This document shows positions 1 through 64,000 of a stretch of 64,000 nucleotides of DNA, piece by piece. The notes below the pieces were generated by a model. It made no database searches, had not been told where the DNA came from, and saw only the letters and a list, made by a program, of their open reading frames with translations. Position numbers and translations under genes: made by a program. The stretch spans positions 2,852,001 through 2,916,000 of the forward strand of contig NZ_CP115396.1 of NCBI RefSeq assembly GCF_027625995.1, read 5' to 3'. Position 1 is the stretch's first letter, and each line of letters begins with the position of its first letter. Source of the stretch: Hymenobacter yonginensis. GTDB taxonomy: Bacteria; Bacteroidota; Bacteroidia; Cytophagales; Hymenobacteraceae.

Positions 1-206
1 TCAGCCCGGGCATAAAGGCGCCTGCTACCGAAGATAGGGGTTTGACAAGCGCCGTGCCACCCCGCGGCAGACTCGCCGGGCACGCCGCGCTGGCACTTAG
101 CCCGGCCACTCCGGCAGGCCCACCGGCCGATAGCGGGGTGTACCTGAAAATTCCTATTTTTGACGACCCGCGCCGCCCCCGGCCGGCACCGGTGTTTTAT
201 CCTGCT

Positions 207-2198
207 ATGTTCCGCTCGTACCGTTCTTTTTTATTGCTGCTGTGGCTGGTAGTACTGCCGCTGGCTTCACAGGGCCAGAAGATTGCCAATGCCCGCACCC
301 GGGTGGTCTGGTCGCGCCCCGACCCCAACCCCACGTTTCCGAACATCAACCGGATAGCGTTCTACGAAAATAAAAAAGAGCTGAAGGCTATTCAGAAAGC
401 TGAAAAGCGCCGCCAATGGGGCCGCACCCGCGTGCTACTGGGCGAATACATCGGCAAGTTTGGCATTGAGAATTTCTACAAAAACACCCCGATGCTGTGG
501 CGAATGGCCCAGCTTCTGGAAAAAGAAGGCGAAAAGGAGCGCGCCAAGGCCTATTACCGCCTGGCCCTCAAGCACCACCGCCAGGATGTGAAGAAGATCC
601 AGCTCTACTACGACTCGCTGGAACAGAAGACGGCCGATTTCTACGTGCCGCTGAAGGTGTACTACGAGCTGGTGGAATACCGCAAGAACATCGTGGCCTT
701 CCGTCCGCCCAAAGGCGTGCTCACCACCATGGGCGACGCCGTAAACTCGCCGGTGGAAGACTACGGCCCTACCCTGAACCCAGACGCCAGCATGCTGCTG
801 TTTTCGTCGAAGCGCAAGGTGCGCGGTGGCATCAAGCAGGTGATTGATGAAGACTTGTACGTGTCGCGCAAGGACGGCGACCTGTGGACCGATGCCGAGC
901 CACTGCCCAAGCCCATCAACTCGCCTTACAACGAGGGCTCGGCCTGCTTCACCAAAGACGGCAAAACCATCTACTTCGCCCGCTGCGAGTGCCCCAACTG
1001 CCACGGCAACTGCGACCTGTTCACGTCTACGTTTCAGGATGGGCAGTGGAGCGTGCCCAAGAGCCTGGGCTCCCAGGTGAACTCCGGCGCTTGGGACTCG
1101 CAGCCCACCCTTTCACGCGGCGAGGACACGCTGTATTTCGCCTCCGACCGGCTGGGCGGTTTCGGGCTGTCGGACATCTGGTACACCTACAAAACCAAGA
1201 ACGGGCAGTGGGCTAAGGCCATGAACATGGGTCCGATTGTGAACACGCGGGAAAGCGAGGTGAGTCCTTTTTTCCACCCGCTCTACAACGTGCTGTACTT
1301 CAGCTCGCGCGGGCAGCTGCTCAACTACGGCGACTTCGACATCTACAAAACCTACCGGGTGCAGGGCCGCTGGCAGGAGCCCCGCAACATTGGGCCGCTC
1401 GTGAACGGCAAGGGTTCGGAGTACTACTTCACCATCGACAGCGAGTCGAAGAACCTGTATTACGCCCGCTCCGAGGAAAAGGAAATGAAAAACCTGGACC
1501 TCTTCTCGTTTCCGCTCCCGATGGAGGCGCAGCCGCTGGCCACCACGCACGTGGAGGGCACGCTCATGGACTCCGTCAGCCGGAAGCCGCTGGGGGGCAT
1601 CGTCACGATTGTGGATACCGACAACGGAATTGAGGTAGCCGCCAAGTACCTGCGACCCGACGGCTCGTTTGACTTCGACCTGATTGACGGCTCGCACTAC
1701 GTGATGATCATCCAGAGCCCCGATTTCTTCAGCTTGGAGAAGAAGTTTGAGCTGCGTGGCGACACGGTGATGAAGCTAATGACCAACTCGATTGACTACG
1801 GCCTGCCGCTGATTTTCCAGAACATCGAGTTCGACCAGGACAAGTCGCACATCCGGGCATCCATGCAGCCCATTCTGGACCGCATTGCGCTGTTCATGGT
1901 TGACCACCCGACGTTCCGCCTCAGCATCACGGGCCACACCGATTCCAAGGGCGACCCGGATTTCAACGAGCGACTCTCGCAGGAGCGGGCTGAGTCTATC
2001 CGGCGCTACATCGAAACCAAGGGCAAGCTCAAGCCCAACCGCATCGACAGTTTCGGCTACGGCTCCACCAAGCCGCTGAAGGAGGAAGTCACCGACGAAG
2101 ACGCCAAAACCAACCGCCGCGTAGAGTTCCGCCTCATCCGGCCCGACGGCGAAGAAGGCAAGAAGCCCGCCGCCGATGGCGGCGGTGAATGGAAGTAG
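207..2198 (+). CDS. PorE-like OmpA-family outer-membrane protein with PD40 beta-propeller
   Basis: 663 aa. The ATG at 207 begins a clear signal peptide (MFRSYRSFLLLLWLVVLPLA); an upstream TTG at 42 would add 55 unlikely residues. Order of parts: signal peptide, a TPR-like helical segment (about residues 100-130, with EKERAKAYYRLALKHH), PD40/WD40-like propeller blades (about 190-430, motifs such as DTLYFASDRLGG and NVLYFSSRG), a carboxypeptidase-regulatory-like beta domain (about 450-520, VEGTLMDSVSRKPLGG), and a C-terminal OmpA domain (about 540-650, ITGHTDSKGDPDFN) that would bind peptidoglycan. This TPR-propeller-CRD-OmpA order is that of PorE of the type IX secretion system. No lipobox cysteine is seen, so a role in secretion is inference and a general envelope anchor is the alternative. 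Confidence 0.85.
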   Translation: MFRSYRSFLLLLWLVVLPLASQGQKIANARTRVVWSRPDPNPTFPNINRIAFYENKKELKAIQKAEKRRQWGRTRVLLGEYIGKFGIENFYKNTPMLWRMAQLLEKEGEKERAKAYYRLALKHHRQDVKKIQLYYDSLEQKTADFYVPLKVYYELVEYRKNIVAFRPPKGVLTTMGDAVNSPVEDYGPTLNPDASMLLFSSKRKVRGGIKQVIDEDLYVSRKDGDLWTDAEPLPKPINSPYNEGSACFTKDGKTIYFARCECPNCHGNCDLFTSTFQDGQWSVPKSLGSQVNSGAWDSQPTLSRGEDTLYFASDRLGGFGLSDIWYTYKTKNGQWAKAMNMGPIVNTRESEVSPFFHPLYNVLYFSSRGQLLNYGDFDIYKTYRVQGRWQEPRNIGPLVNGKGSEYYFTIDSESKNLYYARSEEKEMKNLDLFSFPLPMEAQPLATTHVEGTLMDSVSRKPLGGIVTIVDTDNGIEVAAKYLRPDGSFDFDLIDGSHYVMIIQSPDFFSLEKKFELRGDTVMKLMTNSIDYGLPLIFQNIEFDQDKSHIRASMQPILDRIALFMVDHPTFRLSITGHTDSKGDPDFNERLSQERAESIRRYIETKGKLKPNRIDSFGYGSTKPLKEEVTDEDAKTNRRVEFRLIRPDGEEGKKPAADGGGEWK

Positions 2199-2203
2199 CC
2201 AAC

Positions 2204-2229
2204 TGTAGCATAGGCTTCAGCCTGTGCCC
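2204..2229 (+). repeat. Half copy of the TAGCATAGGCTT intergenic repeat
   Basis: A 26-bp sequence just after the OmpA gene matches, apart from one or two bases, the arms of the large palindrome at 48831-48962 (GTAGCATAGGCTTCAGCCTG here, GTAGCATAGGCTTTAGCCTG there). It is itself partly self-complementary (AGGCTTCAGCCT). Only one arm is present. Confidence 0.6.
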
Positions 2230-2238
2230 GCCAGCGGG

Positions 2239-2403
2239 TGTCATTGCGAGCGGAGCGAAGCAATCCTTCCTCTCCTTGTGCTAAGCGTAAATTAAGCACA
2301 AAGCCCTCCGGCATTAGGTTACGAACCTACCGCCGGAGGGCTTTGCTGTAAGGAAAGTGTCTGCCACGAGAGGAAGGATTGCTTCGCGCTGCTCGCAATG
2401 ACA
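2239..2403. repeat. Nested inverted-repeat element, family A, copy 1
   Basis: Outer arms at 2239-2273 and 2369-2403 begin TGTCATTGCGAGCGGAGCGA and are close to perfect complements. At the centre lies a second, independent hairpin (2300-2344). The whole element recurs at 37234-37405 with the same arms, same centre and the same stretch CTGCCACGA before the right arm, so it is a dispersed element and not a chance palindrome. It sits between convergent genes. It resembles a miniature inverted-repeat element, but I see no clear target-site duplication or transposase. Confidence 0.85.
2300..2344. terminator. Bidirectional terminator-like hairpin inside repeat A1
   Basis: Stem AAAGCCCTCCGGC pairs with GCCGGAGGGCTTT, with an inner stem ATTAGGTT/AACCTAC. 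A-rich on the left and T-rich on the right, so it could stop transcription from both the OmpA gene (+) and the DUF6702 gene (-). Confidence 0.65.
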
Positions 2404-2409
2404 GCCAGC

Positions 2410-2910
2410 TTACCAGTTGAACTTTTGGGTTTCCTCGCCGTCGCGGAACAGCTGGCTTTGCTTTTTGCCGCCGGCTTCCAGGTTCACGATGTTCATCTGG
2501 TCGGGAAACTGGTCGAGCAGCAGCGTGTTGCGCAGCGTGAAACCGGTGAGCGGCCGGGCGGTTTTCAGGGTGAAGTAGAGCCAGTGCGCATCCCGCTCTT
2601 TCTGCAGCCCCAAGAACTGCAGCGGCAGCGCCTCGCCCGGCCGGCCCCCGAATGCCAGCGACTTGCGCAGCAAGGCCGTGGTCAGCTGCTGCACCAGCGG
2701 CTTCGGGGTCTGGTCGAGGCTGATGGGGGCCGGCTGCCCTACCGACAGGGCCTTCTCGAAGTCGTCGGTGAAGACTTTGAGGGCCACTTCCAGCTGTTGC
2801 TTGGCCGGGTTGTAGCGCACATCCAGGATGCTGGCATGGTAGGTATGCGCCCATACCGTGAGCGAGGCCAGCAGCAGCAGCGAGAACAACAGGAGTTTAC
2901 GGAACATCAT
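2410..2910 (-). CDS. DUF6702 family secreted protein
   Basis: 166 aa. The two adjacent ATG codons at 2910 and 2907 begin a signal peptide (MMFRKLLLFSLLLLASLTVWA); the open frame runs upstream to 3063 but that part looks non-coding. The mature part (HTYHASILDVRYNPAKQQLE, later FLGLQKERDAHWLYF) is the pattern I associate with the Bacteroidota family DUF6702, whose function is unknown. Probably periplasmic. Divergent from pgi, convergent with the OmpA gene through repeat A1. Confidence 0.75.
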   Translation of the reverse strand: MMFRKLLLFSLLLLASLTVWAHTYHASILDVRYNPAKQQLEVALKVFTDDFEKALSVGQPAPISLDQTPKPLVQQLTTALLRKSLAFGGRPGEALPLQFLGLQKERDAHWLYFTLKTARPLTGFTLRNTLLLDQFPDQMNIVNLEAGGKKQSQLFRDGEETQKFNW

Positions 2911-3045
2911 AGGAAAGTAAGACAGGTACCCGGCCGGGGCGATAATCGTGCCGGGGCCGGCAGTCCGCGCAGGTGGCCCCGGGCGGCAGCCGGCGGCTAC
3001 CAGACGGGTTTCGAGGAGCAGGGCTGCAAAAGTAACGCGCTTCTC

Positions 3046-3054
3046 TACCTTTGC
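3046..3054 (+). promoter_or_regulatory. Putative -7 promoter box for pgi
   Basis: TACCTTTGC fits the Bacteroidota consensus TAnnTTTG. It lies 88 bases before the pgi start. No convincing -33 TTG box is seen, so this is tentative. The same nonamer occurs before dxr, the WD40 gene, the phosphopantetheinyl transferase gene and lptD. Confidence 0.45.
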
Positions 3055-3141
3055 GGCGGGCAAGGCGCGGCTTCACCCGGCACCTACTGCTAGGCACTGC
3101 CGCCATAAGCCTCTTTCTCGCAACATTCCAACTGACCCGAT

Positions 3142-4878
3142 ATGGCGCACAACACTCCTTCTACCTCTATTCCGGCCCAGACCATGCAGCTTGGCTCCTA
3201 CCAGGCCGCTGTCGACAGCAAGCTGCAGGAATTCAACGACAAATACTTCACGGCGGGCTTCTGGCAGAAGCAGGCCGACCTGTGGGTGCAGGACGCCGAC
3301 GCCCAGCAGAGCCTGCGCAGCTTCATGGGCTGGCTGCGCGTAGCCGAAACCATGCTGCCTCGAGTGGGCGAAATCCAGGACTTTGCCCGCGAGGTGAAGG
3401 CCGCCGGCTTCCGGCACGTAGTGGTGATGGGTATGGGCGGCAGCACCATGACGCCTATCGTGTTCAAGCAGGCCTTCGAGCAAAGCGCCGACGGCCTTCC
3501 GCTGTCCGTGCTCGATACCACTAACCCGGGCTCGGTGCGCGAGATTGAAGACGCCGTGCCGCTAGCCGAAACCCTGTTTGTGGTAGCCAGCAAATCGGGC
3601 ACCACGGCCGAGCCCTTGGCTTTCGGCGACTACTTCTACGCCCGCCTGAAAGAGTTGAAGGGCGACAAAGCCGGCGAAAACTTCGTGGCCATCACCGACC
3701 CCGGCTCTAAATTCGTAACCCAGGCCACCGCCGAGGGCTACCGCCGCATTTTTCTGAATTTCACGGAGGTGGGCGGCCGCTTCTCGGCCCTCTCCTACTT
3801 CGGGCTGGTGCCGGCCGCGCTGTATGGCATCGACATCAAAACGCTGCTGGAGCGCGCCATTGGCATGATGCAGGCCAGTGGCTCGGAAGGCGACGTAGCC
3901 AACAACCCCGGCTTGGAGCTGGGCGTGGCGCTGGGCGTACTGGCCCAACAGGGCCGCGACAAACTCACGCTGGTGGTGCCCGCCGGCCTCTCCGACTTCG
4001 GCCTGTGGCTGGAGCAGCTTATTGCCGAAAGCACCGGCAAGGAAGACAAAGGCATCCTGCCCCTGGCCGGCGACCCGCTCAACGGCCCCGAGGTATATGG
4101 CCAGGACCGCGTGTTCGTGTACGTGGGCTACGAAAGTCAGCCGGACACCGAAAACCGCCAGAAAGTGGCCGCACTGCAGGCCGCGGGCCATCCGATCATC
4201 ACCATTCTACTCCGTGATGCGCTGGACCTGGGCCAGGAGTTCTTCCGCTGGGAAGTAGCCACGGCTGTAGCCAGCGCCGTGCTGCAGCTCAACCCCTTCG
4301 ACCAGCCCAACGTGCAGGCCGCCAAAACCGCCACCGATCAACTGATGAAAGTTGTGGTGGAAAAAGGCGCGCTGCCCCAGACCAGCTCCCCGGTGCTGGA
4401 GCAGGACGGCCTGGCCTACTACACCAGCGTAGCGGGCGCCACTCCCGCCGACGTATTACGCGCTTTCTTCGACCAGACCAAAGCCGGCGACTACCTCTGC
4501 ATTCAGGCCTACCTGATGGAAACGCCCGCCCTGAACGCCGAGCTGGACGAGCTGCGCGCCCTGGTACAGCAGCGCAAGCACATTGCCACGGCTTCGGGCT
4601 ACGGTCCGCGCTTCCTGCACTCCACCGGCCAGTACCACAAAGGCGGCCCCGACACCGGCCTGTTCCTGCAAATCACCACCGACCACGCCCAGGACCTGGC
4701 CCTGCCCGGCCGCCCGTACACGTTCGGCACGTTCCAGAACGCCCAGGCCGCTGGCGACCTGCAGGCCCTGCACGACTACCACCGCCGTACCCTGCGCGTG
4801 CACCTCGGCACCACCGGCGAAGAAGCCGGCGTAACCAAGCTGCTACAAGCCCTGCGCACGGCCCTGACGGCCGAGTAA
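3142..4878 (+). CDS. pgi: Glucose-6-phosphate isomerase, transaldolase-fusion type
   Basis: 578 aa. Interconverts glucose 6-phosphate and fructose 6-phosphate in glycolysis and gluconeogenesis, in the cytoplasm. Two SIS-type sugar-isomerase lobes are visible: HVVVMGMGGSTMTP and VASKSGTTAEPLA in the first (about residues 90-155), and a second lobe with STGKEDKGILPL near residue 297. The sequence style matches the isomerase half of bifunctional transaldolase/phosphoglucose isomerase proteins and not classical E. coli Pgi, yet no transaldolase domain is attached and the N-terminus looks complete. Single-gene unit with its own terminator. Confidence 0.85.
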   Translation: MAHNTPSTSIPAQTMQLGSYQAAVDSKLQEFNDKYFTAGFWQKQADLWVQDADAQQSLRSFMGWLRVAETMLPRVGEIQDFAREVKAAGFRHVVVMGMGGSTMTPIVFKQAFEQSADGLPLSVLDTTNPGSVREIEDAVPLAETLFVVASKSGTTAEPLAFGDYFYARLKELKGDKAGENFVAITDPGSKFVTQATAEGYRRIFLNFTEVGGRFSALSYFGLVPAALYGIDIKTLLERAIGMMQASGSEGDVANNPGLELGVALGVLAQQGRDKLTLVVPAGLSDFGLWLEQLIAESTGKEDKGILPLAGDPLNGPEVYGQDRVFVYVGYESQPDTENRQKVAALQAAGHPIITILLRDALDLGQEFFRWEVATAVASAVLQLNPFDQPNVQAAKTATDQLMKVVVEKGALPQTSSPVLEQDGLAYYTSVAGATPADVLRAFFDQTKAGDYLCIQAYLMETPALNAELDELRALVQQRKHIATASGYGPRFLHSTGQYHKGGPDTGLFLQITTDHAQDLALPGRPYTFGTFQNAQAAGDLQALHDYHRRTLRVHLGTTGEEAGVTKLLQALRTALTAE

Positions 4879-4898
4879 CACAGGTTTCAGTACTTCAA

Positions 4899-4940
4899 AA
4901 ACAGAAAGAGGCTTGCCGTTTGGCAAGCCTCTTTCTGTTT
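4899..4940. terminator. Intrinsic terminator after pgi
   Basis: Near-perfect 19-20 bp stem (AACAGAAAGAGGCTTGCC and its complement) with a 4-base loop, A-rich before and T-rich after. It lies between pgi (+) and the convergent cupin gene (-). Confidence 0.85.
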
Positions 4941-4974
4941 CAGGTGATGTGGAAAACCAAACCAGCTTCGTCCA

Positions 4975-5013
4975 CAAAATCCGTGAAATCCGCTAAAATC
5001 CGTGCTAATTCGT
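4975..5013. repeat. AATCCGTGAAATCCG intergenic repeat, copy 1
   Basis: Tandem variants of AAATCCGTGAAATCCGCTAA followed by AAATCCGTGCTAATTCGTG. A related copy is at 46622-46664. Both lie between genes and next to terminators. Confidence 0.6.
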
Positions 5014-5017
5014 GATC

Positions 5018-5524
5018 CTAGCGGCCAAAGTCGTCCTGCACGCGCACGATGTCGTCTTCATCGGAAGGCTGCGCGGCGTCGGTGTGCTGCCAGATTTCGG
5101 CCAGCACGCCCCAGCCGCTCAGGCCCACGAGGCGGTGCCGCTCGCCTTGGCGCAACGTAATCGTTTCGCCGGGCTGGTAGGTTTTCAGCTGCCCTTCCTC
5201 ATCGGTGCTGCTCGTGACCACGCCCACCGGCCCCTGCACCACGCGCCAGATTTCGGCGCGGCGGTGGTGGTACTGCCACGACAGGCGCTTCTCAGGCTCC
5301 ACCAGCAGGATTTTAGGGCTCAGCCTGCCGGAAATGCGCAGCGTATCCACCGACAGGCTATCAAAATAGGCGTCAGCAAACCGCTGGGCCTGGTTTTCAT
5401 CTATTACGAAAAATCCTCCCCACGGCCGGGCCCTGTCTTGCTTATCGATAGTAAAACCTTGCTGCAATAATTTCTGCTCGGTGTGCTGAAACAACTGCGT
5501 TTTTTGCTCTTCGAGGGTACTCAT
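5018..5524 (-). CDS. Cupin-domain sugar-phosphate isomerase-like protein
   Basis: 168 aa, starting at the ATG at 5524 (MSTLEEQ); a further upstream start would add 14 residues. The core (RPWGGFFVIDE, then SPKILLVEPEKRLSWQYHHR and GPVGVVTSSTDE) is a single-stranded beta-helix cupin of the mannose-6-phosphate isomerase type II kind. The histidine pair in WQYHHRRAEIW and the glutamate/histidine in RQGERHRLVG are candidate metal ligands. Likely cytoplasmic; the substrate cannot be read from the sequence. Confidence 0.7.
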   Translation of the reverse strand: MSTLEEQKTQLFQHTEQKLLQQGFTIDKQDRARPWGGFFVIDENQAQRFADAYFDSLSVDTLRISGRLSPKILLVEPEKRLSWQYHHRRAEIWRVVQGPVGVVTSSTDEEGQLKTYQPGETITLRQGERHRLVGLSGWGVLAEIWQHTDAAQPSDEDDIVRVQDDFGR

Positions 5525-5572
5525 CAAGAAAAGGAAAACGGGGAACGGTAGCGGGAATTTCAGCAAGAAAGC

Positions 5573-5623
5573 AAAACGCCTGACAACAGTATGTACAAAG
5601 ACAAACTATCGTCAGGCGTTTTT
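5573..5623 (-). terminator. Terminator-like hairpin after rseP
   Basis: AAAACGCCTGAC at 5573-5584 pairs with GTCAGGCGTTTT at 5611-5622 around a 26-base loop. It lies downstream of rseP and upstream of the cupin gene, both on the minus strand, so it probably ends the dxr-rseP transcript. Confidence 0.6.
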
Positions 5624-5705
5624 CGAAGTCACTCGAACTGCCAGACCGCTTCTATCTGGATAACAGCATATATCTCAGCGGCAAGCTAACAGTTCCAGAA
5701 GCAAC

Positions 5706-7052
5706 TTAAATCCCGATTTTCTTCAGGATGGGGTTGATGATAAGCACGAAGGCCATAAGCGTCAGCAGCATCATCATGCCTACTTTCTGGGCATTCTCCA
5801 TGAACCGGTCGGAAGGCTTGCGGCCAGCTACCATTTCGTAGAGCAAGAACACCACATGGCCACCGTCGAGGGCCGGGATGGGCAGCAGGTTCATGAAGGC
5901 CAGCACCATCGAGAGCATACCGGTCATGGTCCAGAACCAGACCCAGTCCCAGGTGGGTCCGTACTGCTGGGCAATTTCCCAAGGGCCGCCCACCGACTTG
6001 CGGAACGAAGCCTCGCCCTTGAAGATCTTGCCGAAGGCCGTAATCTGGTTGGTGATGACGCCAAAGGCCTTTTTGGTGCCCACCGGCACCGACTCGCCGA
6101 AGGAGTAGTAGCGCACCGATTCCTTGAGCAGCGACTTGGGGAAGAAGCCCAGGTGGCCTTCTTCGTCCACGGTGATGTCCAGCGTTTTCAGGGCACCGGC
6201 GCGCTCCACGGTCAGCTTCACGGGCTTGCCGGCGCGGGCTAGCAGGTCTTTCTGAAACTCGGGGAAGAACTCCACCTTCTTGTTGTCGAGCTGCACGATC
6301 CGGTCGTTGGGGAGCAGGCCGCCCACGGCGGCGGGGCTGCCGGAATTCACCCGGTCCACGGCAAACGGGTTGCGGGGCATCACAAACCGCTCGGGGCCCT
6401 GGTCGGAGAGGCGGTCCAGGAAGTTGGCCGGCACGGGCACGTCAACCAGCTGGCCCTGGCGCTCCACGGTGTAGAACGAGTTGGAGCCCATCATCACGTC
6501 AGGGCTGTACACGTCGTTGAACTCGGTGAAGGGGCGGCCGTTGATTTTCACGATTTTGTCGCCGGCGCGGAAGCCCATTTCCTCGCCCAGCTTGCTGGGC
6601 AGGATGCCGTAGCGCACCTCGGAAGCCGGCAGGTACGTATCGCCCTGCGAGTAAGTGAGCAGCGTGAAGATGAGGACGCCGGTGATGACATTCATGATGA
6701 TGCCGCCCAGCATCACAATCAGGCGCTGCCAGGCGGGCTTGGCCCGGAACTCGTTGGGCTGAGGCTCGGCGGCGAGGCTGTCGGCGTCCTGCGTTTCGTC
6801 GATCATGCCGTGGATGGCCACATAGCCGCCCAGCGGAAACCAGCCGATGCCATACTCCGTTTCGCCGATTTTTTTCTTCACCAACGCGAAGTTGAGCACG
6901 TTCGGCAGCGGAAAAAGGAAGTCGAAGAAGATGTAAAACTTATCGACCCGGATTTTAAAGTATTTGGCGGTTGCGAAGTGTCCGAACTCGTGCAAGCCAA
7001 CCAGAATGGAAAGGCCCAGCAGCATTTGCCCGGCCATGATGAGAATTTCCAA
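5706..7052 (-). CDS. rseP: RIP metalloprotease RseP (site-2 protease)
   Basis: 448 aa from a TTG at 7052 (MEILIMAGQ), or 443 aa from the ATG at 7037; homologues usually keep the extra MExLI, so the TTG is preferred. Zinc motif HEFGH at residues 21-25 in the first membrane segment, two PDZ domains (about 145-190 and 235-290, e.g. RAGDKIVKINGRP and LLPNDRIVQLDNKK), and the C-terminal NLLPIPALDGGH motif that supplies the third metal ligand. It cleaves anti-sigma factors or signal-peptide remnants within the inner membrane. Lies 119 bases downstream of dxr on the same strand, a neighbour pair found in many bacteria. Confidence 0.93.
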   Translation of the reverse strand: MEILIMAGQMLLGLSILVGLHEFGHFATAKYFKIRVDKFYIFFDFLFPLPNVLNFALVKKKIGETEYGIGWFPLGGYVAIHGMIDETQDADSLAAEPQPNEFRAKPAWQRLIVMLGGIIMNVITGVLIFTLLTYSQGDTYLPASEVRYGILPSKLGEEMGFRAGDKIVKINGRPFTEFNDVYSPDVMMGSNSFYTVERQGQLVDVPVPANFLDRLSDQGPERFVMPRNPFAVDRVNSGSPAAVGGLLPNDRIVQLDNKKVEFFPEFQKDLLARAGKPVKLTVERAGALKTLDITVDEEGHLGFFPKSLLKESVRYYSFGESVPVGTKKAFGVITNQITAFGKIFKGEASFRKSVGGPWEIAQQYGPTWDWVWFWTMTGMLSMVLAFMNLLPIPALDGGHVVFLLYEMVAGRKPSDRFMENAQKVGMMMLLTLMAFVLIINPILKKIGI

Positions 7053-7171
7053 CGGAAAGTAATTAGGTGATGAAGTGAACGGTGATGAGGTGGCTGATGC
7101 GGATGAAACACGGAAACAACGATAAACGTGTCGTCAGTTGTCTGCCCCTGTTCCTTGTACTTACGCGCGCT

Positions 7172-8338
7172 TCAGCCAATGACTTCCTGCGCGACGCGCC
7201 GTGCCTCCTTGTCAGTAAGCACGTAGTCGTCGAGCGACGGATTGGCAAGGTACGAAACCCGGATCAGGCACTCCTCCACCACGTCCGACATTCGTAGAAA
7301 ACCGACCTCATCGCGCAGGAAGGCCGCTACGGCTACTTCGTTGGCGGCGTTGAGGATGCAGGGGGCGTTGCCGCCGCGCTCCATGGCCGCAAACGCCAGC
7401 GCCAGGTTTCGGAAGGCGGCCGTATCGGCCGGCTCGAAAGTGAGCTGGGGGTAGTCGAGGAAGCGGAAGCGCGGGAAGTCGTTGGGCAGCCGTTGCGGGT
7501 AGCCCAGCGCGTACTGAATGGGCAGCTTCATATCGGGCAGCCCGAGTTGGGCCTTTAGGGAGCCATCCTCAAACTGCACCAGCGAGTGAATGATGCTCTG
7601 CGGGTGCACCACCACCTCAATCTGGTCGTTGCGCAGCCCAAACAGCCACTTGGCCTCCATCACCTCCAGGCCCTTGTTCATGAGCGAGGCCGAGTCGATG
7701 GTAATTTTGGCGCCCATGTCCCAGTTGGGGTGCTTGAGGGCCTGAGCCTTCGTGACCTGAGCCAGCTGCTCGCGGCTGCGGCCCCGAAACGGGCCGCCCG
7801 AAGCCGTGAGGATGATTTTCTCGATGGGGTTCTGCTCCTCCCCCACCAAGCACTGAAAAATGGCGGAGTGCTCGGAATCAACGGGAAGCAGGCGCACGCC
7901 GTGCTCCTGCACCAGCCCGGTGATGAGCTGGCCGGCCACCACTAGGGTTTCCTTGTTGGCCAGCGCAATGTCTTTGCCGGCCCGGATGGCGGCCACCGTG
8001 GGCAGCAGCCCGGCGTAGCCCACCATGGCCGTGAGCACCACTTCGGTGTCGGGGCGGGCGGCTACTTCGGTGAGAGCGGCCGCGCCGGCCAGCACCTCGG
8101 TTTCAGGCTGCCCGGCCAGGGCGTCGCGCACCTGCTGGTACTTGGCTTCGTCGCCGATGACCACGGCGGCGGGCCGGAACTCGCGCGCCTGCGCTACGAG
8201 CAAGTCGGCGTTGGACTGCGCCGAAAGGGCCGAAACGAGAAACCGCCCGGGCTGGGCGCGCACCACGTCGAGGGCCTGGGTGCCGATAGAGCCGGTGGAG
8301 CCCAGCAGACTGACGCGTTTGGGGAATTCAGAGGGCAT
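7172..8338 (-). CDS. dxr: 1-deoxy-D-xylulose 5-phosphate reductoisomerase
   Basis: 388 aa. Converts DXP to methylerythritol 4-phosphate with NADPH, the committed step of the MEP isoprenoid pathway. NADPH-binding motif GSTGSIG at residues 13-19, metal and substrate region PVDSEHSAIFQ near 155, substrate loop SGGPFRG and the MNKGLEVMEAKWLF helix. Full family length. Followed by rseP in the same direction. Confidence 0.96.
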   Translation of the reverse strand: MPSEFPKRVSLLGSTGSIGTQALDVVRAQPGRFLVSALSAQSNADLLVAQAREFRPAAVVIGDEAKYQQVRDALAGQPETEVLAGAAALTEVAARPDTEVVLTAMVGYAGLLPTVAAIRAGKDIALANKETLVVAGQLITGLVQEHGVRLLPVDSEHSAIFQCLVGEEQNPIEKIILTASGGPFRGRSREQLAQVTKAQALKHPNWDMGAKITIDSASLMNKGLEVMEAKWLFGLRNDQIEVVVHPQSIIHSLVQFEDGSLKAQLGLPDMKLPIQYALGYPQRLPNDFPRFRFLDYPQLTFEPADTAAFRNLALAFAAMERGGNAPCILNAANEVAVAAFLRDEVGFLRMSDVVEECLIRVSYLANPSLDDYVLTDKEARRVAQEVIG

Positions 8339-8362
8339 AGAAAAATCGGGATACTAGGGTAA

Positions 8363-8371
8363 GCAAAGGTA
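8363..8371 (-). promoter_or_regulatory. Putative -7 promoter box for dxr
   Basis: On the minus strand reads TACCTTTGC, a match to TAnnTTTG, 25 bases before the dxr ATG. The -33 box is not clear. Confidence 0.5.
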
Positions 8372-8512
8372 GTGCAAGCCCGCACAGTTAGCGGCAGCCA
8401 CGGCGGGCGTTGTGGGCGGCCGTGGCTGTGCGGGCAGAACCATTCGGCTGGAATCTGGCCTGCCGCCCCGAAAACCGCGTACTTTGCTCTTTCAGCTACC
8501 TGCCTACTCCCC

Positions 8513-8992
8513 GTGAACGAACCTGCCGCCGCTTCTGCTGCCTTCGACAAAGCCCGCACCGGCCTGTGGGCCAGCCTGCAAAAACACCTGAGCACCGTGT
8601 ACGCCGCCGAAAAGCAGTTTCGGGCGGCCACGGCCTTCACCACCGAATTTCCCTTTTCCGCCGCCGCCCTGGAGCCCCAGCAGCTGCTCGACTACCAGCA
8701 CCAGCGCGCCGTACTGCGCGACCTGTTCGTGGACGAAACCAGCCAGCTCGACAGCCTGGTGAAAGCCGTGCGCCAGAAAAGCTACGCTGAGGACGACAAG
8801 AAACTGCTGTTTCTGATGATTTTGGGATACATGGACGTGGCCGCCACCATCTTCACCCTACTCGACACGCACCGCCCCAGCCGCATGGACAAGGACGAGG
8901 AGCTGGAGGAAGCCGCCACCAAATTCGAGCGGGTCCGCAACTTCGTGCGCCTCAACATCCGCGGCCTGGGCAGCCTGCTGCCACGGCTGTAG
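8513..8992 (+). CDS. Uncharacterised helical protein
   Basis: 159 aa if translation starts at the GTG at 8513 (MNEPAAASAAFDKARTG); no better ATG is near, and the frame upstream to 8372 has poor coding character and would cover the divergent dxr promoter. All-helical appearance with many Ala, Leu, Glu and Lys; contains DDKKLLFLMILGYMDVAA, which may be one short hydrophobic helix. No family recognised. Codon use fits the neighbours, so it is likely real. Convergent with the GreA/GreB-like gene. Confidence 0.6.
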   Translation: MNEPAAASAAFDKARTGLWASLQKHLSTVYAAEKQFRAATAFTTEFPFSAAALEPQQLLDYQHQRAVLRDLFVDETSQLDSLVKAVRQKSYAEDDKKLLFLMILGYMDVAATIFTLLDTHRPSRMDKDEELEEAATKFERVRNFVRLNIRGLGSLLPRL

Positions 8993-8997
8993 TCGGC

Positions 8998-9105
8998 TGT
9001 GGCCCGGACTGCAGTCCGTAGCCCGTCTGACTGAGCACACCGCTGTACCAGCTACGGGCCTGTTTGCGCAGCGTGTTTGGGCCCCGGACTGAAGTCCGGA
9101 CCACA
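8998..9105. repeat. Inverted repeat, CCGGACT family (H)
   Basis: TGTGGCCCGGACTGCAGTCCG at the left and CCCCGGACTGAAGTCCGG plus ACCACA at the right are complementary, and each arm is itself palindromic. TAGCCCGT/ACGGGC forms a further inner pair. It fills the gap between two convergent genes and may also serve as a terminator. Confidence 0.65.
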
Positions 9106-9114
9106 TTTCACGCG

Positions 9115-9573
9115 CTACGCAATGGCTTCAATCCGGACCGGCTTGCCGTTGAACACGGCTGACTCCCCGGCCCGCTTGCCGGCCAGTGCCGCCGCTACCG
9201 GCGCGGCAGCTGATACAGCAAAGTAGTCCTGCTCCTCTACTGTGAGCTTGCCCGCGCTGATGCCGAGGTAGAACGTGCCCATGCTGGTACGCACCAGCGC
9301 CCCGGGCCGCACGGTGTCGCAGGGCAGGGCGGGGTTGATGCGCTGCAGCTCGCCCTGGAGCTGCTGGGCCTGCTGGAGCTGGATGGCGTTCCGGTCCCGC
9401 TCGTTCTGGGCCATGGCGCGGCCGGTTTCGTACTTGTCGCCGGCGCTGCTCTTGGTTTCGGAGTTGGCAGATTCCTGAGCGGCCCGGATGGCGGCCTGGC
9501 AGGCGTCGATGCGCTCTTGCACGTAGGCCAGGCAGAGGGCGTGGAGGGTGGGTTTGATTAACTGATTTATCAT
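9115..9573 (-). CDS. GreA/GreB-like C-terminal domain protein
   Basis: 152 aa. An N-terminal coiled-coil helix pair (residues about 10-80, with ESANSETKSSAGDKYETG) is followed by a beta domain ending FNGKPVRIEAIA. This layout resembles the transcript-cleavage factors GreA/GreB, and this family is common in Bacteroidota, where databases sometimes mislabel it. Whether it acts on RNA polymerase is inference. ATG at 9573. Single-gene unit. Confidence 0.6.
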   Translation of the reverse strand: MINQLIKPTLHALCLAYVQERIDACQAAIRAAQESANSETKSSAGDKYETGRAMAQNERDRNAIQLQQAQQLQGELQRINPALPCDTVRPGALVRTSMGTFYLGISAGKLTVEEQDYFAVSAAAPVAAALAGKRAGESAVFNGKPVRIEAIA

Positions 9574-9612
9574 TTATGCAAGGATCGGCTGAATGGCATT
9601 CAGGTTATATAA

Positions 9613-9978
9613 TCACCATAACAGACGTTTGATGTGTGACCAAAAGCTTTCAGAAAGTACCGGTTTATAGTAAAGCACATCTTTATAAAGAATCACTTCG
9701 ACTTCTTCGCCTATGTACAGCAATGGCCCCCTACTACTGGCATATTTTAAACGGCAGCGTTGTAGGGTTCCGTTCTCAGTTATGTAATCAACCTGTGGGT
9801 ATGGTAACCAAGTCCAGGTTCCAGCTACACGTACAAATTCGCTCTTGTACTCTACTACTATTGCCCACGTGTGATATCCGTCATCCTTTACTTTTTGCTT
9901 ATGTATGGCAGAGTGTTTTATTGCTAGAAAAACGATTATCGCGAATACGGACAGAACAGCTGGAAACAGCTCAATCAT
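9613..9978 (-). CDS. Small membrane protein of unknown function
   Basis: 121 aa, lower GC than its neighbours. One N-terminal membrane helix (LFPAVLSVFAIIVFLAI), then a soluble beta-rich part (WAIVVEYKSEFVRVAGTWTW and LLYIGEEVEVILYKDVLYYK). The layout recalls DUF3592-type membrane-anchored domains, but I do not recognise it firmly. Base composition suggests acquisition from elsewhere. Confidence 0.6.
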   Translation of the reverse strand: MIELFPAVLSVFAIIVFLAIKHSAIHKQKVKDDGYHTWAIVVEYKSEFVRVAGTWTWLPYPQVDYITENGTLQRCRLKYASSRGPLLYIGEEVEVILYKDVLYYKPVLSESFWSHIKRLLW

Positions 9979-10055
9979 AGATAATTAACAATCAAAAGTT
10001 TAACGCAATTTATCTTACTCTTTCTGCCATTACAGCTTAGGCTTGCTACAGATTG

Positions 10056-10253
10056 TTAAGTGTAGCAAGACAACGCAAACAAATAGCAGCTATGCGTTCC
10101 TCTTATCCAAATTATATCGATGTCGCCAGTGGCCCGCATATAGCCGTAGCGGGCTACAGCATCTGCTCCTACCACCATGTACTCAACGCCGTTGGCGTTT
10201 AATAACTCGACAAACTCTTTGTACTCCTGAGTAAGCTGGTTGGCCTGTGCCAT
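10056..10253 (-). pseudogene. Truncated MNT-type nucleotidyltransferase
   Basis: From the ATG at 10253 the frame reads MAQANQLTQEYKEFVELLNA then GVEYMVVGADAVARYGY and TGDIDI. This is the N-terminal part of the small nucleotidyltransferases usually seen as bicistronic modules, some of them toxin-antitoxin pairs. The GGYAV motif has become GADAV. Similarity stops right after the DxD metal motif, then about 15 unrelated residues lead to a stop; family members run on for roughly another 100 residues. A broken gene. Confidence 0.65.
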
Positions 10254-10425
10254 TGCCGAGAAAGTAAAAACTATAAGCTTGTCGCCGCAAAAATTCCAAA
10301 GCTTCCATACGTTCCTCCACGCTCTTGGAGCGCCAAAAAGCAGCAGCATCCGCATCTTGGTCGTAATGCAATGACGTTTTGCGAGTGGCTGATTTATCGA
10401 AGCGGATAATAGAACAAGTTACGGC
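10183..10425 (-). pseudogene. Remnant of the partner gene of the nucleotidyltransferase
   Basis: An open stretch without an ATG encodes FWRSKSVEERMEALEFLRRQ, typical of the small protein normally encoded just before such nucleotidyltransferases. It now overlaps the nucleotidyltransferase start in a different frame. The only available starts are TTG or non-standard codons. Read together with the truncation downstream, this is a decayed two-gene module. Confidence 0.5.
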
Positions 10426-10432
10426 ATTTCAC

Positions 10433-11929
10433 TCACCCAACGCCCAGCAGCCCCTCGGCTAGCGTCCGGTCATTGCTCAGGCGGGGCACTTTGTTCTGGC
10501 CGCCGAGTTTGCCCTGGCTTTTCATGTAGCGCTGGAAGGCCCCGGCCGGCAGCAGCGTGAGCAGCAGCGGAGCCAGAATGTGGCCGGCCAGCAGGTCGTC
10601 GTAGTAGGTGTTGCGCTGGCGCAGGCCCGTGTCGAGGGCGGCGGCGAAGGCGGCAGGATCGTGGGGATGACGGGCGAATTCCACCAGCCACTCGTGGCGG
10701 GAGGGCACGGCGGGGTCGTCGCTGACGCGGGGGGCCACGGTGAATTCCACCACTTCCGCTTCGGGGTGCTGGCGCATGGCTTCGCGCAGGGTCTGCTCCA
10801 CTTCCTCGCCGATGACATGCTCACCAAAAGCCGACAGAAAATGTTTGATGCGGCCCGACACCACCACCCGAAACGGGTACTTACTCACGAAGCGCACCGT
10901 GTCGCCGATGGAGTAGCCCCAGAGGCCGGCGTTGCTGCTCAGCACCAGCGCATACTGACGGTCCAGCTCCACCTCGGCCAGCGTCAGGCGCGGCGGGTTG
11001 GGCTCGAAGAACCGCTCGGCCGGGATGAACTCATAGAAGATGCCCGCGTCCAGCAGCAGCAGTAGGCCAGGGTTGCCGGGCTCGTCCTGGAAGGCGAAGA
11101 AGCCCTCAGAGGCCGGAAACAGCTCCACGCTGTCCACGGGCCGGCCGATGGTGTCGAACAGCTTTTTGCGATAGGGCTCGAAGTTGACGCCGCCGTACAC
11201 GAACAGGTCGAAGCCGGGGAACACCTCCCCCACTGGCCGGCCCGTGCGCTGCACAATCCGGTCGAAGTACATCTGCACCCAGGGCGGAATTCCCGAAATC
11301 AGAGTCATGGGCGCCGGCAGGGTTTCGTCCACAATCCGGTCGAGCTTGGTTTCCCAGTCCTCGATGACGTTGGTGGCGTAGCTGGGCAGCTGGTTGCGGC
11401 GTAGGTAGGCCGGCACGTGGTGGTTGACAATGCCCGAGAGCCGGCCCGTGTGGATGCCGCCCACCGTTTCCAGCTCCGGCGAGCCCGACAGAAACATCAG
11501 CTTGCCATCCAGAAACCGGCTTTTGCCGGTGCGGTGCACGTAGTGGAGCAGGGCATCCCGCGCCCCGTTGATATGGTTCGGGATGCTGTCCTTGGTCAGC
11601 GGGATGTACTTGGCGCCGGACGTGGTGCCCGAGGTTTTGGCCAGATACAGCGGCTTGCCGGGCCAAAGCACATCGGCCTCACCGGCCTTCACCCGCTCGA
11701 AATACGGCTTCAAAGCTTCGTAGTCGCGCACGGGCACGCGGGCGGCCAGGTCCTGGGCGGTGCGGGCCGTGGCCAGGTCATGGTCGCGGCCGAAGGCGGT
11801 GCGGGCGCCCTGCGCCAGCAGCCCGCGCAGCACCCGCTGCTGCGTGCCGATAGGGTCCTGCTGCCACTGGGCGTACTGGCGGGCAACGTAGGCGGCCAGC
11901 GGCCGGCTCAGAACGGATTTCAGACCCAT
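10433..11929 (-). CDS. GH3 family acyl-adenylating enzyme
   Basis: 498 aa, ATG at 11929. Matches the GH3 auxin-responsive-promoter family of adenylate-forming enzymes found in Bacteroidota: ATP-binding motif TSGTTSGAKYIP at residues 99-110, FVYGGVNFEPYR and ELFPASEGFFAFQDEP in the middle, and GRIKHFLSAFGEHV near the hinge of the C-terminal domain. Such enzymes activate a carboxylic acid with ATP and may conjugate it to an amine; the bacterial substrate is not known. Apparently monocistronic. Confidence 0.85.
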   Translation of the reverse strand: MGLKSVLSRPLAAYVARQYAQWQQDPIGTQQRVLRGLLAQGARTAFGRDHDLATARTAQDLAARVPVRDYEALKPYFERVKAGEADVLWPGKPLYLAKTSGTTSGAKYIPLTKDSIPNHINGARDALLHYVHRTGKSRFLDGKLMFLSGSPELETVGGIHTGRLSGIVNHHVPAYLRRNQLPSYATNVIEDWETKLDRIVDETLPAPMTLISGIPPWVQMYFDRIVQRTGRPVGEVFPGFDLFVYGGVNFEPYRKKLFDTIGRPVDSVELFPASEGFFAFQDEPGNPGLLLLLDAGIFYEFIPAERFFEPNPPRLTLAEVELDRQYALVLSSNAGLWGYSIGDTVRFVSKYPFRVVVSGRIKHFLSAFGEHVIGEEVEQTLREAMRQHPEAEVVEFTVAPRVSDDPAVPSRHEWLVEFARHPHDPAAFAAALDTGLRQRNTYYDDLLAGHILAPLLLTLLPAGAFQRYMKSQGKLGGQNKVPRLSNDRTLAEGLLGVG

Positions 11930-11981
11930 ATGTAGGCAGCATCGAAAAGTAAAGGCGTAAATGTACTGCGCTTGTCGCCTA

Positions 11982-12548
11982 CTAGTAGCCTACTCTCTTC
12001 CATCCCGTTGCTTTGAAACAGGATGTATCCACTGGCTCAGCAAACTGCCATAGGTCCAATAACGGGGTGAGCTTAACAATCCGCTGCTGCGGATAACTGG
12101 TTGCAAAACCATCGTCCCGGGATTGTGCCGCTATTCGAACATCTGCGTCAGTTGTGCTTTGATATAGAACCTGCTTGTCCTGCCAAGTTGCATCTTGACC
12201 AATCCAGTAAACGCCCAAGAACAACAAGGAATAGAAGAATGCAGGCACAGCCAGAAATGCTGCCATACTCATCAACAGATACCGCAAGACGGGACGTAAG
12301 GTCGAAGCGCGGAAATTCAAGACCAAGGCAATAGGCCATAACCAGCCCAATCCTATCTGTAGAATATGGAAGGAAGTTCGAAGGTCTGTACTATCGACTA
12401 TTTCAACTTTAGCGTAACTCGATAAGAGCTCTATATTCCAAAGCACAAATCCTAGCCAGCCCAAGATAATGACCCAGTTATTTGGATCTGATGAGGAAGG
12501 TGGATCTGCAGAAGGCAATGGCATTGTTGGGTAAAGTTTACGGTCCAT
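11982..12548 (-). CDS. Uncharacterised membrane protein
   Basis: 188 aa from the ATG at 12548 (MDRKLYPTMPL); the frame continues to 12626 but would then run into the divergent osmC promoter. Three likely membrane helices: NNWVIILGWLGFVLWNIELL, ILQIGLGWLWPIALVLNF and MSMAAFLAVPAFFYSLLFLG, then a soluble C-terminus. GC is lower than the neighbours. No family recognised. Confidence 0.6.
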   Translation of the reverse strand: MDRKLYPTMPLPSADPPSSSDPNNWVIILGWLGFVLWNIELLSSYAKVEIVDSTDLRTSFHILQIGLGWLWPIALVLNFRASTLRPVLRYLLMSMAAFLAVPAFFYSLLFLGVYWIGQDATWQDKQVLYQSTTDADVRIAAQSRDDGFATSYPQQRIVKLTPLLDLWQFAEPVDTSCFKATGWKRVGY

Positions 12549-12639
12549 GAAAGCGAGTATAGAAACCTCTGCTCCCGTAAGGCAGTATGCTAGTTGCGCG
12601 TCGGCGCAACCCTCACTTCCAAACATACTCTACTTCCCC

Positions 12640-13068
12640 ATGATCAACCAACGTGGCACGGCCGTCTGGAACGGCGACATTAAAGGCAGCGGCGAAATTG
12701 CCACCCAGAGCGGCACCGTAAAAGCCCCCTACTCGGTAGGTGCGCGCTTCGAGGGCCAGAAAGGCACCAACCCCGAGGAGCTCATCGGCGCGGCCCACGC
12801 CGGCTGCTACACCATGTTCCTGACCAGCATCCTCACCAAAGATGGCAAAGCCGTCAAGCAGATCCACACCGAGTCTAAAGTAACCCTGGACACCTCGGGC
12901 GAGGTGCCGAAAGTGGTAAAAATCAGCCTGACCACTGAAGGCCAAGTAGAAGGCATCTCGCAGGAGGAATTCCAGCAGTACGCCGAGAAGGCCAAGGAAA
13001 ACTGCCCTATTTCAGTCCTGCTGAAAGCCGTACCGGAAATGGAGCTGGCCGCGGCTAAGCTGAAGTAA
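12640..13068 (+). CDS. OsmC/Ohr family peroxiredoxin
   Basis: 142 aa. Start at the ATG at 12640 (MINQRGTAVWNGDIK), the usual family N-terminus. The two catalytic cysteines are in place: Cys56 in AAHAGCYTMFL and a second in KENCPISVLLKA near residue 121. These enzymes reduce organic hydroperoxides in the cytoplasm. Length and motif spacing suit the OsmC branch better than Ohr. Confidence 0.9.
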   Translation: MINQRGTAVWNGDIKGSGEIATQSGTVKAPYSVGARFEGQKGTNPEELIGAAHAGCYTMFLTSILTKDGKAVKQIHTESKVTLDTSGEVPKVVKISLTTEGQVEGISQEEFQQYAEKAKENCPISVLLKAVPEMELAAAKLK

Positions 13069-13073
13069 GGTAT

Positions 13074-13143
13074 TATTCCGAGTGTAGCGAGGAATCTGGA
13101 TTCATCACAAGTAGTTACCCAGATTCCTCGCTGCGCTCGGAAT
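13074..13143. repeat. Inverted repeat, GAGGAATC family (C), copy 1
   Basis: ATTCCGAGTGTAGCGAGGAA at the left and TTCCTCGCTGCGCTCGGAAT at the right form a 25-bp imperfect stem around a 20-base loop. Related copies are at 27224-27344 and, as a single arm, at 36000-36031. It separates two co-directional genes. Confidence 0.75.
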
Positions 13144-13226
13144 GACGATCCGTGCAAAACCGGCTGCGCCGCGTGCGTTGCCGGTTTTTCGCTTTCTTTG
13201 CTTTTTGTTGCGACCATCACCGTTTT

Positions 13227-13715
13227 ATGCCCACTACCTCTACCCGCATCCGGCTTCAGCCCGCCAACACTTCCCGCATCCCGTTTTGGGGGCAACTGTT
13301 CATCGGCTCACTCTGGATTGCCTACACCGTGGCGCTCATCGTCACTGACCAGGGCCTCAACGATCTGCACTTCCTGCACTACGTGTTTCTGGTGTTCAGC
13401 CTGATCTACGTGGGCTACGTGCTGGTGCACAATGCGCCGATTTTCGGCACGCAGAGCTACCTGGAGTTCACGCCCGGCTACATCGTGCACAAGGCTGGCC
13501 TGTTCCGGGCTAAGCAGGTAATTCCGGCCGAAAACATCAGCCGGCTGGAGTTGGTGCCGCGCCAAGTGCGCGTGCATACCCACAACGACGGCACCTACGC
13601 GCTCAGCCTGCGCGAAGTGCGCGGCCGCAAGCGCCGCCGCCTGCTCATGGAGCAGCTGCGCGCCTTCGCCGCTCAGTACCAGATTCCGTTTGTGGAAGGC
13701 CCGGCCGTTGCGTAG
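13227..13715 (+). CDS. Membrane protein with PH-like domain, unknown function
   Basis: 162 aa from the ATG at 13227. Two membrane helices (FWGQLFIGSLWIAYTVALIV and HYVFLVFSLIYVGYVLVH), then a cytoplasmic beta-rich part (YLEFTPGYIVHKAGLFRAKQ, IPAENISRLELVPRQVRVHT) resembling bacterial PH domains, and a basic stretch RGRKRRRLLMEQ. Function unknown. Convergent with dnaA across a terminator. Confidence 0.65.
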   Translation: MPTTSTRIRLQPANTSRIPFWGQLFIGSLWIAYTVALIVTDQGLNDLHFLHYVFLVFSLIYVGYVLVHNAPIFGTQSYLEFTPGYIVHKAGLFRAKQVIPAENISRLELVPRQVRVHTHNDGTYALSLREVRGRKRRRLLMEQLRAFAAQYQIPFVEGPAVA

Positions 13716-13734
13716 CGCCGGCCAGCCGTCAGCA

Positions 13735-13769
13735 TAAAAAAAGGCGTCCCCAGCGGGAAGCCTTTTTTT
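13735..13769. terminator. Bidirectional terminator between a PH-like gene and dnaA
   Basis: A run of seven A, GGC, a short imperfect loop region, GCC and a run of seven T. Short stem but strong tracts on both sides, between convergent genes. Confidence 0.7.
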
Positions 13770-13785
13770 ATGGGCTATAAGGCCT

Positions 13786-15282
13786 CTAGCGGCCGGCAAA
13801 TTTCTTGCGCAGCTCCACAATCTGGCTGCGGAAGTTCTTATCAGAGTCAATCAAATCCGACACGGTCTGGACGGAGTGGATGACGGTGCTATGGTCGCGG
13901 CCGCCGAAGTGGTGGCCGATGCTCTTGAGCGAGTGGCTGGTGTGCTCCTTGGCGAAGTACATGGCCACCTGCCGGGCCGTCACGACTTCCTTTTTGCGGG
14001 TTTTGGCTTTCAGCAAATCCAGCGGCACGCTGAAATATTCGGCGCAGGTTTTCTGGATGAAGTCGATGTTGACTTCGGCCTCCACTTCCTCGATGATGTG
14101 GCGCAGGGCCTGCTTGGCCATTTCCAGGTCGATTTCGCGGCGGTTGAGGCTGCTCTGGGCCACCAGCGAAATCAGCACGCCTTCCAGCTCGCGCACGTTG
14201 GTGTTCACGGAGTGCGCCAGGTACTCCACCACCTGCGGCGGGATGTCGATGCCATCCTGCTGCATTTTGTTCTGGATGATGGCCATGCGCGTCTCGAAGT
14301 CGGGGCTTTGCAGGTCAGCCGTCAGGCCCCACTTGAAGCGGGACAGCAACCGGTCCTCCAGCCCTACCAGGTCGCGCGGCGGACGGTCCGAGGTCATCAC
14401 AATCTGCTTGCCGGCCTGGTGCAGGTGGTTGAAGATGTGAAAGAACATCTCCTGCGTCTTGTCCTTGCCCGACAGAAACTGCACGTCGTCGAGAATCAGA
14501 ATATCCACCAGCAGGTAGAAGTTCGCGAAGTCCTGCACGGCGTTGGCGCGCAAGCTCTCGATGAACTGGTTGGTGAACTTCTCGGCCGACACGTAGAGCA
14601 CGAACTTGTCGGAGTTGGAGCTTTTGATGTGGTTGCCGATGGCCTGCACAAGGTGGGTTTTGCCGAGGCCCACGCCGCCGTACACCATCAGCGGGTTGAA
14701 GCTGGTGGTGCCGGGCTTGTTGGCCACGGCGAGGCCCGCCGAGCGCGCCAGCCGGTTGCAGTCGCCCTCAATGTAGTTTTCGAAGGTGTAGCTGCCGTTG
14801 AGCTGCGAGTGCAGATAGTTGCGGTCGATGGCCTTGCTGGCCTCGAAGGGGTTGCGCAGCGTGGTGGCCGACGAAACCGGCGCCGCCGCCGCGCCCGCCA
14901 CGTGCCGCGCCGACGACGACATGGGGCCGCTGGCCAAGGCTGCGGCCGGGGTGGCTACATCGGCGGGGCCGGCGGCCTTACGGGCGGTGGGCAGGTTGAG
15001 GGTGCGGGGCTGGTTCTGGCTGTTGCCCTGGTCGACCACGATGCTATATTCCAGCCGCCCGTCGGGGCCCAGCTCCTGGTGGATGGCCCGCTTCAGCTCC
15101 TCCACGTAGTGCTCCTCCAGAAACTCGTAGAAATACGTGCTCGGCACCTGAATGATGAGCACGTTGTTCTGCAAATGCACCGGCATGATGGGCATGAACC
15201 ACGTTCGGTAGCTCTGCTCACCAATATTCGCTTTGATGACGCGAAGGCAATTGGCCCAGACTGTACGGCAATCCTTCAGCAT
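13786..15282 (-). CDS. dnaA: Chromosomal replication initiator DnaA
   Basis: 498 aa, ATG at 15282 (MLKDCRTVW); the TTG one codon upstream is less likely. Domain I (residues 1-80, with WFMPIMPVHLQNN) for helicase loading, a variable Ala-rich linker (about 85-160), the AAA+ domain with Walker A GGVGLGKTH near 205-213 and Walker B LILDDVQFL, and domain IV with the DnaA-box-binding signature GGRDHSTVIHSV near the C-terminus. It opens the replication origin. No DnaA-box cluster is seen beside it, so the origin is probably elsewhere. Confidence 0.98.
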   Translation of the reverse strand: MLKDCRTVWANCLRVIKANIGEQSYRTWFMPIMPVHLQNNVLIIQVPSTYFYEFLEEHYVEELKRAIHQELGPDGRLEYSIVVDQGNSQNQPRTLNLPTARKAAGPADVATPAAALASGPMSSSARHVAGAAAAPVSSATTLRNPFEASKAIDRNYLHSQLNGSYTFENYIEGDCNRLARSAGLAVANKPGTTSFNPLMVYGGVGLGKTHLVQAIGNHIKSSNSDKFVLYVSAEKFTNQFIESLRANAVQDFANFYLLVDILILDDVQFLSGKDKTQEMFFHIFNHLHQAGKQIVMTSDRPPRDLVGLEDRLLSRFKWGLTADLQSPDFETRMAIIQNKMQQDGIDIPPQVVEYLAHSVNTNVRELEGVLISLVAQSSLNRREIDLEMAKQALRHIIEEVEAEVNIDFIQKTCAEYFSVPLDLLKAKTRKKEVVTARQVAMYFAKEHTSHSLKSIGHHFGGRDHSTVIHSVQTVSDLIDSDKNFRSQIVELRKKFAGR

Positions 15283-15335
15283 CAAGCAGTTAGTTACGAA
15301 ATTCGGTGGTGTCTAGGTAGAATAGCAGAGGCGCG

Positions 15336-15362
15336 AACGGGCCCCGGAAGGGCCCGTTTTTT
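15336..15362 (+). terminator. Terminator hairpin upstream of dnaA, pointing right
   Basis: AACGGGCCC (15336-15344) pairs with GGGCCCGTT (15350-15358), followed by six T. The T tract is on the plus strand, opposite to both flanking genes, so it would stop a transcript running antisense to dnaA. On the minus strand it lies within the dnaA leader. Confidence 0.6.
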
Positions 15363-15436
15363 CCAAAGGGAGACAAAAATGTGGAAAAGTCAGGAGAGAA
15401 AAAACCGTTTTGCCCCTTGTATTTGTCCGGCTTTTA

Positions 15437-16366
15437 TCAGGCTGCCTGAATGGGCACTACAGCGGCCGCAGCCACGCTTGGGCGGCGGGTGCCGCGCTCA
15501 AACGTGTAGTCGAGGCGGCCGAGGTTGATGCCCGACCAGCCCACCTGGTTGATGAGGGTCTGATGGCCGTTGGCGGCTACCACCACGTCGGGCTTTTCCA
15601 GGAAGGTGTGGGTGTGGCCGCCCAGAATCAGGTCGATGCCGGGGGCGCCGGCGGCCAGCTTGAAGTCGTCGAGCTTGGCCGACTCGTACTTGTAGCCCAG
15701 GTGCGACAGGCAGATCACCAGGTCGCACTTTTCGGCACCGCGCAGCTTGGCCACCATGTCTTTGGCTACCGCAATCGGGTCGAGGTACTTGGTGGCGCCG
15801 AAGTTCTTGTCGGCCACCAGCCCGGCCATCTCAATGCCGATACCGAACACCCCGATGCGGTGACCGGCCTTTTCGAACACTTTATAGGGCTGGAACTTGC
15901 CGGCCAGAATGGTATCGGAGAAGTCGTAGTTGGCAATCAGGAACGGGAAGCCGGCGTTGGGCAGCTGCTTCTGCAGGCCTTCGAGGCCGTTGTCGAAGTC
16001 GTGGTTGCCGAGGGTGCTGGCGTCGTAGGCCATCTGGGTCATGAGCTTGTACTCCACTTCGCCCTGGAAGAAGTTGAAGTAGGGCGTGCCCTGCCAGATG
16101 TCGCCGGAATCCAGCAGCAGCACGTTGGGCTCCTGGGCCCGGATCTGCTTGATGAGCGCGGCCCGGTGGGCCATGCCGCCCATGCCGGCCCACTGCGCGG
16201 CGTTGGCCGGGAAGGGTTCCACGCGCGAGTGCATGTCGTTGGTGTGCAGAATAACCAGGCGACCGGCTTTGGCATCGGCGGCTACGGCCGGTAGGCTGTT
16301 CAACCCCAACAAACCCAGGCTGGCGGCTCCCAGGCCACTATTTTTCAGAAAGTCGCGACGATTCAC
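15437..16366 (-). CDS. Metallophosphatase, catalytic half of a 5'-nucleotidase
   Basis: 309 aa from the GTG at 16366, which gives the Tat-type signal MNRRDFLKNSGLGAASLG. Calcineurin-like metallophosphatase motifs follow: LHTNDMHSR (residues 40-48), DSGDIWQGTP, GNHDFDNGLEG, and GGHTHTF, which together hold the two-metal site. Expected to hydrolyse nucleotides or similar phosphoesters in the periplasm. Family members usually carry a C-terminal substrate-binding domain in the same chain; here that domain is the separate upstream gene. The pair is 111 bases apart and probably one operon. Confidence 0.88.
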   Translation of the reverse strand: MNRRDFLKNSGLGAASLGLLGLNSLPAVAADAKAGRLVILHTNDMHSRVEPFPANAAQWAGMGGMAHRAALIKQIRAQEPNVLLLDSGDIWQGTPYFNFFQGEVEYKLMTQMAYDASTLGNHDFDNGLEGLQKQLPNAGFPFLIANYDFSDTILAGKFQPYKVFEKAGHRIGVFGIGIEMAGLVADKNFGATKYLDPIAVAKDMVAKLRGAEKCDLVICLSHLGYKYESAKLDDFKLAAGAPGIDLILGGHTHTFLEKPDVVVAANGHQTLINQVGWSGINLGRLDYTFERGTRRPSVAAAAVVPIQAA

Positions 16367-16477
16367 GGTATTGATTTGCTGATGTGTGGATGTACTTATG
16401 TGCGGCGGCGGCATAGATGAGTTCTGTGCTTGCTGTCTGAACGAACTCAGCACAGCAACCCATCAGCAACCAGCACA

Positions 16478-17242
16478 TTAGAATTTCACGCGGCCTTCGG
16501 CTTTGGCCTCTACCGGCTTGCCGGCTTTGGTGAGGTCCCGGATGTGGTCGATGATGGCGGTGCGCAGCAGCACGCCGGTGCCGCGGGGCTTGAGGGCCTT
16601 GAAGAACGTGAGCTGGTCGCCGCCGCCAGCCAGATAGTCGCTGATGGCGATGGTGTAGAGGCGGTCCTGGGCGGGGTTGAAGGGCTGGCCGCCGATGCGG
16701 ATATCGGTGGGCTTGCCATCCGCCGTAGCGGTGTAAGTGGCGCCCGACACGGCCATTTTCACGCGGGCCGCATAGGTAAAGAGCTGCTGCACCACTTCGC
16801 CGGGAGCTTCCAGCACCACCAGCTCATTCTCAAACGGCATCAGCTCGAACACCGAGCCGGTGGTGATGGCACCGGCCGGCAGCGGGGCGCGCAGGCCACC
16901 ATTGGTCATCACGCCCAGATCCATGGCCTGGCCGGTTTCGCGGGCGGCGCGCACCCGCTGCAAATCCGCTACGAAGTTGGCCAGCGGCGACTCGCCCGGA
17001 TTCTTGGTGATGGCCACCGGAGCCGTGCCCAGCACGGTGGTCATCTGCTCGGTGACGCGCTGGCGGTAAGGCGCAATGGTGGCGGCGGCCGTGGCGTCGT
17101 CGGGCAGGCTGCTGCTTACGGGCTGGGCCGTGGTGGGGGCCAGCTGCGGCTTGGCAACGTAGGTGGCGCGCTGGCAGGCAGGAAACAGGGCCACAGCCGC
17201 CAGCAGGCTAAGCGCAGCCGTCCGGGAACGAAGGAGTTGCAT
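16478..17242 (-). CDS. 5'-nucleotidase C-terminal domain lipoprotein
   Basis: 254 aa, ATG at 17242. N-terminal lipoprotein signal ending FPAC (Cys23). The remainder is the 5'-nucleotidase C-terminal domain: ESPLANFVADLQRVRA, MTNGGLRAPLPAG, PFENELVVLEAPG and DYLAGGGDQLTFF, the last around the nucleobase-binding part. It has no metal site, so it presumably works with the product of the next gene downstream. A membrane-anchored binding subunit is the simplest reading. Confidence 0.88.
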   Translation of the reverse strand: MQLLRSRTAALSLLAAVALFPACQRATYVAKPQLAPTTAQPVSSSLPDDATAAATIAPYRQRVTEQMTTVLGTAPVAITKNPGESPLANFVADLQRVRAARETGQAMDLGVMTNGGLRAPLPAGAITTGSVFELMPFENELVVLEAPGEVVQQLFTYAARVKMAVSGATYTATADGKPTDIRIGGQPFNPAQDRLYTIAISDYLAGGGDQLTFFKALKPRGTGVLLRTAIIDHIRDLTKAGKPVEAKAEGRVKF

Positions 17243-17424
17243 CAGGTCAGGGAAGAAACGGACCGCAAAGGTAATCTGCCCGCCCGACTATTCGGCCGGT
17301 GCACGCCAAGGTGGTGCCGGGCGAGCGGGCGCTGCCCTGGCCCGCATTATTTACCGGCCTTTCCGGCTTGATGCGGTATCTTTAACCCGCCTGTTCCCTT
17401 CCCACTTTCTCTGTGCCTTTGGCT

Positions 17425-19206
17425 ATGTCCGATACGCCGCATTTCGCGCCCGTCACCTTTTCGGAGTTTGAACCTGTCACGACAGCCGCCTGGCAGGCCC
17501 GCATCGAGCGGGACCTGAAGGGCGCCGACCCGGCCACCCTGCGCTGGCTCACCCCCGACGGCTTCACGCTGGAGCCCTTCTACCACCGCGAAGCCCTGGA
17601 CGCCCTGCCCGAGCAACCCGCCCCGCAGCTGCGCCTTACGGCCGGCAACCGTTGGCGCAACGTGCCCGCCTACGCCGTGCCGGCCCTCAATAACGGCCAC
17701 GCCGCCATCCGGCGCGCCGCCGAGGCCCTGACCCGCGGGGCCGAGGGCGCCCACTTCGTGCTGGCCGATGCCGCGGCGTTCGACGTGGAGTTTCTGCACG
17801 AGCAGCTGCCCCTCGCCGACACCTATATAGGCTACTCGCTCACGGCCAGCCCCGCCGCGCTGGTGCGGCAATTGCTGGAAACCGGCACGCCCATGCTGCG
17901 CGGCTTTCTGCAATTCGACCCCATTACCAACCACCTGCCTGACCTGACGGGCCAGCTGCGGGAGCTGCGCGAGGTGCTGCATCTCACCAAAGGCATGCCC
18001 GATTTCCGGGCCCTCACGCTGGACGTGGCCTACTACGGCAACCGCGGCGCCACGGCCTCGCAGCAGATAGCCTTTGCGCTGGCAGCAGCGGCCACCTACC
18101 TCAGCGAATTGCCCGACGACACGCTGAGCGTGGCCGACGTGGCGGCGGCGCTGCGGGTGCACACAGCCACCAACCCCAACTACTTTTTCGAACTGGCCAA
18201 GCTCCGGGCGTTGCGCCAGGTGTGGGCCACGCTCTGCCACGCCTACGGCCTGCCGCCCGAAGCGGCGCAGGTGCCCATCCTGGCCGAAACCGCTTCCTGG
18301 AGCCAGACCACTCTTGACTCCCACACCAACCTGCTGCGCGTGACCACCGAGGCCATGAGCGCTGTGCTGGGCGGAGCCGACGTGCTCAGCGTACGCCCCT
18401 TCGATGCACTCTACCAAGCCCCGAACGAGTTTTCGGACCGGCTGGCGCGCAACCTCTCGGTGCTGCTGCGCGAAGAAGCCGGCCTAGGCGCCGTAGCTGA
18501 CCCCGCCGCCGGCTCCTACTACCTCGAAACCCTCACCGACACGCTAGCGCGCGAGGCCTGGGCCCTGTTTCAGCGGCTGCAGGCTGAAGGCGGCCTGCCG
18601 GCGGCCATTGGCCTGGCCATGCAGGAGCTGCACCAGGCCGCGCAGGCGCAGTTCCGGCGCATCGCCAACGGCGAGCAGGTGGTGGTGGGCACCAACCGGT
18701 TTCAGAATCCTAAGGAGAAATTCAGCTTCAACCCCAAGAAGCTGCTGCGCAGCCCGGAGTTCGACTCTACGCGGGCCACGTATCCGTCGGAGGTGCTGCG
18801 GCTGGCTACCAGCCTGCACTTCGAGCGGCGCGAGAAAAAGAAGAAGCGCGCAACGGTGGTGCTGCTGGGCGCCCACACCAACCAGCTGATTGTGGAGTCG
18901 TTTCTGCGGCTGCTGCCGGCCGCCGAGCGGCCCGAGCTGCGGGAGTCGCACCCGGAAGGCACGCTGTCGGTGCTGTTTTCCTCAGCCGAGCAGGCCACGC
19001 TGATGTACGCCACACCTGAACAGTTTGCCCGCCTCGCGCGCTTTGTCCGCAACATCCCCGACGACGCCGACTTCCTGCCCCCCACCCTGCTCACCGCCGA
19101 CCTGGCCACGCTGCAGGAAGCCGTCCGTGTGTTCGGCTTCCAGGAATTCACCGTGCAGGGCTACAGCACCGAAGACGTGCTGGCGCGGCTGCAGGGGAAG
19201 AAATAG
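17425..19206 (+). CDS. mutA: Methylmalonyl-CoA mutase small subunit
   Basis: 593 aa; ATG at 17425 (MSDTPHF) preferred over a GTG four codons earlier. TIM-barrel mutase domain (FTLEPFYHRE, LAETASWSQTTLDSHTNLLR, GGADVLSVRPFDA, DPAAGSYYLETLTD) and a degenerate cobalamin-type C-terminal domain without the DxHxxG motif, as normal for the non-catalytic subunit. It pairs with MutB to interconvert succinyl-CoA and methylmalonyl-CoA in propionate metabolism. Followed by mutB after a 147-base gap that holds repeat B1. Confidence 0.95.
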   Translation: MSDTPHFAPVTFSEFEPVTTAAWQARIERDLKGADPATLRWLTPDGFTLEPFYHREALDALPEQPAPQLRLTAGNRWRNVPAYAVPALNNGHAAIRRAAEALTRGAEGAHFVLADAAAFDVEFLHEQLPLADTYIGYSLTASPAALVRQLLETGTPMLRGFLQFDPITNHLPDLTGQLRELREVLHLTKGMPDFRALTLDVAYYGNRGATASQQIAFALAAAATYLSELPDDTLSVADVAAALRVHTATNPNYFFELAKLRALRQVWATLCHAYGLPPEAAQVPILAETASWSQTTLDSHTNLLRVTTEAMSAVLGGADVLSVRPFDALYQAPNEFSDRLARNLSVLLREEAGLGAVADPAAGSYYLETLTDTLAREAWALFQRLQAEGGLPAAIGLAMQELHQAAQAQFRRIANGEQVVVGTNRFQNPKEKFSFNPKKLLRSPEFDSTRATYPSEVLRLATSLHFERREKKKKRATVVLLGAHTNQLIVESFLRLLPAAERPELRESHPEGTLSVLFSSAEQATLMYATPEQFARLARFVRNIPDDADFLPPTLLTADLATLQEAVRVFGFQEFTVQGYSTEDVLARLQGKK

Positions 19207-19224
19207 ATTTTAGGTCACAGGTCC

Positions 19225-19328
19225 CTGTCATCCTGAGCGGAGCGAAGGACCTTATGCCACTCGAACGACCATAGTTGTTACGTCTCGTGCCAACGTGATA
19301 AGTTCCTTCGCTCGGCTCAGGATGACAG
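19225..19328. repeat. Inverted repeat, TCATCCTGAGC family (B), copy 1
   Basis: CTGTCATCCTGAGCGGAGCG at the left and CTCGGCTCAGGATGACAG at the right close a long imperfect stem. Copy 2 is at 58875-58972. This copy sits between mutA and mutB, whose products are needed in equal amounts. Confidence 0.8.
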
Positions 19329-19353
19329 CTAGCACCCACCGTCCCAATCCCAG

Positions 19354-21474
19354 ATGAAACCCGACTTCTCCCAGATAGCCTACAACGACGCGCCGCTGCC
19401 GGCTACTCCGGCGGCTGAGGCGGCCACCGTGACGCCCGAGGGCATCCAGCTCCAAAGCCACTACTCCGCCCACGACGTGCAGCACCTCGACCACCTCGGG
19501 TTCGGGGCGGGGCAGGCGCCGTTTCTGCGCGGGCCCTACGCTAGCATGTATGTGCAGAACCCCTGGACCATCCGGCAGTACGCGGGCTTCAGCACGGCCG
19601 AGGAAAGCAACGCCTTCTACCGCCGCAACCTGGCCGGCGGCCAGAAGGGCCTGAGCGTGGCCTTCGATTTGGCTACGCACCGCGGCTACGACTCCGACCA
19701 CCCGCGGGTGGTGGGCGACGTGGGCAAGGCCGGCGTGGCCATCGACTCGGTGGAGGACATGAAGATTCTGTTCGACCAGATTCCGCTGGACCAGATGTCG
19801 GTGAGCATGACCATGAACGGGGCCGTGCTGCCGGTGCTGGCGTTCTACATTGTGGCGGCCGAGGAGCAGGGCGTGGGGCCGGAGAAGCTGGCGGGCACCA
19901 TTCAGAACGACATTCTGAAGGAGTTCATGGTGCGCAACACCTACATCTACCCGCCCCTGCCGAGCATGCGCATCATTGCCGACATCTTCGCCTACACGGC
20001 GCGGCACATGCCTAAATTCAACAGCATCAGCATCTCGGGCTACCACATGCAGGAAGCCGGCGCCACCGCCGACATCGAGTTGGCTTACACCCTGGCCGAC
20101 GGCCTGGAGTACGTGCGCGCCGGTCTGGCAGCGGGCATGACCATCGACCAGTTTGCGCCCCGCCTGAGCTTTTTCTGGGCCATTGGCATGAATCACTTCA
20201 TGGAAATTGCCAAGCTGCGCGCCGGCCGCATGCTGTGGGCCAAGCTGCTGAAGCAGTTCGAGCCTCAGAACCCTAAGAGCCTGGCCCTGCGCACGCACTG
20301 CCAGACCTCGGGCTACTCGCTCACCGAGCAGGACCCGTTCAACAACGTGGCCCGCACCGCCGTGGAAGCCCTGGCCGCGGCCCTGGGCGGCACCCAGAGC
20401 CTGCACACCAACGCCCTCGACGAGGCCATTGCCCTGCCCACCGACTTCTCGGCCCGCATTGCCCGCAACACCCAGCTCTACCTCCAGCACGAAACCGACA
20501 TCACCCGCGTGGTAGACCCCTGGGGCGGCTCCTACTACGTGGAAACCCTGACGCACGAGCTGGCCAACAAGGCCTGGGCCCTGATGCAGGAAGTGGAAGA
20601 GCTGGGCGGCATGGCCAAGGCCATTGAAACCGGCCTGCCCAAGATGCGCATCGAGGAAGCCGCGGCCCGCAAGCAGGCGCGCATCGACTCGGGCAAGGAA
20701 ATCATTGTGGGCGTGAACAAGTATCGCCCCAGCGAGGAGCAGCAGCTCGACGTGCTCGACATCGACAACGACGCCGTGCGCGAGTCGCAGATTGCGCGCC
20801 TGAAAACCATCCGCGCCACCCGCGACCAGGCCGCCGTGCAGGCCGCCCTGGAGGCCCTCACGGAAGCCGCCCGCTCCGGCGCCGACAACCTGCTGGCCCT
20901 GGCCGTAGTGGCCGCCCGCCACCGCGCCACGCTGGGCGAGATTTCCGATGCACTGGAGAAAGTATATGGCCGCCACCAAGCCACCATTCGCGCCATTTCG
21001 GGCGTGTATTCGGCCGAGATGGACTACGACGAGGAGTTTGCCAAGGCCCGCGCCGCCGCCGATGCCTTTGCCGTGAAGGAAGGCCGCCGCCCCCGCATGA
21101 TGGTGGCCAAAATGGGCCAGGACGGCCACGACCGGGGCGCCAAAATCATTGCCACGTCCTTCGCCGACGTGGGCTTCGACGTGGACATTGCCCCGCTGTT
21201 CCAGACCCCAGACGAGGTAGCCCGCCAGGCGGCCGAAAACGATGTGCACGTAGTGGGCGTGAGCAGCCTCGCCGCCGGCCACAAAACCCTGATTCCGCAG
21301 CTGCTCCACGACCTCAAGCAGCTCGGCCGCGACGATATCCTCGTCATTGCCGGCGGCGTCATCCCGGCCCAGGACTACGACTTCCTCTACAACGCCGGCG
21401 TGGCCGGCGTCTACGGCCCCGGCACCGTCATTGCCATTGCCGCACAGGAGATTCTGGAGAAGCTGGGGGAGTAG
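19354..21474 (+). CDS. mutB: Methylmalonyl-CoA mutase large (catalytic) subunit
   Basis: 706 aa, ATG at 19354. The barrel domain binds CoA and substrate ([48 protein letters not shown]); the C-terminal domain binds adenosylcobalamin through [10 protein letters not shown] near residue 593, whose histidine is the lower cobalt ligand. Full length. Its last 26 bases before the stop are exactly repeated at 22233-22258 (see findings). The G-protein chaperone MeaB is encoded at 38957. Confidence 0.97.
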
Positions 21475-21489
21475 ATTCAGTTTAAATGC

Positions 21490-22080
21490 ATGACAAAACC
21501 AGCATTATTTCTCATTTTTTCTTTGATATGCTTGAGTGCGCAAGCACAACGACGGGGCGTGTATAATGATTTAGCAACTGCACTTCAACAGCCTGATAAA
21601 GTGCGCGTCCTTGATTTACGCGGCCAAAACTTGGATAGCCTTCCAGGTTCATTGGCTAGACTTCAAAATGTTGAAGCCATTTTGTTGGGCATGAAATTGC
21701 GCAATTTGTGGTTCTATCCTCGCGCCTGGAAATATGAACTTCACCTTAAACACCGACCAGCGGGAGGATATCTCCATATGCAGGGGCGAGGTGGTGGTGA
21801 GTATTTCCGCTTTAACCGTTTTAAAACTCCACCGATTGACTTTTGCATGTTTCCTAAACTCCGGGTTTTAAACGTTAGCGGAGCTGGTTATTTTTCTATG
21901 GCAGATACGGTAGCCAGTCGAATGGCAAGGTGTCGCCCAGAAATTATTGTACTTGGAGGCACCGTTCGCCACAAGGATACCGCTCCTGACATTAACACTA
22001 TAGGGCATCCTGACAAGTATCGTGAAGCTAAAAACTATTTATGCCCCTTTAAAATAAAGGGGTTTAAAGCTAGAAGGTAA
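21490..22080 (+). CDS. Short leucine-rich-repeat secreted protein
   Basis: 196 aa, 15 bases after mutB, with much lower GC than mutB. Signal peptide MTKPALFLIFSLICLSAQAQ, then VYNDLATALQQPDKVRVLDL and GQNLDSLPGSLARLQNVEA, which is the start of a Bacteroidota leucine-rich-repeat domain; a second LRR-like unit is FPKLRVLNVSGAGYF. Only about two or three repeats remain recognisable. Base composition and position suggest insertion behind mutB. Role unknown. Confidence 0.6.
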   Translation: MTKPALFLIFSLICLSAQAQRRGVYNDLATALQQPDKVRVLDLRGQNLDSLPGSLARLQNVEAILLGMKLRNLWFYPRAWKYELHLKHRPAGGYLHMQGRGGGEYFRFNRFKTPPIDFCMFPKLRVLNVSGAGYFSMADTVASRMARCRPEIIVLGGTVRHKDTAPDINTIGHPDKYREAKNYLCPFKIKGFKARR

Positions 22081-22109
22081 TTCAACCGAAGCAAATTAGT
22101 TTATCTTTC

Positions 22110-22277
22110 ATGCACATCTCCCCTGCCGACCAACTCGACGCCGACATTAACTGCTTCGCCACCTACGAGGCAGGGCAACTCCTGCGCCGCTATGGCAATG
22201 ATGGTGCCGAGGCCTTCATTACCGTGGCGGCGCAGGAGATTCTGGAGAAGCTGGGGGATTGTATCAGCAATTCATAA
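22110..22277 (+). pseudogene. Chimeric mini-ORF: orphan-family N-terminus fused to mutB tail
   Basis: 55 codons from ATG to TAA. The first half (MHISPADQLDADINCFATYE) matches the start of the protein encoded at 24930 (MRINQTEQEDTDIDWFATDE). The second half reads [11 protein letters not shown], the C-terminus of MutB ([11 protein letters not shown]), with 26 identical bases. The two parts are in frame. Most likely a recombination scar; an expressed micropeptide cannot be excluded. Confidence 0.65.
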
Positions 22278-22412
22278 AGCCTAATAAATTATGCAAAATA
22301 CTCCTGCAGGATTCCACTCATCTAAATTAAAAAATGGATTATTTTATTACTTATACTTCCTATGATGGCGACAATAGCCACTTAAGGCCTTTTGCATCAA
22401 CAAGAGCCAATC

Positions 22413-22718
22413 ATGACAATTATTTGCATACTTGCATTTTTCCTGTCACTAGCTATGATTCTTATACCCAACATCACTCTCATGGAGAAGAGCATAGCAA
22501 TTGAGCATATTTTATTAACCAGACATTATTCGTTTCAAGATTACAAGTCACTATCCAAGGCCAGTGTATTCTATTCAAAAATACACTTTGACGACGGGCG
22601 CAGTTACTGGTTTATGAATGGTACGACCGTATCGAATATATCAGAGAGCAAGCATATTGAGAACAGATTACATGAACGCATATTAGGCCATATTGAAAAC
22701 CGGAATAACATGGCATAA
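22413..22718 (+). CDS. Small low-GC membrane protein, unknown
   Basis: 101 aa from the ATG at 22413 (MTIICILAFFLSLAMILIPN). One N-terminal hydrophobic helix, then a polar domain with YSKIHFDDGRSYWFMNGTT. No family recognised. GC near 38-40 percent by eye, well below the region. A second open frame covers part of the same DNA from 22334, so the coding assignment is only moderate. Confidence 0.45.
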   Translation: MTIICILAFFLSLAMILIPNITLMEKSIAIEHILLTRHYSFQDYKSLSKASVFYSKIHFDDGRSYWFMNGTTVSNISESKHIENRLHERILGHIENRNNMA

Positions 22719-22765
22719 AAACCAAACAACAAGCAGTGTATAGGCACCTCTAAATACACTTTGCT

Positions 22766-23320
22766 ATGCAGAATAAGAATCCAAAAAGCAGAATAAATGA
22801 GCGGCAGTTTGTGCGAGTCTGCCAAAGCCTGTTTTATGGATTAACACCTGGATTTATTGGAGCACTTTGCGTTGCCCTTATGCCTTGCCACTCTTTTGCC
22901 CAAGCAAGCAAAGATGTAGGCAACCGTGAGCAGCTTCAGATACTCCGGCAGTGTTTCTTTCGTCAGCAGACCTGGCTAATGCCTTCTGACCCCGCTTCAG
23001 GCATCAGCTTTTTTCAGTCGCGGAAGCAGGCCCACGCATCTGCCTCCTTCATCACTATTCCGGTTGTAGATGACCGTGGGAAGCTGCTGTCTGGTAGCAA
23101 CCCTTTTTTCATCACTGCTTTCGTACTAAAAAAAGGCCGCTGCACAGGTATAATCACGTTGAACAAGTCAGTGAACCAGGGCTACATAACCTCGCTAGAT
23201 GACGACTTTACGAAAGTCTATCAGCAGTATTTAGCCAAAAAATCCTGCTTTTACTTTAGCCTGAAGCACGGCACCTACCAGACTGCAAATGCTGATTGCC
23301 CGCTGGGAACAAGCCACTGA
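22766..23320 (+). CDS. Uncharacterised secreted protein
   Basis: 184 aa, ATG at 22766. An internal hydrophobic stretch (FYGLTPGFIGALCVALMP) followed by CHSFAQ looks like a signal peptide after a longer than usual basic N-terminus, so the true start may be downstream. The mature part has four cysteines (QCFFRQQ, KGRCTG, KKSCFYF, ADCPLG) that could form disulfides. No family recognised. Confidence 0.5.
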   Translation: MQNKNPKSRINERQFVRVCQSLFYGLTPGFIGALCVALMPCHSFAQASKDVGNREQLQILRQCFFRQQTWLMPSDPASGISFFQSRKQAHASASFITIPVVDDRGKLLSGSNPFFITAFVLKKGRCTGIITLNKSVNQGYITSLDDDFTKVYQQYLAKKSCFYFSLKHGTYQTANADCPLGTSH

Positions 23321-23331
23321 ATCAGACACGC

Positions 23332-23440
23332 ATGCGGATCTCCCCTAACAACAGCCAACTACCGACGAGGCCAGGCAACTCCTGCACGTAGCTTCAGGCA
23401 GCGTCAGTAGCTAGGTGGTCGGTGGCGGCGCTGCTGGAAT
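23332..23440 (+). pseudogene. Decayed copy of the gene at 24930
   Basis: ATGCGGATCTCCCCT at the start matches the mini-ORF at 22110. ACCGACGAGGCC, then CTGCACGTAGCTTC and finally TCGGTGGCGGCG with CTGCTGGA follow in the same order as in the gene at 24930, with deletions and an in-frame stop. It is the third member of this family within 3 kb. Confidence 0.65.
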
Positions 23441-23476
23441 GAAGCCGGAGTATCTGTGTGCCACTGGCACCACCTG

Positions 23477-23515
23477 AAAGCAAAACGGCCCGTCAGTGAC
23501 GGGCCGTTTTGCTTT
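23477..23515. terminator. Bidirectional intrinsic terminator
   Basis: Near-perfect stem AAAGCAAAACGGCCCGTCA with complement after a 2-3 base loop, A-rich and T-rich ends. It separates the plus-strand island genes from the convergent metallo-hydrolase gene. Confidence 0.85.
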
Positions 23516-23574
23516 TGTGGCGGGGCGTTTGGTGCTGCGGCCTTTTGCCATGTGGGGAGGTGCTACTTGTGCTT

Positions 23575-24339
23575 CTACAGCGTTAGCCATTCGCCGTCGG
23601 CCGGCACGTGTACCCGGGCGGTGAGGTCGTGTTGCGCTATTTGCGCCCGGGTGGTGGCCCGGTCTTCGGTGCAGTGGTTGACGGTTTCGGTGTGCACGGC
23701 GTGCACCGTGGCTTGCGACGCGTAGTGGGCCACCTGCACTACTTCAGCGGCCGTCATCGTGATAGGGTCGCCGACCTGGAACTGGGCCGCCCCGGCATTC
23801 AGCACGATGGCCGTGGGCTGGTACTGGTCGAGGGCGGCGCTTACTTCCGGGCACCAGATGGTGTCGCCGGCAATGTAGAGGCGCACCTGGTCGGCCTCCA
23901 CCACAAAGCCCGAAACGGTGCCCATCTTCTGCCCGATTTCGCCGGTGCCGTGCTGGCCGCCGGTGCGGTACAGCCGGATGCCTTCCCAGTCGAGCTGGTT
24001 TTCCACCGGCAGCACGTTCGTGAAGCCCTGGGCGCGCAGGGTTTCCGTGTCGGCGGGCTGCACCAGGATGGGCAGGTGTCTGTCGAGCAGCTCCTGGGTG
24101 GCGGCGTCCCAATGGTCGCGATGCGTGTGGGTGAGCAGCACGGCATCGAGCGAGGCCAGCAGCTGCGGCAGCTCGGCGGAGGCAAAAGGCAGGTCGACCA
24201 GCGGAATGCGCTGGTTGGTGCCGGCAGACATGGCCACGGGGTCGTACTGGAAGCGGGGCGCCAGCATGGGGTCTACCAGGATGGTTTTGCCGGCCACTTT
24301 CAGCAGCAGCGTGGCATGGCGAATTAGTTGAACTTGCAT
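23575..24339 (-). CDS. Metallo-beta-lactamase fold hydrolase, UlaG-like
   Basis: 254 aa, ATG at 24339. Starts LIRHATLLLKVAGKTILVDP, then the metal-binding HTHRDHWD motif (HxHxDH) near residues 71-77, GGQHGTG and YIAGDTIW further on. This is the short UlaG/L-ascorbate-6-phosphate-lactonase-like group of the superfamily; substrate unknown. Divergent from the HxlR regulator gene across 146 bases, the usual arrangement for an HxlR target. Confidence 0.82.
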   Translation of the reverse strand: MQVQLIRHATLLLKVAGKTILVDPMLAPRFQYDPVAMSAGTNQRIPLVDLPFASAELPQLLASLDAVLLTHTHRDHWDAATQELLDRHLPILVQPADTETLRAQGFTNVLPVENQLDWEGIRLYRTGGQHGTGEIGQKMGTVSGFVVEADQVRLYIAGDTIWCPEVSAALDQYQPTAIVLNAGAAQFQVGDPITMTAAEVVQVAHYASQATVHAVHTETVNHCTEDRATTRAQIAQHDLTARVHVPADGEWLTL

Positions 24340-24443
24340 CGAAAAAGGGGGTTAAGCACTACCTTGACTGGAAGCCGCCGCCGTTGCCGACCGCCAGCCT
24401 CCTCCGGGCTAAAGGTACCCCCGCCCTGCCGTGGGCTCAAGAA

Positions 24444-24470
24444 GGTTACCGGCTGGTTACCTGTTTACCT
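24444..24470. promoter_or_regulatory. Repeated GGTTACC motif, candidate HxlR operator
   Basis: GGTTACC occurs at 24444-24450 and again at 24455-24461, followed by GTTTACC at 24463-24469, just before the HxlR start. Repeated short motifs in a divergent spacer next to a regulator are typical operator placement. The assignment is inference. Confidence 0.4.
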
Positions 24471-24485
24471 GTTCGTTTCGCCGCC

Positions 24486-24824
24486 ATGCGCCACACCTAC
24501 CACGACATCGAATGCTGCGCCGCCAAGGTGGCGCTCGACCAGATTTCGGGCAAATGGAAGCCGATTATCATCTTCCATCTATCGGCGGGGCCGCGGCGGT
24601 TCAGCGAGCTGTGGCGCGAGATTCCGCGGGTGTCGAAGAAGGTGATGCTGGAGCAGCTGCGCCAGCTGGAAGCGGCCACACTGGTTGAGCGCACCGTGCA
24701 CAACGGCTTTCCGCCCGAAGTTACCTACCATCTTTCCGGCAAAGGCCAGCAGCTGGCCCCCATTCTGCAGCAGCTGGAGCAATGGGCCCTCACCCACATC
24801 GAAGGCGTAGTGCAGATTTCCTGA
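24486..24824 (+). CDS. HxlR family winged-helix transcriptional regulator
   Basis: 112 aa from the ATG at 24486 (MRHTYHDIECCAAKVALD). Family pattern is clear: a cysteine near the N-terminus (CC at 10-11), ISGKWKPIIIFHL, RRFSELWREIPRVSKKVM as the recognition region, and the wing PPEVTYHLSGKG. HxlR proteins often respond to electrophiles or oxidants through cysteines. It probably controls the divergent metallo-hydrolase gene and itself. Confidence 0.88.
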   Translation: MRHTYHDIECCAAKVALDQISGKWKPIIIFHLSAGPRRFSELWREIPRVSKKVMLEQLRQLEAATLVERTVHNGFPPEVTYHLSGKGQQLAPILQQLEQWALTHIEGVVQIS

Positions 24825-24929
24825 CGGCGCCGCCGGCGGCAGCAACCGGGCAGCCGGCCAGCACAGACCGAAAACAACACCCATAGCGGGCCAGCCACCC
24901 AGCAAGCCTACTCATCAACTCAGATTTTC

Positions 24930-25367
24930 ATGCGCATCAACCAAACAGAGCAAGAAGACACCGATATCGACTGGTTTGCCACCGACGAGGCCGGCCACAT
25001 CCTGCACGTAGCTTCCGGCGGCGGCGTCCTGCCCGAATCGGTGGCGGCGGATGAGGCGGCGCTGCTGGAGCTGCACCAGTATTTCCTGACGCGGCCGGAG
25101 CCGGCGGCCGGCGGGGCGCAGGCCACCACCGACGCGGCCGATGGCGGCTACCCCGGCGCCGCCCGCTACGCCCGCAGCGGCCTGTTCTCGTTCGCCAAAA
25201 CCAATCTCCACGACCACCACGACCCGCGCTACTACCTCGTGGCCCGGCCGCTGCAGCCGCTCACAGTAGCCGAGCTGCCACCGCCGCTGGCCGCGCTGCT
25301 GCGCCGCACGCAGCTACCGGGCTTCGTGGCCCAGCAAACTACCTTCGACGTTTCCAACATCAAGTAA
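24930..25367 (+). CDS. Orphan protein, possible immunity-type family
   Basis: 145 aa, ATG at 24930, GC-rich like the chromosome. Begins MRINQTEQEDTDIDWFATDE then GHILHVASGGGVLPE; the rest has RSGLFSFAKTNLHDHHDPRY. The DIDWFATDxxGxI opening is a pattern I associate with small orphan proteins that occur in multi-copy clusters, some beside polymorphic toxins, but I cannot name a family. Two decayed relatives lie at 22110 and 23332. No signal peptide, so cytoplasmic. Confidence 0.6.
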   Translation: MRINQTEQEDTDIDWFATDEAGHILHVASGGGVLPESVAADEAALLELHQYFLTRPEPAAGGAQATTDAADGGYPGAARYARSGLFSFAKTNLHDHHDPRYYLVARPLQPLTVAELPPPLAALLRRTQLPGFVAQQTTFDVSNIK

Positions 25368-25516
25368 TGCGCCCCGGCCCGCCCACCAGCGGGCCGGTTT
25401 CATTTCCGGGTCGGGGCCGCGCCATTGCGGGAAGTTCAGTTAGCCAGAGCCGGAAACTGGCGCGGTTTTTCGACGTGGGGCAGGAAGTGTTATTCACCTC
25501 CTATTCTGCTTGTTGT

Positions 25517-26389
25517 ATGCTACCCGTTTTTACGCTTTTGGCGGCGCTGTCGGCGCCGGCCCCGATTGCCGCCTCTCCCGATTCGCTAGTCCAGCCTGCA
25601 CCGCGCCGTTGGACCTGGTATGCCGGCCCCACGGTGGGTTTGGCTAAGCCAACCATGCAGTGGGAAAACAACTTTCCGTACGCCGGCTACTACGAAACCG
25701 GCCAGGTAGTGGAGCCGCTGTATCTTCTGGGCGAAGACATGGACGCGAAGCTGCGGCCGATGGGCGGGCTGCAGCTGGGGCTGGAGTCGCCGGGGCGGCG
25801 CTGGGCGCTGCACGCCGAGGGCACGGCGCGGCAGTTTGGCGGCTACCGCCAGCAGTTCAACACCGGCCACCCCGATTTCCCTACCAAAACCTACCGCCTG
25901 CAGGCCACCGCCCTGACGGCCACGCTGGGCGTGCGCTACCAACTGCCCGTGGGCCAGCAATGGCGCCTGTTTGCCGGCGCGGGCTGGAGCGTCACGAAGT
26001 GGGCCAATGTGCAATCGGAAGCGCGCTACGACGGCGTGGCAAGCCGGGAGCTGGACGGTATTGCGCTGCCCGTCGGCAGTAGTTTCATGCAGGGCCTAAA
26101 CCCTGCGGCCGCGTCGCGTCACGCGCCCAGCTCCTACCGCAGCCGAGCGGGCGGCCGCTACGCAGAGGCTGGCGCCCACTACCGCCGCTGGACGCTGGCT
26201 GTGGGCTACCGCCGCAACCACAGCCACTCCCTCAATGACGTCAGCTCCGCCGCCCATCGCCAGGAAAGCCGCCTGACTGGTCAGTTGATGAGCTTTGGCA
26301 CCGCCGATGGCTACTACGCCATTCCGCGCACCCGCTACGTAGCCGTAAGCTGGCGCCTATTTGATGGGCATTCGTTTCCGCACTTGTAG
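25517..26389 (+). CDS. Outer-membrane beta-barrel protein
   Basis: 290 aa from the ATG at 25517, which opens a signal peptide (MLPVFTLLAALSAPAPIAA). The mature protein has alternating strands with aromatic girdles (TWYAGPTVGLAK, WALHAEGTARQFGGY, LTATLGVRYQLPVG, RWTLAVGYRRNHSH) and ends in a strand with YVAVSWRLF, as expected for a small porin-like barrel. No specific family recognised. Confidence 0.65.
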   Translation: MLPVFTLLAALSAPAPIAASPDSLVQPAPRRWTWYAGPTVGLAKPTMQWENNFPYAGYYETGQVVEPLYLLGEDMDAKLRPMGGLQLGLESPGRRWALHAEGTARQFGGYRQQFNTGHPDFPTKTYRLQATALTATLGVRYQLPVGQQWRLFAGAGWSVTKWANVQSEARYDGVASRELDGIALPVGSSFMQGLNPAAASRHAPSSYRSRAGGRYAEAGAHYRRWTLAVGYRRNHSHSLNDVSSAAHRQESRLTGQLMSFGTADGYYAIPRTRYVAVSWRLFDGHSFPHL

Positions 26390-26484
26390 CAGGCAACTCA
26401 GCCGTGCCGACAGGCATCAGGGGTTGGTGTTGGCGAAAAACGAGGCGGCAAGCTACTTTCGCCTACTTCCTACTGCATTGCTCT

Positions 26485-27219
26485 ATGCCCACTACCACGC
26501 AGCTCCAGTTTCTCGGCCACGCCAGCTTCCGCCTCACCACGCCGGAGGGGCTAGTAGTGCTCATCGACCCGTGGCTGAACGACAACCCGTTCGTGCCGGA
26601 AACCCTGCGCCACCCCGAGCGCGCCGACCTGGTGCTCATCACCCACGGCCACGACGACCACATGGACTCGCAGCTGCTGGCGCTGCTGGCACGCACCGGG
26701 GCCGTGCTGGTGGCTCCGGCCCCGGTGCGCTTCTATCTGCACCAGCAAGGGCTGCCGCGCGAGCAGGCCGAGCCCATGAACGTAGGCGGCAGCATTGTCG
26801 TGGCCGGCCTGCAGCTCACCATGACCCGCGCCCAGCACACCGCCCACATCGACCTGCCCGACGGCACCACCACCGCCCCCCACGAAAGCGTGGGCTACGT
26901 GCTGGACCTCTCCGATGGCACCGTGCTCTACGCCGCCGGCGACACCGGCCTCTTCGGCGACATGCGCCTACTGGCCGACCTCTACCAGCCCACGGCGGCG
27001 CTTCTGCCCATTGGGGGCCGCTACACTATGAGGCCACTGGAAGCGGCCCACGCCACCCGGCTGCTGCGCGTGCCGCACGTGGTGCCGTTTCACTACGGCA
27101 CCTACCCCACCCTCACCGGCACGCCCGCCCAGCTCCGCGCCCACCTCACACCAGCCGATGGCGTGACAGTACACGCCCTCCAGGCCGGCGAAACGCTGGA
27201 GTTGCACGAGTTACTGTAA
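26485..27219 (+). CDS. UPF0173-type metal-dependent hydrolase
   Basis: 244 aa from the ATG at 26485. QFLGHASFRL, LIDPWLNDNP and the metal motif HGHDDHMD (HxHxDH, about residues 53-60), then QHTAHI, AAGDTGLFGDM and VPFHYGTYP. This follows the UPF0173/YtkL group of the metallo-beta-lactamase fold; reaction unknown, cytoplasmic. GCTACTTTCGCC about 30 bases upstream may be its -7 region. A second, more distant metallo-hydrolase lies at 23575. Confidence 0.88.
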   Translation: MPTTTQLQFLGHASFRLTTPEGLVVLIDPWLNDNPFVPETLRHPERADLVLITHGHDDHMDSQLLALLARTGAVLVAPAPVRFYLHQQGLPREQAEPMNVGGSIVVAGLQLTMTRAQHTAHIDLPDGTTTAPHESVGYVLDLSDGTVLYAAGDTGLFGDMRLLADLYQPTAALLPIGGRYTMRPLEAAHATRLLRVPHVVPFHYGTYPTLTGTPAQLRAHLTPADGVTVHALQAGETLELHELL

Positions 27220-27223
27220 TACA

Positions 27224-27344
27224 GAACGTCATTCCAAGCAAGGCGGAGCCGGAGCCGAGGAGTCTCGCCAGTGTGGTAGAATTGAGTTTACTACACTGGC
27301 GAGATTCCTCGGCTCCGGCTCCGCCTTCGCTCGGAATGACGTTC
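27224..27344. repeat. Inverted repeat, GAGGAATC family (C), copy 2
   Basis: Arms start GAACGTCATTCC and end GGAATGACGTTC, with long inner pairing (GCGGAGCCGGAGCCGAGGA against its complement, then CTCGCCAGTG/CACTGGCGAG). A further partial arm TCGGAATGACGTTCT follows at 27351-27365. Located between convergent genes. Confidence 0.8.
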
Positions 27345-27391
27345 TCTCAGTCGGAATGACGTTCTAATGACGTGCTACTGATTCATTCAGC

Positions 27392-27880
27392 TTATGCCGG
27401 CAGCAGCTCCAGGGCCTGGCTGTTGTTGTGCTGCCCGGCCAGGTCGCGGGCGGAGAGGCCGCGCCCGTCGCGCAGGGCAGCGTCGGCGCCGGCTTTCAGC
27501 AGACTGGTTACCATGTCGTTGCGGCCGAACATAACCGCGTACATGAGCGCCGTGCTGGCGGTGCCGTTGCGGGCATTGAGGTCGGCGCCGCGCCCGATGA
27601 GCAGCCCCGCAATGTCGGTGTAGCCCTTGAAGGCCACGCCCATCAGGGCGGTGTTGCCGCTGGCATCCTGCAGGTTGGGGTCGGCGCCGGCTTCGAGCAG
27701 CAGGCTTACGGCGTCGGGGTGGTTGTCGTAGGCGGCCAGCACCAGAGCCGAGAAGCCCCGGTCGTTGCGGGCGTTGACGTCAGCGCCCGCGGCCAGCAGC
27801 TGCCGTAGCGCAGCTAGGTCGCCACGGCGGGCAGCATCGAACAACAGGTTTTCGGAAGCGGAGGCAGGAGAATCGGCCAT
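27392..27880 (-). CDS. Ankyrin-repeat protein
   Basis: 162 aa, ATG at 27880. Four ankyrin repeats with standard spacing: LFDAARRGDLAALRQLLAAG, LVLAAYDNHPDAVSLLLEAG, LMGVAFKGYTDIAGLLIGRG and LMYAVMFGRNDMVTSLLKAG, plus a capping stretch. Soluble, no signal peptide. A protein-protein interaction scaffold; partner unknown. Next to a DnaJ-like gene on the same strand 126 bases upstream. Confidence 0.9.
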   Translation of the reverse strand: MADSPASASENLLFDAARRGDLAALRQLLAAGADVNARNDRGFSALVLAAYDNHPDAVSLLLEAGADPNLQDASGNTALMGVAFKGYTDIAGLLIGRGADLNARNGTASTALMYAVMFGRNDMVTSLLKAGADAALRDGRGLSARDLAGQHNNSQALELLPA

Positions 27881-28006
27881 TCGGAAGGAAACGTGAACTG
27901 GTGAATTGTAAAGGAGAGATACAGAAAGTCAGAAGGCAGTACGCTTGTTCCAACTTCTCGTTACCGACCTGCGCCTGCCTGCGCCTCAGCTCAGCCTCTC
28001 CCCCAC

Positions 28007-28747
28007 TCAAAACAGCCACATCACCACCACCGTGAGCAGCCAGAGCAAACTGCCGGCCACGGCCGTGTTCACCCGCATTTCGGCCGAGCGGCCCGGCCAC
28101 GCGCCCAGCGCCGCCGTGAGCAGCAGCGCCACCGGCAGCGCCGCCAGCGCCCCACCATACACGCCGGTGCCGTACGGCTCAAACGGCGCCGCCCCCTCTA
28201 CCGACGATGGCGAGCTGACGCGCCGCACCACGCCCAGCAGCGGCGTGCGCCACACCGTCAGGAACTGGCCTTCGCGGGCGCGGGGCGCAATGCTGCTGGC
28301 CAGCCGGAACCGGGTGAGCGGCGTGCGGATGTCGTAGGCCACCTGCGGATTGGCAGCCGATACGCTCACCGATACCAGCGTGCGGCGCAGCACCAGCTCG
28401 CCGGGCAGTTCGCGCAGGGGCAGCGCCACGTCCAGAGCCAGCAGGGCGCAGAACGCCAGCAGCGCCACATTCAGCCAGCGGGCCACCGGGGCGTAGCGGT
28501 GCAGCAGGGCGCGGGAGCCGGACAGCGGCGGCGTGGGTTGCTGGGCCAGCAGTTGGTCGTAGGCCCAGCGGCGGCGCGGGTCTAGCAGAATCTGCAGGCC
28601 GCTGTAGGCTTCGGTGAGGCGCTCGTTAAGGGCCGGGTCGCGGGCGGCGCGCTTGCTCAGGCGGGCGTGCAGGGCTCGGTAGGCCCGCTCCAGCTCGGCC
28701 GCCGGCGCCGTTGAGGACACACCCAGGATTCGATAGTAATTCTGCAT
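28007..28747 (-). CDS. DnaJ-like membrane protein lacking HPD
   Basis: 246 aa, ATG at 28747. Residues 1-66 look like a J domain (YYRILGVSSTAPAAELERAY at the start, AYSGLQILLDPRRRWAYDQLL at the end), but the loop between helices II and III reads LHARLSKRAARDPA, without the HPD tripeptide needed to stimulate Hsp70. Three membrane helices follow (WLNVALLAFCALLALDVA, ALAALPVALLLTAALGA, SLLWLLTVVVMWLF) with a periplasmic domain between the first and second. Probably a J-like protein with a structural role. Confidence 0.75.
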   Translation of the reverse strand: MQNYYRILGVSSTAPAAELERAYRALHARLSKRAARDPALNERLTEAYSGLQILLDPRRRWAYDQLLAQQPTPPLSGSRALLHRYAPVARWLNVALLAFCALLALDVALPLRELPGELVLRRTLVSVSVSAANPQVAYDIRTPLTRFRLASSIAPRAREGQFLTVWRTPLLGVVRRVSSPSSVEGAAPFEPYGTGVYGGALAALPVALLLTAALGAWPGRSAEMRVNTAVAGSLLWLLTVVVMWLF

Positions 28748-28845
28748 AACCAGCGGTAGAATAGCGTAACGGCCAACCTGCCGAAGTACGTGTTTTCCAG
28801 CTGAAAATGGAAGCTCCGGCCGTCTGCTCTACCCCTCCTTTATTG

Positions 28846-29607
28846 CTAGGCCACCAGCGCGGCCGCCGGCGCTGGCTGCTGGGGCCGACGCAGGTACCAG
28901 AGTGTAGCCGCCACCGACAGGGCAATGGTCAGCACCCGAAATACGTTCGCCCACAGGTTGCCTACCGCTGAGTCCGAGACGTCGAACAGCATCCACCAGG
29001 CATTCATAAAGATGTGCAGGCAGATGGGCACCCACAGATTGTTCCAGCTTTTGTAGAGCCAGCCAAACCACACGCCGCCCCCAAACGTGACGGCCAGCAC
29101 GCCCACCGCCGAGGCCAGGTCGTGGCTTTGGTAGAGGTGACCCGTGGCGAAGATACCCGACTCGATGAGGATGGTGAGCAGCCACGGAAACCGAACGCGC
29201 CGCGTCAGCTGCCCAAACAGAAAGCCCCGGAACAGCGTTTCTTCGCCCAGTCCGGCCCAGACGGCGCCCCGCAGCAGGCTGCCGGCCAGCACCGTCCCGG
29301 TGGTGCTGGTGAGTTGAAAAACGGCCAGATAGCCCAGCAGCATCGGCAGCGTGCATCCCAGGCCCATAGCCAGACCCACCCCCATTGAGGCCTGCCAGCC
29401 CAGCTCGGGCACTGCTCGGCGCCAGCCATACAGGCCGCTGAGCGCCAGTAGCGGCAGCCCCAGCCACCACAGTGCCATGTACAGCACATACAGGCCGGGC
29501 GCCAGCTGGCCGGGCACCAGCCCCAGCCACGGATTAACAAAACGAGGCGCATACACGGCGACCAGGAACGTAAGCAGCGTGACGATGGCTAAGACAGGCT
29601 TTTTCAT
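28846..29607 (-). CDS. CPBP family intramembrane metalloprotease
   Basis: 253 aa from the ATG at 29607 (MKKPVLAIVTLL). Polytopic, with about seven helices. The glutamate motif EETLFRGFLFG, the motif IFATGHLYQSHD and the later CLHIFMNAWW carry the conserved Glu, Arg, His and Asn of the CAAX protease/bacteriocin-processing (CPBP) family. Such enzymes cut within membranes; substrates in Bacteroidota are unknown. Divergent from the DUF2490 gene. Confidence 0.88.
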   Translation of the reverse strand: MKKPVLAIVTLLTFLVAVYAPRFVNPWLGLVPGQLAPGLYVLYMALWWLGLPLLALSGLYGWRRAVPELGWQASMGVGLAMGLGCTLPMLLGYLAVFQLTSTTGTVLAGSLLRGAVWAGLGEETLFRGFLFGQLTRRVRFPWLLTILIESGIFATGHLYQSHDLASAVGVLAVTFGGGVWFGWLYKSWNNLWVPICLHIFMNAWWMLFDVSDSAVGNLWANVFRVLTIALSVAATLWYLRRPQQPAPAAALVA

Positions 29608-29772
29608 GAGATACAGGCAGTAAAGGGCGGATGGATAGCTCAAAGGTGCCAGCAGACCGCCTCGTTTAGAACCCCAATCTGATGAAGCCGGGGCTCTTTC
29701 AGTTGAAGTGCGTGAAACAGGGATTGAACGACCTCGCGGCATCCGGACGGCCGGAATTGCGTTAGGCTAAGC

Positions 29773-30534
29773 ATGCGTGTATTTTTTCTCTCTGCGGCGG
29801 CGCTGCTGGCCAGCAGCCTACTACCCGTTGCCGCTCAGGTGCAGCCGGCCCCTACCGGCACCATTCAGGACCGGAACCACAACGTCTGGCTGGCTTGGTT
29901 CAGTGATGCGCGCCTGACCAAGCGCTGGGGTTTGCACACCGAGTTTCAGCTGCGCCGCACCCACGGCCTGCGCGACCCGCAGCAGTATTTCTACCGGCTG
30001 GGCCTGAACTACCACGCCACCAAGCGGCTCACGCTCACGCCCGGCTACGTGTACCTGCTCTCGCTGCCCTACGGCGACTTCCCCGACACCGGCCGCACCC
30101 ACGAGCGGCGCTTCTACCTGCGCGCCGATTTGCAGGACGAAATCGGGCGGCTACAGCTCGCGCACCGCTACATCCAGGATTTCCGCTGGCTGCGCAACCC
30201 CGGCGAAACCGCCTACGCGCCGCGCAACTACCGCTCCCGCTACCGCCTGCAGCTGCAGTTTCCGCTCACCCGCCCCACCATCGAGCCCCAGACGCTCTAC
30301 GCCCTGGCCTCCGACGAGGTGTTTCTGGCCTATGGGCCCGGCGTGGCACAGGTGTTCAACCAGAACCGCCTCTACGCAGGCCTGGGCTACCAGTTCACGG
30401 AGGCCCTGAGTGTGGAAGCCAGCTACCTCAACCAGATTGTGCAGCACGACGACGGCGTGGTGTTCGAGCACAACCGCGCCCTGCAGCTCAGCCTCAACTT
30501 CAACCCCGATTTCCGGAAGCAGAAAGACGAGTAA
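29773..30534 (+). CDS. DUF2490 outer-membrane protein
   Basis: 253 aa, ATG at 29773. Signal peptide MRVFFLSAAALLASSLLPVAA. NHNVWLAWFSDARLTKRWGL, YFYRLGLNYHATKRLTLTPG, RYIQDFRW and RNYRSRYRLQLQFPL are the pattern of DUF2490, a beta-barrel family of unknown function common in Bacteroidota. Ends in alternating strands. Monocistronic, closed by repeat D1. Confidence 0.85.
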   Translation: MRVFFLSAAALLASSLLPVAAQVQPAPTGTIQDRNHNVWLAWFSDARLTKRWGLHTEFQLRRTHGLRDPQQYFYRLGLNYHATKRLTLTPGYVYLLSLPYGDFPDTGRTHERRFYLRADLQDEIGRLQLAHRYIQDFRWLRNPGETAYAPRNYRSRYRLQLQFPLTRPTIEPQTLYALASDEVFLAYGPGVAQVFNQNRLYAGLGYQFTEALSVEASYLNQIVQHDDGVVFEHNRALQLSLNFNPDFRKQKDE

Positions 30535-30537
30535 GCA

Positions 30538-30638
30538 GCGAGCAGTAGCGCGAACTTTGTAGTTCGCGTCCCCGCGCCGTATCAACTGTTCTAACGGCGA
30601 GCAGTAGCGCGAACTACAAAGTTCGCGCTACTGCTCCC
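30538..30638. repeat. Double inverted repeat, AGTAGCGCGAACT family (D), copy 1
   Basis: GAGCAGTAGCGCGAACTTTG with AGTTCGCG forms a first hairpin; GCAGTAGCGCGAACTACAAA with GTTCGCGCTACTGC forms a second; the two halves also pair with each other over about 27 bp. A single hairpin of the family follows lptD at 63930. It lies between convergent genes. Confidence 0.8.
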
Positions 30639-30697
30639 GGCGGCACACGCACGAAAAACCCGGCGTCGCGTTCTGATTTAACCAGACAGAGAGGCTA

Positions 30698-31864
30698 CTA
30701 CCCTACCAGCCGCACGAGGCGGCGCTGCAGCCAGGGCCAGGCGGCGGCGCGCACCGCCAGATCTACCAGCCAGGCCTTGCCGGCCAGCAGCTGCATGAGG
30801 CGGTAGCGGCGCGTCAGTTCCCGCCCGATGTGGTGCTTCACCTGCCGGGCGTACTCGCTCAGAAACTCCTGGTCGAAGCGGCCTGTTTGGAAGCTGCGGA
30901 GCACCTGCCCGGCGGCCAGGATGCCGCTGTGCACGGCTTTGTCGATGCCGTGGCCCTGTAGCGGGTCGATGAGGGCGGCGGCGTCGCCGCAGAGCAGCCA
31001 GCGGGGGCCGTGCACGGGCCGACCGGAGCCGCCCAGCGGCAGCCCGAAGCCGGTGATGGGCGTCAGCAGCCCGGCACCGGCAAAGCGCGGGGCCAGGTGC
31101 GGATGGGTGGCCAGCAGCTGCCGCAGCTCGGCCTTCAGATCGAGCCGGCGCGCTGCCACTTCCTCCGACAGCACGCCCAAGCCCACGTTGTAGCGCCCGC
31201 CGCCCACCGGAAACACCCAGCAGTAGCCCGCCCCAAACTCGCGCAGAAAATAGAAATCCGACGTATCGGTGGGCGCGTCGGCTACGCCGTCGTAGTAGGC
31301 GCGCACGGCGGCGCAGTGGTGGGCGCGGTCGAGCTGCGCGGCGGCGCCCACCTGGCGGGCCACCACGGAGTTGGCTCCGTCGCAGCCGATAACCAGCGCC
31401 GCCCGTAGCGGTTCCCGGCCGGCCTCGGCCAGTTGAATCGTTACGCCAGTTTCATCAAGCGCAATACGCCGGATGGCGCAGTTTTCCAGGATTTCGGTGG
31501 CGGTGTGGCGGCGCACCAGTGTCAGCAGGGCATCATCAAAAGGCAGGCGGGCGCAGTTGAAGGCGGGGTTGTGCCAGCGGATGCGCAGGCTACGGCCGCC
31601 GGGCGCCAGCAGGCGGCTGTAGCGGGCATCGGTGCGGTGCGGGGCCAGCAAGGCGTGCAGCTCGGGGCCGTAGGTGGCATCGAGGCGGCTGAGGTGGCGC
31701 AGCGTGGGGCCCGGAATGGCGTCGCCGCAGACTTTGTCGCGCGGGAAACGGGCCTTATCGAGCAGGGCCACGCGCAGGCCGCTGTGGCGCAGCGCCAGCG
31801 CGCACGCCGCCCCAGCCGGACCGGCGCCCACAATCACCACATCATGCGTAAACGAGCTGAGCAC
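30698..31864 (-). CDS. FAD-dependent oxidoreductase, geranylgeranyl-reductase-like
   Basis: 388 aa from the GTG at 31864, which puts the Rossmann motif VVIVGAGPAGAACA at residues 9-22; an ATG at 31912 would add 16 basic residues. Also KVCGDAIPG, GCDGANSVVARQ and the second FAD motif LLCGDAAALIDPLQGHGI. These mark the group of flavoproteins that includes geranylgeranyl reductases and related hydroxylases. Substrate unknown; membrane-associated lipid or quinone chemistry is plausible. Lies 73 bases after a DUF2461 gene in the same direction. Confidence 0.85.
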   Translation of the reverse strand: MLSSFTHDVVIVGAGPAGAACALALRHSGLRVALLDKARFPRDKVCGDAIPGPTLRHLSRLDATYGPELHALLAPHRTDARYSRLLAPGGRSLRIRWHNPAFNCARLPFDDALLTLVRRHTATEILENCAIRRIALDETGVTIQLAEAGREPLRAALVIGCDGANSVVARQVGAAAQLDRAHHCAAVRAYYDGVADAPTDTSDFYFLREFGAGYCWVFPVGGGRYNVGLGVLSEEVAARRLDLKAELRQLLATHPHLAPRFAGAGLLTPITGFGLPLGGSGRPVHGPRWLLCGDAAALIDPLQGHGIDKAVHSGILAAGQVLRSFQTGRFDQEFLSEYARQVKHHIGRELTRRYRLMQLLAGKAWLVDLAVRAAAWPWLQRRLVRLVG

Positions 31865-31936
31865 ACGCGAAGGTAAGCGCCAGTTGCTCGCGCCGCGCCG
31901 CCGGCTGCGCATTTCGCGCCCTCCAGTGGCTTGGCG

Positions 31937-32596
31937 CTACTCCACGGCTTCGCGCAGAAACTCGCAGAACGGCTGCAGGGCCCGGAAAACGGCCGGCACG
32001 TAGGTATCCAGATCAAGCTGATGCACGGTGACATCGGAAATGTGGTGGGTCACGACGAAGCTTTTGTGCTTGAGCAGCTCCAGATCGGGGTGGTCGGCGG
32101 GGTAGCCGGCCGGCGCCTTTTTCAGCTTCTCGCCGCCCAGGCCGGAGAAGTAGCGCCGAAACTCCGGCGCCTCCAGCAGCTGGTGCAGCGCCGGCCCGTT
32201 ATAGTCGATTTCCTGCCGGATGCGGGTGAGCTGGTCTTTTTCGGGCACGTAGATGCCGCCCGCCAGCAGCGTCTGGCCGTGGGGGCCCAGCTGCACGTAA
32301 TAGCCCGGCCCGGTGCCCGCCTTACCCCCCTCCGAGAAGTAGGCGCTGAAGTGGGTTTTAAACGGGTCTTTGTTTTTGGAGAAGCGCACGTCGCGGTAGA
32401 TGCGGAACAGGGTCTTCTTGGGCTCCAGGCCGGCCAGGCGCGGGTCGGAAACCGTCAGCTCGCGCAGCCAGCCAGTCACGGCCGCTTCAAATTCGCGACG
32501 CAGCTGCTCGTAGGTGGGTTTATGGGTTTGAAACCAGTCCCGCTCGTTGTGGCGGGCCAGCTCTGTGAGGAAGGCAAACAGCTGCGTGGTATTCAT
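31937..32596 (-). CDS. DUF2461 family protein
   Basis: 219 aa, ATG at 32596. FLTELARHNERDWFQTHKP, FRIYRDVRFSKNKDPFKTHF, GPGYYVQLGP and the C-terminal HHISDVTVHQLDLD are the standard DUF2461 (TIGR02453) pattern. Widespread and uncharacterised, soluble. Probably co-transcribed with the FAD oxidoreductase downstream. Confidence 0.92.
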   Translation of the reverse strand: MNTTQLFAFLTELARHNERDWFQTHKPTYEQLRREFEAAVTGWLRELTVSDPRLAGLEPKKTLFRIYRDVRFSKNKDPFKTHFSAYFSEGGKAGTGPGYYVQLGPHGQTLLAGGIYVPEKDQLTRIRQEIDYNGPALHQLLEAPEFRRYFSGLGGEKLKKAPAGYPADHPDLELLKHKSFVVTHHISDVTVHQLDLDTYVPAVFRALQPFCEFLREAVE

Positions 32597-32634
32597 TCTT
32601 TCGGGAGGGTTGAGAGGCCGTGGGCCTGGTGTTT

Positions 32635-32710
32635 AGACGCCTGGTTGCGTCTCATCGGCCGCGCCACAAGACGGACTGTTGTTCAACGGCGAGACGCAAT
32701 TAGGCGTCTC
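32635..32710. repeat. Inverted repeat, AGACGC family (I)
   Basis: AGACGCCTGGTTGCGTCTC at the left pairs with GAGACGCAATTAGGCGTCT at the right over 19 bp with two or three mismatches. It lies between two minus-strand genes, upstream of the DUF2461 start. Confidence 0.7.
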
Positions 32711-32748
32711 TACATCGTGGTAGAGGCCCGAAGATTCAGGCGCCGAAG

Positions 32749-33195
32749 CTACGGCTGCTGGCGCATTTCCTGCCGGCGCATGGGCATGGCGTCGATGGTG
32801 GCAAACAGGCTGGCCGGCGGCAGGGGCTGCGTGGCGCGCTTTTTCACCCCGCCATCCTTGCCAATCAGCACCACGGCAAAGCCGCCCGGCGCGACGCCCA
32901 GCTGCTGCGCAAGGTAGCGCGCATCGGCAGCCGACAGCGTGCTGCCCACTAGCTCCCGCACCAGCAGCTGGCGGGCTTCCAGCTCGGGCCCTGCGCCGCG
33001 CAGCAGCTCCCGCTGCCGCAGTAGCGCGGGGTCGGTGGCAGTGGGCGCGTAGAGCAGCAGTACGCGCTGCTGCCAGCGGCTGGCTTTCAGCAGCGCCGCC
33101 ACGGATGTTGGTTTCGGAGCCGTCTGGGCCGGAATGGACACGGGATTCATCAGGAAAGCAGCCAGCAGGCCGATATAGGCAAAAGCAGAGCGCAT
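32749..33195 (-). CDS. DUF4174 thioredoxin-fold secreted protein
   Basis: 148 aa, ATG at 33195. Signal peptide MRSAFAYIGLLAAFLMN then a compact domain: SRWQQRVLLLYAPTATDPAL, RELVGSTLSAADARYLAQ and FAVVLIGKDGGVKKR. This is DUF4174, which adopts a thioredoxin-like fold without active-site cysteines. Function unknown. Periplasmic. Confidence 0.82.
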   Translation of the reverse strand: MRSAFAYIGLLAAFLMNPVSIPAQTAPKPTSVAALLKASRWQQRVLLLYAPTATDPALLRQRELLRGAGPELEARQLLVRELVGSTLSAADARYLAQQLGVAPGGFAVVLIGKDGGVKKRATQPLPPASLFATIDAMPMRRQEMRQQP

Positions 33196-33298
33196 GATAG
33201 TAGAAGTACCGGGGCCCAGTGCATGTTTTGGCGATGTGGAAGTAAGGTTTGCTGCGAAGCTGGCTGAAACAGCTTTGGCGCATCGTGCAGGTAGGCGC

Positions 33299-33335
33299 CC
33301 CCCCCCAGCCCCCTCTCCAGGGGGAGAGGGGGAGC
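33299..33335. repeat. Proline-tract-like GC palindrome
   Basis: CCCCCCCAGCCCCCTCTCC and GGGGGAGAGGGGGAG form an imperfect palindrome in the 218-base gap between the DUF4174 and alpha/beta hydrolase genes. No other copy in the window. Nothing else is seen in this gap. Confidence 0.45.
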
Positions 33336-33413
33336 CAGACGATGGGAATTGGTCGGCAGTGCGGGGGCTTCAGCTGCGCGCAGCATGGTTTCTTAGCGGA
33401 AGTTGGACAGACT

Positions 33414-34391
33414 TTACTGCTGCCCGGCCGGCGCCGGCAGCACCTGTGCCAGCCACGCAAACACGGTCTGGTAGGCCTGCGCCCGCGCTGCCGGGCCCGA
33501 TAGGAACAGGTCATGGATGCCGTCGGGGATTTCCTGCACCGTGACGTTAAGGCCCAGCCGGGGCGCTAGGTGGCGGATGTGGGCCACGTTGAGCACGATG
33601 TCGGCGCGTTGGAAGTCGTCGGACCACTGCTGGCCGACGGCGGTGCGGCTGGCGTGCAGCACCAACACGGGCGCAGCAATGCCCAGCCCGGCCCTCACCT
33701 GCGCGTGCCCCTGCCGGATGGCGCGCAGCCAGCCCGCATTCACCCCGAATACGTGGTTGGGCTTCCAGGCCAGATTGTAGTCCCAGTGGCCGCGGTAGGC
33801 GCGGTGCAGGCTCTGGCCGTAGGTGTCGGAGAGGCCGGCCGGCACTGGCAGGTTGGGCCACACGCGTCCCAGCGCCGCCAGCAGCGGCACCCCTAGCCGC
33901 TTGATGCGGGCCTGATGCAGCTCCAGAAACGGGCTATTGAGCACCAGCGCCGGCACAGCATTGGGGTGTGCGGCTGCGTAAAGTGACACAATCAGCCCGC
34001 CGGTAGAATGGCCGCTGAGCACCAACTGCTGCCCGCCCTCGGCACGCACCACGGCCAGCGCGGCGTCGAGGTCGGCGAAGTATTCGGTGAGGCTGCGCAC
34101 GTTGTTGGGGTGCTGATGCGGCAGGATGGCGCGGCCGTACTTGCGCAGGTCGAGGGCGTAGAACCGGTAACCGTGTGCGGTGTACTGCGCGGCCATTTCG
34201 GTCTGGAAGAAGTAGTCGTTGAAGCCGTGCACGTAAAGCACTGCCCGGCCCGTGGCGGGCGCGGCGGTGGCGCGCACCAGCACGGCCTGCACCGGCCCTT
34301 CGTAGTCGGGCGGCTGCGGCAGGCGGCGCTGCTCGAAATCGGGGCCCAGCGGATCGGGAGTGTAGGAGCCGGAAGCAGGAGTAGAAGCCAT
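33414..34391 (-). CDS. Alpha/beta hydrolase, lysophospholipase-like
   Basis: 325 aa, ATG at 34391. YVHGFNDYFFQTEMAAQY, then the nucleophile elbow LSGHSTGGLIVSLY (Ser in GHSTG), and the final histidine region IPDGIHDLFLSG. No signal peptide. Resembles serine-aminopeptidase/monoacylglycerol-lipase-type hydrolases (Hydrolase_4). Substrate not predictable. Confidence 0.85.
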   Translation of the reverse strand: MASTPASGSYTPDPLGPDFEQRRLPQPPDYEGPVQAVLVRATAAPATGRAVLYVHGFNDYFFQTEMAAQYTAHGYRFYALDLRKYGRAILPHQHPNNVRSLTEYFADLDAALAVVRAEGGQQLVLSGHSTGGLIVSLYAAAHPNAVPALVLNSPFLELHQARIKRLGVPLLAALGRVWPNLPVPAGLSDTYGQSLHRAYRGHWDYNLAWKPNHVFGVNAGWLRAIRQGHAQVRAGLGIAAPVLVLHASRTAVGQQWSDDFQRADIVLNVAHIRHLAPRLGLNVTVQEIPDGIHDLFLSGPAARAQAYQTVFAWLAQVLPAPAGQQ

Positions 34392-34538
34392 GCCAGCAGT
34401 ACGTAACTCCCGCCCCGGCCGGCCAACAGCGCCTATCAGACTCTATATATTCCACTCCCGATACTACCGCCTGCCCGCTCAGCGTTCCAACGCCAACCCT
34501 GCCCGGCAGGCTCTCCCCCTCCTATCCTTCGCTACTCT

Positions 34539-35288
34539 ATGCGCTTACTTATCCTGCTGGCCGCAGCTCTGCTGCTGACGCTGTGTGCGCCGGCTTCCAC
34601 GAGCCTCACGCCCAACCCCGCCTTCCGCCAGCAGCAACTTCGCTTCGAGCGGGTGCGGGCCGCATACATGTTCCACCAGACCAGCCTGCACCAGCTGCTG
34701 CGCCGCAATGGCATCCGGCCCGAGCGGCTGGAGCTGTTTGTGCGGGCCTTCAAGACGGGGCGCCGGGTGGAAGTGTGGGGCCGCGAGCAGGACGCCGGCC
34801 AGTTTGTGCTGCTGCGTACCTACCGCCTGGCCGGCACCTCGGGCACGCTGGGCCCCAAGCGCCGCTCCGGCGACCGGCAGATTCCGGAAGGCTTCTACCA
34901 CATCGACCGGTTCAACCCCGACAGCGAGTACCACCTCTCGCTGGGCCTCGACTACCCCAACGCCGCCGACCGCCGCCACGCCGGCCCCGACCCCGGCGGC
35001 GACATCTTCCTGCACGGCTCCAACGTTACCATCGGCTGCCTGCCCATCACCGATGCCGGCATCCGGGAGCTGTACGTGCTGGCGGTGGAGGCCCGCGCCG
35101 CCGGCCAGCCTGCTATTCCCGTCCACATTTTCCCGTTCGACATGACCGCCGAAAACCTGGCGCGCCGCGTGAGCAGCCCGCACCTGGCTTTCTGGCAAAG
35201 CCTGGCCGCCGGCTATCAGCAGTTCGAGGACACGCACCAGCTGCCCCGGGTGGGCGTAGACGCGCAGGGTGCCTACGCCGTAGAATAG
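34539..35288 (+). CDS. L,D-transpeptidase (YkuD) family protein
   Basis: 249 aa, ATG at 34539. Signal peptide MRLLILLAAALLLTLCAPAS. The YkuD catalytic motif is complete: His159 in FLHGSNVTIGCLPI with Cys167 as nucleophile; RQIPEGFYHIDRFNP is the strand pair before it. Such periplasmic enzymes make 3-3 peptidoglycan cross-links or attach proteins. This shorter form with no LysM or binding domain is the murein L,D-transpeptidase type of Bacteroidota. The Nudix gene follows 83 bases later. Confidence 0.92.
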   Translation: MRLLILLAAALLLTLCAPASTSLTPNPAFRQQQLRFERVRAAYMFHQTSLHQLLRRNGIRPERLELFVRAFKTGRRVEVWGREQDAGQFVLLRTYRLAGTSGTLGPKRRSGDRQIPEGFYHIDRFNPDSEYHLSLGLDYPNAADRRHAGPDPGGDIFLHGSNVTIGCLPITDAGIRELYVLAVEARAAGQPAIPVHIFPFDMTAENLARRVSSPHLAFWQSLAAGYQQFEDTHQLPRVGVDAQGAYAVE

Positions 35289-35371
35289 GGCATTCTGATT
35301 TGTCTGGCGGCAATTCTGCCCGGCGCCGCTATCCGGTGCGCCGCTTCGCCGGACTTGCCTACTTTCGCCGC

Positions 35372-35926
35372 ATGTCCCTTTCCATTGACGATTTCCCGAT
35401 TCCGAAAACCCTGCGTGATTCCGCCGTACTGGTGCCCGTGTTCCGCGACGCCGCCGGCCAGCTGCAGCTCGTGATGGTGCGCCGCAGCAGCTTCGGCGTG
35501 CACGGCGGGCAGCTGGCCTTTCCGGGCGGTAAGCCCGAGCCCACCGATGGGTCACTGCTGAACACAGCCCTGCGCGAGGCCGAGGAAGAAGTAGGCCTGC
35601 AAGCCGCCGACATTGAAATTCTGGCCGAGCTGCCGCCCATTGCGGTGCCTACTGGCTTCCGCATCACGCCATTTCTGGGAGGCATCAAGCGGCCCGAAAC
35701 CTGGCAGTGGCAGCCCCGCGAGGTAGAGGAGGTGCTGGAAATCCCATTGCTGCACCTAGCCGATGCCGCCAACCAAGCCGAGGAAACCTGGCAGCTAGCC
35801 GGCTGGCCCGGCCCGCGCCGCGTCCCGTTCTACCGCGTGGATAGCGCCGTGCCACTCTGGGGCGCCAGCTACCGCATCCTGCAGCCTCTGCTCCCCCGCC
35901 TGCTGGCTGGTGAGTGGGATATTTGA
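35372..35926 (+). CDS. Nudix hydrolase, CoA pyrophosphatase-like
   Basis: 184 aa from the ATG at 35372; the same frame is open much further upstream but only as overlap with the transpeptidase gene. LQLVMVRRSSFGVHGGQLAF is the UPF0035 signature of CoA diphosphatases (NudL), and the Nudix box runs from GGKPEPTDG to LREAEEEVGL (residues 52-76). It would cleave CoA or acyl-CoA to phosphopantetheine and ADP. TACTTTCG at 35360-35367 is a possible -7 box. Confidence 0.9.
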   Translation: MSLSIDDFPIPKTLRDSAVLVPVFRDAAGQLQLVMVRRSSFGVHGGQLAFPGGKPEPTDGSLLNTALREAEEEVGLQAADIEILAELPPIAVPTGFRITPFLGGIKRPETWQWQPREVEEVLEIPLLHLADAANQAEETWQLAGWPGPRRVPFYRVDSAVPLWGASYRILQPLLPRLLAGEWDI

Positions 35927-35999
35927 TTTTTGGGTTTGGGGTGACAGTGCTGGGCGTGCTTAGTGCATGAGCCGGGGAGGTGAGGCGCACATCAGCACG

Positions 36000-36031
36000 C
36001 GAGATTCCTCGCGCTGCTCGGAATGACGTTC
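36000..36031. repeat. Single arm of GAGGAATC family (C)
   Basis: GAGATTCCTCGCGCTGCTCG then GAATGACGTTCT equals the right arm of repeat C2 at 27301-27344 with small changes. No left arm is found nearby. Confidence 0.6.
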
Positions 36032-36129
36032 TTCTTGTTCACCTTCTCCCGTCATCACTCCATCACCTCATCACCCCACCTCATTCTGGCACGAAATTGC
36101 GTTTGCAGCATCGTATGAACTCTACTTCC

Positions 36130-37227
36130 ATGAAACGACTCTTGCTCTTACCATTGCTGGCGCTGCTGAGCGCGGGCACGGCGCAGGCCCAGCGCGAACA
36201 GTCCATCTGGCTGTTTGGCCAGCAGGCCGGCCTCACGTTCCCGGCCGATGGTGGCGCCCCCACCCCGCTGCTCACCAGCAAAATGACCACCTACGAAGGC
36301 TCGGCGGTGGCCACCAACGCCCAGGGCCAGCTGCTGTTCTACACCAACGGCGAGTTCGTGTTCAACCGCCAGCACCAGGTGATGCCTAACGGCCGCAAGC
36401 TGATGGGCTCCAACTCCAGCACCCAGAGCGCCCTCATCGTGCCCGACCCCGGCTCCGGCAACGTGTTCTACGTGTTTACGGTGGGCGCCCAGGGCGGCCC
36501 CAACGGCCTGCGCTACTCCACCGTGGATATGACCCGCGAAAACGGCCTTGGTGACGTGCCCCGCTCCAACGCCCTGCTGATTTCGCCGGTGGCCGAGAAG
36601 CTGGCCGCCGTGCGCCACGCCAACGGCCGCGACGTCTGGATTGTGGCGCACCGCTGGAACTCCAACGCCTTCGTGAGTTTCCTGGTGACGGCCGACGGCG
36701 TGCAGAGCAAGCCCATCATGAGCAACGTGGGCAGCATGCACGCCGGCCCCGGCCGCAACGCCATTGGCGCCATGAAGTTCTCGCCCGATGGCCGCAAGCT
36801 GGCCGTGGCTTTGTGGCGCGAAGCCAACAAATACGAGGTATTTGACTTCGACCGCAGCACCGGGCTGGTGAAAAACGTGAAGGCCTTCGCGCCTTACCCC
36901 GAAGCCTACGGCGTGGAGTTTTCGCCGGACGGCAGCAAACTCTACGGCTCCAGCAACGGCGAGGGCGGCGGCCAGGCTCAGATCTTCCAGTTCGATCTGA
37001 AAACCGGCAAAGCCACCGTCATCGGCAAATCAGCCAACCGCAAAGTGGGCTCCCTGCAGCGCGCCCCCGACGGCAACATCTACGTGGCCCGCGAAGACAA
37101 CCAGTTCCTGGGCATCATCCAGAACCCCAACTCTGACGCCGCCAAGTACGTGGACGACGGCCTGAAGCTAGGCGGCCGCCGCAGCAAGCTGGGCCTCCCC
37201 AACTTCATCACCGAGCCTGGGAAGTAA
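36130..37227 (+). CDS. Secreted beta-propeller (PD40-like) protein
   Basis: 365 aa from the ATG at 36130 (MKRLLLLPLLALLSAGTAQAQ signal); another ATG at 36115 would add five residues. REQSIWLFGQQAGLTF, YEGSAVATNAQGQLLFYTNG, SSTQSALIVPDPGSGNVFYV and repeated SPDGRKLAVAL/SPDGSKLYGSS strands make a beta-propeller. This N-terminal pattern is usual in large gliding-motility or type IX-secreted proteins of Bacteroidota, but here no C-terminal sorting domain follows. Flanked downstream by repeat A2. Confidence 0.75.
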   Translation: MKRLLLLPLLALLSAGTAQAQREQSIWLFGQQAGLTFPADGGAPTPLLTSKMTTYEGSAVATNAQGQLLFYTNGEFVFNRQHQVMPNGRKLMGSNSSTQSALIVPDPGSGNVFYVFTVGAQGGPNGLRYSTVDMTRENGLGDVPRSNALLISPVAEKLAAVRHANGRDVWIVAHRWNSNAFVSFLVTADGVQSKPIMSNVGSMHAGPGRNAIGAMKFSPDGRKLAVALWREANKYEVFDFDRSTGLVKNVKAFAPYPEAYGVEFSPDGSKLYGSSNGEGGGQAQIFQFDLKTGKATVIGKSANRKVGSLQRAPDGNIYVAREDNQFLGIIQNPNSDAAKYVDDGLKLGGRRSKLGLPNFITEPGK

Positions 37228-37233
37228 ATCGGC

Positions 37234-37405
37234 TGTCATTGCGAGCAGAGCGAAGCAATCCTTCCTCTCACCTGAGGCAAACCTTCCTAAGCAGCAAGCT
37301 CTCCGGCGTTAGATTAGTAGTAATCTACTGCCGGAGGGCTTTTCTGTAAGGGCTGTGTCTGCCACGAAAGGAAGGATTGCTTCGTCCTTCGTCCTCGCAA
37401 TGACA
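37234..37405. repeat. Nested inverted-repeat element, family A, copy 2
   Basis: Left arm begins TGTCATTGCGAGCAGAGCGA and right arm ends GTCCTCGCAATGACA. Shares arms, central hairpin and the segment TGTCTGCCACGA with copy A1 at 2239-2403. The spacer between the left arm and the centre differs between the copies. Between convergent genes, as for A1. Confidence 0.85.
37296..37343. terminator. Terminator-like hairpin inside repeat A2
   Basis: AAGCTCTCCGGC pairs with GCCGGAGGGCTT, with inner AGATTA-GTAG-TAATCT, then TTT. Positioned to stop the propeller gene (+) and perhaps the DUF5723 gene (-). Confidence 0.6.
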
Positions 37406-37407
37406 GC

Positions 37408-38811
37408 CTATTGAATCTTCCCGAATTTAAACCGTAGGAAACCCGTGGCCACGGAGATGTATGGGTGCTCCGAAGTCAGCGCACCTACTACGTCGCGGGT
37501 GCTGATGCCGGCTTCGTAGACCGAGGTGGCAATGGTGAAGCCCAGCGGCAAACTCAGGCCGTAGCCGGCGCCACCCGTGACGCCGCTGCTCAGGCGCAGC
37601 CAGCTCAGCGGCTTGTAATCGACGCCCACGCCCACGAAGGGCGAGGTGAGGTTGCCGGCCACGTCGTTAAGGGGCAGGGTCACGTCGAGGCCGGTTTCGA
37701 AGAACTCGCTCACGCGGAAGCCGACCCCGGCGCGCAGCTTGGCCGGCAGGCTGGCCTTGCGCTCCAGCCCGGTCTGGTACTGAAACAGGCTGTCGGTGCC
37801 GGAGGCGAAGATTTCGGTGGCTTCCTTGATGAAGTTATAGCTGCCGATACCCGCCGATTTCAGCCGCTTGAGCTTCTGGTCGTTGGCCGTGAGCAGGTTG
37901 CCGTCCCAGGTCATGCTGCCCAGGTCCGTAACGGCCAAACCCAGGCGCAGCGACTTGCCAACTTCGGCTGCCACGCCCACATCGAAGCCGTTGCCCTTGC
38001 CCACCGGCTGCAGGCCGCTGGTGCGGGCCTTGAAGTTGAAGCTGGGGTTGGTGGTCAGGCTGCCGTAGTCGATATCAAACACCGGCGACAACGAGCTGTA
38101 ACCCTGCAGGTTGCCGGGCTGCACGCGCACATCCAGAATACCGATACCCTGGATATAGCGGTAGCCCGCCCCCGCCGACAGCTGAAACAACGGCAGATCA
38201 ATCAGGCACTGGCCAAAGGCCACGTTGAACTCGCTGGTGGCCGCGAACTGCATGTCGGTACCCGCCAGCGCCTCCGACACCAGCGGAATGTTGCTGGCGC
38301 TGGCGTTGGCGTAGATGGGCGCGTCCCTGCCCAGAAACAGCAGCTCGGCGGCGTTCTGGTTGAGGCCGACGTGGCCGGCGGTGCGCAGGCGGTGGCTCAC
38401 GGCAATGCCGCCCAGCCCGGGCAGTTGCACGGCCAGCCCCACGGTGGTAATATCGGCGTTGAGGTTGGCGGCGTTGTCGGAGGTGAAGGCCTGAGCGAAG
38501 CTGCGCTTTTCGGCCGGCGTCAGCTCGTCGTTGGTATTGTACACGAACTTGCGCAGCTGGTCGCGCGTGAGCGACTGGGAGCTGACGCCCACCCCGGCCT
38601 CGCCGATGGTGAATGCTACGCGTGAGCCACCCACTCGGCCCAGGTTGGCCGGGTTGATGCCGATGGCCTGGTAGTCGGTGGCGAAGGTGGTGCTGACGCC
38701 GCCGCGGCCGGTGGCCGTGAAGTTACTGAGCTCGTTCTGGGCGTGCAGCGGCGCGGCGGCGGCCAGCGTCAGCAGCGCCGCGGTCAGGAAAGAAGTAGAG
38801 TTCCGGTTCAC
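37408..38811 (-). CDS. DUF5723 outer-membrane protein
   Basis: 467 aa from the GTG at 38811 (MNRNSTSFLTAALLTLAA signal); a TTG two codons earlier is possible. FATDYQAIGINPANLGRV near the N-terminus is the FadL/PorV-like opening used in DUF5723, followed by many amphipathic strands (GIAVSHRLRTAGHVGLN, LRLGLAVTDLGSMTWDG, YISVATGFLRFKFGK). A beta-barrel that may bind or shuttle a ligand or protein; function unknown. Confidence 0.78.
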   Translation of the reverse strand: MNRNSTSFLTAALLTLAAAAPLHAQNELSNFTATGRGGVSTTFATDYQAIGINPANLGRVGGSRVAFTIGEAGVGVSSQSLTRDQLRKFVYNTNDELTPAEKRSFAQAFTSDNAANLNADITTVGLAVQLPGLGGIAVSHRLRTAGHVGLNQNAAELLFLGRDAPIYANASASNIPLVSEALAGTDMQFAATSEFNVAFGQCLIDLPLFQLSAGAGYRYIQGIGILDVRVQPGNLQGYSSLSPVFDIDYGSLTTNPSFNFKARTSGLQPVGKGNGFDVGVAAEVGKSLRLGLAVTDLGSMTWDGNLLTANDQKLKRLKSAGIGSYNFIKEATEIFASGTDSLFQYQTGLERKASLPAKLRAGVGFRVSEFFETGLDVTLPLNDVAGNLTSPFVGVGVDYKPLSWLRLSSGVTGGAGYGLSLPLGFTIATSVYEAGISTRDVVGALTSEHPYISVATGFLRFKFGKIQ

Positions 38812-38956
38812 GGGCAAAGCAATTTAGAAGGCCAACACCTGGCACCCGCCGCAAGCGGAGGGCGAAAGTTGGTCAAATGTACCATTATAGGGTAGTTTGC
38901 GCCTAGTTTACTATACCAGTGGGCCGTTTTCCGCGGCCAACTCCGTTTCTGCCCCG

Positions 38957-39934
38957 ATGGCCAAGCGCTTCTCTGTTTCCGAATACGCCGACGGCATCCT
39001 CTCCGGCAACCGCGTCATGCTCAGCCGGGCCATCACGCTGGTGGAAAGCACCCTGCCCACCGACCAGGCCCTGGCCCAGCAAGTGCTGGACGTGGTGCTG
39101 CCCCACGCCGGCCGGTCGGTGCGGGTGGGCATTACGGGCGTGCCGGGCGTGGGCAAAAGCACGTTTATTGAGGCGCTGGGGCTGCACCTGGTGCGCGAAC
39201 AGGGCAAGCGCCTGGCGGTACTGGCCGTCGACCCCAGCAGCCAGCGCGGCGGCGGCAGCATCCTCGGCGACAAAACCCGCATGAACGAGCTGGCCGCGCA
39301 CCCGCAGGCCTACATCCGGCCCTCGCCGGCTGGCCGCAGCCTGGGCGGCGTCACCAAAAGCACCCGCGAGGCGCTGGTGCTCTGCGAGGCCGCCGGCCAC
39401 GACGTCATCTTCGTGGAAACCGTCGGAGTGGGCCAGAGCGAAACGGCCGTGCACGGCATGGTAGACTTTTTCCTGCTCTTGATGCTAGCCGGCGCCGGCG
39501 ACGAGCTGCAGGGCATCAAAAAGGGCATCATGGAAATGGCCGACGCCGTGACCATCACCAAGGCCGATGGCGGCAACGAGCTGGCCGCCCGCCGCGCCCG
39601 CGCCGAGTACCAGAACGCCTTGCACCTCTACCCGCTCGCGCCCAGCCAGTGGAGCCCCGTCGTCACGACCAGCTCGGCCGTGACCGGGCAGGGCGTGCCG
39701 GAGGTGTGGGAAGTGGTGCAGCGCTACGTGCAGCAAACCCAGGAAAGCGGCTACTTCCAGCGCCGCCGCCAGGAGCAGAACCTGCATTGGCTCCACGAAA
39801 CCATCCGCGAAACCCTGGAAACCCGCTTCTACCAGCGCCCCGAGGTGGCCCAGCGCCTCGCCGAGGTGCAGCAGCAGGTGATGGACGGCCGCAAATCGGC
39901 CTTCGGCGCCGCGGAAGAGCTACTGGGACTGTAA
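38957..39934 (+). CDS. meaB: Methylmalonyl-CoA mutase-associated GTPase MeaB
   Basis: 325 aa from the ATG at 38957 (MAKRFSVSEYADGIL). G3E GTPase: P-loop GVPGVGKSTF at residues 61-70, VDPSSQRGGGSILGDKTRM, ETVGVGQSE and the base-recognition TKADGGNE. It loads and protects adenosylcobalamin in methylmalonyl-CoA mutase. Usually encoded beside mutB; here it is about 17.5 kb away from mutAB but in the same window. Confidence 0.95.
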   Translation: MAKRFSVSEYADGILSGNRVMLSRAITLVESTLPTDQALAQQVLDVVLPHAGRSVRVGITGVPGVGKSTFIEALGLHLVREQGKRLAVLAVDPSSQRGGGSILGDKTRMNELAAHPQAYIRPSPAGRSLGGVTKSTREALVLCEAAGHDVIFVETVGVGQSETAVHGMVDFFLLLMLAGAGDELQGIKKGIMEMADAVTITKADGGNELAARRARAEYQNALHLYPLAPSQWSPVVTTSSAVTGQGVPEVWEVVQRYVQQTQESGYFQRRRQEQNLHWLHETIRETLETRFYQRPEVAQRLAEVQQQVMDGRKSAFGAAEELLGL

Positions 39935-39935
39935 A

Positions 39936-40025
39936 GCGAAAATCCGTTTCGTGTCGGGCGGAAGTAAGCAAGCGGCTCATCGATGCTTCCTACTCACTTC
40001 CGCCCGACACGAAACGGATTTTCGC
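39936..40025. repeat. Perfect 30-bp inverted repeat (F)
   Basis: Left arm 39936-39965 starts GCGAAAATCCGTTTCGTGTC; right arm 39996-40025 is its exact complement. The loop is 30 bases. It fills the gap between meaB (+) and the convergent DUF5916 gene (-). No U tract of terminator type. Confidence 0.85.
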
Positions 40026-40046
40026 GCTATAACTAGCTGATTGATG

Positions 40047-42653
40047 TTAGCCGCGCCGGGGCCGCAAGGCCAGGTAATCGAGGTAATACAGGATCTTGAT
40101 GCTGACGTTGTTGTTATGCGGCGTGTTGATGGTGTTGCTCAGGTTGTCGAAGTAGAGCGGGGTGGCTTCGTTGGCCTGCAGGAAGTTGGTGCCGGCGTTT
40201 TTCCAGACGATGCTCACCTGCGAGCCGGGCGCAAACCACCACGAGTACACGGCGTCCACGTTGAAGGCGTTGTAGGTATTGTCGCGGTTGCGGCGGTAGT
40301 CGGCGGGCGTTTCCTGGCCGCCGGCGCGCAGCTGCGCGAAATCCTGGTAGCGCACGGTGCTGGTGTAGTGGCGCGTGCGCACCGTCAGGGACATGCGGTT
40401 GGTGAAGGTGTAGCCCACCGACAGCACGTTGGACACCGTGACCACCTGCCGGCGGCCCAGCAGCACATCTTTCGGGGCCAGTCCCAGCGGCACATTGCCG
40501 CCCAGCTGCCGGATCATGGCCGAATCAAGCGGCTCCTCGCTGTCGAGCCCGCCGTTGACGAAGCCGATCTGGTTCTGACGCAGGTTCCAGTCGGCCTCGT
40601 AGCGGAAATTGAGCTTGTTGTTGACGCGGTAGCGCGGCGAAATGGTCAGGCCGTAGCCCATGCGGCGGGGCCGCGCTGGCAGCCGCTCGTCGCGGGAGTA
40701 GGTGCGTACGCCGGCATTCACGTCGAAGGCCAGCTTTTTGCGGTAATCGGTGGAGATGTAGCCACCCACGTTGACGCTGCCGGGCACCCGCACGTAATAT
40801 TCGCCCAAGGGCTCCTTACGGGGCTCAAAATAGTCGTTGCTGCGCGGGTCAATATTGAGGTTGAATCCAGTGCTGAGGAAGCTCTTGGTAAAGGTGGTAT
40901 TCGCGCCGCTGTAGAAGTTGGCACTCTGAAAGAGCGTGGGCCGATACAGCAGGCTGTGGCTCACCCCAAAGTAGGTATTGAGCCGGTTTACCTTCCAGAA
41001 GGGCTTGTAGATGTTGTAGTTGCCGTAGACTTCCTGCGAAATAGCGTTGTTGCTGAACAGAATACCCAGGTCGTTGGGGTCGTAGGTGTTCGACTCGATG
41101 CCGTGGGCCACGCCGTAGGTGAAGTTGCCGCTGATTTTGCTCACGTCCAGCCGGTACTTGTAGCCGTCGCGGTTGTCGATCTGCACTGTATCGGAGCCGA
41201 AGGCGTTGCCGCGCCGCCGCGAGTAGTTCACCTGGCCCGTCACGGCGTAGGAGTTCTTCTTGTTGGCCAGCCGAAACAGGCCGCCGGTCACGTTGGCATC
41301 GTAGGTGCGGCCGGCGCGCGTGACGTTGGTGTTGATGAGCGAAACGTAGGAGTTGTTTTTCAGGCTCTGGTCGAGCACCAGAATACTGTAGTTGCTGAAC
41401 GGCTGCGTCAGGACCTCGCGCTCCTCGCCGCTCTCGGTGTTGCGCACGGTGGCGTACACGTCGTTGCTGAGGGCGTTGAACACGCCGATACCCAGACCCT
41501 TGCTGGTGCGCCCCGACACCTTGGTGGCGTTCAGCAGCCGCGTCTCCGACGGATTCTTCACCAGCTTTTCCTTATCGCCTACGGCCACGTCATAAAACCC
41601 CATGGGCGTGGCCCCTACCCGGCGGGAGTAGAACAGGTTGCCCTTGGTAAACAGCTCGGTGCCTTCGGTGAAGAACTGACGGTTTTCGTTGAACTGCACC
41701 TCAAACGGCGAGAGGTTGAGCACCTGGTTGTCGCTCTGCACCTGCCCGAAGTCGGGCACCAGCGTGGCGTCCAGCGTGAAGCTTTCGTTGATGCCCCACT
41801 TGATGTCGGCGCCGCCATTGAAGCTGGTAGTGGTGGGGCGGGTGCCGTTTTCGCTGAGCGGGTTGTGGTTGACGTAGCTGGAAATGTAGGGCGTGAGCGA
41901 GAGGCGCAGCGGCGGCTTCACGTCGCGCACGCCGGTGAGCGTGCCCCACTGGTTCACGAAGCCATCCACGGCGGGCTTCACCTCATTCCAGAAGAAAGCC
42001 TGGTTTTCCTTTTTGCGCTGGCGCATGAAGTTCAGGCCCCACTGCTGCTCAGGTAGGCTGCTGAAGCGGATGGCCGAGTACGGAATGCGCATCTCCGCAA
42101 TCCAGTCGGTGCCCCGGATACTGGTGCGCGAGTCCCAAACGGCGTTCCAGTTGAAATCCTCGCCCCCGGCCGGCGAGTAGCGGGCATCCATCTGCACGCC
42201 GCCCGTCGTCACGAAAAAACCGTAGCCGTTGAGCTTGTCCTGGTAGGTGTCGAGGAAGATGCCGAAGAAATCGGTGTTGCCGAAGTTGTCGCGCGGAGTC
42301 AGCTCCCGCAGAATCGAGTCGGCACTCACGTCGTGCATCACCGCCCCAATGTAGAGGTTGGCGTCGTCGTAGAGGATGCGCACTTCGGTGGGGTGCTTCT
42401 CGGGCGGGCCGGGGTTTGGGCGGTTCTGGATGAACTGCGTGGCCACCGGAGCCTGCTGCCACACGGCCTCGTCCAGCAGGCCATCGAGCTTGATGGCGTC
42501 CGTGATGCGGACGGCCTGCAGCTGCTTTTTAGGGGCCAGCGTGGTGGTAGCGGCAGGTGGGGCAGCCGCGGCAGGCTGCTGCTGGGCCGCTGCCTGCCCG
42601 GCCATGAACAACAGGCTCAGCAGGAAGAAAAAAAAGGGCATACGAATGCGCAT
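40047..42653 (-). CDS. CBM9-like plus DUF5916 outer-membrane protein
   Basis: 868 aa from the ATG at 42653 (MRIRMPFFFFLLSLLFMAGQ signal). Residues about 45-230 form a carbohydrate-binding-module-9-like domain (ITDAIKLDGLLDEAVWQQAP, EVRILYDDANLYIGAVMHD, DFFGIFLDTYQDKLNGYGFF). The remaining 600 residues are DUF5916, a large beta-barrel (LNFMRQRKKENQAFFWNE, DATLVPDFGQVQSDNQVLN, FFTEGTELF). Found at the Bacteroidota cell surface; possibly takes part in polysaccharide or hydrolytic functions, not proven. Confidence 0.88.
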   Translation of the reverse strand: MRIRMPFFFFLLSLLFMAGQAAAQQQPAAAAPPAATTTLAPKKQLQAVRITDAIKLDGLLDEAVWQQAPVATQFIQNRPNPGPPEKHPTEVRILYDDANLYIGAVMHDVSADSILRELTPRDNFGNTDFFGIFLDTYQDKLNGYGFFVTTGGVQMDARYSPAGGEDFNWNAVWDSRTSIRGTDWIAEMRIPYSAIRFSSLPEQQWGLNFMRQRKKENQAFFWNEVKPAVDGFVNQWGTLTGVRDVKPPLRLSLTPYISSYVNHNPLSENGTRPTTTSFNGGADIKWGINESFTLDATLVPDFGQVQSDNQVLNLSPFEVQFNENRQFFTEGTELFTKGNLFYSRRVGATPMGFYDVAVGDKEKLVKNPSETRLLNATKVSGRTSKGLGIGVFNALSNDVYATVRNTESGEEREVLTQPFSNYSILVLDQSLKNNSYVSLINTNVTRAGRTYDANVTGGLFRLANKKNSYAVTGQVNYSRRRGNAFGSDTVQIDNRDGYKYRLDVSKISGNFTYGVAHGIESNTYDPNDLGILFSNNAISQEVYGNYNIYKPFWKVNRLNTYFGVSHSLLYRPTLFQSANFYSGANTTFTKSFLSTGFNLNIDPRSNDYFEPRKEPLGEYYVRVPGSVNVGGYISTDYRKKLAFDVNAGVRTYSRDERLPARPRRMGYGLTISPRYRVNNKLNFRYEADWNLRQNQIGFVNGGLDSEEPLDSAMIRQLGGNVPLGLAPKDVLLGRRQVVTVSNVLSVGYTFTNRMSLTVRTRHYTSTVRYQDFAQLRAGGQETPADYRRNRDNTYNAFNVDAVYSWWFAPGSQVSIVWKNAGTNFLQANEATPLYFDNLSNTINTPHNNNVSIKILYYLDYLALRPRRG

Positions 42654-42861
42654 CACGGCAGATCGACGGGAGGAGAAGTGAATCAAACGGTGGAAATCGA
42701 AGGACAACGCACGGGGCGCGGCGCGGCCCGTAGGGCGCGCACATAAATAGGAACGGGAGCCAGCCAGGCAGTAGTCAGGGCTGGTTTGGGCTAATAGATG
42801 CGGCCCGTTCGGAAACCGTTGCTTGAACGATATATTAAGTTTTAAAGTAGTCGGGCCGGTA

Positions 42862-42893
42862 GCTCCGGCCGCCGTTGCAGCGGCGGCCGGAGC
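42862..42893 (-). terminator. Hairpin after the M56 sensor gene
   Basis: GCTCCGGCCGCCG pairs exactly with CGGCGGCCGGAGC around a 6-base loop, 18 bases past the M56 stop codon. The T content after it on the minus strand is weak. The rest of the 257-base gap to the DUF5916 gene shows nothing clear. Confidence 0.6.
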
Positions 42894-42910
42894 CGGCTCA
42901 TGGGCACACT

Positions 42911-45505
42911 TTATTCACTCACAGAAATATTGATACTGGTGTTGGTCGACTGGCCTTTGCCGGATTTGGCGCTGCTGCCCAGCAGCTTGCGGTATTTGTC
43001 GGCCATAGCCGCCGACTGCGGCTCGCCGTTCACCACCAGCCCTTTGTCGTTGAGCTGAAACATGAAGCTTTTGGCGTCTTTCTCAATCAGCCCGTCCTGG
43101 CGCAGCTTTTCCCGGATCTGGTCGGAGCTGATGCGTGGAGGGGCCGGGGGCGCCGGCACCGATGGCGCGGCAGGGGCAGCCGGTGCGCTTGGCGGGCTGG
43201 GCGGCGCCGGCAGGCTGTAGCGGCGGGCACTCGCGTTGCTCTGCTGCTGAATGTTGATGGAGCCGGTGGCGCTGAGCTTGCGGCCGGTCCGGTCTTCGTA
43301 GAACTTGCGGTACTTCTGCTGCACGGCGTCGGGCTGCTTTTTGCCGTTCACGGTAAGGCTGGTAGCGCTGAGCGAGAAGCTGTAGGTGTCCGGGTTCCGG
43401 ATCAGGCCATCACGCTTCAGCTCGCTGATCAGCGCCTGGCGCCATATTTCGTCTTTGGCGTCGCGGCGGGCCTGCTCCTCGTCGCGGCGGGCCTGGTCTT
43501 CATCCCGGCGCGCCTGGTCCTGGTCGAGTTGGGCCTGCATGGCGTCGCGGCGGGCCTGCATGGCATCCCGGCGCGCCTGGGCGGCGTCCTGGCGGGCCTG
43601 GGCCGCGTCGCGCAGGGCCTGCTCCCGGTCTTGGCCATACTGCTCCAGCATTCGGCGCTTTTCCTGCTGCACTTTCTGCAGCTCGTTGCGAATCTCGGCC
43701 CGCTGCTCAGCATTGAGGTGGCCGTTCTGCAGCTGCTCATTCAGCGCTCTTTCGGCACCGGCAAAGCGCTCATCCATCTCGTCCTGGTTGGCCCAGGGCT
43801 GGTCGCGCATAGCCTCGCCAGCCTCGGCCATGGCCAGGCGCGAGAGTTCCTCGGCGTCGGCGTCGGTGGGGGCGCGGCCGGCCAGCGCGGCGCTGCTCAT
43901 GCGCTGCGAAAGCTGCGCCATCCGCTCACGGGTGGCTTGGCGGCGGTCGGCGAGGGTGTTGCCACGGTTGGTCTGCTGGGATTTGGCGAGGGCCTGCTGG
44001 TAGGCGGGCAGCTCGCCGGCCGGCACCTTCTTGCCATCCACGTACACCTCCGAAATAGCGCCCTGCTCGTTTTTCACCACCACCGTCAGCCCCTTGATTT
44101 CGTTGAGGCGGGCCCGGCCGGATTTGGTGGACAGCTTGGGATTGGCCTGGCTGTACACCACCACCGTATCATCGGAGCCTGGCTTCAGCTCATTGCCGCG
44201 GTAGTTGACCGTCAGGGCCTCGCCTTCCGGATTCTCGTCGGGGCTGGTTTGCTCCAGCGCCTGTGCTTCGGCCTGGGTTTCCGTTTGCACCTGATTTTCT
44301 GCTTCTTCTTTGATCTGGCCTTTAGCAAACTGCTCCCGCAGCGCTTCCGCACCCTTGTTCACCACGGCCGTGCTGAACGAGGCGGCGCTCAGCGACAGCA
44401 CGGTGCTGGTCGTGAGTACGCCCACGCTCAGCAGCACCACGCAGGCCGCCCAGAACCCATCCGAAAACGTGGGCGCCGTGGCGCGGTGCTGCACTAGGCG
44501 GCGCACCCGCCCCAGCAGCGAGCCGGGCTGGCCGGCGGCCGCCATAGCCAGCCGCGGCGTGAGAGCCGGGCGGGTTGGGGCGTGTTGCAGCGTAGCCAGC
44601 GAGGCCAACGCCTGGGCCAGCACCAGTGAGTCGCCGCAGAGCTCGGTGGCCATGTCGTCGCAGCAGTTTTCGCGCTCGGTGCGCAGGCAGTTCGACAGGA
44701 ACCACACGGCCGGATGGTAGAAGAATAGGATTTCGGCCACCGACTGCAGCAGATTGAACAGGTAGTCGCGGCGCAGCACGTGAGCCAGCTCGTGGGCCAG
44801 AATAGCCTCCAGCTCGGCCCCCGACATGCCCGAAGCGGCACTCATAGGCAGCAGAATCACGGGTTTCAGCCAGCCTATCACCAGCGGCCCGGGCACCAGG
44901 CCCGAGGCCAGAATGCGCACCGGCTGGCGCAAGGCCGTGCGGGCCACCAGCGCATCGAGGCGGGTTTGCCACTCGGCGGGCAGCGCGGCCACCCGGTAGC
45001 GCCGCAGCCGTTGCACGTAGGCCAGGCCGCTCAGAAAGCGGAGCGTCATGGCCAGCATGCCCAGCAGCCAGGCCACCACCACCACCGGCATGTTGCGCTC
45101 CAGATACAGTTGGCCCGTGGTCAGCAGCTGGCGCAGCCGGCCGGGAGCCGGCGCGGCAGTTGCTCCCGTTTCAGAAGCTACGGCAGCAACATCAGTGCCC
45201 AACCCGGTAGCATCTACGCCCGGCAGCTCATCGGTTGGACTGCCGGCGGAATACGGCGCCTCCGTAGCCGGCGCGGCGCGGAACGTGCTGTAGTAGTAGC
45301 CCAGCGTGATGCCGCTCAGCAGCAGCAGTGTGAGCAGGGCGGCGGCGGCCACCTTGTAGCGCAAGGCGGCGGCGTGGCGGTGCAGCAGCATCAGCAGCGC
45401 GGCGGCGGCCAGCGCCACCAATGCGCCCTGCCACAACGAGTGCAGCAGCGTCCAGCCAAGGGCGCGCATCAGCGCCGGCGACCCAAATTGTTCAAGCAGG
45501 CTCAT
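42911..45505 (-). CDS. BlaR1-type M56 membrane metalloprotease with repeat tail
   Basis: 864 aa from the ATG at 45505, which overlaps the blaI stop by 14 bases, so the two are translationally coupled. Membrane helices at the N-terminus (ALVALAAAALLMLLHRH, AAAALLTLLLLSGITLGYYY) and near residue 140, then the zinc site HELAH near residue 238 and a last helix (FWAACVVLLSVGVLTTSTVL). The penicillin-binding sensor of BlaR1 is absent. The tail has a charged heptad stretch (ARRDAMQ units) and two related modules of about 60 residues (DGLI...VNG...KYRK...SINI). It probably senses an envelope signal and triggers cleavage of BlaI. Confidence 0.88.
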   Translation of the reverse strand: MSLLEQFGSPALMRALGWTLLHSLWQGALVALAAAALLMLLHRHAAALRYKVAAAALLTLLLLSGITLGYYYSTFRAAPATEAPYSAGSPTDELPGVDATGLGTDVAAVASETGATAAPAPGRLRQLLTTGQLYLERNMPVVVVAWLLGMLAMTLRFLSGLAYVQRLRRYRVAALPAEWQTRLDALVARTALRQPVRILASGLVPGPLVIGWLKPVILLPMSAASGMSGAELEAILAHELAHVLRRDYLFNLLQSVAEILFFYHPAVWFLSNCLRTERENCCDDMATELCGDSLVLAQALASLATLQHAPTRPALTPRLAMAAAGQPGSLLGRVRRLVQHRATAPTFSDGFWAACVVLLSVGVLTTSTVLSLSAASFSTAVVNKGAEALREQFAKGQIKEEAENQVQTETQAEAQALEQTSPDENPEGEALTVNYRGNELKPGSDDTVVVYSQANPKLSTKSGRARLNEIKGLTVVVKNEQGAISEVYVDGKKVPAGELPAYQQALAKSQQTNRGNTLADRRQATRERMAQLSQRMSSAALAGRAPTDADAEELSRLAMAEAGEAMRDQPWANQDEMDERFAGAERALNEQLQNGHLNAEQRAEIRNELQKVQQEKRRMLEQYGQDREQALRDAAQARQDAAQARRDAMQARRDAMQAQLDQDQARRDEDQARRDEEQARRDAKDEIWRQALISELKRDGLIRNPDTYSFSLSATSLTVNGKKQPDAVQQKYRKFYEDRTGRKLSATGSINIQQQSNASARRYSLPAPPSPPSAPAAPAAPSVPAPPAPPRISSDQIREKLRQDGLIEKDAKSFMFQLNDKGLVVNGEPQSAAMADKYRKLLGSSAKSGKGQSTNTSINISVSE
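43460..43620 (-). repeat. Degenerate 21-bp tandem repeats in the M56 gene
   Basis: Seven to eight units coding for seven-residue variants of QARRDAM or QARRDEE. The DNA repeats are imperfect but recognisable. They encode a long charged helix, probably a coiled coil. Confidence 0.7.
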
Positions 45506-45914
45506 CGGAGGAATCGTTGGAGGTGGAACGACGCTGTTGTTCGATTTCATTGAGCAGGCCCCGGATCTGGGCCAGCTCGTCGGAAGAAGTGGAGCGCGTG
45601 CCCAGCGCCTGCATCACCAGCTTCATGGCCGAGCCCCCGAAGGCGGCATCCACGAACCGGTCGAGGAGCAGGCCCTGGGTTTCCTCCTCGCGCACGGCAG
45701 CCCGGTACACGTGGGTTTTGCTGTCGTCTTCGCGCAGCACCAGAACCTTGTCCAGCATCAGTTGCAGGATCTTGAGTGTGGTGGTGTAGCCAACCTCGCG
45801 CTTCTGGCTCAGCTGGTCGTTCACGAACCGGACCGTGCTGGGGCCGTGCTGCCACAGCACCTGCAGTATCTCCAGCTCCGAGTCGGTGGGCTTGGGAATG
45901 GGTTTTTCACTCAT
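45492..45914 (-). CDS. blaI: BlaI/MecI family repressor
   Basis: 140 aa, ATG at 45914. Winged-helix fold: KPTDSELEILQVLWQHGPST, then VRFVNDQLSQKREVGYTTTL as recognition helix and KILQLMLDKVLVLREDDSKT as wing, and a C-terminal dimerisation part. BlaI proteins bind palindromic operators as dimers and are cut when the partner M56 protease is activated. Three matching palindromes lie directly upstream (45936-46009), so autoregulation is well supported. Not necessarily linked to beta-lactam resistance; no beta-lactamase is nearby. Confidence 0.93.
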   Translation of the reverse strand: MSEKPIPKPTDSELEILQVLWQHGPSTVRFVNDQLSQKREVGYTTTLKILQLMLDKVLVLREDDSKTHVYRAAVREEETQGLLLDRFVDAAFGGSAMKLVMQALGTRSTSSDELAQIRGLLNEIEQQRRSTSNDSSDEPA

Positions 45915-45935
45915 GAGTACAGGCGTTTGAGGTTC

Positions 45936-45951
45936 TACGATGATGTTCGTA
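45936..45951. promoter_or_regulatory. BlaI operator O1 (TACGA-N6-TCGTA)
   Basis: TACGATGATGTTCGTA, an exact palindrome in both 5-bp halves. It covers the expected transcription start of blaI, which would lie near 45948. Confidence 0.75.
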
Positions 45952-45954
45952 CTT

Positions 45955-45986
45955 CAAACATATACGAATGATATCGTAGATACAAA
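45955..45986 (-). promoter_or_regulatory. blaI promoter
   Basis: On the minus strand, TTTG at 45986-45983 (-33 box) and TATGTTTG at 45962-45955 (-7 box, full match to TAnnTTTG) are separated by 20 bases, close to the Bacteroidota ideal of 19. The ATG of blaI is 40 bases downstream of the -7 box. Confidence 0.75.
45963..45978. promoter_or_regulatory. BlaI operator O2 (TACGA-N6-TCGTA)
   Basis: TACGAATGATATCGTA, lying exactly between the -33 and -7 boxes of the blaI promoter. Occupancy would block sigma factor binding. Confidence 0.78.
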
Positions 45987-45993
45987 CTTAATC

Positions 45994-46009
45994 TACGATT
46001 TTTTTCGTA
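45994..46009. promoter_or_regulatory. BlaI operator O3 (TACGA-N6-TCGTA)
   Basis: TACGATTTTTTTCGTA, upstream of the -33 box. Centre-to-centre distances between the three sites are 27 and 31 bases, near three helical turns, so the sites face roughly the same side of DNA. Confidence 0.72.
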
Positions 46010-46025
46010 ATATCCATAGAGCAGC

Positions 46026-46055
46026 AAAAAAGCCGGCTGTAATAGCCGGCTTTTT
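46026..46055. terminator. Terminator after folB
   Basis: Stem AAAAGCCGGCT with AGCCGGCTTTTT and a 5-base loop, A and T runs on both sides. Downstream of folB (-) and upstream of the blaI operators. Confidence 0.85.
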
Positions 46056-46094
46056 ACATCATAACACTCTATCCAACAAGCACCTGCCATACCA

Positions 46095-46469
46095 CTATCG
46101 GCCATGCGCCTCGCCCCGGCGGCGCGTGAGCGTGACGCGGGCCCGGTGGCAGATGCCGCCCAGTGGCGGGTTGAACTTCGACACGCTCACCTTCACGGAG
46201 CGCACGTGCGGAAACTCCAGCAGCACGCGGTCCAGCACGCGGTGGCCGACGTGCTCCAGCAAACGCGCCGGGGCCCGCATTTCCTCGGCCACCACGCGGT
46301 AGAGCACTTCGTAGTTCACGGTTTCGTGGAGCTTGTCGGAAGCGCCGGCGGCGTGCAGGTCGGTGCGGATGTAGAGGTCGACGCCGTACTTGTTGCCGAT
46401 TTTCTGCTCCTCGTCGTAGTAGCCGTGAAACGCGAAAAACTCCATGCCTTCCAGTGCAATCTGGCCCAT
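46095..46469 (-). CDS. folB: Dihydroneopterin aldolase
   Basis: 124 aa from the ATG at 46469 (MGQIALEGMEFFAFHGYYDE). Cleaves dihydroneopterin to 6-hydroxymethyl-dihydropterin and glycolaldehyde in folate synthesis. Conserved: FHGYYDEEQKIG with the catalytic Glu/Tyr region, DKLHETVNYEVLYRVV, LLEHVGHRVLDRVL and the active-site Lys in VKVSVSKFNPPLGG. Family length. Monocistronic. Confidence 0.93.
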   Translation of the reverse strand: MGQIALEGMEFFAFHGYYDEEQKIGNKYGVDLYIRTDLHAAGASDKLHETVNYEVLYRVVAEEMRAPARLLEHVGHRVLDRVLLEFPHVRSVKVSVSKFNPPLGGICHRARVTLTRRRGEAHGR

Positions 46470-46574
46470 GTGGTATAAGTTGAGAGGGTGAAAGTGTGCC
46501 GTATGCTTCAAAAAGCGGTCCGCCGAGGCAGCGTTGCTGCCGCAAGCTGCTACAGCGCGCCGCCGAAGCCGGCC

Positions 46575-46609
46575 AAAAAAAACGCAGCCTCCCCAAAGGA
46601 AAGGCTGCG
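46575..46609 (-). terminator. Terminator after the DivIVA-like gene
   Basis: CGCAGCCT and AGGCTGCG pair around an 11-base loop; on the minus strand the stem is followed by eight T. It lies 67 bases after the stop of the DivIVA-like gene. Confidence 0.82.
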
Positions 46610-46621
46610 CAAGGTCGGCTA

Positions 46622-46664
46622 CAAAATCCGTGAAATCCGACTAATCCGCAAAATCAGTGATTCT
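46622..46664. repeat. AATCCGTGAAATCCG intergenic repeat, copy 2
   Basis: AAAATCCGTGAAATCCGACT then AATCCGCAAAATCAGTGATT; related to the copy at 4975-5013. It lies just after the DivIVA-like gene. Confidence 0.6.
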
Positions 46665-46675
46665 GCAGCAGCGCC

Positions 46676-47683
46676 CTAGATTTCGTCGAAAAACGATTTC
46701 TCGGCCGTTACGGCCGCGGCTTGCATCACGGGCTGATCATTCTGGCCGGGGTGCATGGGCTGTACCGGCTGCGGAATTTCTGGCTGCTCGGTGCGGCCGG
46801 GCCGCACGTCGGGCTGCACATCGGGGTTGGGGGCGCCGGGCACCGGGGAGCCGGGACGCTCAATTTCGGGGTCGGGCTGGTTGGGCTTATTAGGCTGGTT
46901 GGGCTGCTCGGGCTTTTCCGGCTGGCCGGGCTCGGGCTGCTGGCCGGGCTTGGGGTTGTAGGCGCCGGGCTGGGCCGTGGGGCGGGCCGCCGGAAAAGCC
47001 GGGGCCGAGCCGCCAAACGAAGCAGCAGAACCGCCGGCTACGGCCGCGGCCGACGAAGTAGAAGCAGTGGAAACGAACATTGGGGCAGGGTTTTCAGGTG
47101 AATCGGACGAGGTCCGGGTCACTTTTACGCTGGCTGCCCGCGAAAGGATGGCCGCCGTGCTGGCTTTGGGCCGGGCCTTGGCTTTTTCCACCTTATCCAG
47201 CGCATCGGAGGCCAGGTGGTGCAGGTCGCGCACGAGGCTGTCGAGCTGGGCTTCGAGGCGCTGGCACTCCTGGCCCAGGCCGCTCACTTCCTTCTGCATC
47301 TCGGCCACCGTTTTCTCGGCCTGCTGATAGGCGTCTTCCACCAGCAGGCGGGCTTTCTGGCGGGCGTCGGCCAGTAGCTGCTCGGCTTTCAGCTGGGCTT
47401 CGCGGATGCGCAGCTCGGCGTCGCGCTGGGCCTGCTCGGTAATGCTGTTGCCGGTGTCTTCGGCGGTTTTGAGGGTGCGGTAGAGGCTGGTTTCTACCTC
47501 GCGCATCTTGCTCACGTCCTGGGTGGCGTGGTCGAGCTTCACGCGCAACTCGCGGTTTTCGTCGCCCATCCGCTCCCACTGCTGCGAAAGGGTGAGCAGA
47601 AACGCCTGCACTTCGTCTTTATCAAGGCCCCGGAAGGCTTTTTCAAAGGTTTTCTGACGGATATCGAGGGCCGTAATTTTCAT
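46676..47683 (-). CDS. DivIVA-domain coiled-coil protein
   Basis: 335 aa from the ATG at 47683. Residues 1-35 (MKITALDIRQKTFEKAFRGL then DKDEVQAFL) are the DivIVA membrane-binding N-terminus; a long coiled coil runs to about residue 170. The last 120 residues are low-complexity and rich in Pro, Gln, Asn and Glu (EKPEQPNQPNKPNQP) and end in a short acidic motif, FFDEI. DivIVA proteins gather at curved membrane and organise growth or division. The disordered tail is unusual in length. Monocistronic. Confidence 0.82.
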   Translation of the reverse strand: MKITALDIRQKTFEKAFRGLDKDEVQAFLLTLSQQWERMGDENRELRVKLDHATQDVSKMREVETSLYRTLKTAEDTGNSITEQAQRDAELRIREAQLKAEQLLADARQKARLLVEDAYQQAEKTVAEMQKEVSGLGQECQRLEAQLDSLVRDLHHLASDALDKVEKAKARPKASTAAILSRAASVKVTRTSSDSPENPAPMFVSTASTSSAAAVAGGSAASFGGSAPAFPAARPTAQPGAYNPKPGQQPEPGQPEKPEQPNQPNKPNQPDPEIERPGSPVPGAPNPDVQPDVRPGRTEQPEIPQPVQPMHPGQNDQPVMQAAAVTAEKSFFDEI

Positions 47684-47877
47684 AGGAGTGGGGAGTAGAA
47701 GTGGGCTGGCCAGATGGATTCTGCCAGCAGGCACCCGCCGCGGCTTGGCGGCAACAGCCGTCGGACCGGTGGCCGGTTGCGCCATCTAAACGACGATGTG
47801 CCAACATCAGCATATATCAACCGGTCAGATGGCTCGCGCCGTCGGACCGGGACCAGAGTGACAAACCGTGCTGGCGG

Positions 47878-48813
47878 TTAGTTTCCGCTGCTAAGCTGCC
47901 ACACGGCCAGGCTGCGGTCGTCGCTACACGAAACTAGCCTATTCTGCCTTCCCGGCCAAAACAACTTGTTGACGGAGGTGCCGTGGCCGGCGTGGCGCGC
48001 TTTGTCCAGCACGCGCAGCAGCTGCAGCGTTTCGGCGTCCCAGAGCTTGATGCTTTTGTCCATGCTGCAGGTGGCCAGCAGGGAGCCGTCGGGGCTGAAG
48101 GCGAGGTGGTTGATGGTGAACAGGTGGGCCACGATGCTGAGCTGCTCGGCGCAGTCGGCGGCCAGGTCCCAGCGGCGCAGGTGGGCGTCGCGGCCGGCCG
48201 TGAGCAGGTAGCGGCCATCGGGCGAGTAGGCAGCCGTGAAGATGGAATTGGTGCCGCCCTCCCACTGCCGCCGCACGGCCAGCGAGTCGGCATCGAGCAG
48301 GCGCAGCTGCCAGTCGGAGCCGCCCACGGCCAGCTCGTTGCGCTCCTCGTGCAGGGCCAGGCAGCGCAGGCTTTTGTCGGAGAGCCGCAGCAGGGTTTCC
48401 ACGCGCCAGTCGGGGGCGCGCAGCACGGCCAGCGTACCGTCGCCGAGGGCCACGTACAGCCGTTGGCGCGCTTCTGAGTACACCATATCGAAGATAGCCG
48501 CCGGGGGCAGCGCTGTGGCAAACGCCAGCTTCTTCTCGCTCAGGCTGATGCCCTGCACGCCCTGGAAATTGTGGCCGATGAGCAGCAAATCGTGTTGCGG
48601 CAGGTGCAGCAGGGCGTACACCGAGTTTTCCACCTTCGCCACCAGCTCGCCGTCCTGCGCATCCTCAGCGGCGCGCCAGGCGGCAACTAGGCCATCGGCG
48701 CCGGCCGAGTAGAACGTGTCGGAACCGGGGGTGCCGGCCAGGGTGTAAACGCAGTCGAGGTGGCCGGTGAGGGCCGTGAGCTTGTGGGCCTGCGGACGAT
48801 GGAGAAACGGCAT
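47878..48813 (-). CDS. WD40-repeat protein
   Basis: 311 aa from the ATG at 48813 (MPFLHRPQAHKLTALTGH); a longer start at 48861 would run into the palindromic promoter. WD40 units with GH...WD ends: TAAYSPDGRYLLTAGRDAHL then RRWD, and LAFSPDGSLLATCSMDKSIK then LWD, plus NRLVSCSDDRSLAVWQ at the end; a seven-blade propeller fits the length. Cytoplasmic scaffold of unknown partner, divergent from a phosphopantetheinyl transferase gene. Confidence 0.88.
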   Translation of the reverse strand: MPFLHRPQAHKLTALTGHLDCVYTLAGTPGSDTFYSAGADGLVAAWRAAEDAQDGELVAKVENSVYALLHLPQHDLLLIGHNFQGVQGISLSEKKLAFATALPPAAIFDMVYSEARQRLYVALGDGTLAVLRAPDWRVETLLRLSDKSLRCLALHEERNELAVGGSDWQLRLLDADSLAVRRQWEGGTNSIFTAAYSPDGRYLLTAGRDAHLRRWDLAADCAEQLSIVAHLFTINHLAFSPDGSLLATCSMDKSIKLWDAETLQLLRVLDKARHAGHGTSVNKLFWPGRQNRLVSCSDDRSLAVWQLSSGN

Positions 48814-48830
48814 AAGCAGAAGGGAAGAGC

Positions 48831-48962
48831 GCAAAGGTAGGCAGGTAGCATAGGCTTTCATGTAGCATAGGCTTTAGCCTGTGCCGGCCCAGGTAGCTCC
48901 AGCTAAAATCTGTCCTCCCGGAACGGCACAGGCTAAAGCCTATGCTACCTGCCTACCTTTGC
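48831..48962. repeat. Palindrome (E) carrying two divergent -7 boxes
   Basis: The left end GCAAAGGTAGGCAGGTAGCA and the right end TGCTACCTGCCTACCTTTGC are exact complements, and pairing continues for 39 bp if a 17-base tandem duplication in the left arm is looped out. The outermost nine bases of each arm read TACCTTTGC outward, i.e. a TAnnTTTG box for the WD40 gene (-) and for the transferase gene (+). Confidence 0.82.
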
Positions 48963-48965
48963 CCC

Positions 48966-49610
48966 ATGCCGCTTCACTCCCTCACTCCCCTATCCGGCCA
49001 TGCGCTGCTGGGCTTGTGGCAGCTCACCGAGCCGCCGGAAGCGCTCTGGCCGCTGCTGCCGCAGCCACTGCACTATACGGCCCGCTTCCCGCAGGGCCGC
49101 CACGAAGACCGGGCCCGGCAGTGGCTGGCGGGCCGGGTGCTGGCCCATCAGCTGCTGCGCGAGCTGACCGACGTTCCCGCCACTCTGCACAGCGACGCCA
49201 ACGGCCGCCCGTACTTCGCCGAACTGCCCGCCTGGGGCGTGTCGTTGTCGCACTCCGGCGAGTGGGTGGCGGCGGTGGTGGCCCGCGACGCCGCAGTTGG
49301 CATAGATATTGAATTGGAACGCCCCAAAGCCCTGAAGTTGGCGCCGCGGTTTCTATCGGAAGCCGAACGGGCCGACGCTGGCAGCGACGCCGCCAAGCAT
49401 AGTGTGTACTGGAGTGCCAAGGAAACACTGTATAAGCTGCACAGCCGCCGGGGCCTAGTGTTCAAGGAGCAATTGTTGCTCGACCCGTTCAGGCTGCGGG
49501 AGGCAGGTGTGTTGACGGGACACCTGCTCCTCGAAAACTCCCGCAGCCAACACCAGATCCATTATCAGCGCCCGGCTCCCGATTACGTACTAACTTACTG
49601 CGTGGAGTAA
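48966..49610 (+). CDS. 4'-phosphopantetheinyl transferase, Sfp-type
   Basis: 214 aa from the ATG at 48966 (MPLHSLTPLSG), only three bases past the palindrome, so the transcript has an extremely short leader. Transfers phosphopantetheine from CoA to carrier proteins. Motifs: VSLSHSGEWVAAVV, the metal-binding VGIDIELERPK, and YWSAKETLYKLHSR. Sfp/AcpT class by length. The stop codon lies inside the next inverted repeat. Confidence 0.88.
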   Translation: MPLHSLTPLSGHALLGLWQLTEPPEALWPLLPQPLHYTARFPQGRHEDRARQWLAGRVLAHQLLRELTDVPATLHSDANGRPYFAELPAWGVSLSHSGEWVAAVVARDAAVGIDIELERPKALKLAPRFLSEAERADAGSDAAKHSVYWSAKETLYKLHSRRGLVFKEQLLLDPFRLREAGVLTGHLLLENSRSQHQIHYQRPAPDYVLTYCVE

Positions 49611-49685
49611 CTGAGTAGTGGAGTAGCTGAGTAATTTGTTGTCTCTAAGAACAAATTACTCAGCTACTCCACTACTCAGTTACTC
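49605..49685. repeat. Perfect 36-bp inverted repeat (G), overlapping a stop codon
   Basis: Left arm 49605-49640 begins GAGTAACTGAGTAGTGGAGT and includes the TAA stop of the transferase gene; right arm 49650-49685 is the exact complement; loop 9 bases. Further degenerate units (ACTCAGCTACTCC, ACTCAGTTACTC) continue to 49716, seven bases before the next ATG. Built of 10-13 bp sub-repeats around GAGTAGCTGAGTA. Confidence 0.88.
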
Positions 49686-49722
49686 GCTACTCAGCTACTC
49701 CTTTACTCAGTTACTCTCTCCC

Positions 49723-50331
49723 ATGTCCATTCGCCGAATTTCCATCCTGGCTGCCGCCACGCTCCTGTTTTGCACGGTTGCGGCTGTTGGGGTGGCCCGG
49801 GCCCAGGGCGGGCGCACCGTCAGCGACTTCAGCCTGCGCAGCGCCACCAACACCGAAGTAGCTCTGAAAAGCTACGCCGGCAGCAAGGCCGTGGTGGTGG
49901 TGTTCCTCAACCCGAACTGCGCCTACTCCAAGCTCTACCAAAACCGGCTTGCTGCCCTGAACACGCAGTTTAGCGGCCGGGGCGTGCAGTTCCTGTTCAT
50001 CAATGCCCCCATCAACCTCGAAGCCAGCGCCGACATAGCCGAGGCTGAGAAGCTGAAAATCAAAGCCACCGCCGACCTGCCCCTGCTCACAGACGAAGGC
50101 CAGAAGGTCAGCGCCCTGCTGGGAGCCACCAAAACGCCCGAAGTGGTGGTGCTGCAGCCCGTCGGCGACGGGTTTGCCGTGCGCTACAAAGGTGCCATCG
50201 ACGACAACCCGCTGGTGGAAAGCGACGTGCAGGAGCGCTACGTGCAGCAGGCCCTCACCAACCTGCTGGCCGGCCGCCCCGTGGGCGTAGCCGACAAGCG
50301 CGGCGCCGGCTGCCTGATTAAGCGCAACTAG
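49723..50331 (+). CDS. Redoxin-domain secreted protein
   Basis: 202 aa from the ATG at 49723 (MSIRRISILAAATLLFCTVA signal). Thioredoxin/AhpC-type fold: VSDFSLRSATNTEVALKSYA, VVVVFLNPNCAYSKLYQNRL, and LPLLTDEGQKVSALLGATKT followed by PEVVVL. The active site is CAYS, so only one cysteine is present there, as in many Bacteroidota redoxins of this type. Periplasmic; a peroxidase or thiol-transfer role is possible. Confidence 0.8.
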   Translation: MSIRRISILAAATLLFCTVAAVGVARAQGGRTVSDFSLRSATNTEVALKSYAGSKAVVVVFLNPNCAYSKLYQNRLAALNTQFSGRGVQFLFINAPINLEASADIAEAEKLKIKATADLPLLTDEGQKVSALLGATKTPEVVVLQPVGDGFAVRYKGAIDDNPLVESDVQERYVQQALTNLLAGRPVGVADKRGAGCLIKRN

Positions 50332-50352
50332 CCGCCCCTCCTACAATAGCCT

Positions 50353-50400
50353 AACGGGCCGGTTGCGCCACTGCGATGCAGTGGCGCAACCGGCCCGTTT
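50353..50400. terminator. Strong bidirectional terminator
   Basis: AACGGGCCGGTTGCGCCACT with full complement forms a 22-bp perfect stem and a 3-base loop, then TTTTCGTTT. Between the redoxin gene and the convergent S41 peptidase gene. Confidence 0.85.
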
Positions 50401-50446
50401 TCGTTTATCAGGTGCTGAAAACAGCGTTTCCGCTGTAAACCAGCGC

Positions 50447-51931
50447 TTACTTGGCTGCCCGGGCGGCAATCAGCTCCAGCACAGTGGCCAGGTCCCGGTC
50501 GTGGCCCTGCACGAGGTCGGCGGCGGAGTACGTGACGGGCACGGTGGGCAGCACGCCCCGGCCGGTATCGGGGCCGGCGGGTATCTGGTGCACCACCCGA
50601 TACACCGGGAAGTGGACGAGCTGCCCGGTTTCGGGCAGGCGCAACCGCCCCGAGAGCATGGCGTTGGAGCCCGCCTCACCGCCCCCGGTTTCCTCACCTA
50701 CCACCGTGGCGCCGGCGCGGTGCTTGAGGTAGGCGGCCACGTAGCTGGCCATCGAGAACGTGCCACCGTTGGTGAGGACGTACACCGGCCCATTGTAGTG
50801 CAGCTGGCGGCTCGGCCGAAACCGGAACACAAACTGGTGGCGGCCCCGCTGCCAGGTCTGGAGCGGGTTGGTGCTCATCAGGCCCGGGGTGGCCCGCTCC
50901 CAGAAGCCCATTGCCAGCTGCCGGCGCACCTTGCGCTGCTCGGGGCCAGTTTCAAACACAAACTGGAACGGGGCCGGCAGCAGGTAGCGTAGCAGCGCAT
51001 TGCCCCCAAACGCCTGGCCGCCGCCGTTGTCGCGCAGATCGAGCACCAGGGCACGCACCGGCCGTTGCTGCAGCGCCCGGAAGGCGGCTTTGTAAAACGA
51101 CTTCTGCGAGCCGCTGAGCGTGTTCAGGTCCAGCACCGCCACAGACGAGTCCTGGGGCAGCAGGCGCAGGCTGTTGCTGCCGTGGCGCTGCAGTAGCCGG
51201 CCGGGCGCGGGCTGGCGGGCGGCCCGCGCCTGCTGGTTGGCCTGGGCGGTATCCACGTCGGCGGCCGTCAGGCGGAGCGTCCGCTCGGTGCCGTTGGCGG
51301 CGCGCACCTGCAGCACGTGTTCCTCGGGCAGCCCGAAGGCGTTGGCGTAGTAGGCGTAGGTGTTGCGGCGCACGGCGTTGAGGGCGTGCGTCTGGTTGAG
51401 GCCGTCGGAGGGCACTTGGCGGAGCATGCCCTGCAGCACCTCGGGCGCCGGGCGCTGGTTGAGGGCCAGCACTTCGTCACCGGGCTGCAGCAGGCCGGGG
51501 CGCAGGCCGGGCGTGGCCACCACCACCAGCCGCCCCGCTACCGGCGCCAGCTGCAGCGGCAGCACAAACGGCGTAGCGCGCTTAGCCGCCGCCTGTGAGG
51601 CTTCCGAGGCCTGCACCGCGGTATGGCCGCAGCCCAGCGCCGCTACGTAGGGCCGCAGCAGCGCCCGAAACTCCCGCTCGGTGAGGGGCTGCGTAAGCTG
51701 GGCCTGCACTGCGGCCGCGCAGGAATCGAGGTAGGCGGGCGAATGATAAGTGCGGGCGCCCAGGTGGCCGGCCTTCACGGTCTGGTGCAGCACCTCCAGG
51801 TCGTGGCGGAGTTGGGCGGGCGTGTACTGGCGGGTGAGAGCCGAAACAGGCGCGGTCTGCTGGGAAAAAGCGGGGGCAGCGACGCCGAATCCGCTCAATA
51901 ATACACCCCAAAAGCGAGAAGAGAAACCCAT
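50447..51931 (-). CDS. S41 family C-terminal processing-type protease
   Basis: 494 aa from the ATG at 51931 (MGFSSRFWGVLLSGFGVAAP signal); the frame is open to 52285 but that part overlaps the next gene. A helical N-terminal region with LRHDLEVLHQTVKAGH, a PDZ-like part (LRPGLLQPGDEVLALNQRPA), and the S41 core: VLDLRDNGGGQAFGGN, then the catalytic Ser in NGGTFSMASYVAAYLK and GEETGGGEAGSNA. Periplasmic protease; substrate unknown. Confidence 0.87.
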   Translation of the reverse strand: MGFSSRFWGVLLSGFGVAAPAFSQQTAPVSALTRQYTPAQLRHDLEVLHQTVKAGHLGARTYHSPAYLDSCAAAVQAQLTQPLTEREFRALLRPYVAALGCGHTAVQASEASQAAAKRATPFVLPLQLAPVAGRLVVVATPGLRPGLLQPGDEVLALNQRPAPEVLQGMLRQVPSDGLNQTHALNAVRRNTYAYYANAFGLPEEHVLQVRAANGTERTLRLTAADVDTAQANQQARAARQPAPGRLLQRHGSNSLRLLPQDSSVAVLDLNTLSGSQKSFYKAAFRALQQRPVRALVLDLRDNGGGQAFGGNALLRYLLPAPFQFVFETGPEQRKVRRQLAMGFWERATPGLMSTNPLQTWQRGRHQFVFRFRPSRQLHYNGPVYVLTNGGTFSMASYVAAYLKHRAGATVVGEETGGGEAGSNAMLSGRLRLPETGQLVHFPVYRVVHQIPAGPDTGRGVLPTVPVTYSAADLVQGHDRDLATVLELIAARAAK

Positions 51932-52011
51932 GGCACAGAGGCAGTCTGGTTGATGGAAGCAAGATATAGGCGCACATAAATATAAGCTGGTGAATTCCAC
52001 TGAAGCGCACG

Positions 52012-52043
52012 AAAAAGCCTCCGAACCGTAGATTCGGAGGCCT
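52012..52043 (-). terminator. Terminator after the SirB1-like gene
   Basis: On the minus strand GCCTCCGAATC pairs with GGTTCGGAGGC, then five T. 28 bases past the stop at 52071. Confidence 0.8.
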
Positions 52044-52070
52044 GACCGGCAATTGAGTAAGCAGCCGGGG

Positions 52071-52946
52071 CTACTCTTCTTCCTCGGGGGCAGCTGGCGG
52101 TGTGGCCGGCTCGTCGGTGAGGATGGTGAGCAGCTGGGCCACTTCGGTGGCCTTGGCCGGCTCCTGCAGCTTCTCGAAGCTGAGCTGCAGGTTGCGCAAC
52201 GCCCGCCGCACGATATCGAGGTGCGAGCAGGGCTCGTAGAAGATGTCGTTGGACGTGAGGTTGAGCTGCACGATGTAGTGCTCAATATCGGTGCGGGTCA
52301 GGATCAGGCCCCGGTTGTAGCAATTGATGTAGAACGGCTCGATAAGGGGCGTTTCGGGCCGGAAGGTGAGCACGAACAGGTTGGGCAGGTTCACGCCGAA
52401 CACCGGCAGCTCCAAGCGCTGGGCCACCAACAAGTAAATCACGCACAGCGTGAGTGGGTTGCCGCGCCGGGTTTCCAACACCCGGTGCAGCATGGAGTTG
52501 GCCGGCGAGTGGAAGTTCTGGGTGTTGGCCGCAAACTTGTGTACCCGGAACAGCACGTGGTTGAGGGCCTGCACCTGCTCAGTAGGCAGCATATCGGGCC
52601 GCAACAGGGTCCAGACCTCAAACCGCAGCTGCTCGATAGCCTTGTTGAGGCTCTGCAGGTCGGCGTCGGGGTATTGGTAGCTATTGAGCAGCCACATGCC
52701 TTCCAGCAGGTTTTCGCCGCCCGAGTCGCGCCACACGCGCAGGCGCTGCTGCAGGCCCTCAAACTGCAGATGGTGGATCAAATCTTCGAGGCGCTGCTGC
52801 TGCTGCGAGTCGAGGGTTTCTTCCCAGCTTTCTTCCAGAAACGGAATGATGGTTTCGCCCAGGCTCTGAATTTTCTCCTGAATCTGCGGGGCAATTTCCG
52901 GATCGTCGAGCAGGGAGATGAGGGCTTTGATTTCTTTATTGGTCAT
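52071..52946 (-). CDS. SirB1/transglutaminase-like family protein
   Basis: 291 aa, ATG at 52946. The central pattern FHSPANSMLHRVLETRRGNP then LTLCVIYLLVAQRLELPVFG and VNLPNLFVL is the transglutaminase-like SirB1 domain (about residues 140-200), with Cys in LTLC in the usual catalytic position. The N-terminal 120 residues are helical (HEAT-like). Ends in an acidic tail (APEEEE). Function in bacteria unclear; cytoplasmic. Confidence 0.85.
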   Translation of the reverse strand: MTNKEIKALISLLDDPEIAPQIQEKIQSLGETIIPFLEESWEETLDSQQQQRLEDLIHHLQFEGLQQRLRVWRDSGGENLLEGMWLLNSYQYPDADLQSLNKAIEQLRFEVWTLLRPDMLPTEQVQALNHVLFRVHKFAANTQNFHSPANSMLHRVLETRRGNPLTLCVIYLLVAQRLELPVFGVNLPNLFVLTFRPETPLIEPFYINCYNRGLILTRTDIEHYIVQLNLTSNDIFYEPCSHLDIVRRALRNLQLSFEKLQEPAKATEVAQLLTILTDEPATPPAAPEEEE

Positions 52947-53140
52947 AAAGCAGCGGGAGCAGCGGCGGCGGGGCGGCAGAAGTCAGAAAGAGCAAAGAAA
53001 CGCATCCGGGGCGGGAGTGCCGCCAGGAGCTATCCGGAAATAACAGCCAGCCCGGGCCGATTTGTTCAATTTACGGCGGTTTTAGCCCGGGTTTGCTGGC
53101 CGTGCCCGTCCGTGCCGGGCCGCCCCAGCTGGGGCCGGCC

Positions 53141-53713
53141 TTATTCGGGCTTGCGGCCCAGGTACTCGTCGGTGAAATGAGCCCGGTGGGGCTCCTGCGC
53201 AAACTTCTCGGCGTTGTACGCCGCCGACGTGCCGCGCGGAATTGACAACGACTGCCACTGCCCCGCCCGCACCAGCTTCCCGATGAACACTATTTGCCCC
53301 ACGTGGTACGGGTAGTGCGCCAGCTGCCGGTTGAGGGCCTCCGTGATGGTATGGCCCTGGTTGCGGATGTACACCGGCTGGTCCCAGTTGTCGGGCGTGA
53401 GCGAGTCGAGGGCGGCCAGCAGGCAGCTCCAGCCTGCTTCCCAGCGCGCCAACACCTCGGCCCGGGTGCCCAGGTCGTTGTCGAACTCGGCCTCGCGCTG
53501 CCGCCAGGGCTTCTCGCCGTCGGTGGTCAGGAAATCAGTCCAGCGGGAGAGCATGTTGCCCCACAGGTGCTTCACGATGGTGGCTACGCTGTTGCTTTCG
53601 GCATTGGGCTGCCAGAACAGGGCTTCGTCGGGCAACTGGGCAAACGTCTGGTCGCCGAGCAGCTTGTAGTACTCAAACTGCTTGCGGGCGCTGGTGAGGT
53701 AGTCGGTATCCAT
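53141..53713 (-). CDS. DinB-like DUF1572 family protein
   Basis: 190 aa, ATG at 53713. Four-helix DinB fold: ARKQFEYYKLLGDQTFAQLP, SNSVATIVKHLWGNMLSRWT, LNRQLAHYPYHVGQIVFIGK. The three histidines expected for metal binding (VKHLWGN, LAHYPYH) are present. Possibly a thiol S-transferase; substrate unknown. Follows the DUF5694 gene by 31 bases on the same strand, so probably co-transcribed. Confidence 0.85.
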   Translation of the reverse strand: MDTDYLTSARKQFEYYKLLGDQTFAQLPDEALFWQPNAESNSVATIVKHLWGNMLSRWTDFLTTDGEKPWRQREAEFDNDLGTRAEVLARWEAGWSCLLAALDSLTPDNWDQPVYIRNQGHTITEALNRQLAHYPYHVGQIVFIGKLVRAGQWQSLSIPRGTSAAYNAEKFAQEPHRAHFTDEYLGRKPE

Positions 53714-53744
53714 GATTTCAGGCGGTGAAGGACGACAAGCCGGG

Positions 53745-54602
53745 CTACTTCTTCAGGTACTTCCGCGACTCCACCACCCGAAACTCCGGGTCGCTGGCGA
53801 AGATGCTTTGCAACGAACCAATATGCGCCGCCCCAAACAGGGCCAGCACCCGCTTCGGCCGGGCCGCCAGGGCCTGCGTCACGATGTTGGAGTAGATTTT
53901 ATAGTCGCGGTTCTTGAACACCGAAATCAGCTCCGCCCCAATGTATCGGGGGTTCACGAAGGCCGTATCCACGGCTGCATCGGGGTTGGTAAAGCGGCTG
54001 TTCGTCACCCGCGCTGGCGTCACGTAGCGCAGCCGGTACACTAGGTTATAGAGCTCCGGCTGATTGATGGCGGCCAGATAGCGGGACAGCGGCAGGCTGC
54101 CATCTTCCATTCCGGCTCGCTTGGCCCCGGATACTTTGCTCAGCTCCGCACCGGCCTGTTGGTACAGCGCAATGTTCTGGCCAGTACGCAAAATGCCTTG
54201 GGAAGTGCCGCCCGGCGCATTCGCGCAGTAGATTCTGGGCAGCTGCAGCTGCTTGCCTAGCCGGAACGCCACCTGGTATATCTCGCTGCGGCCGCCCGGT
54301 AGCGCGGCCAGATCCAGCTTATCTTGGCGGTATAAGGCGTAGAGGCTGTCGATACGGGGCTGCTGCTCGGGCAGGGCTTCCACCATCACCATATCGGGGC
54401 GGTAGCGGGCAATAGCGGCCGTGAAGCGGCTGATTTCCTGCTGGCCCCGGGGCGTCAGCACGTCGGTTGCGGGCTTATCGGCTTTGTAGATCTGGCTGAG
54501 ATGGTCGCAGCCCACAATCATCACCTCGGCGGGCGGGACCGACTGGGCGAAGCTGGTGGCGCCAAGTGCCAGCGCCAGCGGGAGCAGTATAGAGGCTTTC
54601 AT
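53745..54602 (-). CDS. DUF5694 family secreted protein
   Basis: 285 aa, ATG at 54602. Signal peptide MKASILLPLALALGATSFAQ. VMIVGCDHLSQIYK, PDMVMVEALPEQQPRIDSLY and the C-terminal VLALFGAAHIGSLQSIF match DUF5694; the GxxHxxxL pattern is like that of TraB/GumN-type proteins. Periplasmic, function unknown. First gene of a likely two-gene unit. Confidence 0.8.
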   Translation of the reverse strand: MKASILLPLALALGATSFAQSVPPAEVMIVGCDHLSQIYKADKPATDVLTPRGQQEISRFTAAIARYRPDMVMVEALPEQQPRIDSLYALYRQDKLDLAALPGGRSEIYQVAFRLGKQLQLPRIYCANAPGGTSQGILRTGQNIALYQQAGAELSKVSGAKRAGMEDGSLPLSRYLAAINQPELYNLVYRLRYVTPARVTNSRFTNPDAAVDTAFVNPRYIGAELISVFKNRDYKIYSNIVTQALAARPKRVLALFGAAHIGSLQSIFASDPEFRVVESRKYLKK

Positions 54603-54739
54603 AGTGCAATAGATAAACAGAACATACAGGTAGCGGCCAAAGCCAGCCGACTCCGGTGATTACACCACATAGATAGATAATTTTCCGGCCGTCGGTGTAA
54701 GCAGCTGAGTTGGATAACAGATGGCCGCAATGGCCGGCC

Positions 54740-55303
54740 TTAGTCCATGACCAGGGCCGTCACCTGCTGACTCCGCCAGTACGCCGACAAGTCCCGCAGC
54801 ATCTGCAGCTCCTGGGCCGACTGAATCACGACCGGAAACGCCGCTTCCCGCGCCGTGCCCTTGTAGGTGAGCACAATGTTGCCGGCGCCCGAGCTTACGC
54901 CGCGCCCCCGAACCGCGCCGGCATACTGGTCCGATGTCACGACAATGCTCTTCAAGTCCCGGACCGCAATGGTCTGGTCGGCCAGCACCACCAAGTCCTG
55001 GCTCAACCGGATGGTGCCCGACGCCTGCCGCGGCCCCATCCGAATTACACGTGCAGCTTTCAGCCGGTAGAGCAGCGCCACAACCAATAGCCAGGCGGCG
55101 GCAGCGGCACTCGTTGCCCATAGCAGCGCCTGCAGTGGGCCAAGCAAGCCACGGGTACTGGTGGTAGCGGCCCGCTCGCCCATCACCCGGACTCCAAAGG
55201 CCGCCATAGCAAACGAGCCTAGCAGAAAAATCCCCGTGTAGTGCACGGCCTTCACCCAGCGGGGTGGTTCAGCGCGCAACAACAAGCTTACCGGCTCAGC
55301 CAT
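54740..55303 (-). CDS. Two-helix membrane protein with PH-like domain, unknown
   Basis: 187 aa from the ATG at 55303 (MAEPVSLLLRAEPPRWVKAV); the frame extends to 55558 but with no sign of coding. Membrane helices YTGIFLLGSFAMAAFGVRV and ATSAAAAAWLLVVALLYRL, then a beta domain (LVVLADQTIAVRDLKSIVVT, NIVLTYKGTAREAAFPVVIQ) resembling a bacterial PH domain. No specific family recognised. Confidence 0.65.
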   Translation of the reverse strand: MAEPVSLLLRAEPPRWVKAVHYTGIFLLGSFAMAAFGVRVMGERAATTSTRGLLGPLQALLWATSAAAAAWLLVVALLYRLKAARVIRMGPRQASGTIRLSQDLVVLADQTIAVRDLKSIVVTSDQYAGAVRGRGVSSGAGNIVLTYKGTAREAAFPVVIQSAQELQMLRDLSAYWRSQQVTALVMD

Positions 55304-55434
55304 ACAGCCATTATGAATATACCTGAGTGGAACAAGGCCCATCATTTGGGCTGAAGCGGCGGGTGCTGAAGACACTGTTGAAACGACGAGTGCTGATATG
55401 GGCCCGGCGGACGTATCGGGCTGCAGCCGCGGGC

Positions 55435-55860
55435 TTACCGTTGCGCTTTCTTCCATTCCCTGAAGCCAACTACATCTTTGCGGACTGTTCTCAGCCATTG
55501 GCGGCCATATTTTTCCGTCAGGTAGTGGAACACCTGCTGGTTGTACAACACCACGCATTCCTTTACCGACCCTGTGCAGCCTTCTTCGCGGTAGAATACG
55601 CCATAGGAATTTTCAAATACAGTGTCTGCTGCAAAGGATTGCGGGGCAAACCCACTCTGCAAAATCAGAAACGGCAAGTGGTTGGCAATATCTGCCGCAG
55701 CCAAGGAGGAGGCCCTACTACAGTCCGCGCTGGAGAAGGTCAGCTGGTTGGCGCCCGACGCGTTTGCTTCCGCGTCTGTCACTATCCGGCGCTGACTCAA
55801 TGCCACCGCCGGCACCAGCAGCCATAAGCCGATAAGTTGCACCGTGTTGAATACCCGCAT
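55435..55860 (-). CDS. Uncharacterised secreted protein
   Basis: 141 aa, ATG at 55860. Signal peptide MRVFNTVQLIGLWLLVPAVA. The mature protein contains DCSRASSLAAADIANHLPFL, NSYGVFYREEGCTGSVKECV and ends in EKYGRQWLRTVRKDV with a basic tail; three cysteines may pair. A FEKYG-like C-terminus is typical of small FEKKY/peptidase-inhibitor-like families, but I do not assign one. Confidence 0.6.
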   Translation of the reverse strand: MRVFNTVQLIGLWLLVPAVALSQRRIVTDAEANASGANQLTFSSADCSRASSLAAADIANHLPFLILQSGFAPQSFAADTVFENSYGVFYREEGCTGSVKECVVLYNQQVFHYLTEKYGRQWLRTVRKDVVGFREWKKAQR

Positions 55861-56068
55861 GGCTGTTGCCCTTTACACTCGAATTACGTTAACATATATC
55901 TCTTTTCCAGCAGACGCGTGGTTATCGGCGTTGACACCCAGGAAAGTGGCGTCGCAGAGTTTCGGCAGCCGCGCTTGGCTGCCTAGAGTATAGCCTGCGC
56001 CGTTTCAGCCTCATAAGAGGTAGAGAGTCCTCATCATCAACCAGTCAATGAGCTACCCATAACAGTAA

Positions 56069-56100
56069 CGGCCCGCCGCTTCGCGGGAAGCGGCGGGCCG
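56069..56100. terminator. GC-rich hairpin downstream of a low-GC membrane gene
   Basis: CGGCCCGCCGCTT pairs with AAGCGGCGGGCCG around six bases. No strong U tract. The rest of the 258-base gap 55861-56118 shows no gene. Confidence 0.55.
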
Positions 56101-56118
56101 AAAACAGAAAGCTGCGAT

Positions 56119-56505
56119 TCAATTCATGTCTACTTTCTCTACTGTAATTGTATTACGAATATAGTTTAGCATAATCAAGTCAATAATCACCATCAGTATC
56201 CTGTATAAATAGAACTCAATATTGTATGAAGAATCATCCATCGTTTCATTAAGAAAACGCCCCACCAAACTCAATGCAGGGCCAACTATCATCGTAATAA
56301 CCAACCACCACTTCAGGTTTATAAGCGCATACTTATGCTTGGCAACAACCATAAATAGCAGGGCAGCCATCCATATCAGGCGAGCAACATCAGTTACATT
56401 GATTCTCTTTGTCAGCACGTAGCAGGATAGTAGCAGGCCAACGACTAAAACAGCTACTATTACCCAGTAGACAACAGCATTGCTAAAAACAGTTTTCTCT
56501 TTCAT
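56119..56505 (-). CDS. Low-GC four-helix membrane protein, unknown
   Basis: 128 aa from the ATG at 56505 (MKEKTVFSNAVVYWVI). Four membrane helices: AVVYWVIVAVLVVGLLLSCY, LIWMAALLFMVVAKHKY, WWLVITMIVGPALSLVG and YLYRILMVIIDLIMLNYI. Base composition far below the flanking genes. No family recognised. It directly follows the chimeric remnant at 56516. Confidence 0.55.
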   Translation of the reverse strand: MKEKTVFSNAVVYWVIVAVLVVGLLLSCYVLTKRINVTDVARLIWMAALLFMVVAKHKYALINLKWWLVITMIVGPALSLVGRFLNETMDDSSYNIEFYLYRILMVIIDLIMLNYIRNTITVEKVDMN

Positions 56506-56515
56506 AAGTATTGAG

Positions 56516-56698
56516 TTACCCAATAATTCCTCGCGCCTGAATCATGCCTATGCTATCCGCCTTTTCAATCAGCGTGTAGTTGACCATGCTGATGCCTTGG
56601 AAAATGACTTTGCGGGATTTTAGCAGCCCCTGCAGCAGCGAGAAGGCGGTGGTAGTTTTATCTGCGCCGTTGCAGCCGGCCAAGAGGCAGAGAGTTTT
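56516..56698 (-). pseudogene. Chimeric remnant: zeta-toxin-like P-loop fused to a carboxylase tail
   Basis: An open stretch of 60 codons without a start codon. The first part, LCLLAGCNGADKTTTAFSLL, is the Walker A region of zeta-toxin/predicted ABC-type ATPases (family pattern IIAGCNGAGKTT), with Asp replacing the second Gly. It then passes in frame into RKVIFQGISMVNYTLIEKA, matching the C-terminus of the acyl-CoA carboxylase beta protein 600 bases upstream (RKVISQGISMANHAPIEKA). About 80 percent DNA identity over roughly 85 bases. Confidence 0.7.
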
Positions 56699-56774
56699 TC
56701 ACAGATTTATAATAATAAGGCCAGCTACATTTAAATAATAACTGGCCGTAGCATCCATGATCATTGTGACTCAA

Positions 56775-57194
56775 TTAATAATCAAAACTCCCAGCAACAT
56801 CGTCCCAAGGCAGATTTTTCATTTGCGCTACTACATCCATGTTTATTGGCAAAGCGAAATAATCCTGATACCATACGACAGCCAACGCAGAGAAATCCAT
56901 CCATGAATTTTTAGCTGGTTCATGATGCCATAGCTCAACTATACATTGTATAGCGGGTAAGGCCGCTGGCTTCCCGAAGCGGTACCATTTTTTGTACTCC
57001 AAAGGCTTCTGCGTAGGCTCGATCAGATATATCTCATGCATATGAAATAGCTTTCTCGCAGCGTCCAGCGAGTCATGTAATATCCGAGCATTCATTTTCT
57101 CCGTAGGCAATCCTCCTATCACGCCTGAATAGGTAGCCGTCTGATGTAGCCCTTTCATAACAACGATCTTCCCGTTACCGACTTCGATATTCAT
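56775..57194 (-). CDS. Low-GC orphan protein, possible immunity-type
   Basis: 139 aa, ATG at 57194, 27 bases after the carboxylase stop codon. Soluble. Begins MNIEVGNGKIVVMKGLHQTA; middle HEIYLIEPTQKPLEYKKWYR; end MKNLPWDDVAGSFDY. The terminal LPWDDxAxxFDY style reminds me of bacterial immunity proteins, but this is an impression, not an assignment. AT-rich compared with the carboxylase gene, so probably acquired. Confidence 0.58.
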   Translation of the reverse strand: MNIEVGNGKIVVMKGLHQTATYSGVIGGLPTEKMNARILHDSLDAARKLFHMHEIYLIEPTQKPLEYKKWYRFGKPAALPAIQCIVELWHHEPAKNSWMDFSALAVVWYQDYFALPINMDVVAQMKNLPWDDVAGSFDY

Positions 57195-57221
57195 ACGATC
57201 TAGGCCTGTCAGACTTTATCC

Positions 57222-58850
57222 TCACACCTGAATAACGCCCACATTGTACGCCTTTTCAATCGGGGCATGGTTGGCCATGCTGATGCCTTGGGAAATGACT
57301 TTGCGGGTTTCCAGAGGGTCGATGATGGCATCTACCCAGAGGCGGGCCGCTGCGTAGTAGGGCGAGAGCTGCTCGTCGTAGCGGGCTTTGATGCGGTCCA
57401 GCAGCTCCTTCTCAGCTTCGGGCGTGATGACTTCGCCTTTGGCTTTCAGGGACGCTACCTGAATCTGGAGGAGCGTGTTGGCGGCAGCGGCGCCGCTCAT
57501 TACGGCCAGCTGGGCCGTGGGCCAGGCCACGATGAGGCGTGGATCGTAGGCTTTGCCGCACATGGCGTAGTTGCCGGCGCCGTAGCTGTTGCCGATGACC
57601 ACCGAGAATTTGGGCACTACGGAGTTGCTCATGGCATTCACCATTTTGGCGCCGTCCTTGATGATGCCGCCGTGCTCACTCTGCGAGCCTACCATGAAGC
57701 CCGATACGTCGTGCAGGAACACCAGCGGGATGCGCTTCTGGTTGCAGTTCATGATGAAGCGCGCCGCCTTGTCGGCCGAGTCGGAATAGATGACGCCGCC
57801 CATCTGCATGGCACCCTTCTTGGTCTTCACGATTTTGCGCTGATTGGCCACGATGCCCACGGCCCAGCCATCAATGCGCGCCAGGCCGCAGAGCAGCGTC
57901 TGGCCGTAGAGGTCCTTGTAAGGCTCGAACTCCGAATTATCGACCAGCCGGTTGATGATGTCCATCATATCGTAGGGCTTAGCGCGGTCGGCGGGCAGCA
58001 AACCCAGGATTTCGGCCGGGTTTTCCTTGGGGGCGGCGGGCGTTTTGCGCGAGAAGCCGGCCGTGGCGTGGCCGCCCAGCTTGTCGAAGATGTTGCGGAT
58101 GTGGTCCAGGCACTCCTCGTCGGTGCTGAACTTGTAGTCCGTCACGCCCGAAATTTCGGAGTGGGTAGTAGCGCCGCCCAGCGTCTCATTATCGATGGAT
58201 TCGCCGATGGCCGACTTCACCAGGTAAGAGCCCGCCAGGAACACCGAGCCGGTGCCGTCCACAATCATGGCCTCGTCGGACATAATCGGCAGGTAGGCCC
58301 CGCCGGCCACGCAGGGGCCCATAATGGCGGCCAGTTGCACGATGCCCATGCTGCTCATTACGGCGTTGTTGCGGAAGATGCGGCCGAAGTGCTCCTTGTC
58401 GGGGAAGATTTCGTCCTGCATCGGCAGGTACACGCCCGCCGAGTCCACGAGGTAGATGATGGGCAGCTTGTTTTCGATGCTGATTTCCTGGGCCCGCAGG
58501 TTCTTTTTGGCTGTAATCGGGAACCAGGCGCCGGCCTTTACGGTGGCGTCGTTGGCCACTACCACGCACTGCCGGCCCTGCACCCAGCCAATGACTACCA
58601 CCACGCCGCCCGAGGGGCAGCCGCCTTCCTCCGGGTACATCCCCTCCCCCGCAAACGCCCCGATTTCCACGGTTTCCGAGTCTTTATCAAGCAAATACTC
58701 GATTCGCTCCCGGGCCGTGAGCTTGCCCTTGGCTTTGTGCGCGGCAATGCGCTTCTCGCCGCCGCCGAGCTGCATTTTCTCCAGCCGCTTTTTCAGCTGG
58801 AAGTTGAGTTGTTTGAGGCTGTCTTCGTTTCGGTTGAATTCGAGGTTCAT
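57222..58850 (-). CDS. Acyl-CoA carboxylase beta subunit (carboxyltransferase), MCC-like
   Basis: 542 aa, ATG at 58850. Transfers CO2 from biotin to an acyl-CoA. N-terminal half: KGKLTARERIEYLLDKDSET, GGAYLPIMSDEAMIVDGTGS, GGATTHSEISGVTDY; C-terminal half: FLHDVSGFMVGSQSEHGGII, GNSYGAGNYAMCGKAYDPRL then IVAWPTAQLAVMSG. The GAGNYxMCGxAY motif is that of methylcrotonyl/geranyl-CoA carboxylases more than of propionyl-CoA carboxylase. The biotin-carrying alpha subunit is not in the window. A decayed copy of its 3' end lies at 56535-56620. Confidence 0.93.
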   Translation of the reverse strand: MNLEFNRNEDSLKQLNFQLKKRLEKMQLGGGEKRIAAHKAKGKLTARERIEYLLDKDSETVEIGAFAGEGMYPEEGGCPSGGVVVVIGWVQGRQCVVVANDATVKAGAWFPITAKKNLRAQEISIENKLPIIYLVDSAGVYLPMQDEIFPDKEHFGRIFRNNAVMSSMGIVQLAAIMGPCVAGGAYLPIMSDEAMIVDGTGSVFLAGSYLVKSAIGESIDNETLGGATTHSEISGVTDYKFSTDEECLDHIRNIFDKLGGHATAGFSRKTPAAPKENPAEILGLLPADRAKPYDMMDIINRLVDNSEFEPYKDLYGQTLLCGLARIDGWAVGIVANQRKIVKTKKGAMQMGGVIYSDSADKAARFIMNCNQKRIPLVFLHDVSGFMVGSQSEHGGIIKDGAKMVNAMSNSVVPKFSVVIGNSYGAGNYAMCGKAYDPRLIVAWPTAQLAVMSGAAAANTLLQIQVASLKAKGEVITPEAEKELLDRIKARYDEQLSPYYAAARLWVDAIIDPLETRKVISQGISMANHAPIEKAYNVGVIQV

Positions 58851-58874
58851 TGGGGTGGGAATGGGTGGTGGGCA

Positions 58875-58972
58875 CTGTCATCCTGAGCTTGCGAAGGATC
58901 TTATCACGTTCGAATTGCCGCAAGACGTTTCGTTCAGCCGTTATAAGGTCCTTCGCAAGCTCAGGATGACAG
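58875..58972. repeat. Inverted repeat, TCATCCTGAGC family (B), copy 2
   Basis: CTGTCATCCTGAGCTTGCGA and its complement TCGCAAGCTCAGGATGACAG close a stem that continues as AGGATCTTAT/TTATAAGGTCCT. Same family as 19225-19328. Upstream of the carboxylase start. Confidence 0.82.
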
Positions 58973-58984
58973 GGGAATGCAGAA

Positions 58985-59015
58985 CAAAAAAAATCCGCCC
59001 CTCGCGGGGCGGATT
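58985..59015 (-). terminator. Terminator after the MlaD gene
   Basis: AATCCGCCCC-tcg-GGGGCGGATT-type stem (AATCCGCCCCTCG with CGGGGCGGATT) preceded on the plus strand by eight A, i.e. a U tract for minus-strand transcripts. 35 bases past the stop of the MlaD-like gene. Confidence 0.85.
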
Positions 59016-59049
59016 CAAAGGTAAGAGGATTGCCGTTTGCGGCCGATAC

Positions 59050-60054
59050 CTACTTGTTGGTCGTTTTGGTTTCGGTTTCCACCGTGGTGCCGTTGGGCTT
59101 CACGGTAGTGGTTTCTACTTCCTTCTTGGTCTTGTCCTTGCCGCCGCCGAACACCGAGAAGTGCACGTAGCGCTTGGGGTTGGCCTGGAAGTCGGTGAGC
59201 AGCGTGTTGGTGCTGGCGGCCGTGGCGTTGAGGTTGTTGTAAAGCGTAGTGTCGTTCATCAGCTTACCCAACGAACCTTTCTGGTCCGACAGCGAGCGGT
59301 TGAGCGTGGTCATGGTGCCTTGTGCCTCCGTCATGGTGGCGTTGAGCTTGCGCATGGCAGGGCCCACGGGAGCATTCTTCAGCGAGTCGCTGAGGGTAGA
59401 AAAGTTGGTGGCAATCCGGTCGAACTTGGCGCTGGTCTTATTCAGCTCCGAGGTCAGGCGGGCCATGTTGGTGGTAATCTGGTTGATGTTGCGCTGGTTC
59501 ATGATCAGCAAGTTCTTCAGCGCCTCGGTGCTCCCTTGGGCGTTGAGCAGGGTGGCCTGCAGGCTTACCTTCGCCTCTTTGCTCAGGAAGCCATTCACCT
59601 TCGTCAGCGTCGAGTCAACGGTGCCCAGCACCGGCAGGGCCTTGGCCTGGAAGGCGTCAGTGATGCTGGCCACGGTGTAGGATTTCAGCTCTTCGCCGCC
59701 GTCGTACACCTTGGAGTTGCGGCCCAGAAACAGGGTAATGGTTTTCGAGCCCAGCAGCGAACCACTCAGGCTGGCCACCGTCGAGTCGCCGACCACCACA
59801 TCCTTCTGCAGCTCCACGGCCACTTTCACCTTGTTGCCTTCTTCCGGCAGCAGGCGCATTTCCTTCACCTGGCCCACTTTCACGCCGTTCAGAATCACGG
59901 GGTTGCCTACTGTGAGGCCGTCCACGTTGTCGTAGCGGGCATAGTAGGTGTGGTCTGAGGAAAGCAGATTGCTGCCCTTCAGGAAATTAAAGCCCAGGTA
60001 CAGTGCTACCAGGGCCACGATGCCCAACAGGGCTACTTTGATTTCTTTCGACAC
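59050..60054 (-). CDS. MlaD/MCE family phospholipid-transport protein
   Basis: 334 aa from the GTG at 60054 (MSKEIKVALLGIVALVALYL), the common family start; a TTG three codons earlier is possible. One membrane anchor, then the MCE domain (YYARYDNVDGLTVGNPVILN, VKVGQVKEMRLL, LSGSLLGSKTITLFLG; about residues 35-110), a long helical region for hexamer channel formation, and a polar Thr/Lys tail. Part of lipid transport between inner and outer membrane. Other Mla genes are not in the window. 58 bases after the amidase gene, likely same operon. Confidence 0.9.
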   Translation of the reverse strand: MSKEIKVALLGIVALVALYLGFNFLKGSNLLSSDHTYYARYDNVDGLTVGNPVILNGVKVGQVKEMRLLPEEGNKVKVAVELQKDVVVGDSTVASLSGSLLGSKTITLFLGRNSKVYDGGEELKSYTVASITDAFQAKALPVLGTVDSTLTKVNGFLSKEAKVSLQATLLNAQGSTEALKNLLIMNQRNINQITTNMARLTSELNKTSAKFDRIATNFSTLSDSLKNAPVGPAMRKLNATMTEAQGTMTTLNRSLSDQKGSLGKLMNDTTLYNNLNATAASTNTLLTDFQANPKRYVHFSVFGGGKDKTKKEVETTTVKPNGTTVETETKTTNK

Positions 60055-60112
60055 GGTGGTCAAGGGTTAGTGAGAGGCGAGAGAAGGCCGCGGCAACGCG
60101 CGGTCTGGCGGG

Positions 60113-60937
60113 CTATTCCCCATTCATGGCCTCCAACTCGTTCTTATAGTCGCGGAAGGCCCGGAAGATACCCGAGGCCATATACGACTGATTGGTCTTA
60201 TCGTTCAGGTAGGCTTCTTCCTGGCGGTTGGTCAGGAAGCCGGATTCAATGAGTACCGACGGCATGGTGGATTTCCAGAGCACCAGAAAACCGGCCTGCT
60301 TCACCCCGCGCGAGGTGCGTTTCACAGTCGTGCGGAACTGCTTATCCACTTTTTGGGCAAACCGAATGCTGTTCACGATGTGGGCACTCTGGTAGAGCGA
60401 AAACAGAATATGGCTCTGCGGCGAAGTCGGGTCGAAGCCGTTGTAGCGTTCCTTATAATTGTCTTCCTGCAGAATTACGGCGTTTTCGCGCTTGGCCACC
60501 GACAGGTTGGCGTCGGTCTTGTGCGGGCCCATGGTCCAGACTTCAGTGCCATAGGCGCCGGGGGCTGCAGCGTTGCAGTGCACCGAGATGAAAAGGTCGG
60601 CATTGTGCTTATTGGCAATGCCGGCGCGGTCGGCCAGCTCCACGAACACGTCGGTTTTGCGGGTGTAGACAACCTTTACGCCCGGCATCGAATCCTCTAT
60701 CTGCCGGCCCAGGGCCAGAATAATTTTCAGGGCCACGTCGGCTTCGCGGGCTTTCACGCCCGCGCAGCCCCGGTCTTTGCCGCCGTGGCCGGCATCGAGC
60801 ACTACGGTCCGCAGGTGGTAGCCCTGCGGCTTAGTCGAAAGAACAGGACGTGGGGCCGGGCCTTCCGGCGCTACCGCCGCCGGAGCACCAGAAAAACAGA
60901 GCAACCCCAGCAAACACAACGTGACAATATTCCGCAC
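60113..60937 (-). CDS. N-acetylmuramoyl-L-alanine amidase (Amidase_3)
   Basis: 274 aa from the GTG at 60937 (MRNIVTLCLLGLLCFSGAPA signal). Zinc amidase core: VVLDAGHGGKDRGCAG (first His ligand), READVALKIILALG (Glu ligand), DLFISVHCNAAAPGAYGTEV (second His) and MPSVLIESGFLTNRQEEAYL (catalytic Glu). Splits peptide stems from peptidoglycan in the periplasm. Divergent from lptD and upstream of the MlaD-like gene. Confidence 0.93.
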   Translation of the reverse strand: MRNIVTLCLLGLLCFSGAPAAVAPEGPAPRPVLSTKPQGYHLRTVVLDAGHGGKDRGCAGVKAREADVALKIILALGRQIEDSMPGVKVVYTRKTDVFVELADRAGIANKHNADLFISVHCNAAAPGAYGTEVWTMGPHKTDANLSVAKRENAVILQEDNYKERYNGFDPTSPQSHILFSLYQSAHIVNSIRFAQKVDKQFRTTVKRTSRGVKQAGFLVLWKSTMPSVLIESGFLTNRQEEAYLNDKTNQSYMASGIFRAFRDYKNELEAMNGE

Positions 60938-60967
60938 AGACTTCGTTAGTGAAGAGCAGCGACGCGC

Positions 60968-60976
60968 TACCTTTGC
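60968..60976 (+). promoter_or_regulatory. Putative -7 promoter box for lptD
   Basis: TACCTTTGC, the same nonamer as before pgi and inside palindrome E, 74 bases before the lptD ATG. The -33 region is not distinct. Confidence 0.5.
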
Positions 60977-61049
60977 AAACCGCCACAAAATAAACGAATA
61001 AAACTACGTGGCCGTACCCGAGCCCTTGCCGACCGATACGATTATTTTT

Positions 61050-63923
61050 ATGCGCGGATTTATTCTGCGGGGCCTGCGGGCTACCGGGCCAGCTGTGTTG
61101 TGCCTGCTGGCGGCACTCGGACTATTGAATTTCACGGCCCAGGCGCAGGCCCCTACCCCGCGCCGGCAGCAGGCCACCTCGGTGCCCGCCGACGTGCGCC
61201 GCCCCGCCCAGATTCTGCGCGCCGACACAACCCGCTCGGGGCTGCAGCGCCCCCGCTCCGGCACCGCCGCCGACACCAGCGGCTTGGTGCGCCGCGGCAC
61301 CTCCCCCGACTCGCTGAACGTGGCCGCCGGCGCCCGCAGAGGCGGCGTGGAAACCACCGTGAAGTACGCCGCCAAAGATTCCATCCGGTTTGTGGTAGGC
61401 GAGAAAAAGGCCATTCTGTATGATGCAGCCAGCGTGAACTACGGCGAGATGGACCTGAAGGCCAACCGCATTACCGTCGACTACAGCAACAACCTGCTCA
61501 CGGCCGAAGGCACCCAGGACTCCACCGGCAAAACCCGCGGCCGTCCCGTGTTCAAGAACGGCGCCGAAACCTACCAGGCCGGCCGCATCAACTACAACTT
61601 CAAGAGCAAGAAAGGCAAGATTGCCGACGCCGTAACCCAGCAGGGCGAAGGATTCGTGCACGCCGAAGTCATCAAGAAAAACCAGTTCAACGAAATCTAC
61701 GGCCGCAACGGGCGCTACACCACATGCAACCTCGAGCACCCGCACTTCTACATCAACGCCAGCAAGATGAAGGTGATTCCGGGCCAGAAAGTGGTAACCG
61801 GCCCCTTCAACCTGGTGATTGGCGGCATCCCCACGCCACTGGGGCTGCCGTTCGGCTATTTCCCCTCGCCCAGTTCCACCCGCGCCTCGGGCCTGATTAT
61901 CCCTACGTTCGGGCAATCCACGGACCGGGGCTTTTTCCTGCGTAATGGCGGCTACTATTGGGCCGCCAACGACAATATCGGCGTGCGTTTCACCGGCGAC
62001 GTCTACTCGGGTGCGGGCCAGCAGTTCGGTGGTTGGCGCGGCCAGGCCGAGATGCAGTACATCAAGCGCTACCGCTACAATGGCCTGCTGAGCTTCGAAT
62101 TTTCGTCGAGGCCCGCCGAGCGGCTGCTGCAGGAAGACGGCGTGACGGCCTCGGGCGCGGTGTTTCGGCAGCCCCGAAGCCCCAAAACACTATGGCTGCG
62201 CTGGAGCCACTCGCCTACCCCGCGTCCCGGCGGCGGCCGGTTCTCGGCCAGCGTGAATGCTGGCAGCTCCGACTACAACCAGCAGAACTCGTTTGAGCCG
62301 CGCCGCTTCCTGACGCCGGCTTTCTCCTCTACCATCAGCTACAGCAAGCAGCTGCGCAACGCGCCCATCAACTACTCGCTGAACCTGAGCCAGACCCAGA
62401 ACACGCAAACCGGCGAAATGAGCTTCGTGCTGCCCGACGCCACGGTGCAGGTGGCGCGGCAGTACCCGTACCAGTGGCTGGGCATTTCGCCGAGCGGCAA
62501 ATTCTACGAGCAGTTGTCCTTCTCCTACTCGCTCACGGGCCAGAACAAGGTCACGAACACCCAGGCGGCGCGGCAGCTCACGGGCGTGCCGCTGCTGGGC
62601 GGCACCAACGCCGGTAGCGTCATCCCGATTAAGCTCGAAAATATTGCGACTCTGCTGCGCAACTCCCAGACCGGCCTGCGCCACGACTTCCAGATCCAGC
62701 TGGGCAGCTACAACGTGCTCAAACACATCAACGTCAGCCCAGCCATCAGCTACAACGAAGTCTGGTATTTCAAGCGACTGGATTACAGCTATAACCCCGT
62801 TGCTCAGGCAATCCGGGTAGATACCACCACCAGCTTCAACCGCCTCTACACGGTATCGGGCGGCGTGAACCTGGGTACCAACTTCTATGGCACACTAAAC
62901 CGCAAGGGCACGCGCAAAATCCAGGCAATCCGCCACAAGGTTACGCCCAACATCAGCTACCAGTACGCGCCCAACGCCAACCCCGACTACCGCCAGAGCC
63001 TCAACCTGCCGCTGGGCACCAGCCTCGATGGGCAGGGCCGCTTGGTGGATTCGCGCATTTTCTCGCGCTACGAAGGATTCCTGTACGGCACGCCCGCCGG
63101 GCAGCGCCAGAGCCAGGTGAGCTTCTCGCTGCAGAACGCCGTGGAAATGAAGGTGCGCAACAAGAACGACACCACCGGCACCACGCCGTTCAACAAAGTC
63201 AGTTTGATTGACGGACTCGACTTCAGCGCCGGCTACAACTTCCTGGCCGTGGGCCCAAAACTGAGCCCGCTCAGCGCCACGTTCCGCACGCAGATAGCCA
63301 AAAAGCTCAGCGTCAACATCACCTCGTCGTTTGACTTCTACCAGCGCGACACCTCGGGCGTGACCATCGACAAGTTCCTGTTCGACCAGGATAACCGCCG
63401 CCTGACGCGCCTCACGTCGGCTTCGCTGCAGCTGAACTACCAGTTCAACCCGGCGCAGAACCCGAACAAGAAAAGCAACATACCGCGCGCTGTGGCCCCC
63501 GTAAATGACCCCACGCTCGGCAACCCCAACCCTATCAACCCCTACGAGGACTACGTGGACTTCGAGCTGCCCTGGGAAATGACCACCGGCTTCTCCATTC
63601 TCTACGTCGATCCGGGCGTGCGGCCTTCGCGCGGCACCTACGTGCGTACCCGTGCCTTTACCACGGCCGCCCTCAACCTGAGCGGCTCCGTGAAGCTGAC
63701 CAGCAACACCCGTGTCGGCTACACCACCAACTACGACTTCATCAACAAAAACCCGGCTTTCACTTCGCTGGACATCTTCCGCGACCTGCACTGCTGGCAG
63801 ATTACGGCCAACTGGCGCCCGTTCAGCGGCTACGGCCAGGGCTACTTCGTGACCATTGCCGCCAAGTCGGCGCTGCTGCAGGATCTGAAGCTGAACCGCA
63901 ACCGCACGTTCCTGAACTATTAG
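61050..63923 (+). CDS. lptD: LPS-assembly protein LptD, Bacteroidota type
   Basis: 957 aa from the ATG at 61050 (MRGFILRGLRATGPAVLCLL signal). After a Pro/Arg-rich linker (residues 35-90) comes the OstA/LptA-like jellyroll (AAKDSIRFVVGEKKAILYDA, NRITVDYSNNLLTAEGTQDS, VFKNGAETYQAGRINYNFKS) and then a large beta-barrel with PTPLGLPFGYFPSPSSTRAS near its start. It would insert lipopolysaccharide into the outer leaflet. The neighbouring amidase and MlaD genes make this an envelope-biogenesis block. Confidence 0.9.
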   Translation: MRGFILRGLRATGPAVLCLLAALGLLNFTAQAQAPTPRRQQATSVPADVRRPAQILRADTTRSGLQRPRSGTAADTSGLVRRGTSPDSLNVAAGARRGGVETTVKYAAKDSIRFVVGEKKAILYDAASVNYGEMDLKANRITVDYSNNLLTAEGTQDSTGKTRGRPVFKNGAETYQAGRINYNFKSKKGKIADAVTQQGEGFVHAEVIKKNQFNEIYGRNGRYTTCNLEHPHFYINASKMKVIPGQKVVTGPFNLVIGGIPTPLGLPFGYFPSPSSTRASGLIIPTFGQSTDRGFFLRNGGYYWAANDNIGVRFTGDVYSGAGQQFGGWRGQAEMQYIKRYRYNGLLSFEFSSRPAERLLQEDGVTASGAVFRQPRSPKTLWLRWSHSPTPRPGGGRFSASVNAGSSDYNQQNSFEPRRFLTPAFSSTISYSKQLRNAPINYSLNLSQTQNTQTGEMSFVLPDATVQVARQYPYQWLGISPSGKFYEQLSFSYSLTGQNKVTNTQAARQLTGVPLLGGTNAGSVIPIKLENIATLLRNSQTGLRHDFQIQLGSYNVLKHINVSPAISYNEVWYFKRLDYSYNPVAQAIRVDTTTSFNRLYTVSGGVNLGTNFYGTLNRKGTRKIQAIRHKVTPNISYQYAPNANPDYRQSLNLPLGTSLDGQGRLVDSRIFSRYEGFLYGTPAGQRQSQVSFSLQNAVEMKVRNKNDTTGTTPFNKVSLIDGLDFSAGYNFLAVGPKLSPLSATFRTQIAKKLSVNITSSFDFYQRDTSGVTIDKFLFDQDNRRLTRLTSASLQLNYQFNPAQNPNKKSNIPRAVAPVNDPTLGNPNPINPYEDYVDFELPWEMTTGFSILYVDPGVRPSRGTYVRTRAFTTAALNLSGSVKLTSNTRVGYTTNYDFINKNPAFTSLDIFRDLHCWQITANWRPFSGYGQGYFVTIAAKSALLQDLKLNRNRTFLNY

Positions 63924-63929
63924 ATTCGG

Positions 63930-63965
63930 AGAGTAGCGCGAACTACCAGGTTCGCGCTACTGCTG
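63930..63965. repeat. Hairpin of AGTAGCGCGAACT family (D), copy 2
   Basis: AGAGTAGCGCGAACTACCAG pairs with GTTCGCGCTACTGCT just after the lptD stop. Same family as 30538-30638. The window ends 35 bases later, so a second hairpin may lie outside. Confidence 0.7.
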
Positions 63966-64000
63966 TGCCAGCTCTGTGCGTGCGTAGCGGCTGCGTTTGG

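Follow-up and report, generated by a model that had tools for sequence, protein, structure and literature searches.

The blaI-M56 gene pair and its promoter

The window (the whole stretch of DNA that was analysed, 64,000 nucleotides long) carries on its minus strand a blaI gene whose 3' end is overlapped by the gene for an 879-aa metalloprotease of the M56 (BlaR1) type (Table 1), a PF03965 repressor gene and an M56 metalloprotease gene lying side by side as they do in the staphylococcal BlaI/MecI and BlaR1/MecR1 systems. Staphylococcal BlaI and MecI act through inverted-repeat operators and are autoregulated. The BlaI of the window spans positions 2-114 of the 115 in the PF03965 profile, which places it in the BlaI/MecI/CopY family, and its closest named counterpart, among the best 80 of 353 relatives, is that of Hymenobacter sp. 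BT190 (99% over 139 aa), Hymenobacter belonging to the Cytophagales of the Bacteroidota. It scores below the curated NCBIfam scores of BlaI_of_BCL (44 against 180 bits), BlaI_of_MRSA (19.9 against 250), MecI_of_mecA (23.1 against 250) and CopY_TcrY (38.2 against 121.95), and the C-terminal CXC metal motif of CopY is absent, the protein having, by reading, no cysteine at all. The protease carries HELAH, matching the HExxH motif of BlaR1/MecR1-type proteases, and reaches 80.1 bits against blaR1_generic, below the curated 400. A preliminary description of this DNA had called it a protease without a beta-lactam sensor, and this stands: Pfam returns protease domains alone (M56 and an overlapping M48 match), with no penicillin-binding or transpeptidase sensor. 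In this it differs from BlaR1/MecR1, as does the locus in that no beta-lactamase gene was seen, by reading, beside blaI-M56. The upstream neighbor of blaI is folB. Farther out, at 46676-47785 on the minus strand, lies a gene for a coiled-coil protein, presumably DivIVA-like as judged from the start of its sequence, whose tail is long and rich in proline.

Table 1. Features of the blaI-M56 locus, in window coordinates
Feature	Coordinates	Strand	Basis and remarks
M56 (BlaR1-type) metalloprotease gene, 879 aa	42911..45550	-	PF05569, 102.2 bits (cut-off 31); HELAH; overlaps blaI 3' end
M56 tail domain, second copy	42971..43132 (approximate)	-	homologous to C-terminus of f5 coiled-coil protein
M56 tail domain, first copy (L..DGLI...Y.F.L....L.VNGKKQ....KYR)	43280..43441 (approximate)	-	by reading
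blaI, helix class YTTTLKILQLM (residues 43-53)	45492..45914	-	PF03965, 80.9 bits (cut-off 22.6); Lys48 and Gln51 diagnostic
Proximal operator (putative)	45936..45951	none	exact match; over the expected transcription start, as judged from the -7 element
-7 element TATGTTTG	45955..45962	-	by reading; conservation of 90% or more at every base in 38 distinct promoters
Middle operator (putative)	45963..45978	none	exact match; occupies the -33/-7 spacer
-33 element TTTG	45983..45986	-	by reading; conservation of 90% or more at the last three bases (TTG) in 38 distinct promoters
Distal operator (putative)	45994..46009	none	exact match; precedes the -33 element
Terminator-like hairpin with A/T runs, after folB	46026..46055	-	by reading; bounds the blaI promoter region

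The palindrome TACGA-N6-TCGTA (hereafter the N6 site) occurs exactly three times in the window, all three upstream of blaI, while a first-order Markov model predicts 0.0086 exact matches for the window, and neither 400 shuffles of the window that preserved dinucleotides nor 5000 of the intergenic stretch 45915-46062 produced a single exact match. No further copy with fewer than two mismatches occurs anywhere in the window; the five remaining matches have two each, and the total of eight at up to two mismatches is a chance number (8.83 expected). When the whole window was scanned for 5-bp palindromes with gaps of 0-12, no other was repeated three times identically inside an 80-bp span. The canonical TACA-N2-TGTA operator is absent from 45915-46062.

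Read along the gene strand, the distal site is followed by TTTG, the middle site, TATGTTTG, the proximal site and the blaI ATG (45914-45912), the 20-nt spacer between TTTG and TATGTTTG containing the middle site. We take TTTG to be the -33 element of the Bacteroidota primary sigma type, and TATGTTTG presumably fits the -7 consensus TAnnTTTG. In the 38 distinct promoters on which the conservation figures of Table 1 are based, variation is seen within the N6 interiors and at most spacer positions; entry into this set required exact palindromes in the 31 + 27 arrangement, so that only the columns outside the palindromes are informative. The preliminary description had listed the same three exact copies and no others, with the middle one between the -33 and -7 elements and the third upstream of -33, and all of this was recovered, the absence of others holding for anything with fewer than two mismatches. 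It had also proposed that the spacings of 27 and 31 bp keep the sites on a similar helix face, which is borne out for the latter and not for the former: at 10.5 bp per turn, 31 bp amount to 2.95 turns, 27 bp to 2.57 and 58 bp to 5.52, so that the distal and middle sites share one face and the proximal site lies off it.

Our main reading, to which we would give a probability of about 0.9, is that the three palindromes are operators of the adjacent BlaI, through which it represses its own blaI-M56 operon until M56 removes it, and that the clade to which this BlaI belongs, distributed widely in Bacteroidota, reads TACGA-N6-TCGTA. BlaI dimers would sit at the middle site, between -33 and -7, at the proximal site, over the start of transcription, and at the distal site, just upstream of -33, and because these three promoter sites are occupied, the operon, we propose, would be held low, most likely by steric block of the promoter. 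Activated M56, its signal probably coming from the envelope, would remove BlaI and release the operon. We infer BlaI binding, repression and removal of BlaI by M56 and, for cells with several paralogs, insulation by the spacer. Cleavage of the window BlaI by M56 is suggested by analogy to Staphylococcus aureus, whose BlaR1 cuts BlaI directly, according to the accessible part of the source (PMC9834060).

Conservation of the palindromes upstream of blaI

The nearest genome compared (G001, 5 Mb) shares 28% of sampled 31-letter words with the window, and statements on whole genomes rest on this genome and its relatives. It has three exact N6 sites, all at a blaI with the YTTTLK recognition helix of the window gene (class A); the reversed-word control in the same genome also counts three. 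The middle operator of the window departs from that of G001 at a single base of the N6 interior. That the lineage of the window might have a wide regulon was considered and is ruled out for this genome, the exact site being found only at blaI. These observations also bear on whether the palindromes may be a repeat element or a structured RNA with no role in repression. Three similar short repeats within a single intergenic stretch would invite such an interpretation, to which we give next to no credence, as the N6 interiors differ freely, the exact element is not found elsewhere in the 5 Mb of G001, and most of it would fall upstream of the expected transcript.

The arrangement is maintained far more widely. 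In the genus of G001, the nearest one, 119 of 120 genomes possess the exact tandem pair, and none the reversed pattern; the remaining genome (G612) also has the three sites, with a single mismatch in the middle copy. The loss of the palindromes from close relatives that keep blaI, which had been named as evidence that would count against their role, was thus looked for and not seen. Of the best 80 of 353 relatives, BlaI loci from genome_contigs that include records of Hymenobacter, Rufibacter, Pontibacter, Flexithrix and Saprospiraceae, 79 show two or more exact sites in the 300 bp before the gene; the one that does not (L078) is a second, divergent BlaI of H. rubripertinctus. At two loci, L073 and L081, as many as five exact sites precede a single blaI, grouped as three and two.

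How many of the three sites serve as operators is a separate question. One alternative is that only one or two do, the third being a remnant or an aid to cooperativity. Most class-A loci of the phylum carry one or two exact sites (none at 3 loci, one at 22, two at 28 and three at 8), the 27-bp spacing is out of helical phase, and of the 59 Hymenobacter-named loci within the best 80, 13 have fewer than three sites (12 with two and one with none). However, the remaining 46 of these 59 hold three exact sites while the N6 interiors drift, and this suggests selection on all three pairs of half-sites in these loci. We therefore consider the alternative unlikely, though deserving of some weight, and retain the reading in which all three sites are operators of BlaI.

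Surveys of the phylum from either direction agree with this reading. A search for tandem pairs, blind to proteins, matched 39 of 395 genomes, the reversed pattern scoring zero in every row listed. After merging of the listed places, these amount to 45 clusters, 36 of which lie upstream of a BlaI gene and 9 do not, the 36 including one cluster some 450 bp from BlaI (in G321) and one at a BlaI of another class (in G014). Class-A BlaI is present in 37 of the 39 genomes with tandem pairs, the two others being G014 and G023, and in 57 of 390 genomes overall. In the opposite direction, class-A orthologs were picked from 390 genomes by protein similarity to the window BlaI alone, 61 of them scoring at least 103 bits and the rest no higher than about 73. 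An exact site lies within 600 bp upstream in 58 of the 61, and in 60 if one mismatch is allowed. The scan of related genomes for TACGA-N6-TCGTA before BlaI genes, proposed in the preliminary description, has in this way been carried out on orthologs chosen by protein, and the comparative data support its view of the palindromes as BlaI operators around the gene's own promoter.

Operator type, recognition helix and spacer

A comparison of the BlaI-family genes of 119 class-level genomes (69 loci, or 68 in a first pass lacking L199) connects the type of operator with the type of recognition helix. Counts of gapped palindromes upstream returned TACGA-N6-TCGTA for the YTTTLK genes, and AACTA-N6-TAGTT, TACGA-N5-TCGTA and CTACA-N2-TGTAG for the non-YTTTLK genes. 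In this first set, the N6 site was present at 10 of 11 class-A loci (all but L186), TACGA-N5-TCGTA (the N5 site) at 9 of 10 class-B loci, defined by the helix YTTxAS (all but L174), ACTA-N6 at 24 of 39 loci of the NTVST type, and TACA-N2 at 6 of 7 of the LLKRM type. In 118 further loci, for which the class rules derived from the first set were written as patterns into the test itself, class A showed the N6 site at 47 of 48 loci (three of which, L240, L260 and L262, coincide with positions already counted in the first set), N5 or ACTA at none and TACA-N2-TGTA at one, while ACTA-N6 was found at 23 of 29 NTVST-type genes. The exact ACTA-N6-TAGT is missing from 15 of 39 and 6 of 29 NTVST-type loci in the two sets, respectively. 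A mixed remainder showed ACTA-N6 at 32 of 40 loci, including 29 of 30 genes with the helix YTT[VI]MT, and N6 at 2 of 40; this remainder took in five relatives of class A whose motifs are altered (L248, L255, L264, L268 and L272), two of which have N6 sites. Reversed-word controls gave 0-1 per helix class.

Class B shares with the window gene the half-site TACGA/TCGTA, but has a spacer of N5 and Ser48 in place of N6 and Lys48. A protein-led search for this class, in which 30 loci of a longer list were fetched, returned 21 of the YTTxAS and 9 of the NTLST type. All 21 YTTxAS loci possess the N5 site, ten of them in two copies 19 bp apart, and none possesses the N6 site. With the 9/10 of the first set, 0/1 of the further loci and these 21/21, and with 8 places common to the sets, the N5 site is present at 22 of 24 distinct class-B loci (L174 and L323 lacking it) and N6 at none. 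Of the 21 genomes with a fetched class-B BlaI, 16 also hold class A. One example is G001, in which two BlaI paralogs have a common half-site and spacers differing by 1 bp. As in the window, the class-B gene of this genome has its own M56 partner, placed next to it, in this case with a Plug match in its product. Its N5 site, at 2085-2099 of L342, lies 8 bases before the start of the ORF, site and gene both falling within 2085-2473.

The residue at position 48, which corresponds to Thr47 of MecI in an ungapped alignment, follows the operator type closely when labels are confined to loci with a single operator type: it is Lys at 59 of 59 N6 loci, Ser at 28 of 28 N5 loci (22 distinct), and Thr at 78 of 78 ACTA-N6 and 6 of 6 TACA-N2 loci. 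Position 51 holds Gln at every N6 locus. Outside the labelled set, the BlaI at L131 (G014) combines a YTTIMS helix, with Ser at the place of Lys48, with two upstream N6 sites (TACGACGATCATCGTA), so that Ser48 is not always paired with N5. In a tree built with the helix masked, 60 N6 rows fall into one set of 65 (five without a site) with 96% local support. As they form this single set, N6 arose about once, and the fit of helix and operator holds at the level of clades and does not represent many independent events. From these sequence comparisons the N6 type resembles a single ancient switch that has been retained while the proteins diverged greatly, rather than the outcome of repeated convergence.

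The preliminary description had gone further and proposed TACGA/TCGTA as a distinct operator class. It does differ from the TACA/TGTA of staphylococcal BlaI/MecI, as the helix of the window protein (YTTTLK..Q) differs from that of MecI (PKTIRT..T), but BlaI operators other than TACA/TGTA were already known in Clostridium thermocellum, where, in the portion of the source available, they consist of GTCTAT and GACTAT repeats bound in four-protomer arrays (PMC8457756). The BlaI_0696 and BlaI_1845 of that species resemble the window system in their small regulons, in ordered arrays of several sites at each target, in autoregulation, as proposed for the window, and in operators beyond plain TACA/TGTA, and thus multiple sites and a divergent half-site each have a precedent; the same portion describes two pairs of inverted repeats, demonstrated by DAP-seq and EMSA, as against three sites read from sequence in the window (PMC8457756). 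CopR/CopY are related repressors whose operator likewise extends to 16 bp, but whose consensus, RNYKACANNTGTMRNY, has a TACA-type core and which carry the metal-binding CXC (PMC7253601, available part). No paper on a TACGA/TCGTA BlaI operator or on BlaI operators of Bacteroidota was found among the matches listed, by titles and starts of abstracts of open papers, which is weak evidence of absence given that it covers open papers and listed matches, and the accessible sections of PMC12565901, PMC12596196, PMC10470040, PMC4757040 and PMC8265638 contain no comparable operator.

Sites away from blaI and a possible envelope regulon

Tandem pairs were also found in 38 viral contigs, and no BlaI-like ORF is present in the stretches fetched, so other proteins probably use the palindrome too; exclusive use by BlaI is thereby ruled out. 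Eight of these contigs (L376, L377, L380, L384, L386, L396, L402 and L403), mostly 5-10 kb in length, share a TACGAGATTTRTCGTA-like pair 23-24 bp apart, perhaps the operator of another repressor. The viral pairs would be in line with a proposal that at the window locus, too, a regulator other than BlaI binds the palindromes and happens to control blaI-M56, as would the pairs in G014 and G023, which have no class-A BlaI, the pair of G014 being at a BlaI of another class. However, the operator tracks the class of BlaI and not the species, each class having its own spacer even in the 16 of 21 class-B genomes that also hold class A, and in G001 the N6 site is found at the class-A blaI only. This proposal appears very improbable to us, and we continue to regard the adjacent BlaI as the protein that would bind.

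Other genomes of the genus of G001 have extra tandem clusters, 15 of which were new among those listed, and all 15 were fetched. Fourteen precede large outer-membrane proteins, as judged by reading (L339 is the exception). When Pfam was run on six of the 14, all six matched OMP_b-brl_3 (PF14905) along with a carboxypeptidase-regulatory domain, and five also Plug; the barrel assignment of the remaining eight is by reading. Pairs at L095 and L120 also precede outer-membrane barrel proteins, the pair at L096 does not, and pairs away from BlaI in other genomes, at L123 and L125, precede proteins without a Pfam match. Judged by these targets, the evidence suggests that the signal of the blaI-M56 system comes from the envelope.

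A further connection is presented by four genomes of family f5 (L084-L087, sites 1501 and 1523), in which the pair precedes a coiled-coil protein with, by reading, a signal-peptide-like start. The C-terminal domain of this protein matches the tail of the Hymenobacter M56 proteases when the two alignments (4 and 53 sequences) are compared by hhalign (probability 97.4, E 1.5e-11), so that one group has the domain as an extension of its protease, and another has it in a protein of its own, controlled by the same type of putative operator. Neither version is recognized by Pfam above the cut-off, the f5 domain having been run for three of its four sequences. A known sensor in the M56 tail was sought and rejected: no Pfam match exceeds the cut-off, and against the PDB list a profile of the tail gave nothing beyond hits at chance level or to proline-rich sequences, with a best E of 0.019.

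Taken jointly, these data allow a broader reading, which we hold tentatively and at somewhat less than even odds. Several BlaI-M56 channels would operate in one bacteroidotal cell, kept apart by a code in which TACGA half-sites go with Lys48 or Ser48, ACTA and TACA half-sites go with Thr48, and a 1-bp difference in spacer separates two paralogs that share a half-site; the channel of the window would be an envelope-sensing system lacking a beta-lactam sensor, its tail, probably periplasmic, would be an undescribed domain that also ends an apparently secreted coiled-coil protein with the same operator, and its wider regulon in relatives would consist of outer-membrane barrels. The furthest-reaching part is the fit between helix and operator, with spacers that differ by one bp in paralogs found together in one genome. 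Annotation usually treats BlaI-type regulators as repressors of penicillinase and assigns them the staphylococcal operator. Across the phylum, the recognition helix largely predicts the operator, and one residue and one base pair of spacer separate the paralogs, providing a testable model of how a winged-helix family shifts its specificity and avoids cross-talk, while the motif itself can be used to find candidate regulons of BlaI-M56 systems.

Two neighborhoods were noticed among the extra sites, the first of them recurrent. At L328-L330, L332, L334 and L341, a gene that by reading is MarR-like adjoins the extra operators and the barrel protein. At L096 and L136 (G388), the 330 or so bases nearest to a three-site cluster hold no large gene, and a gene for a LytTR response regulator follows.
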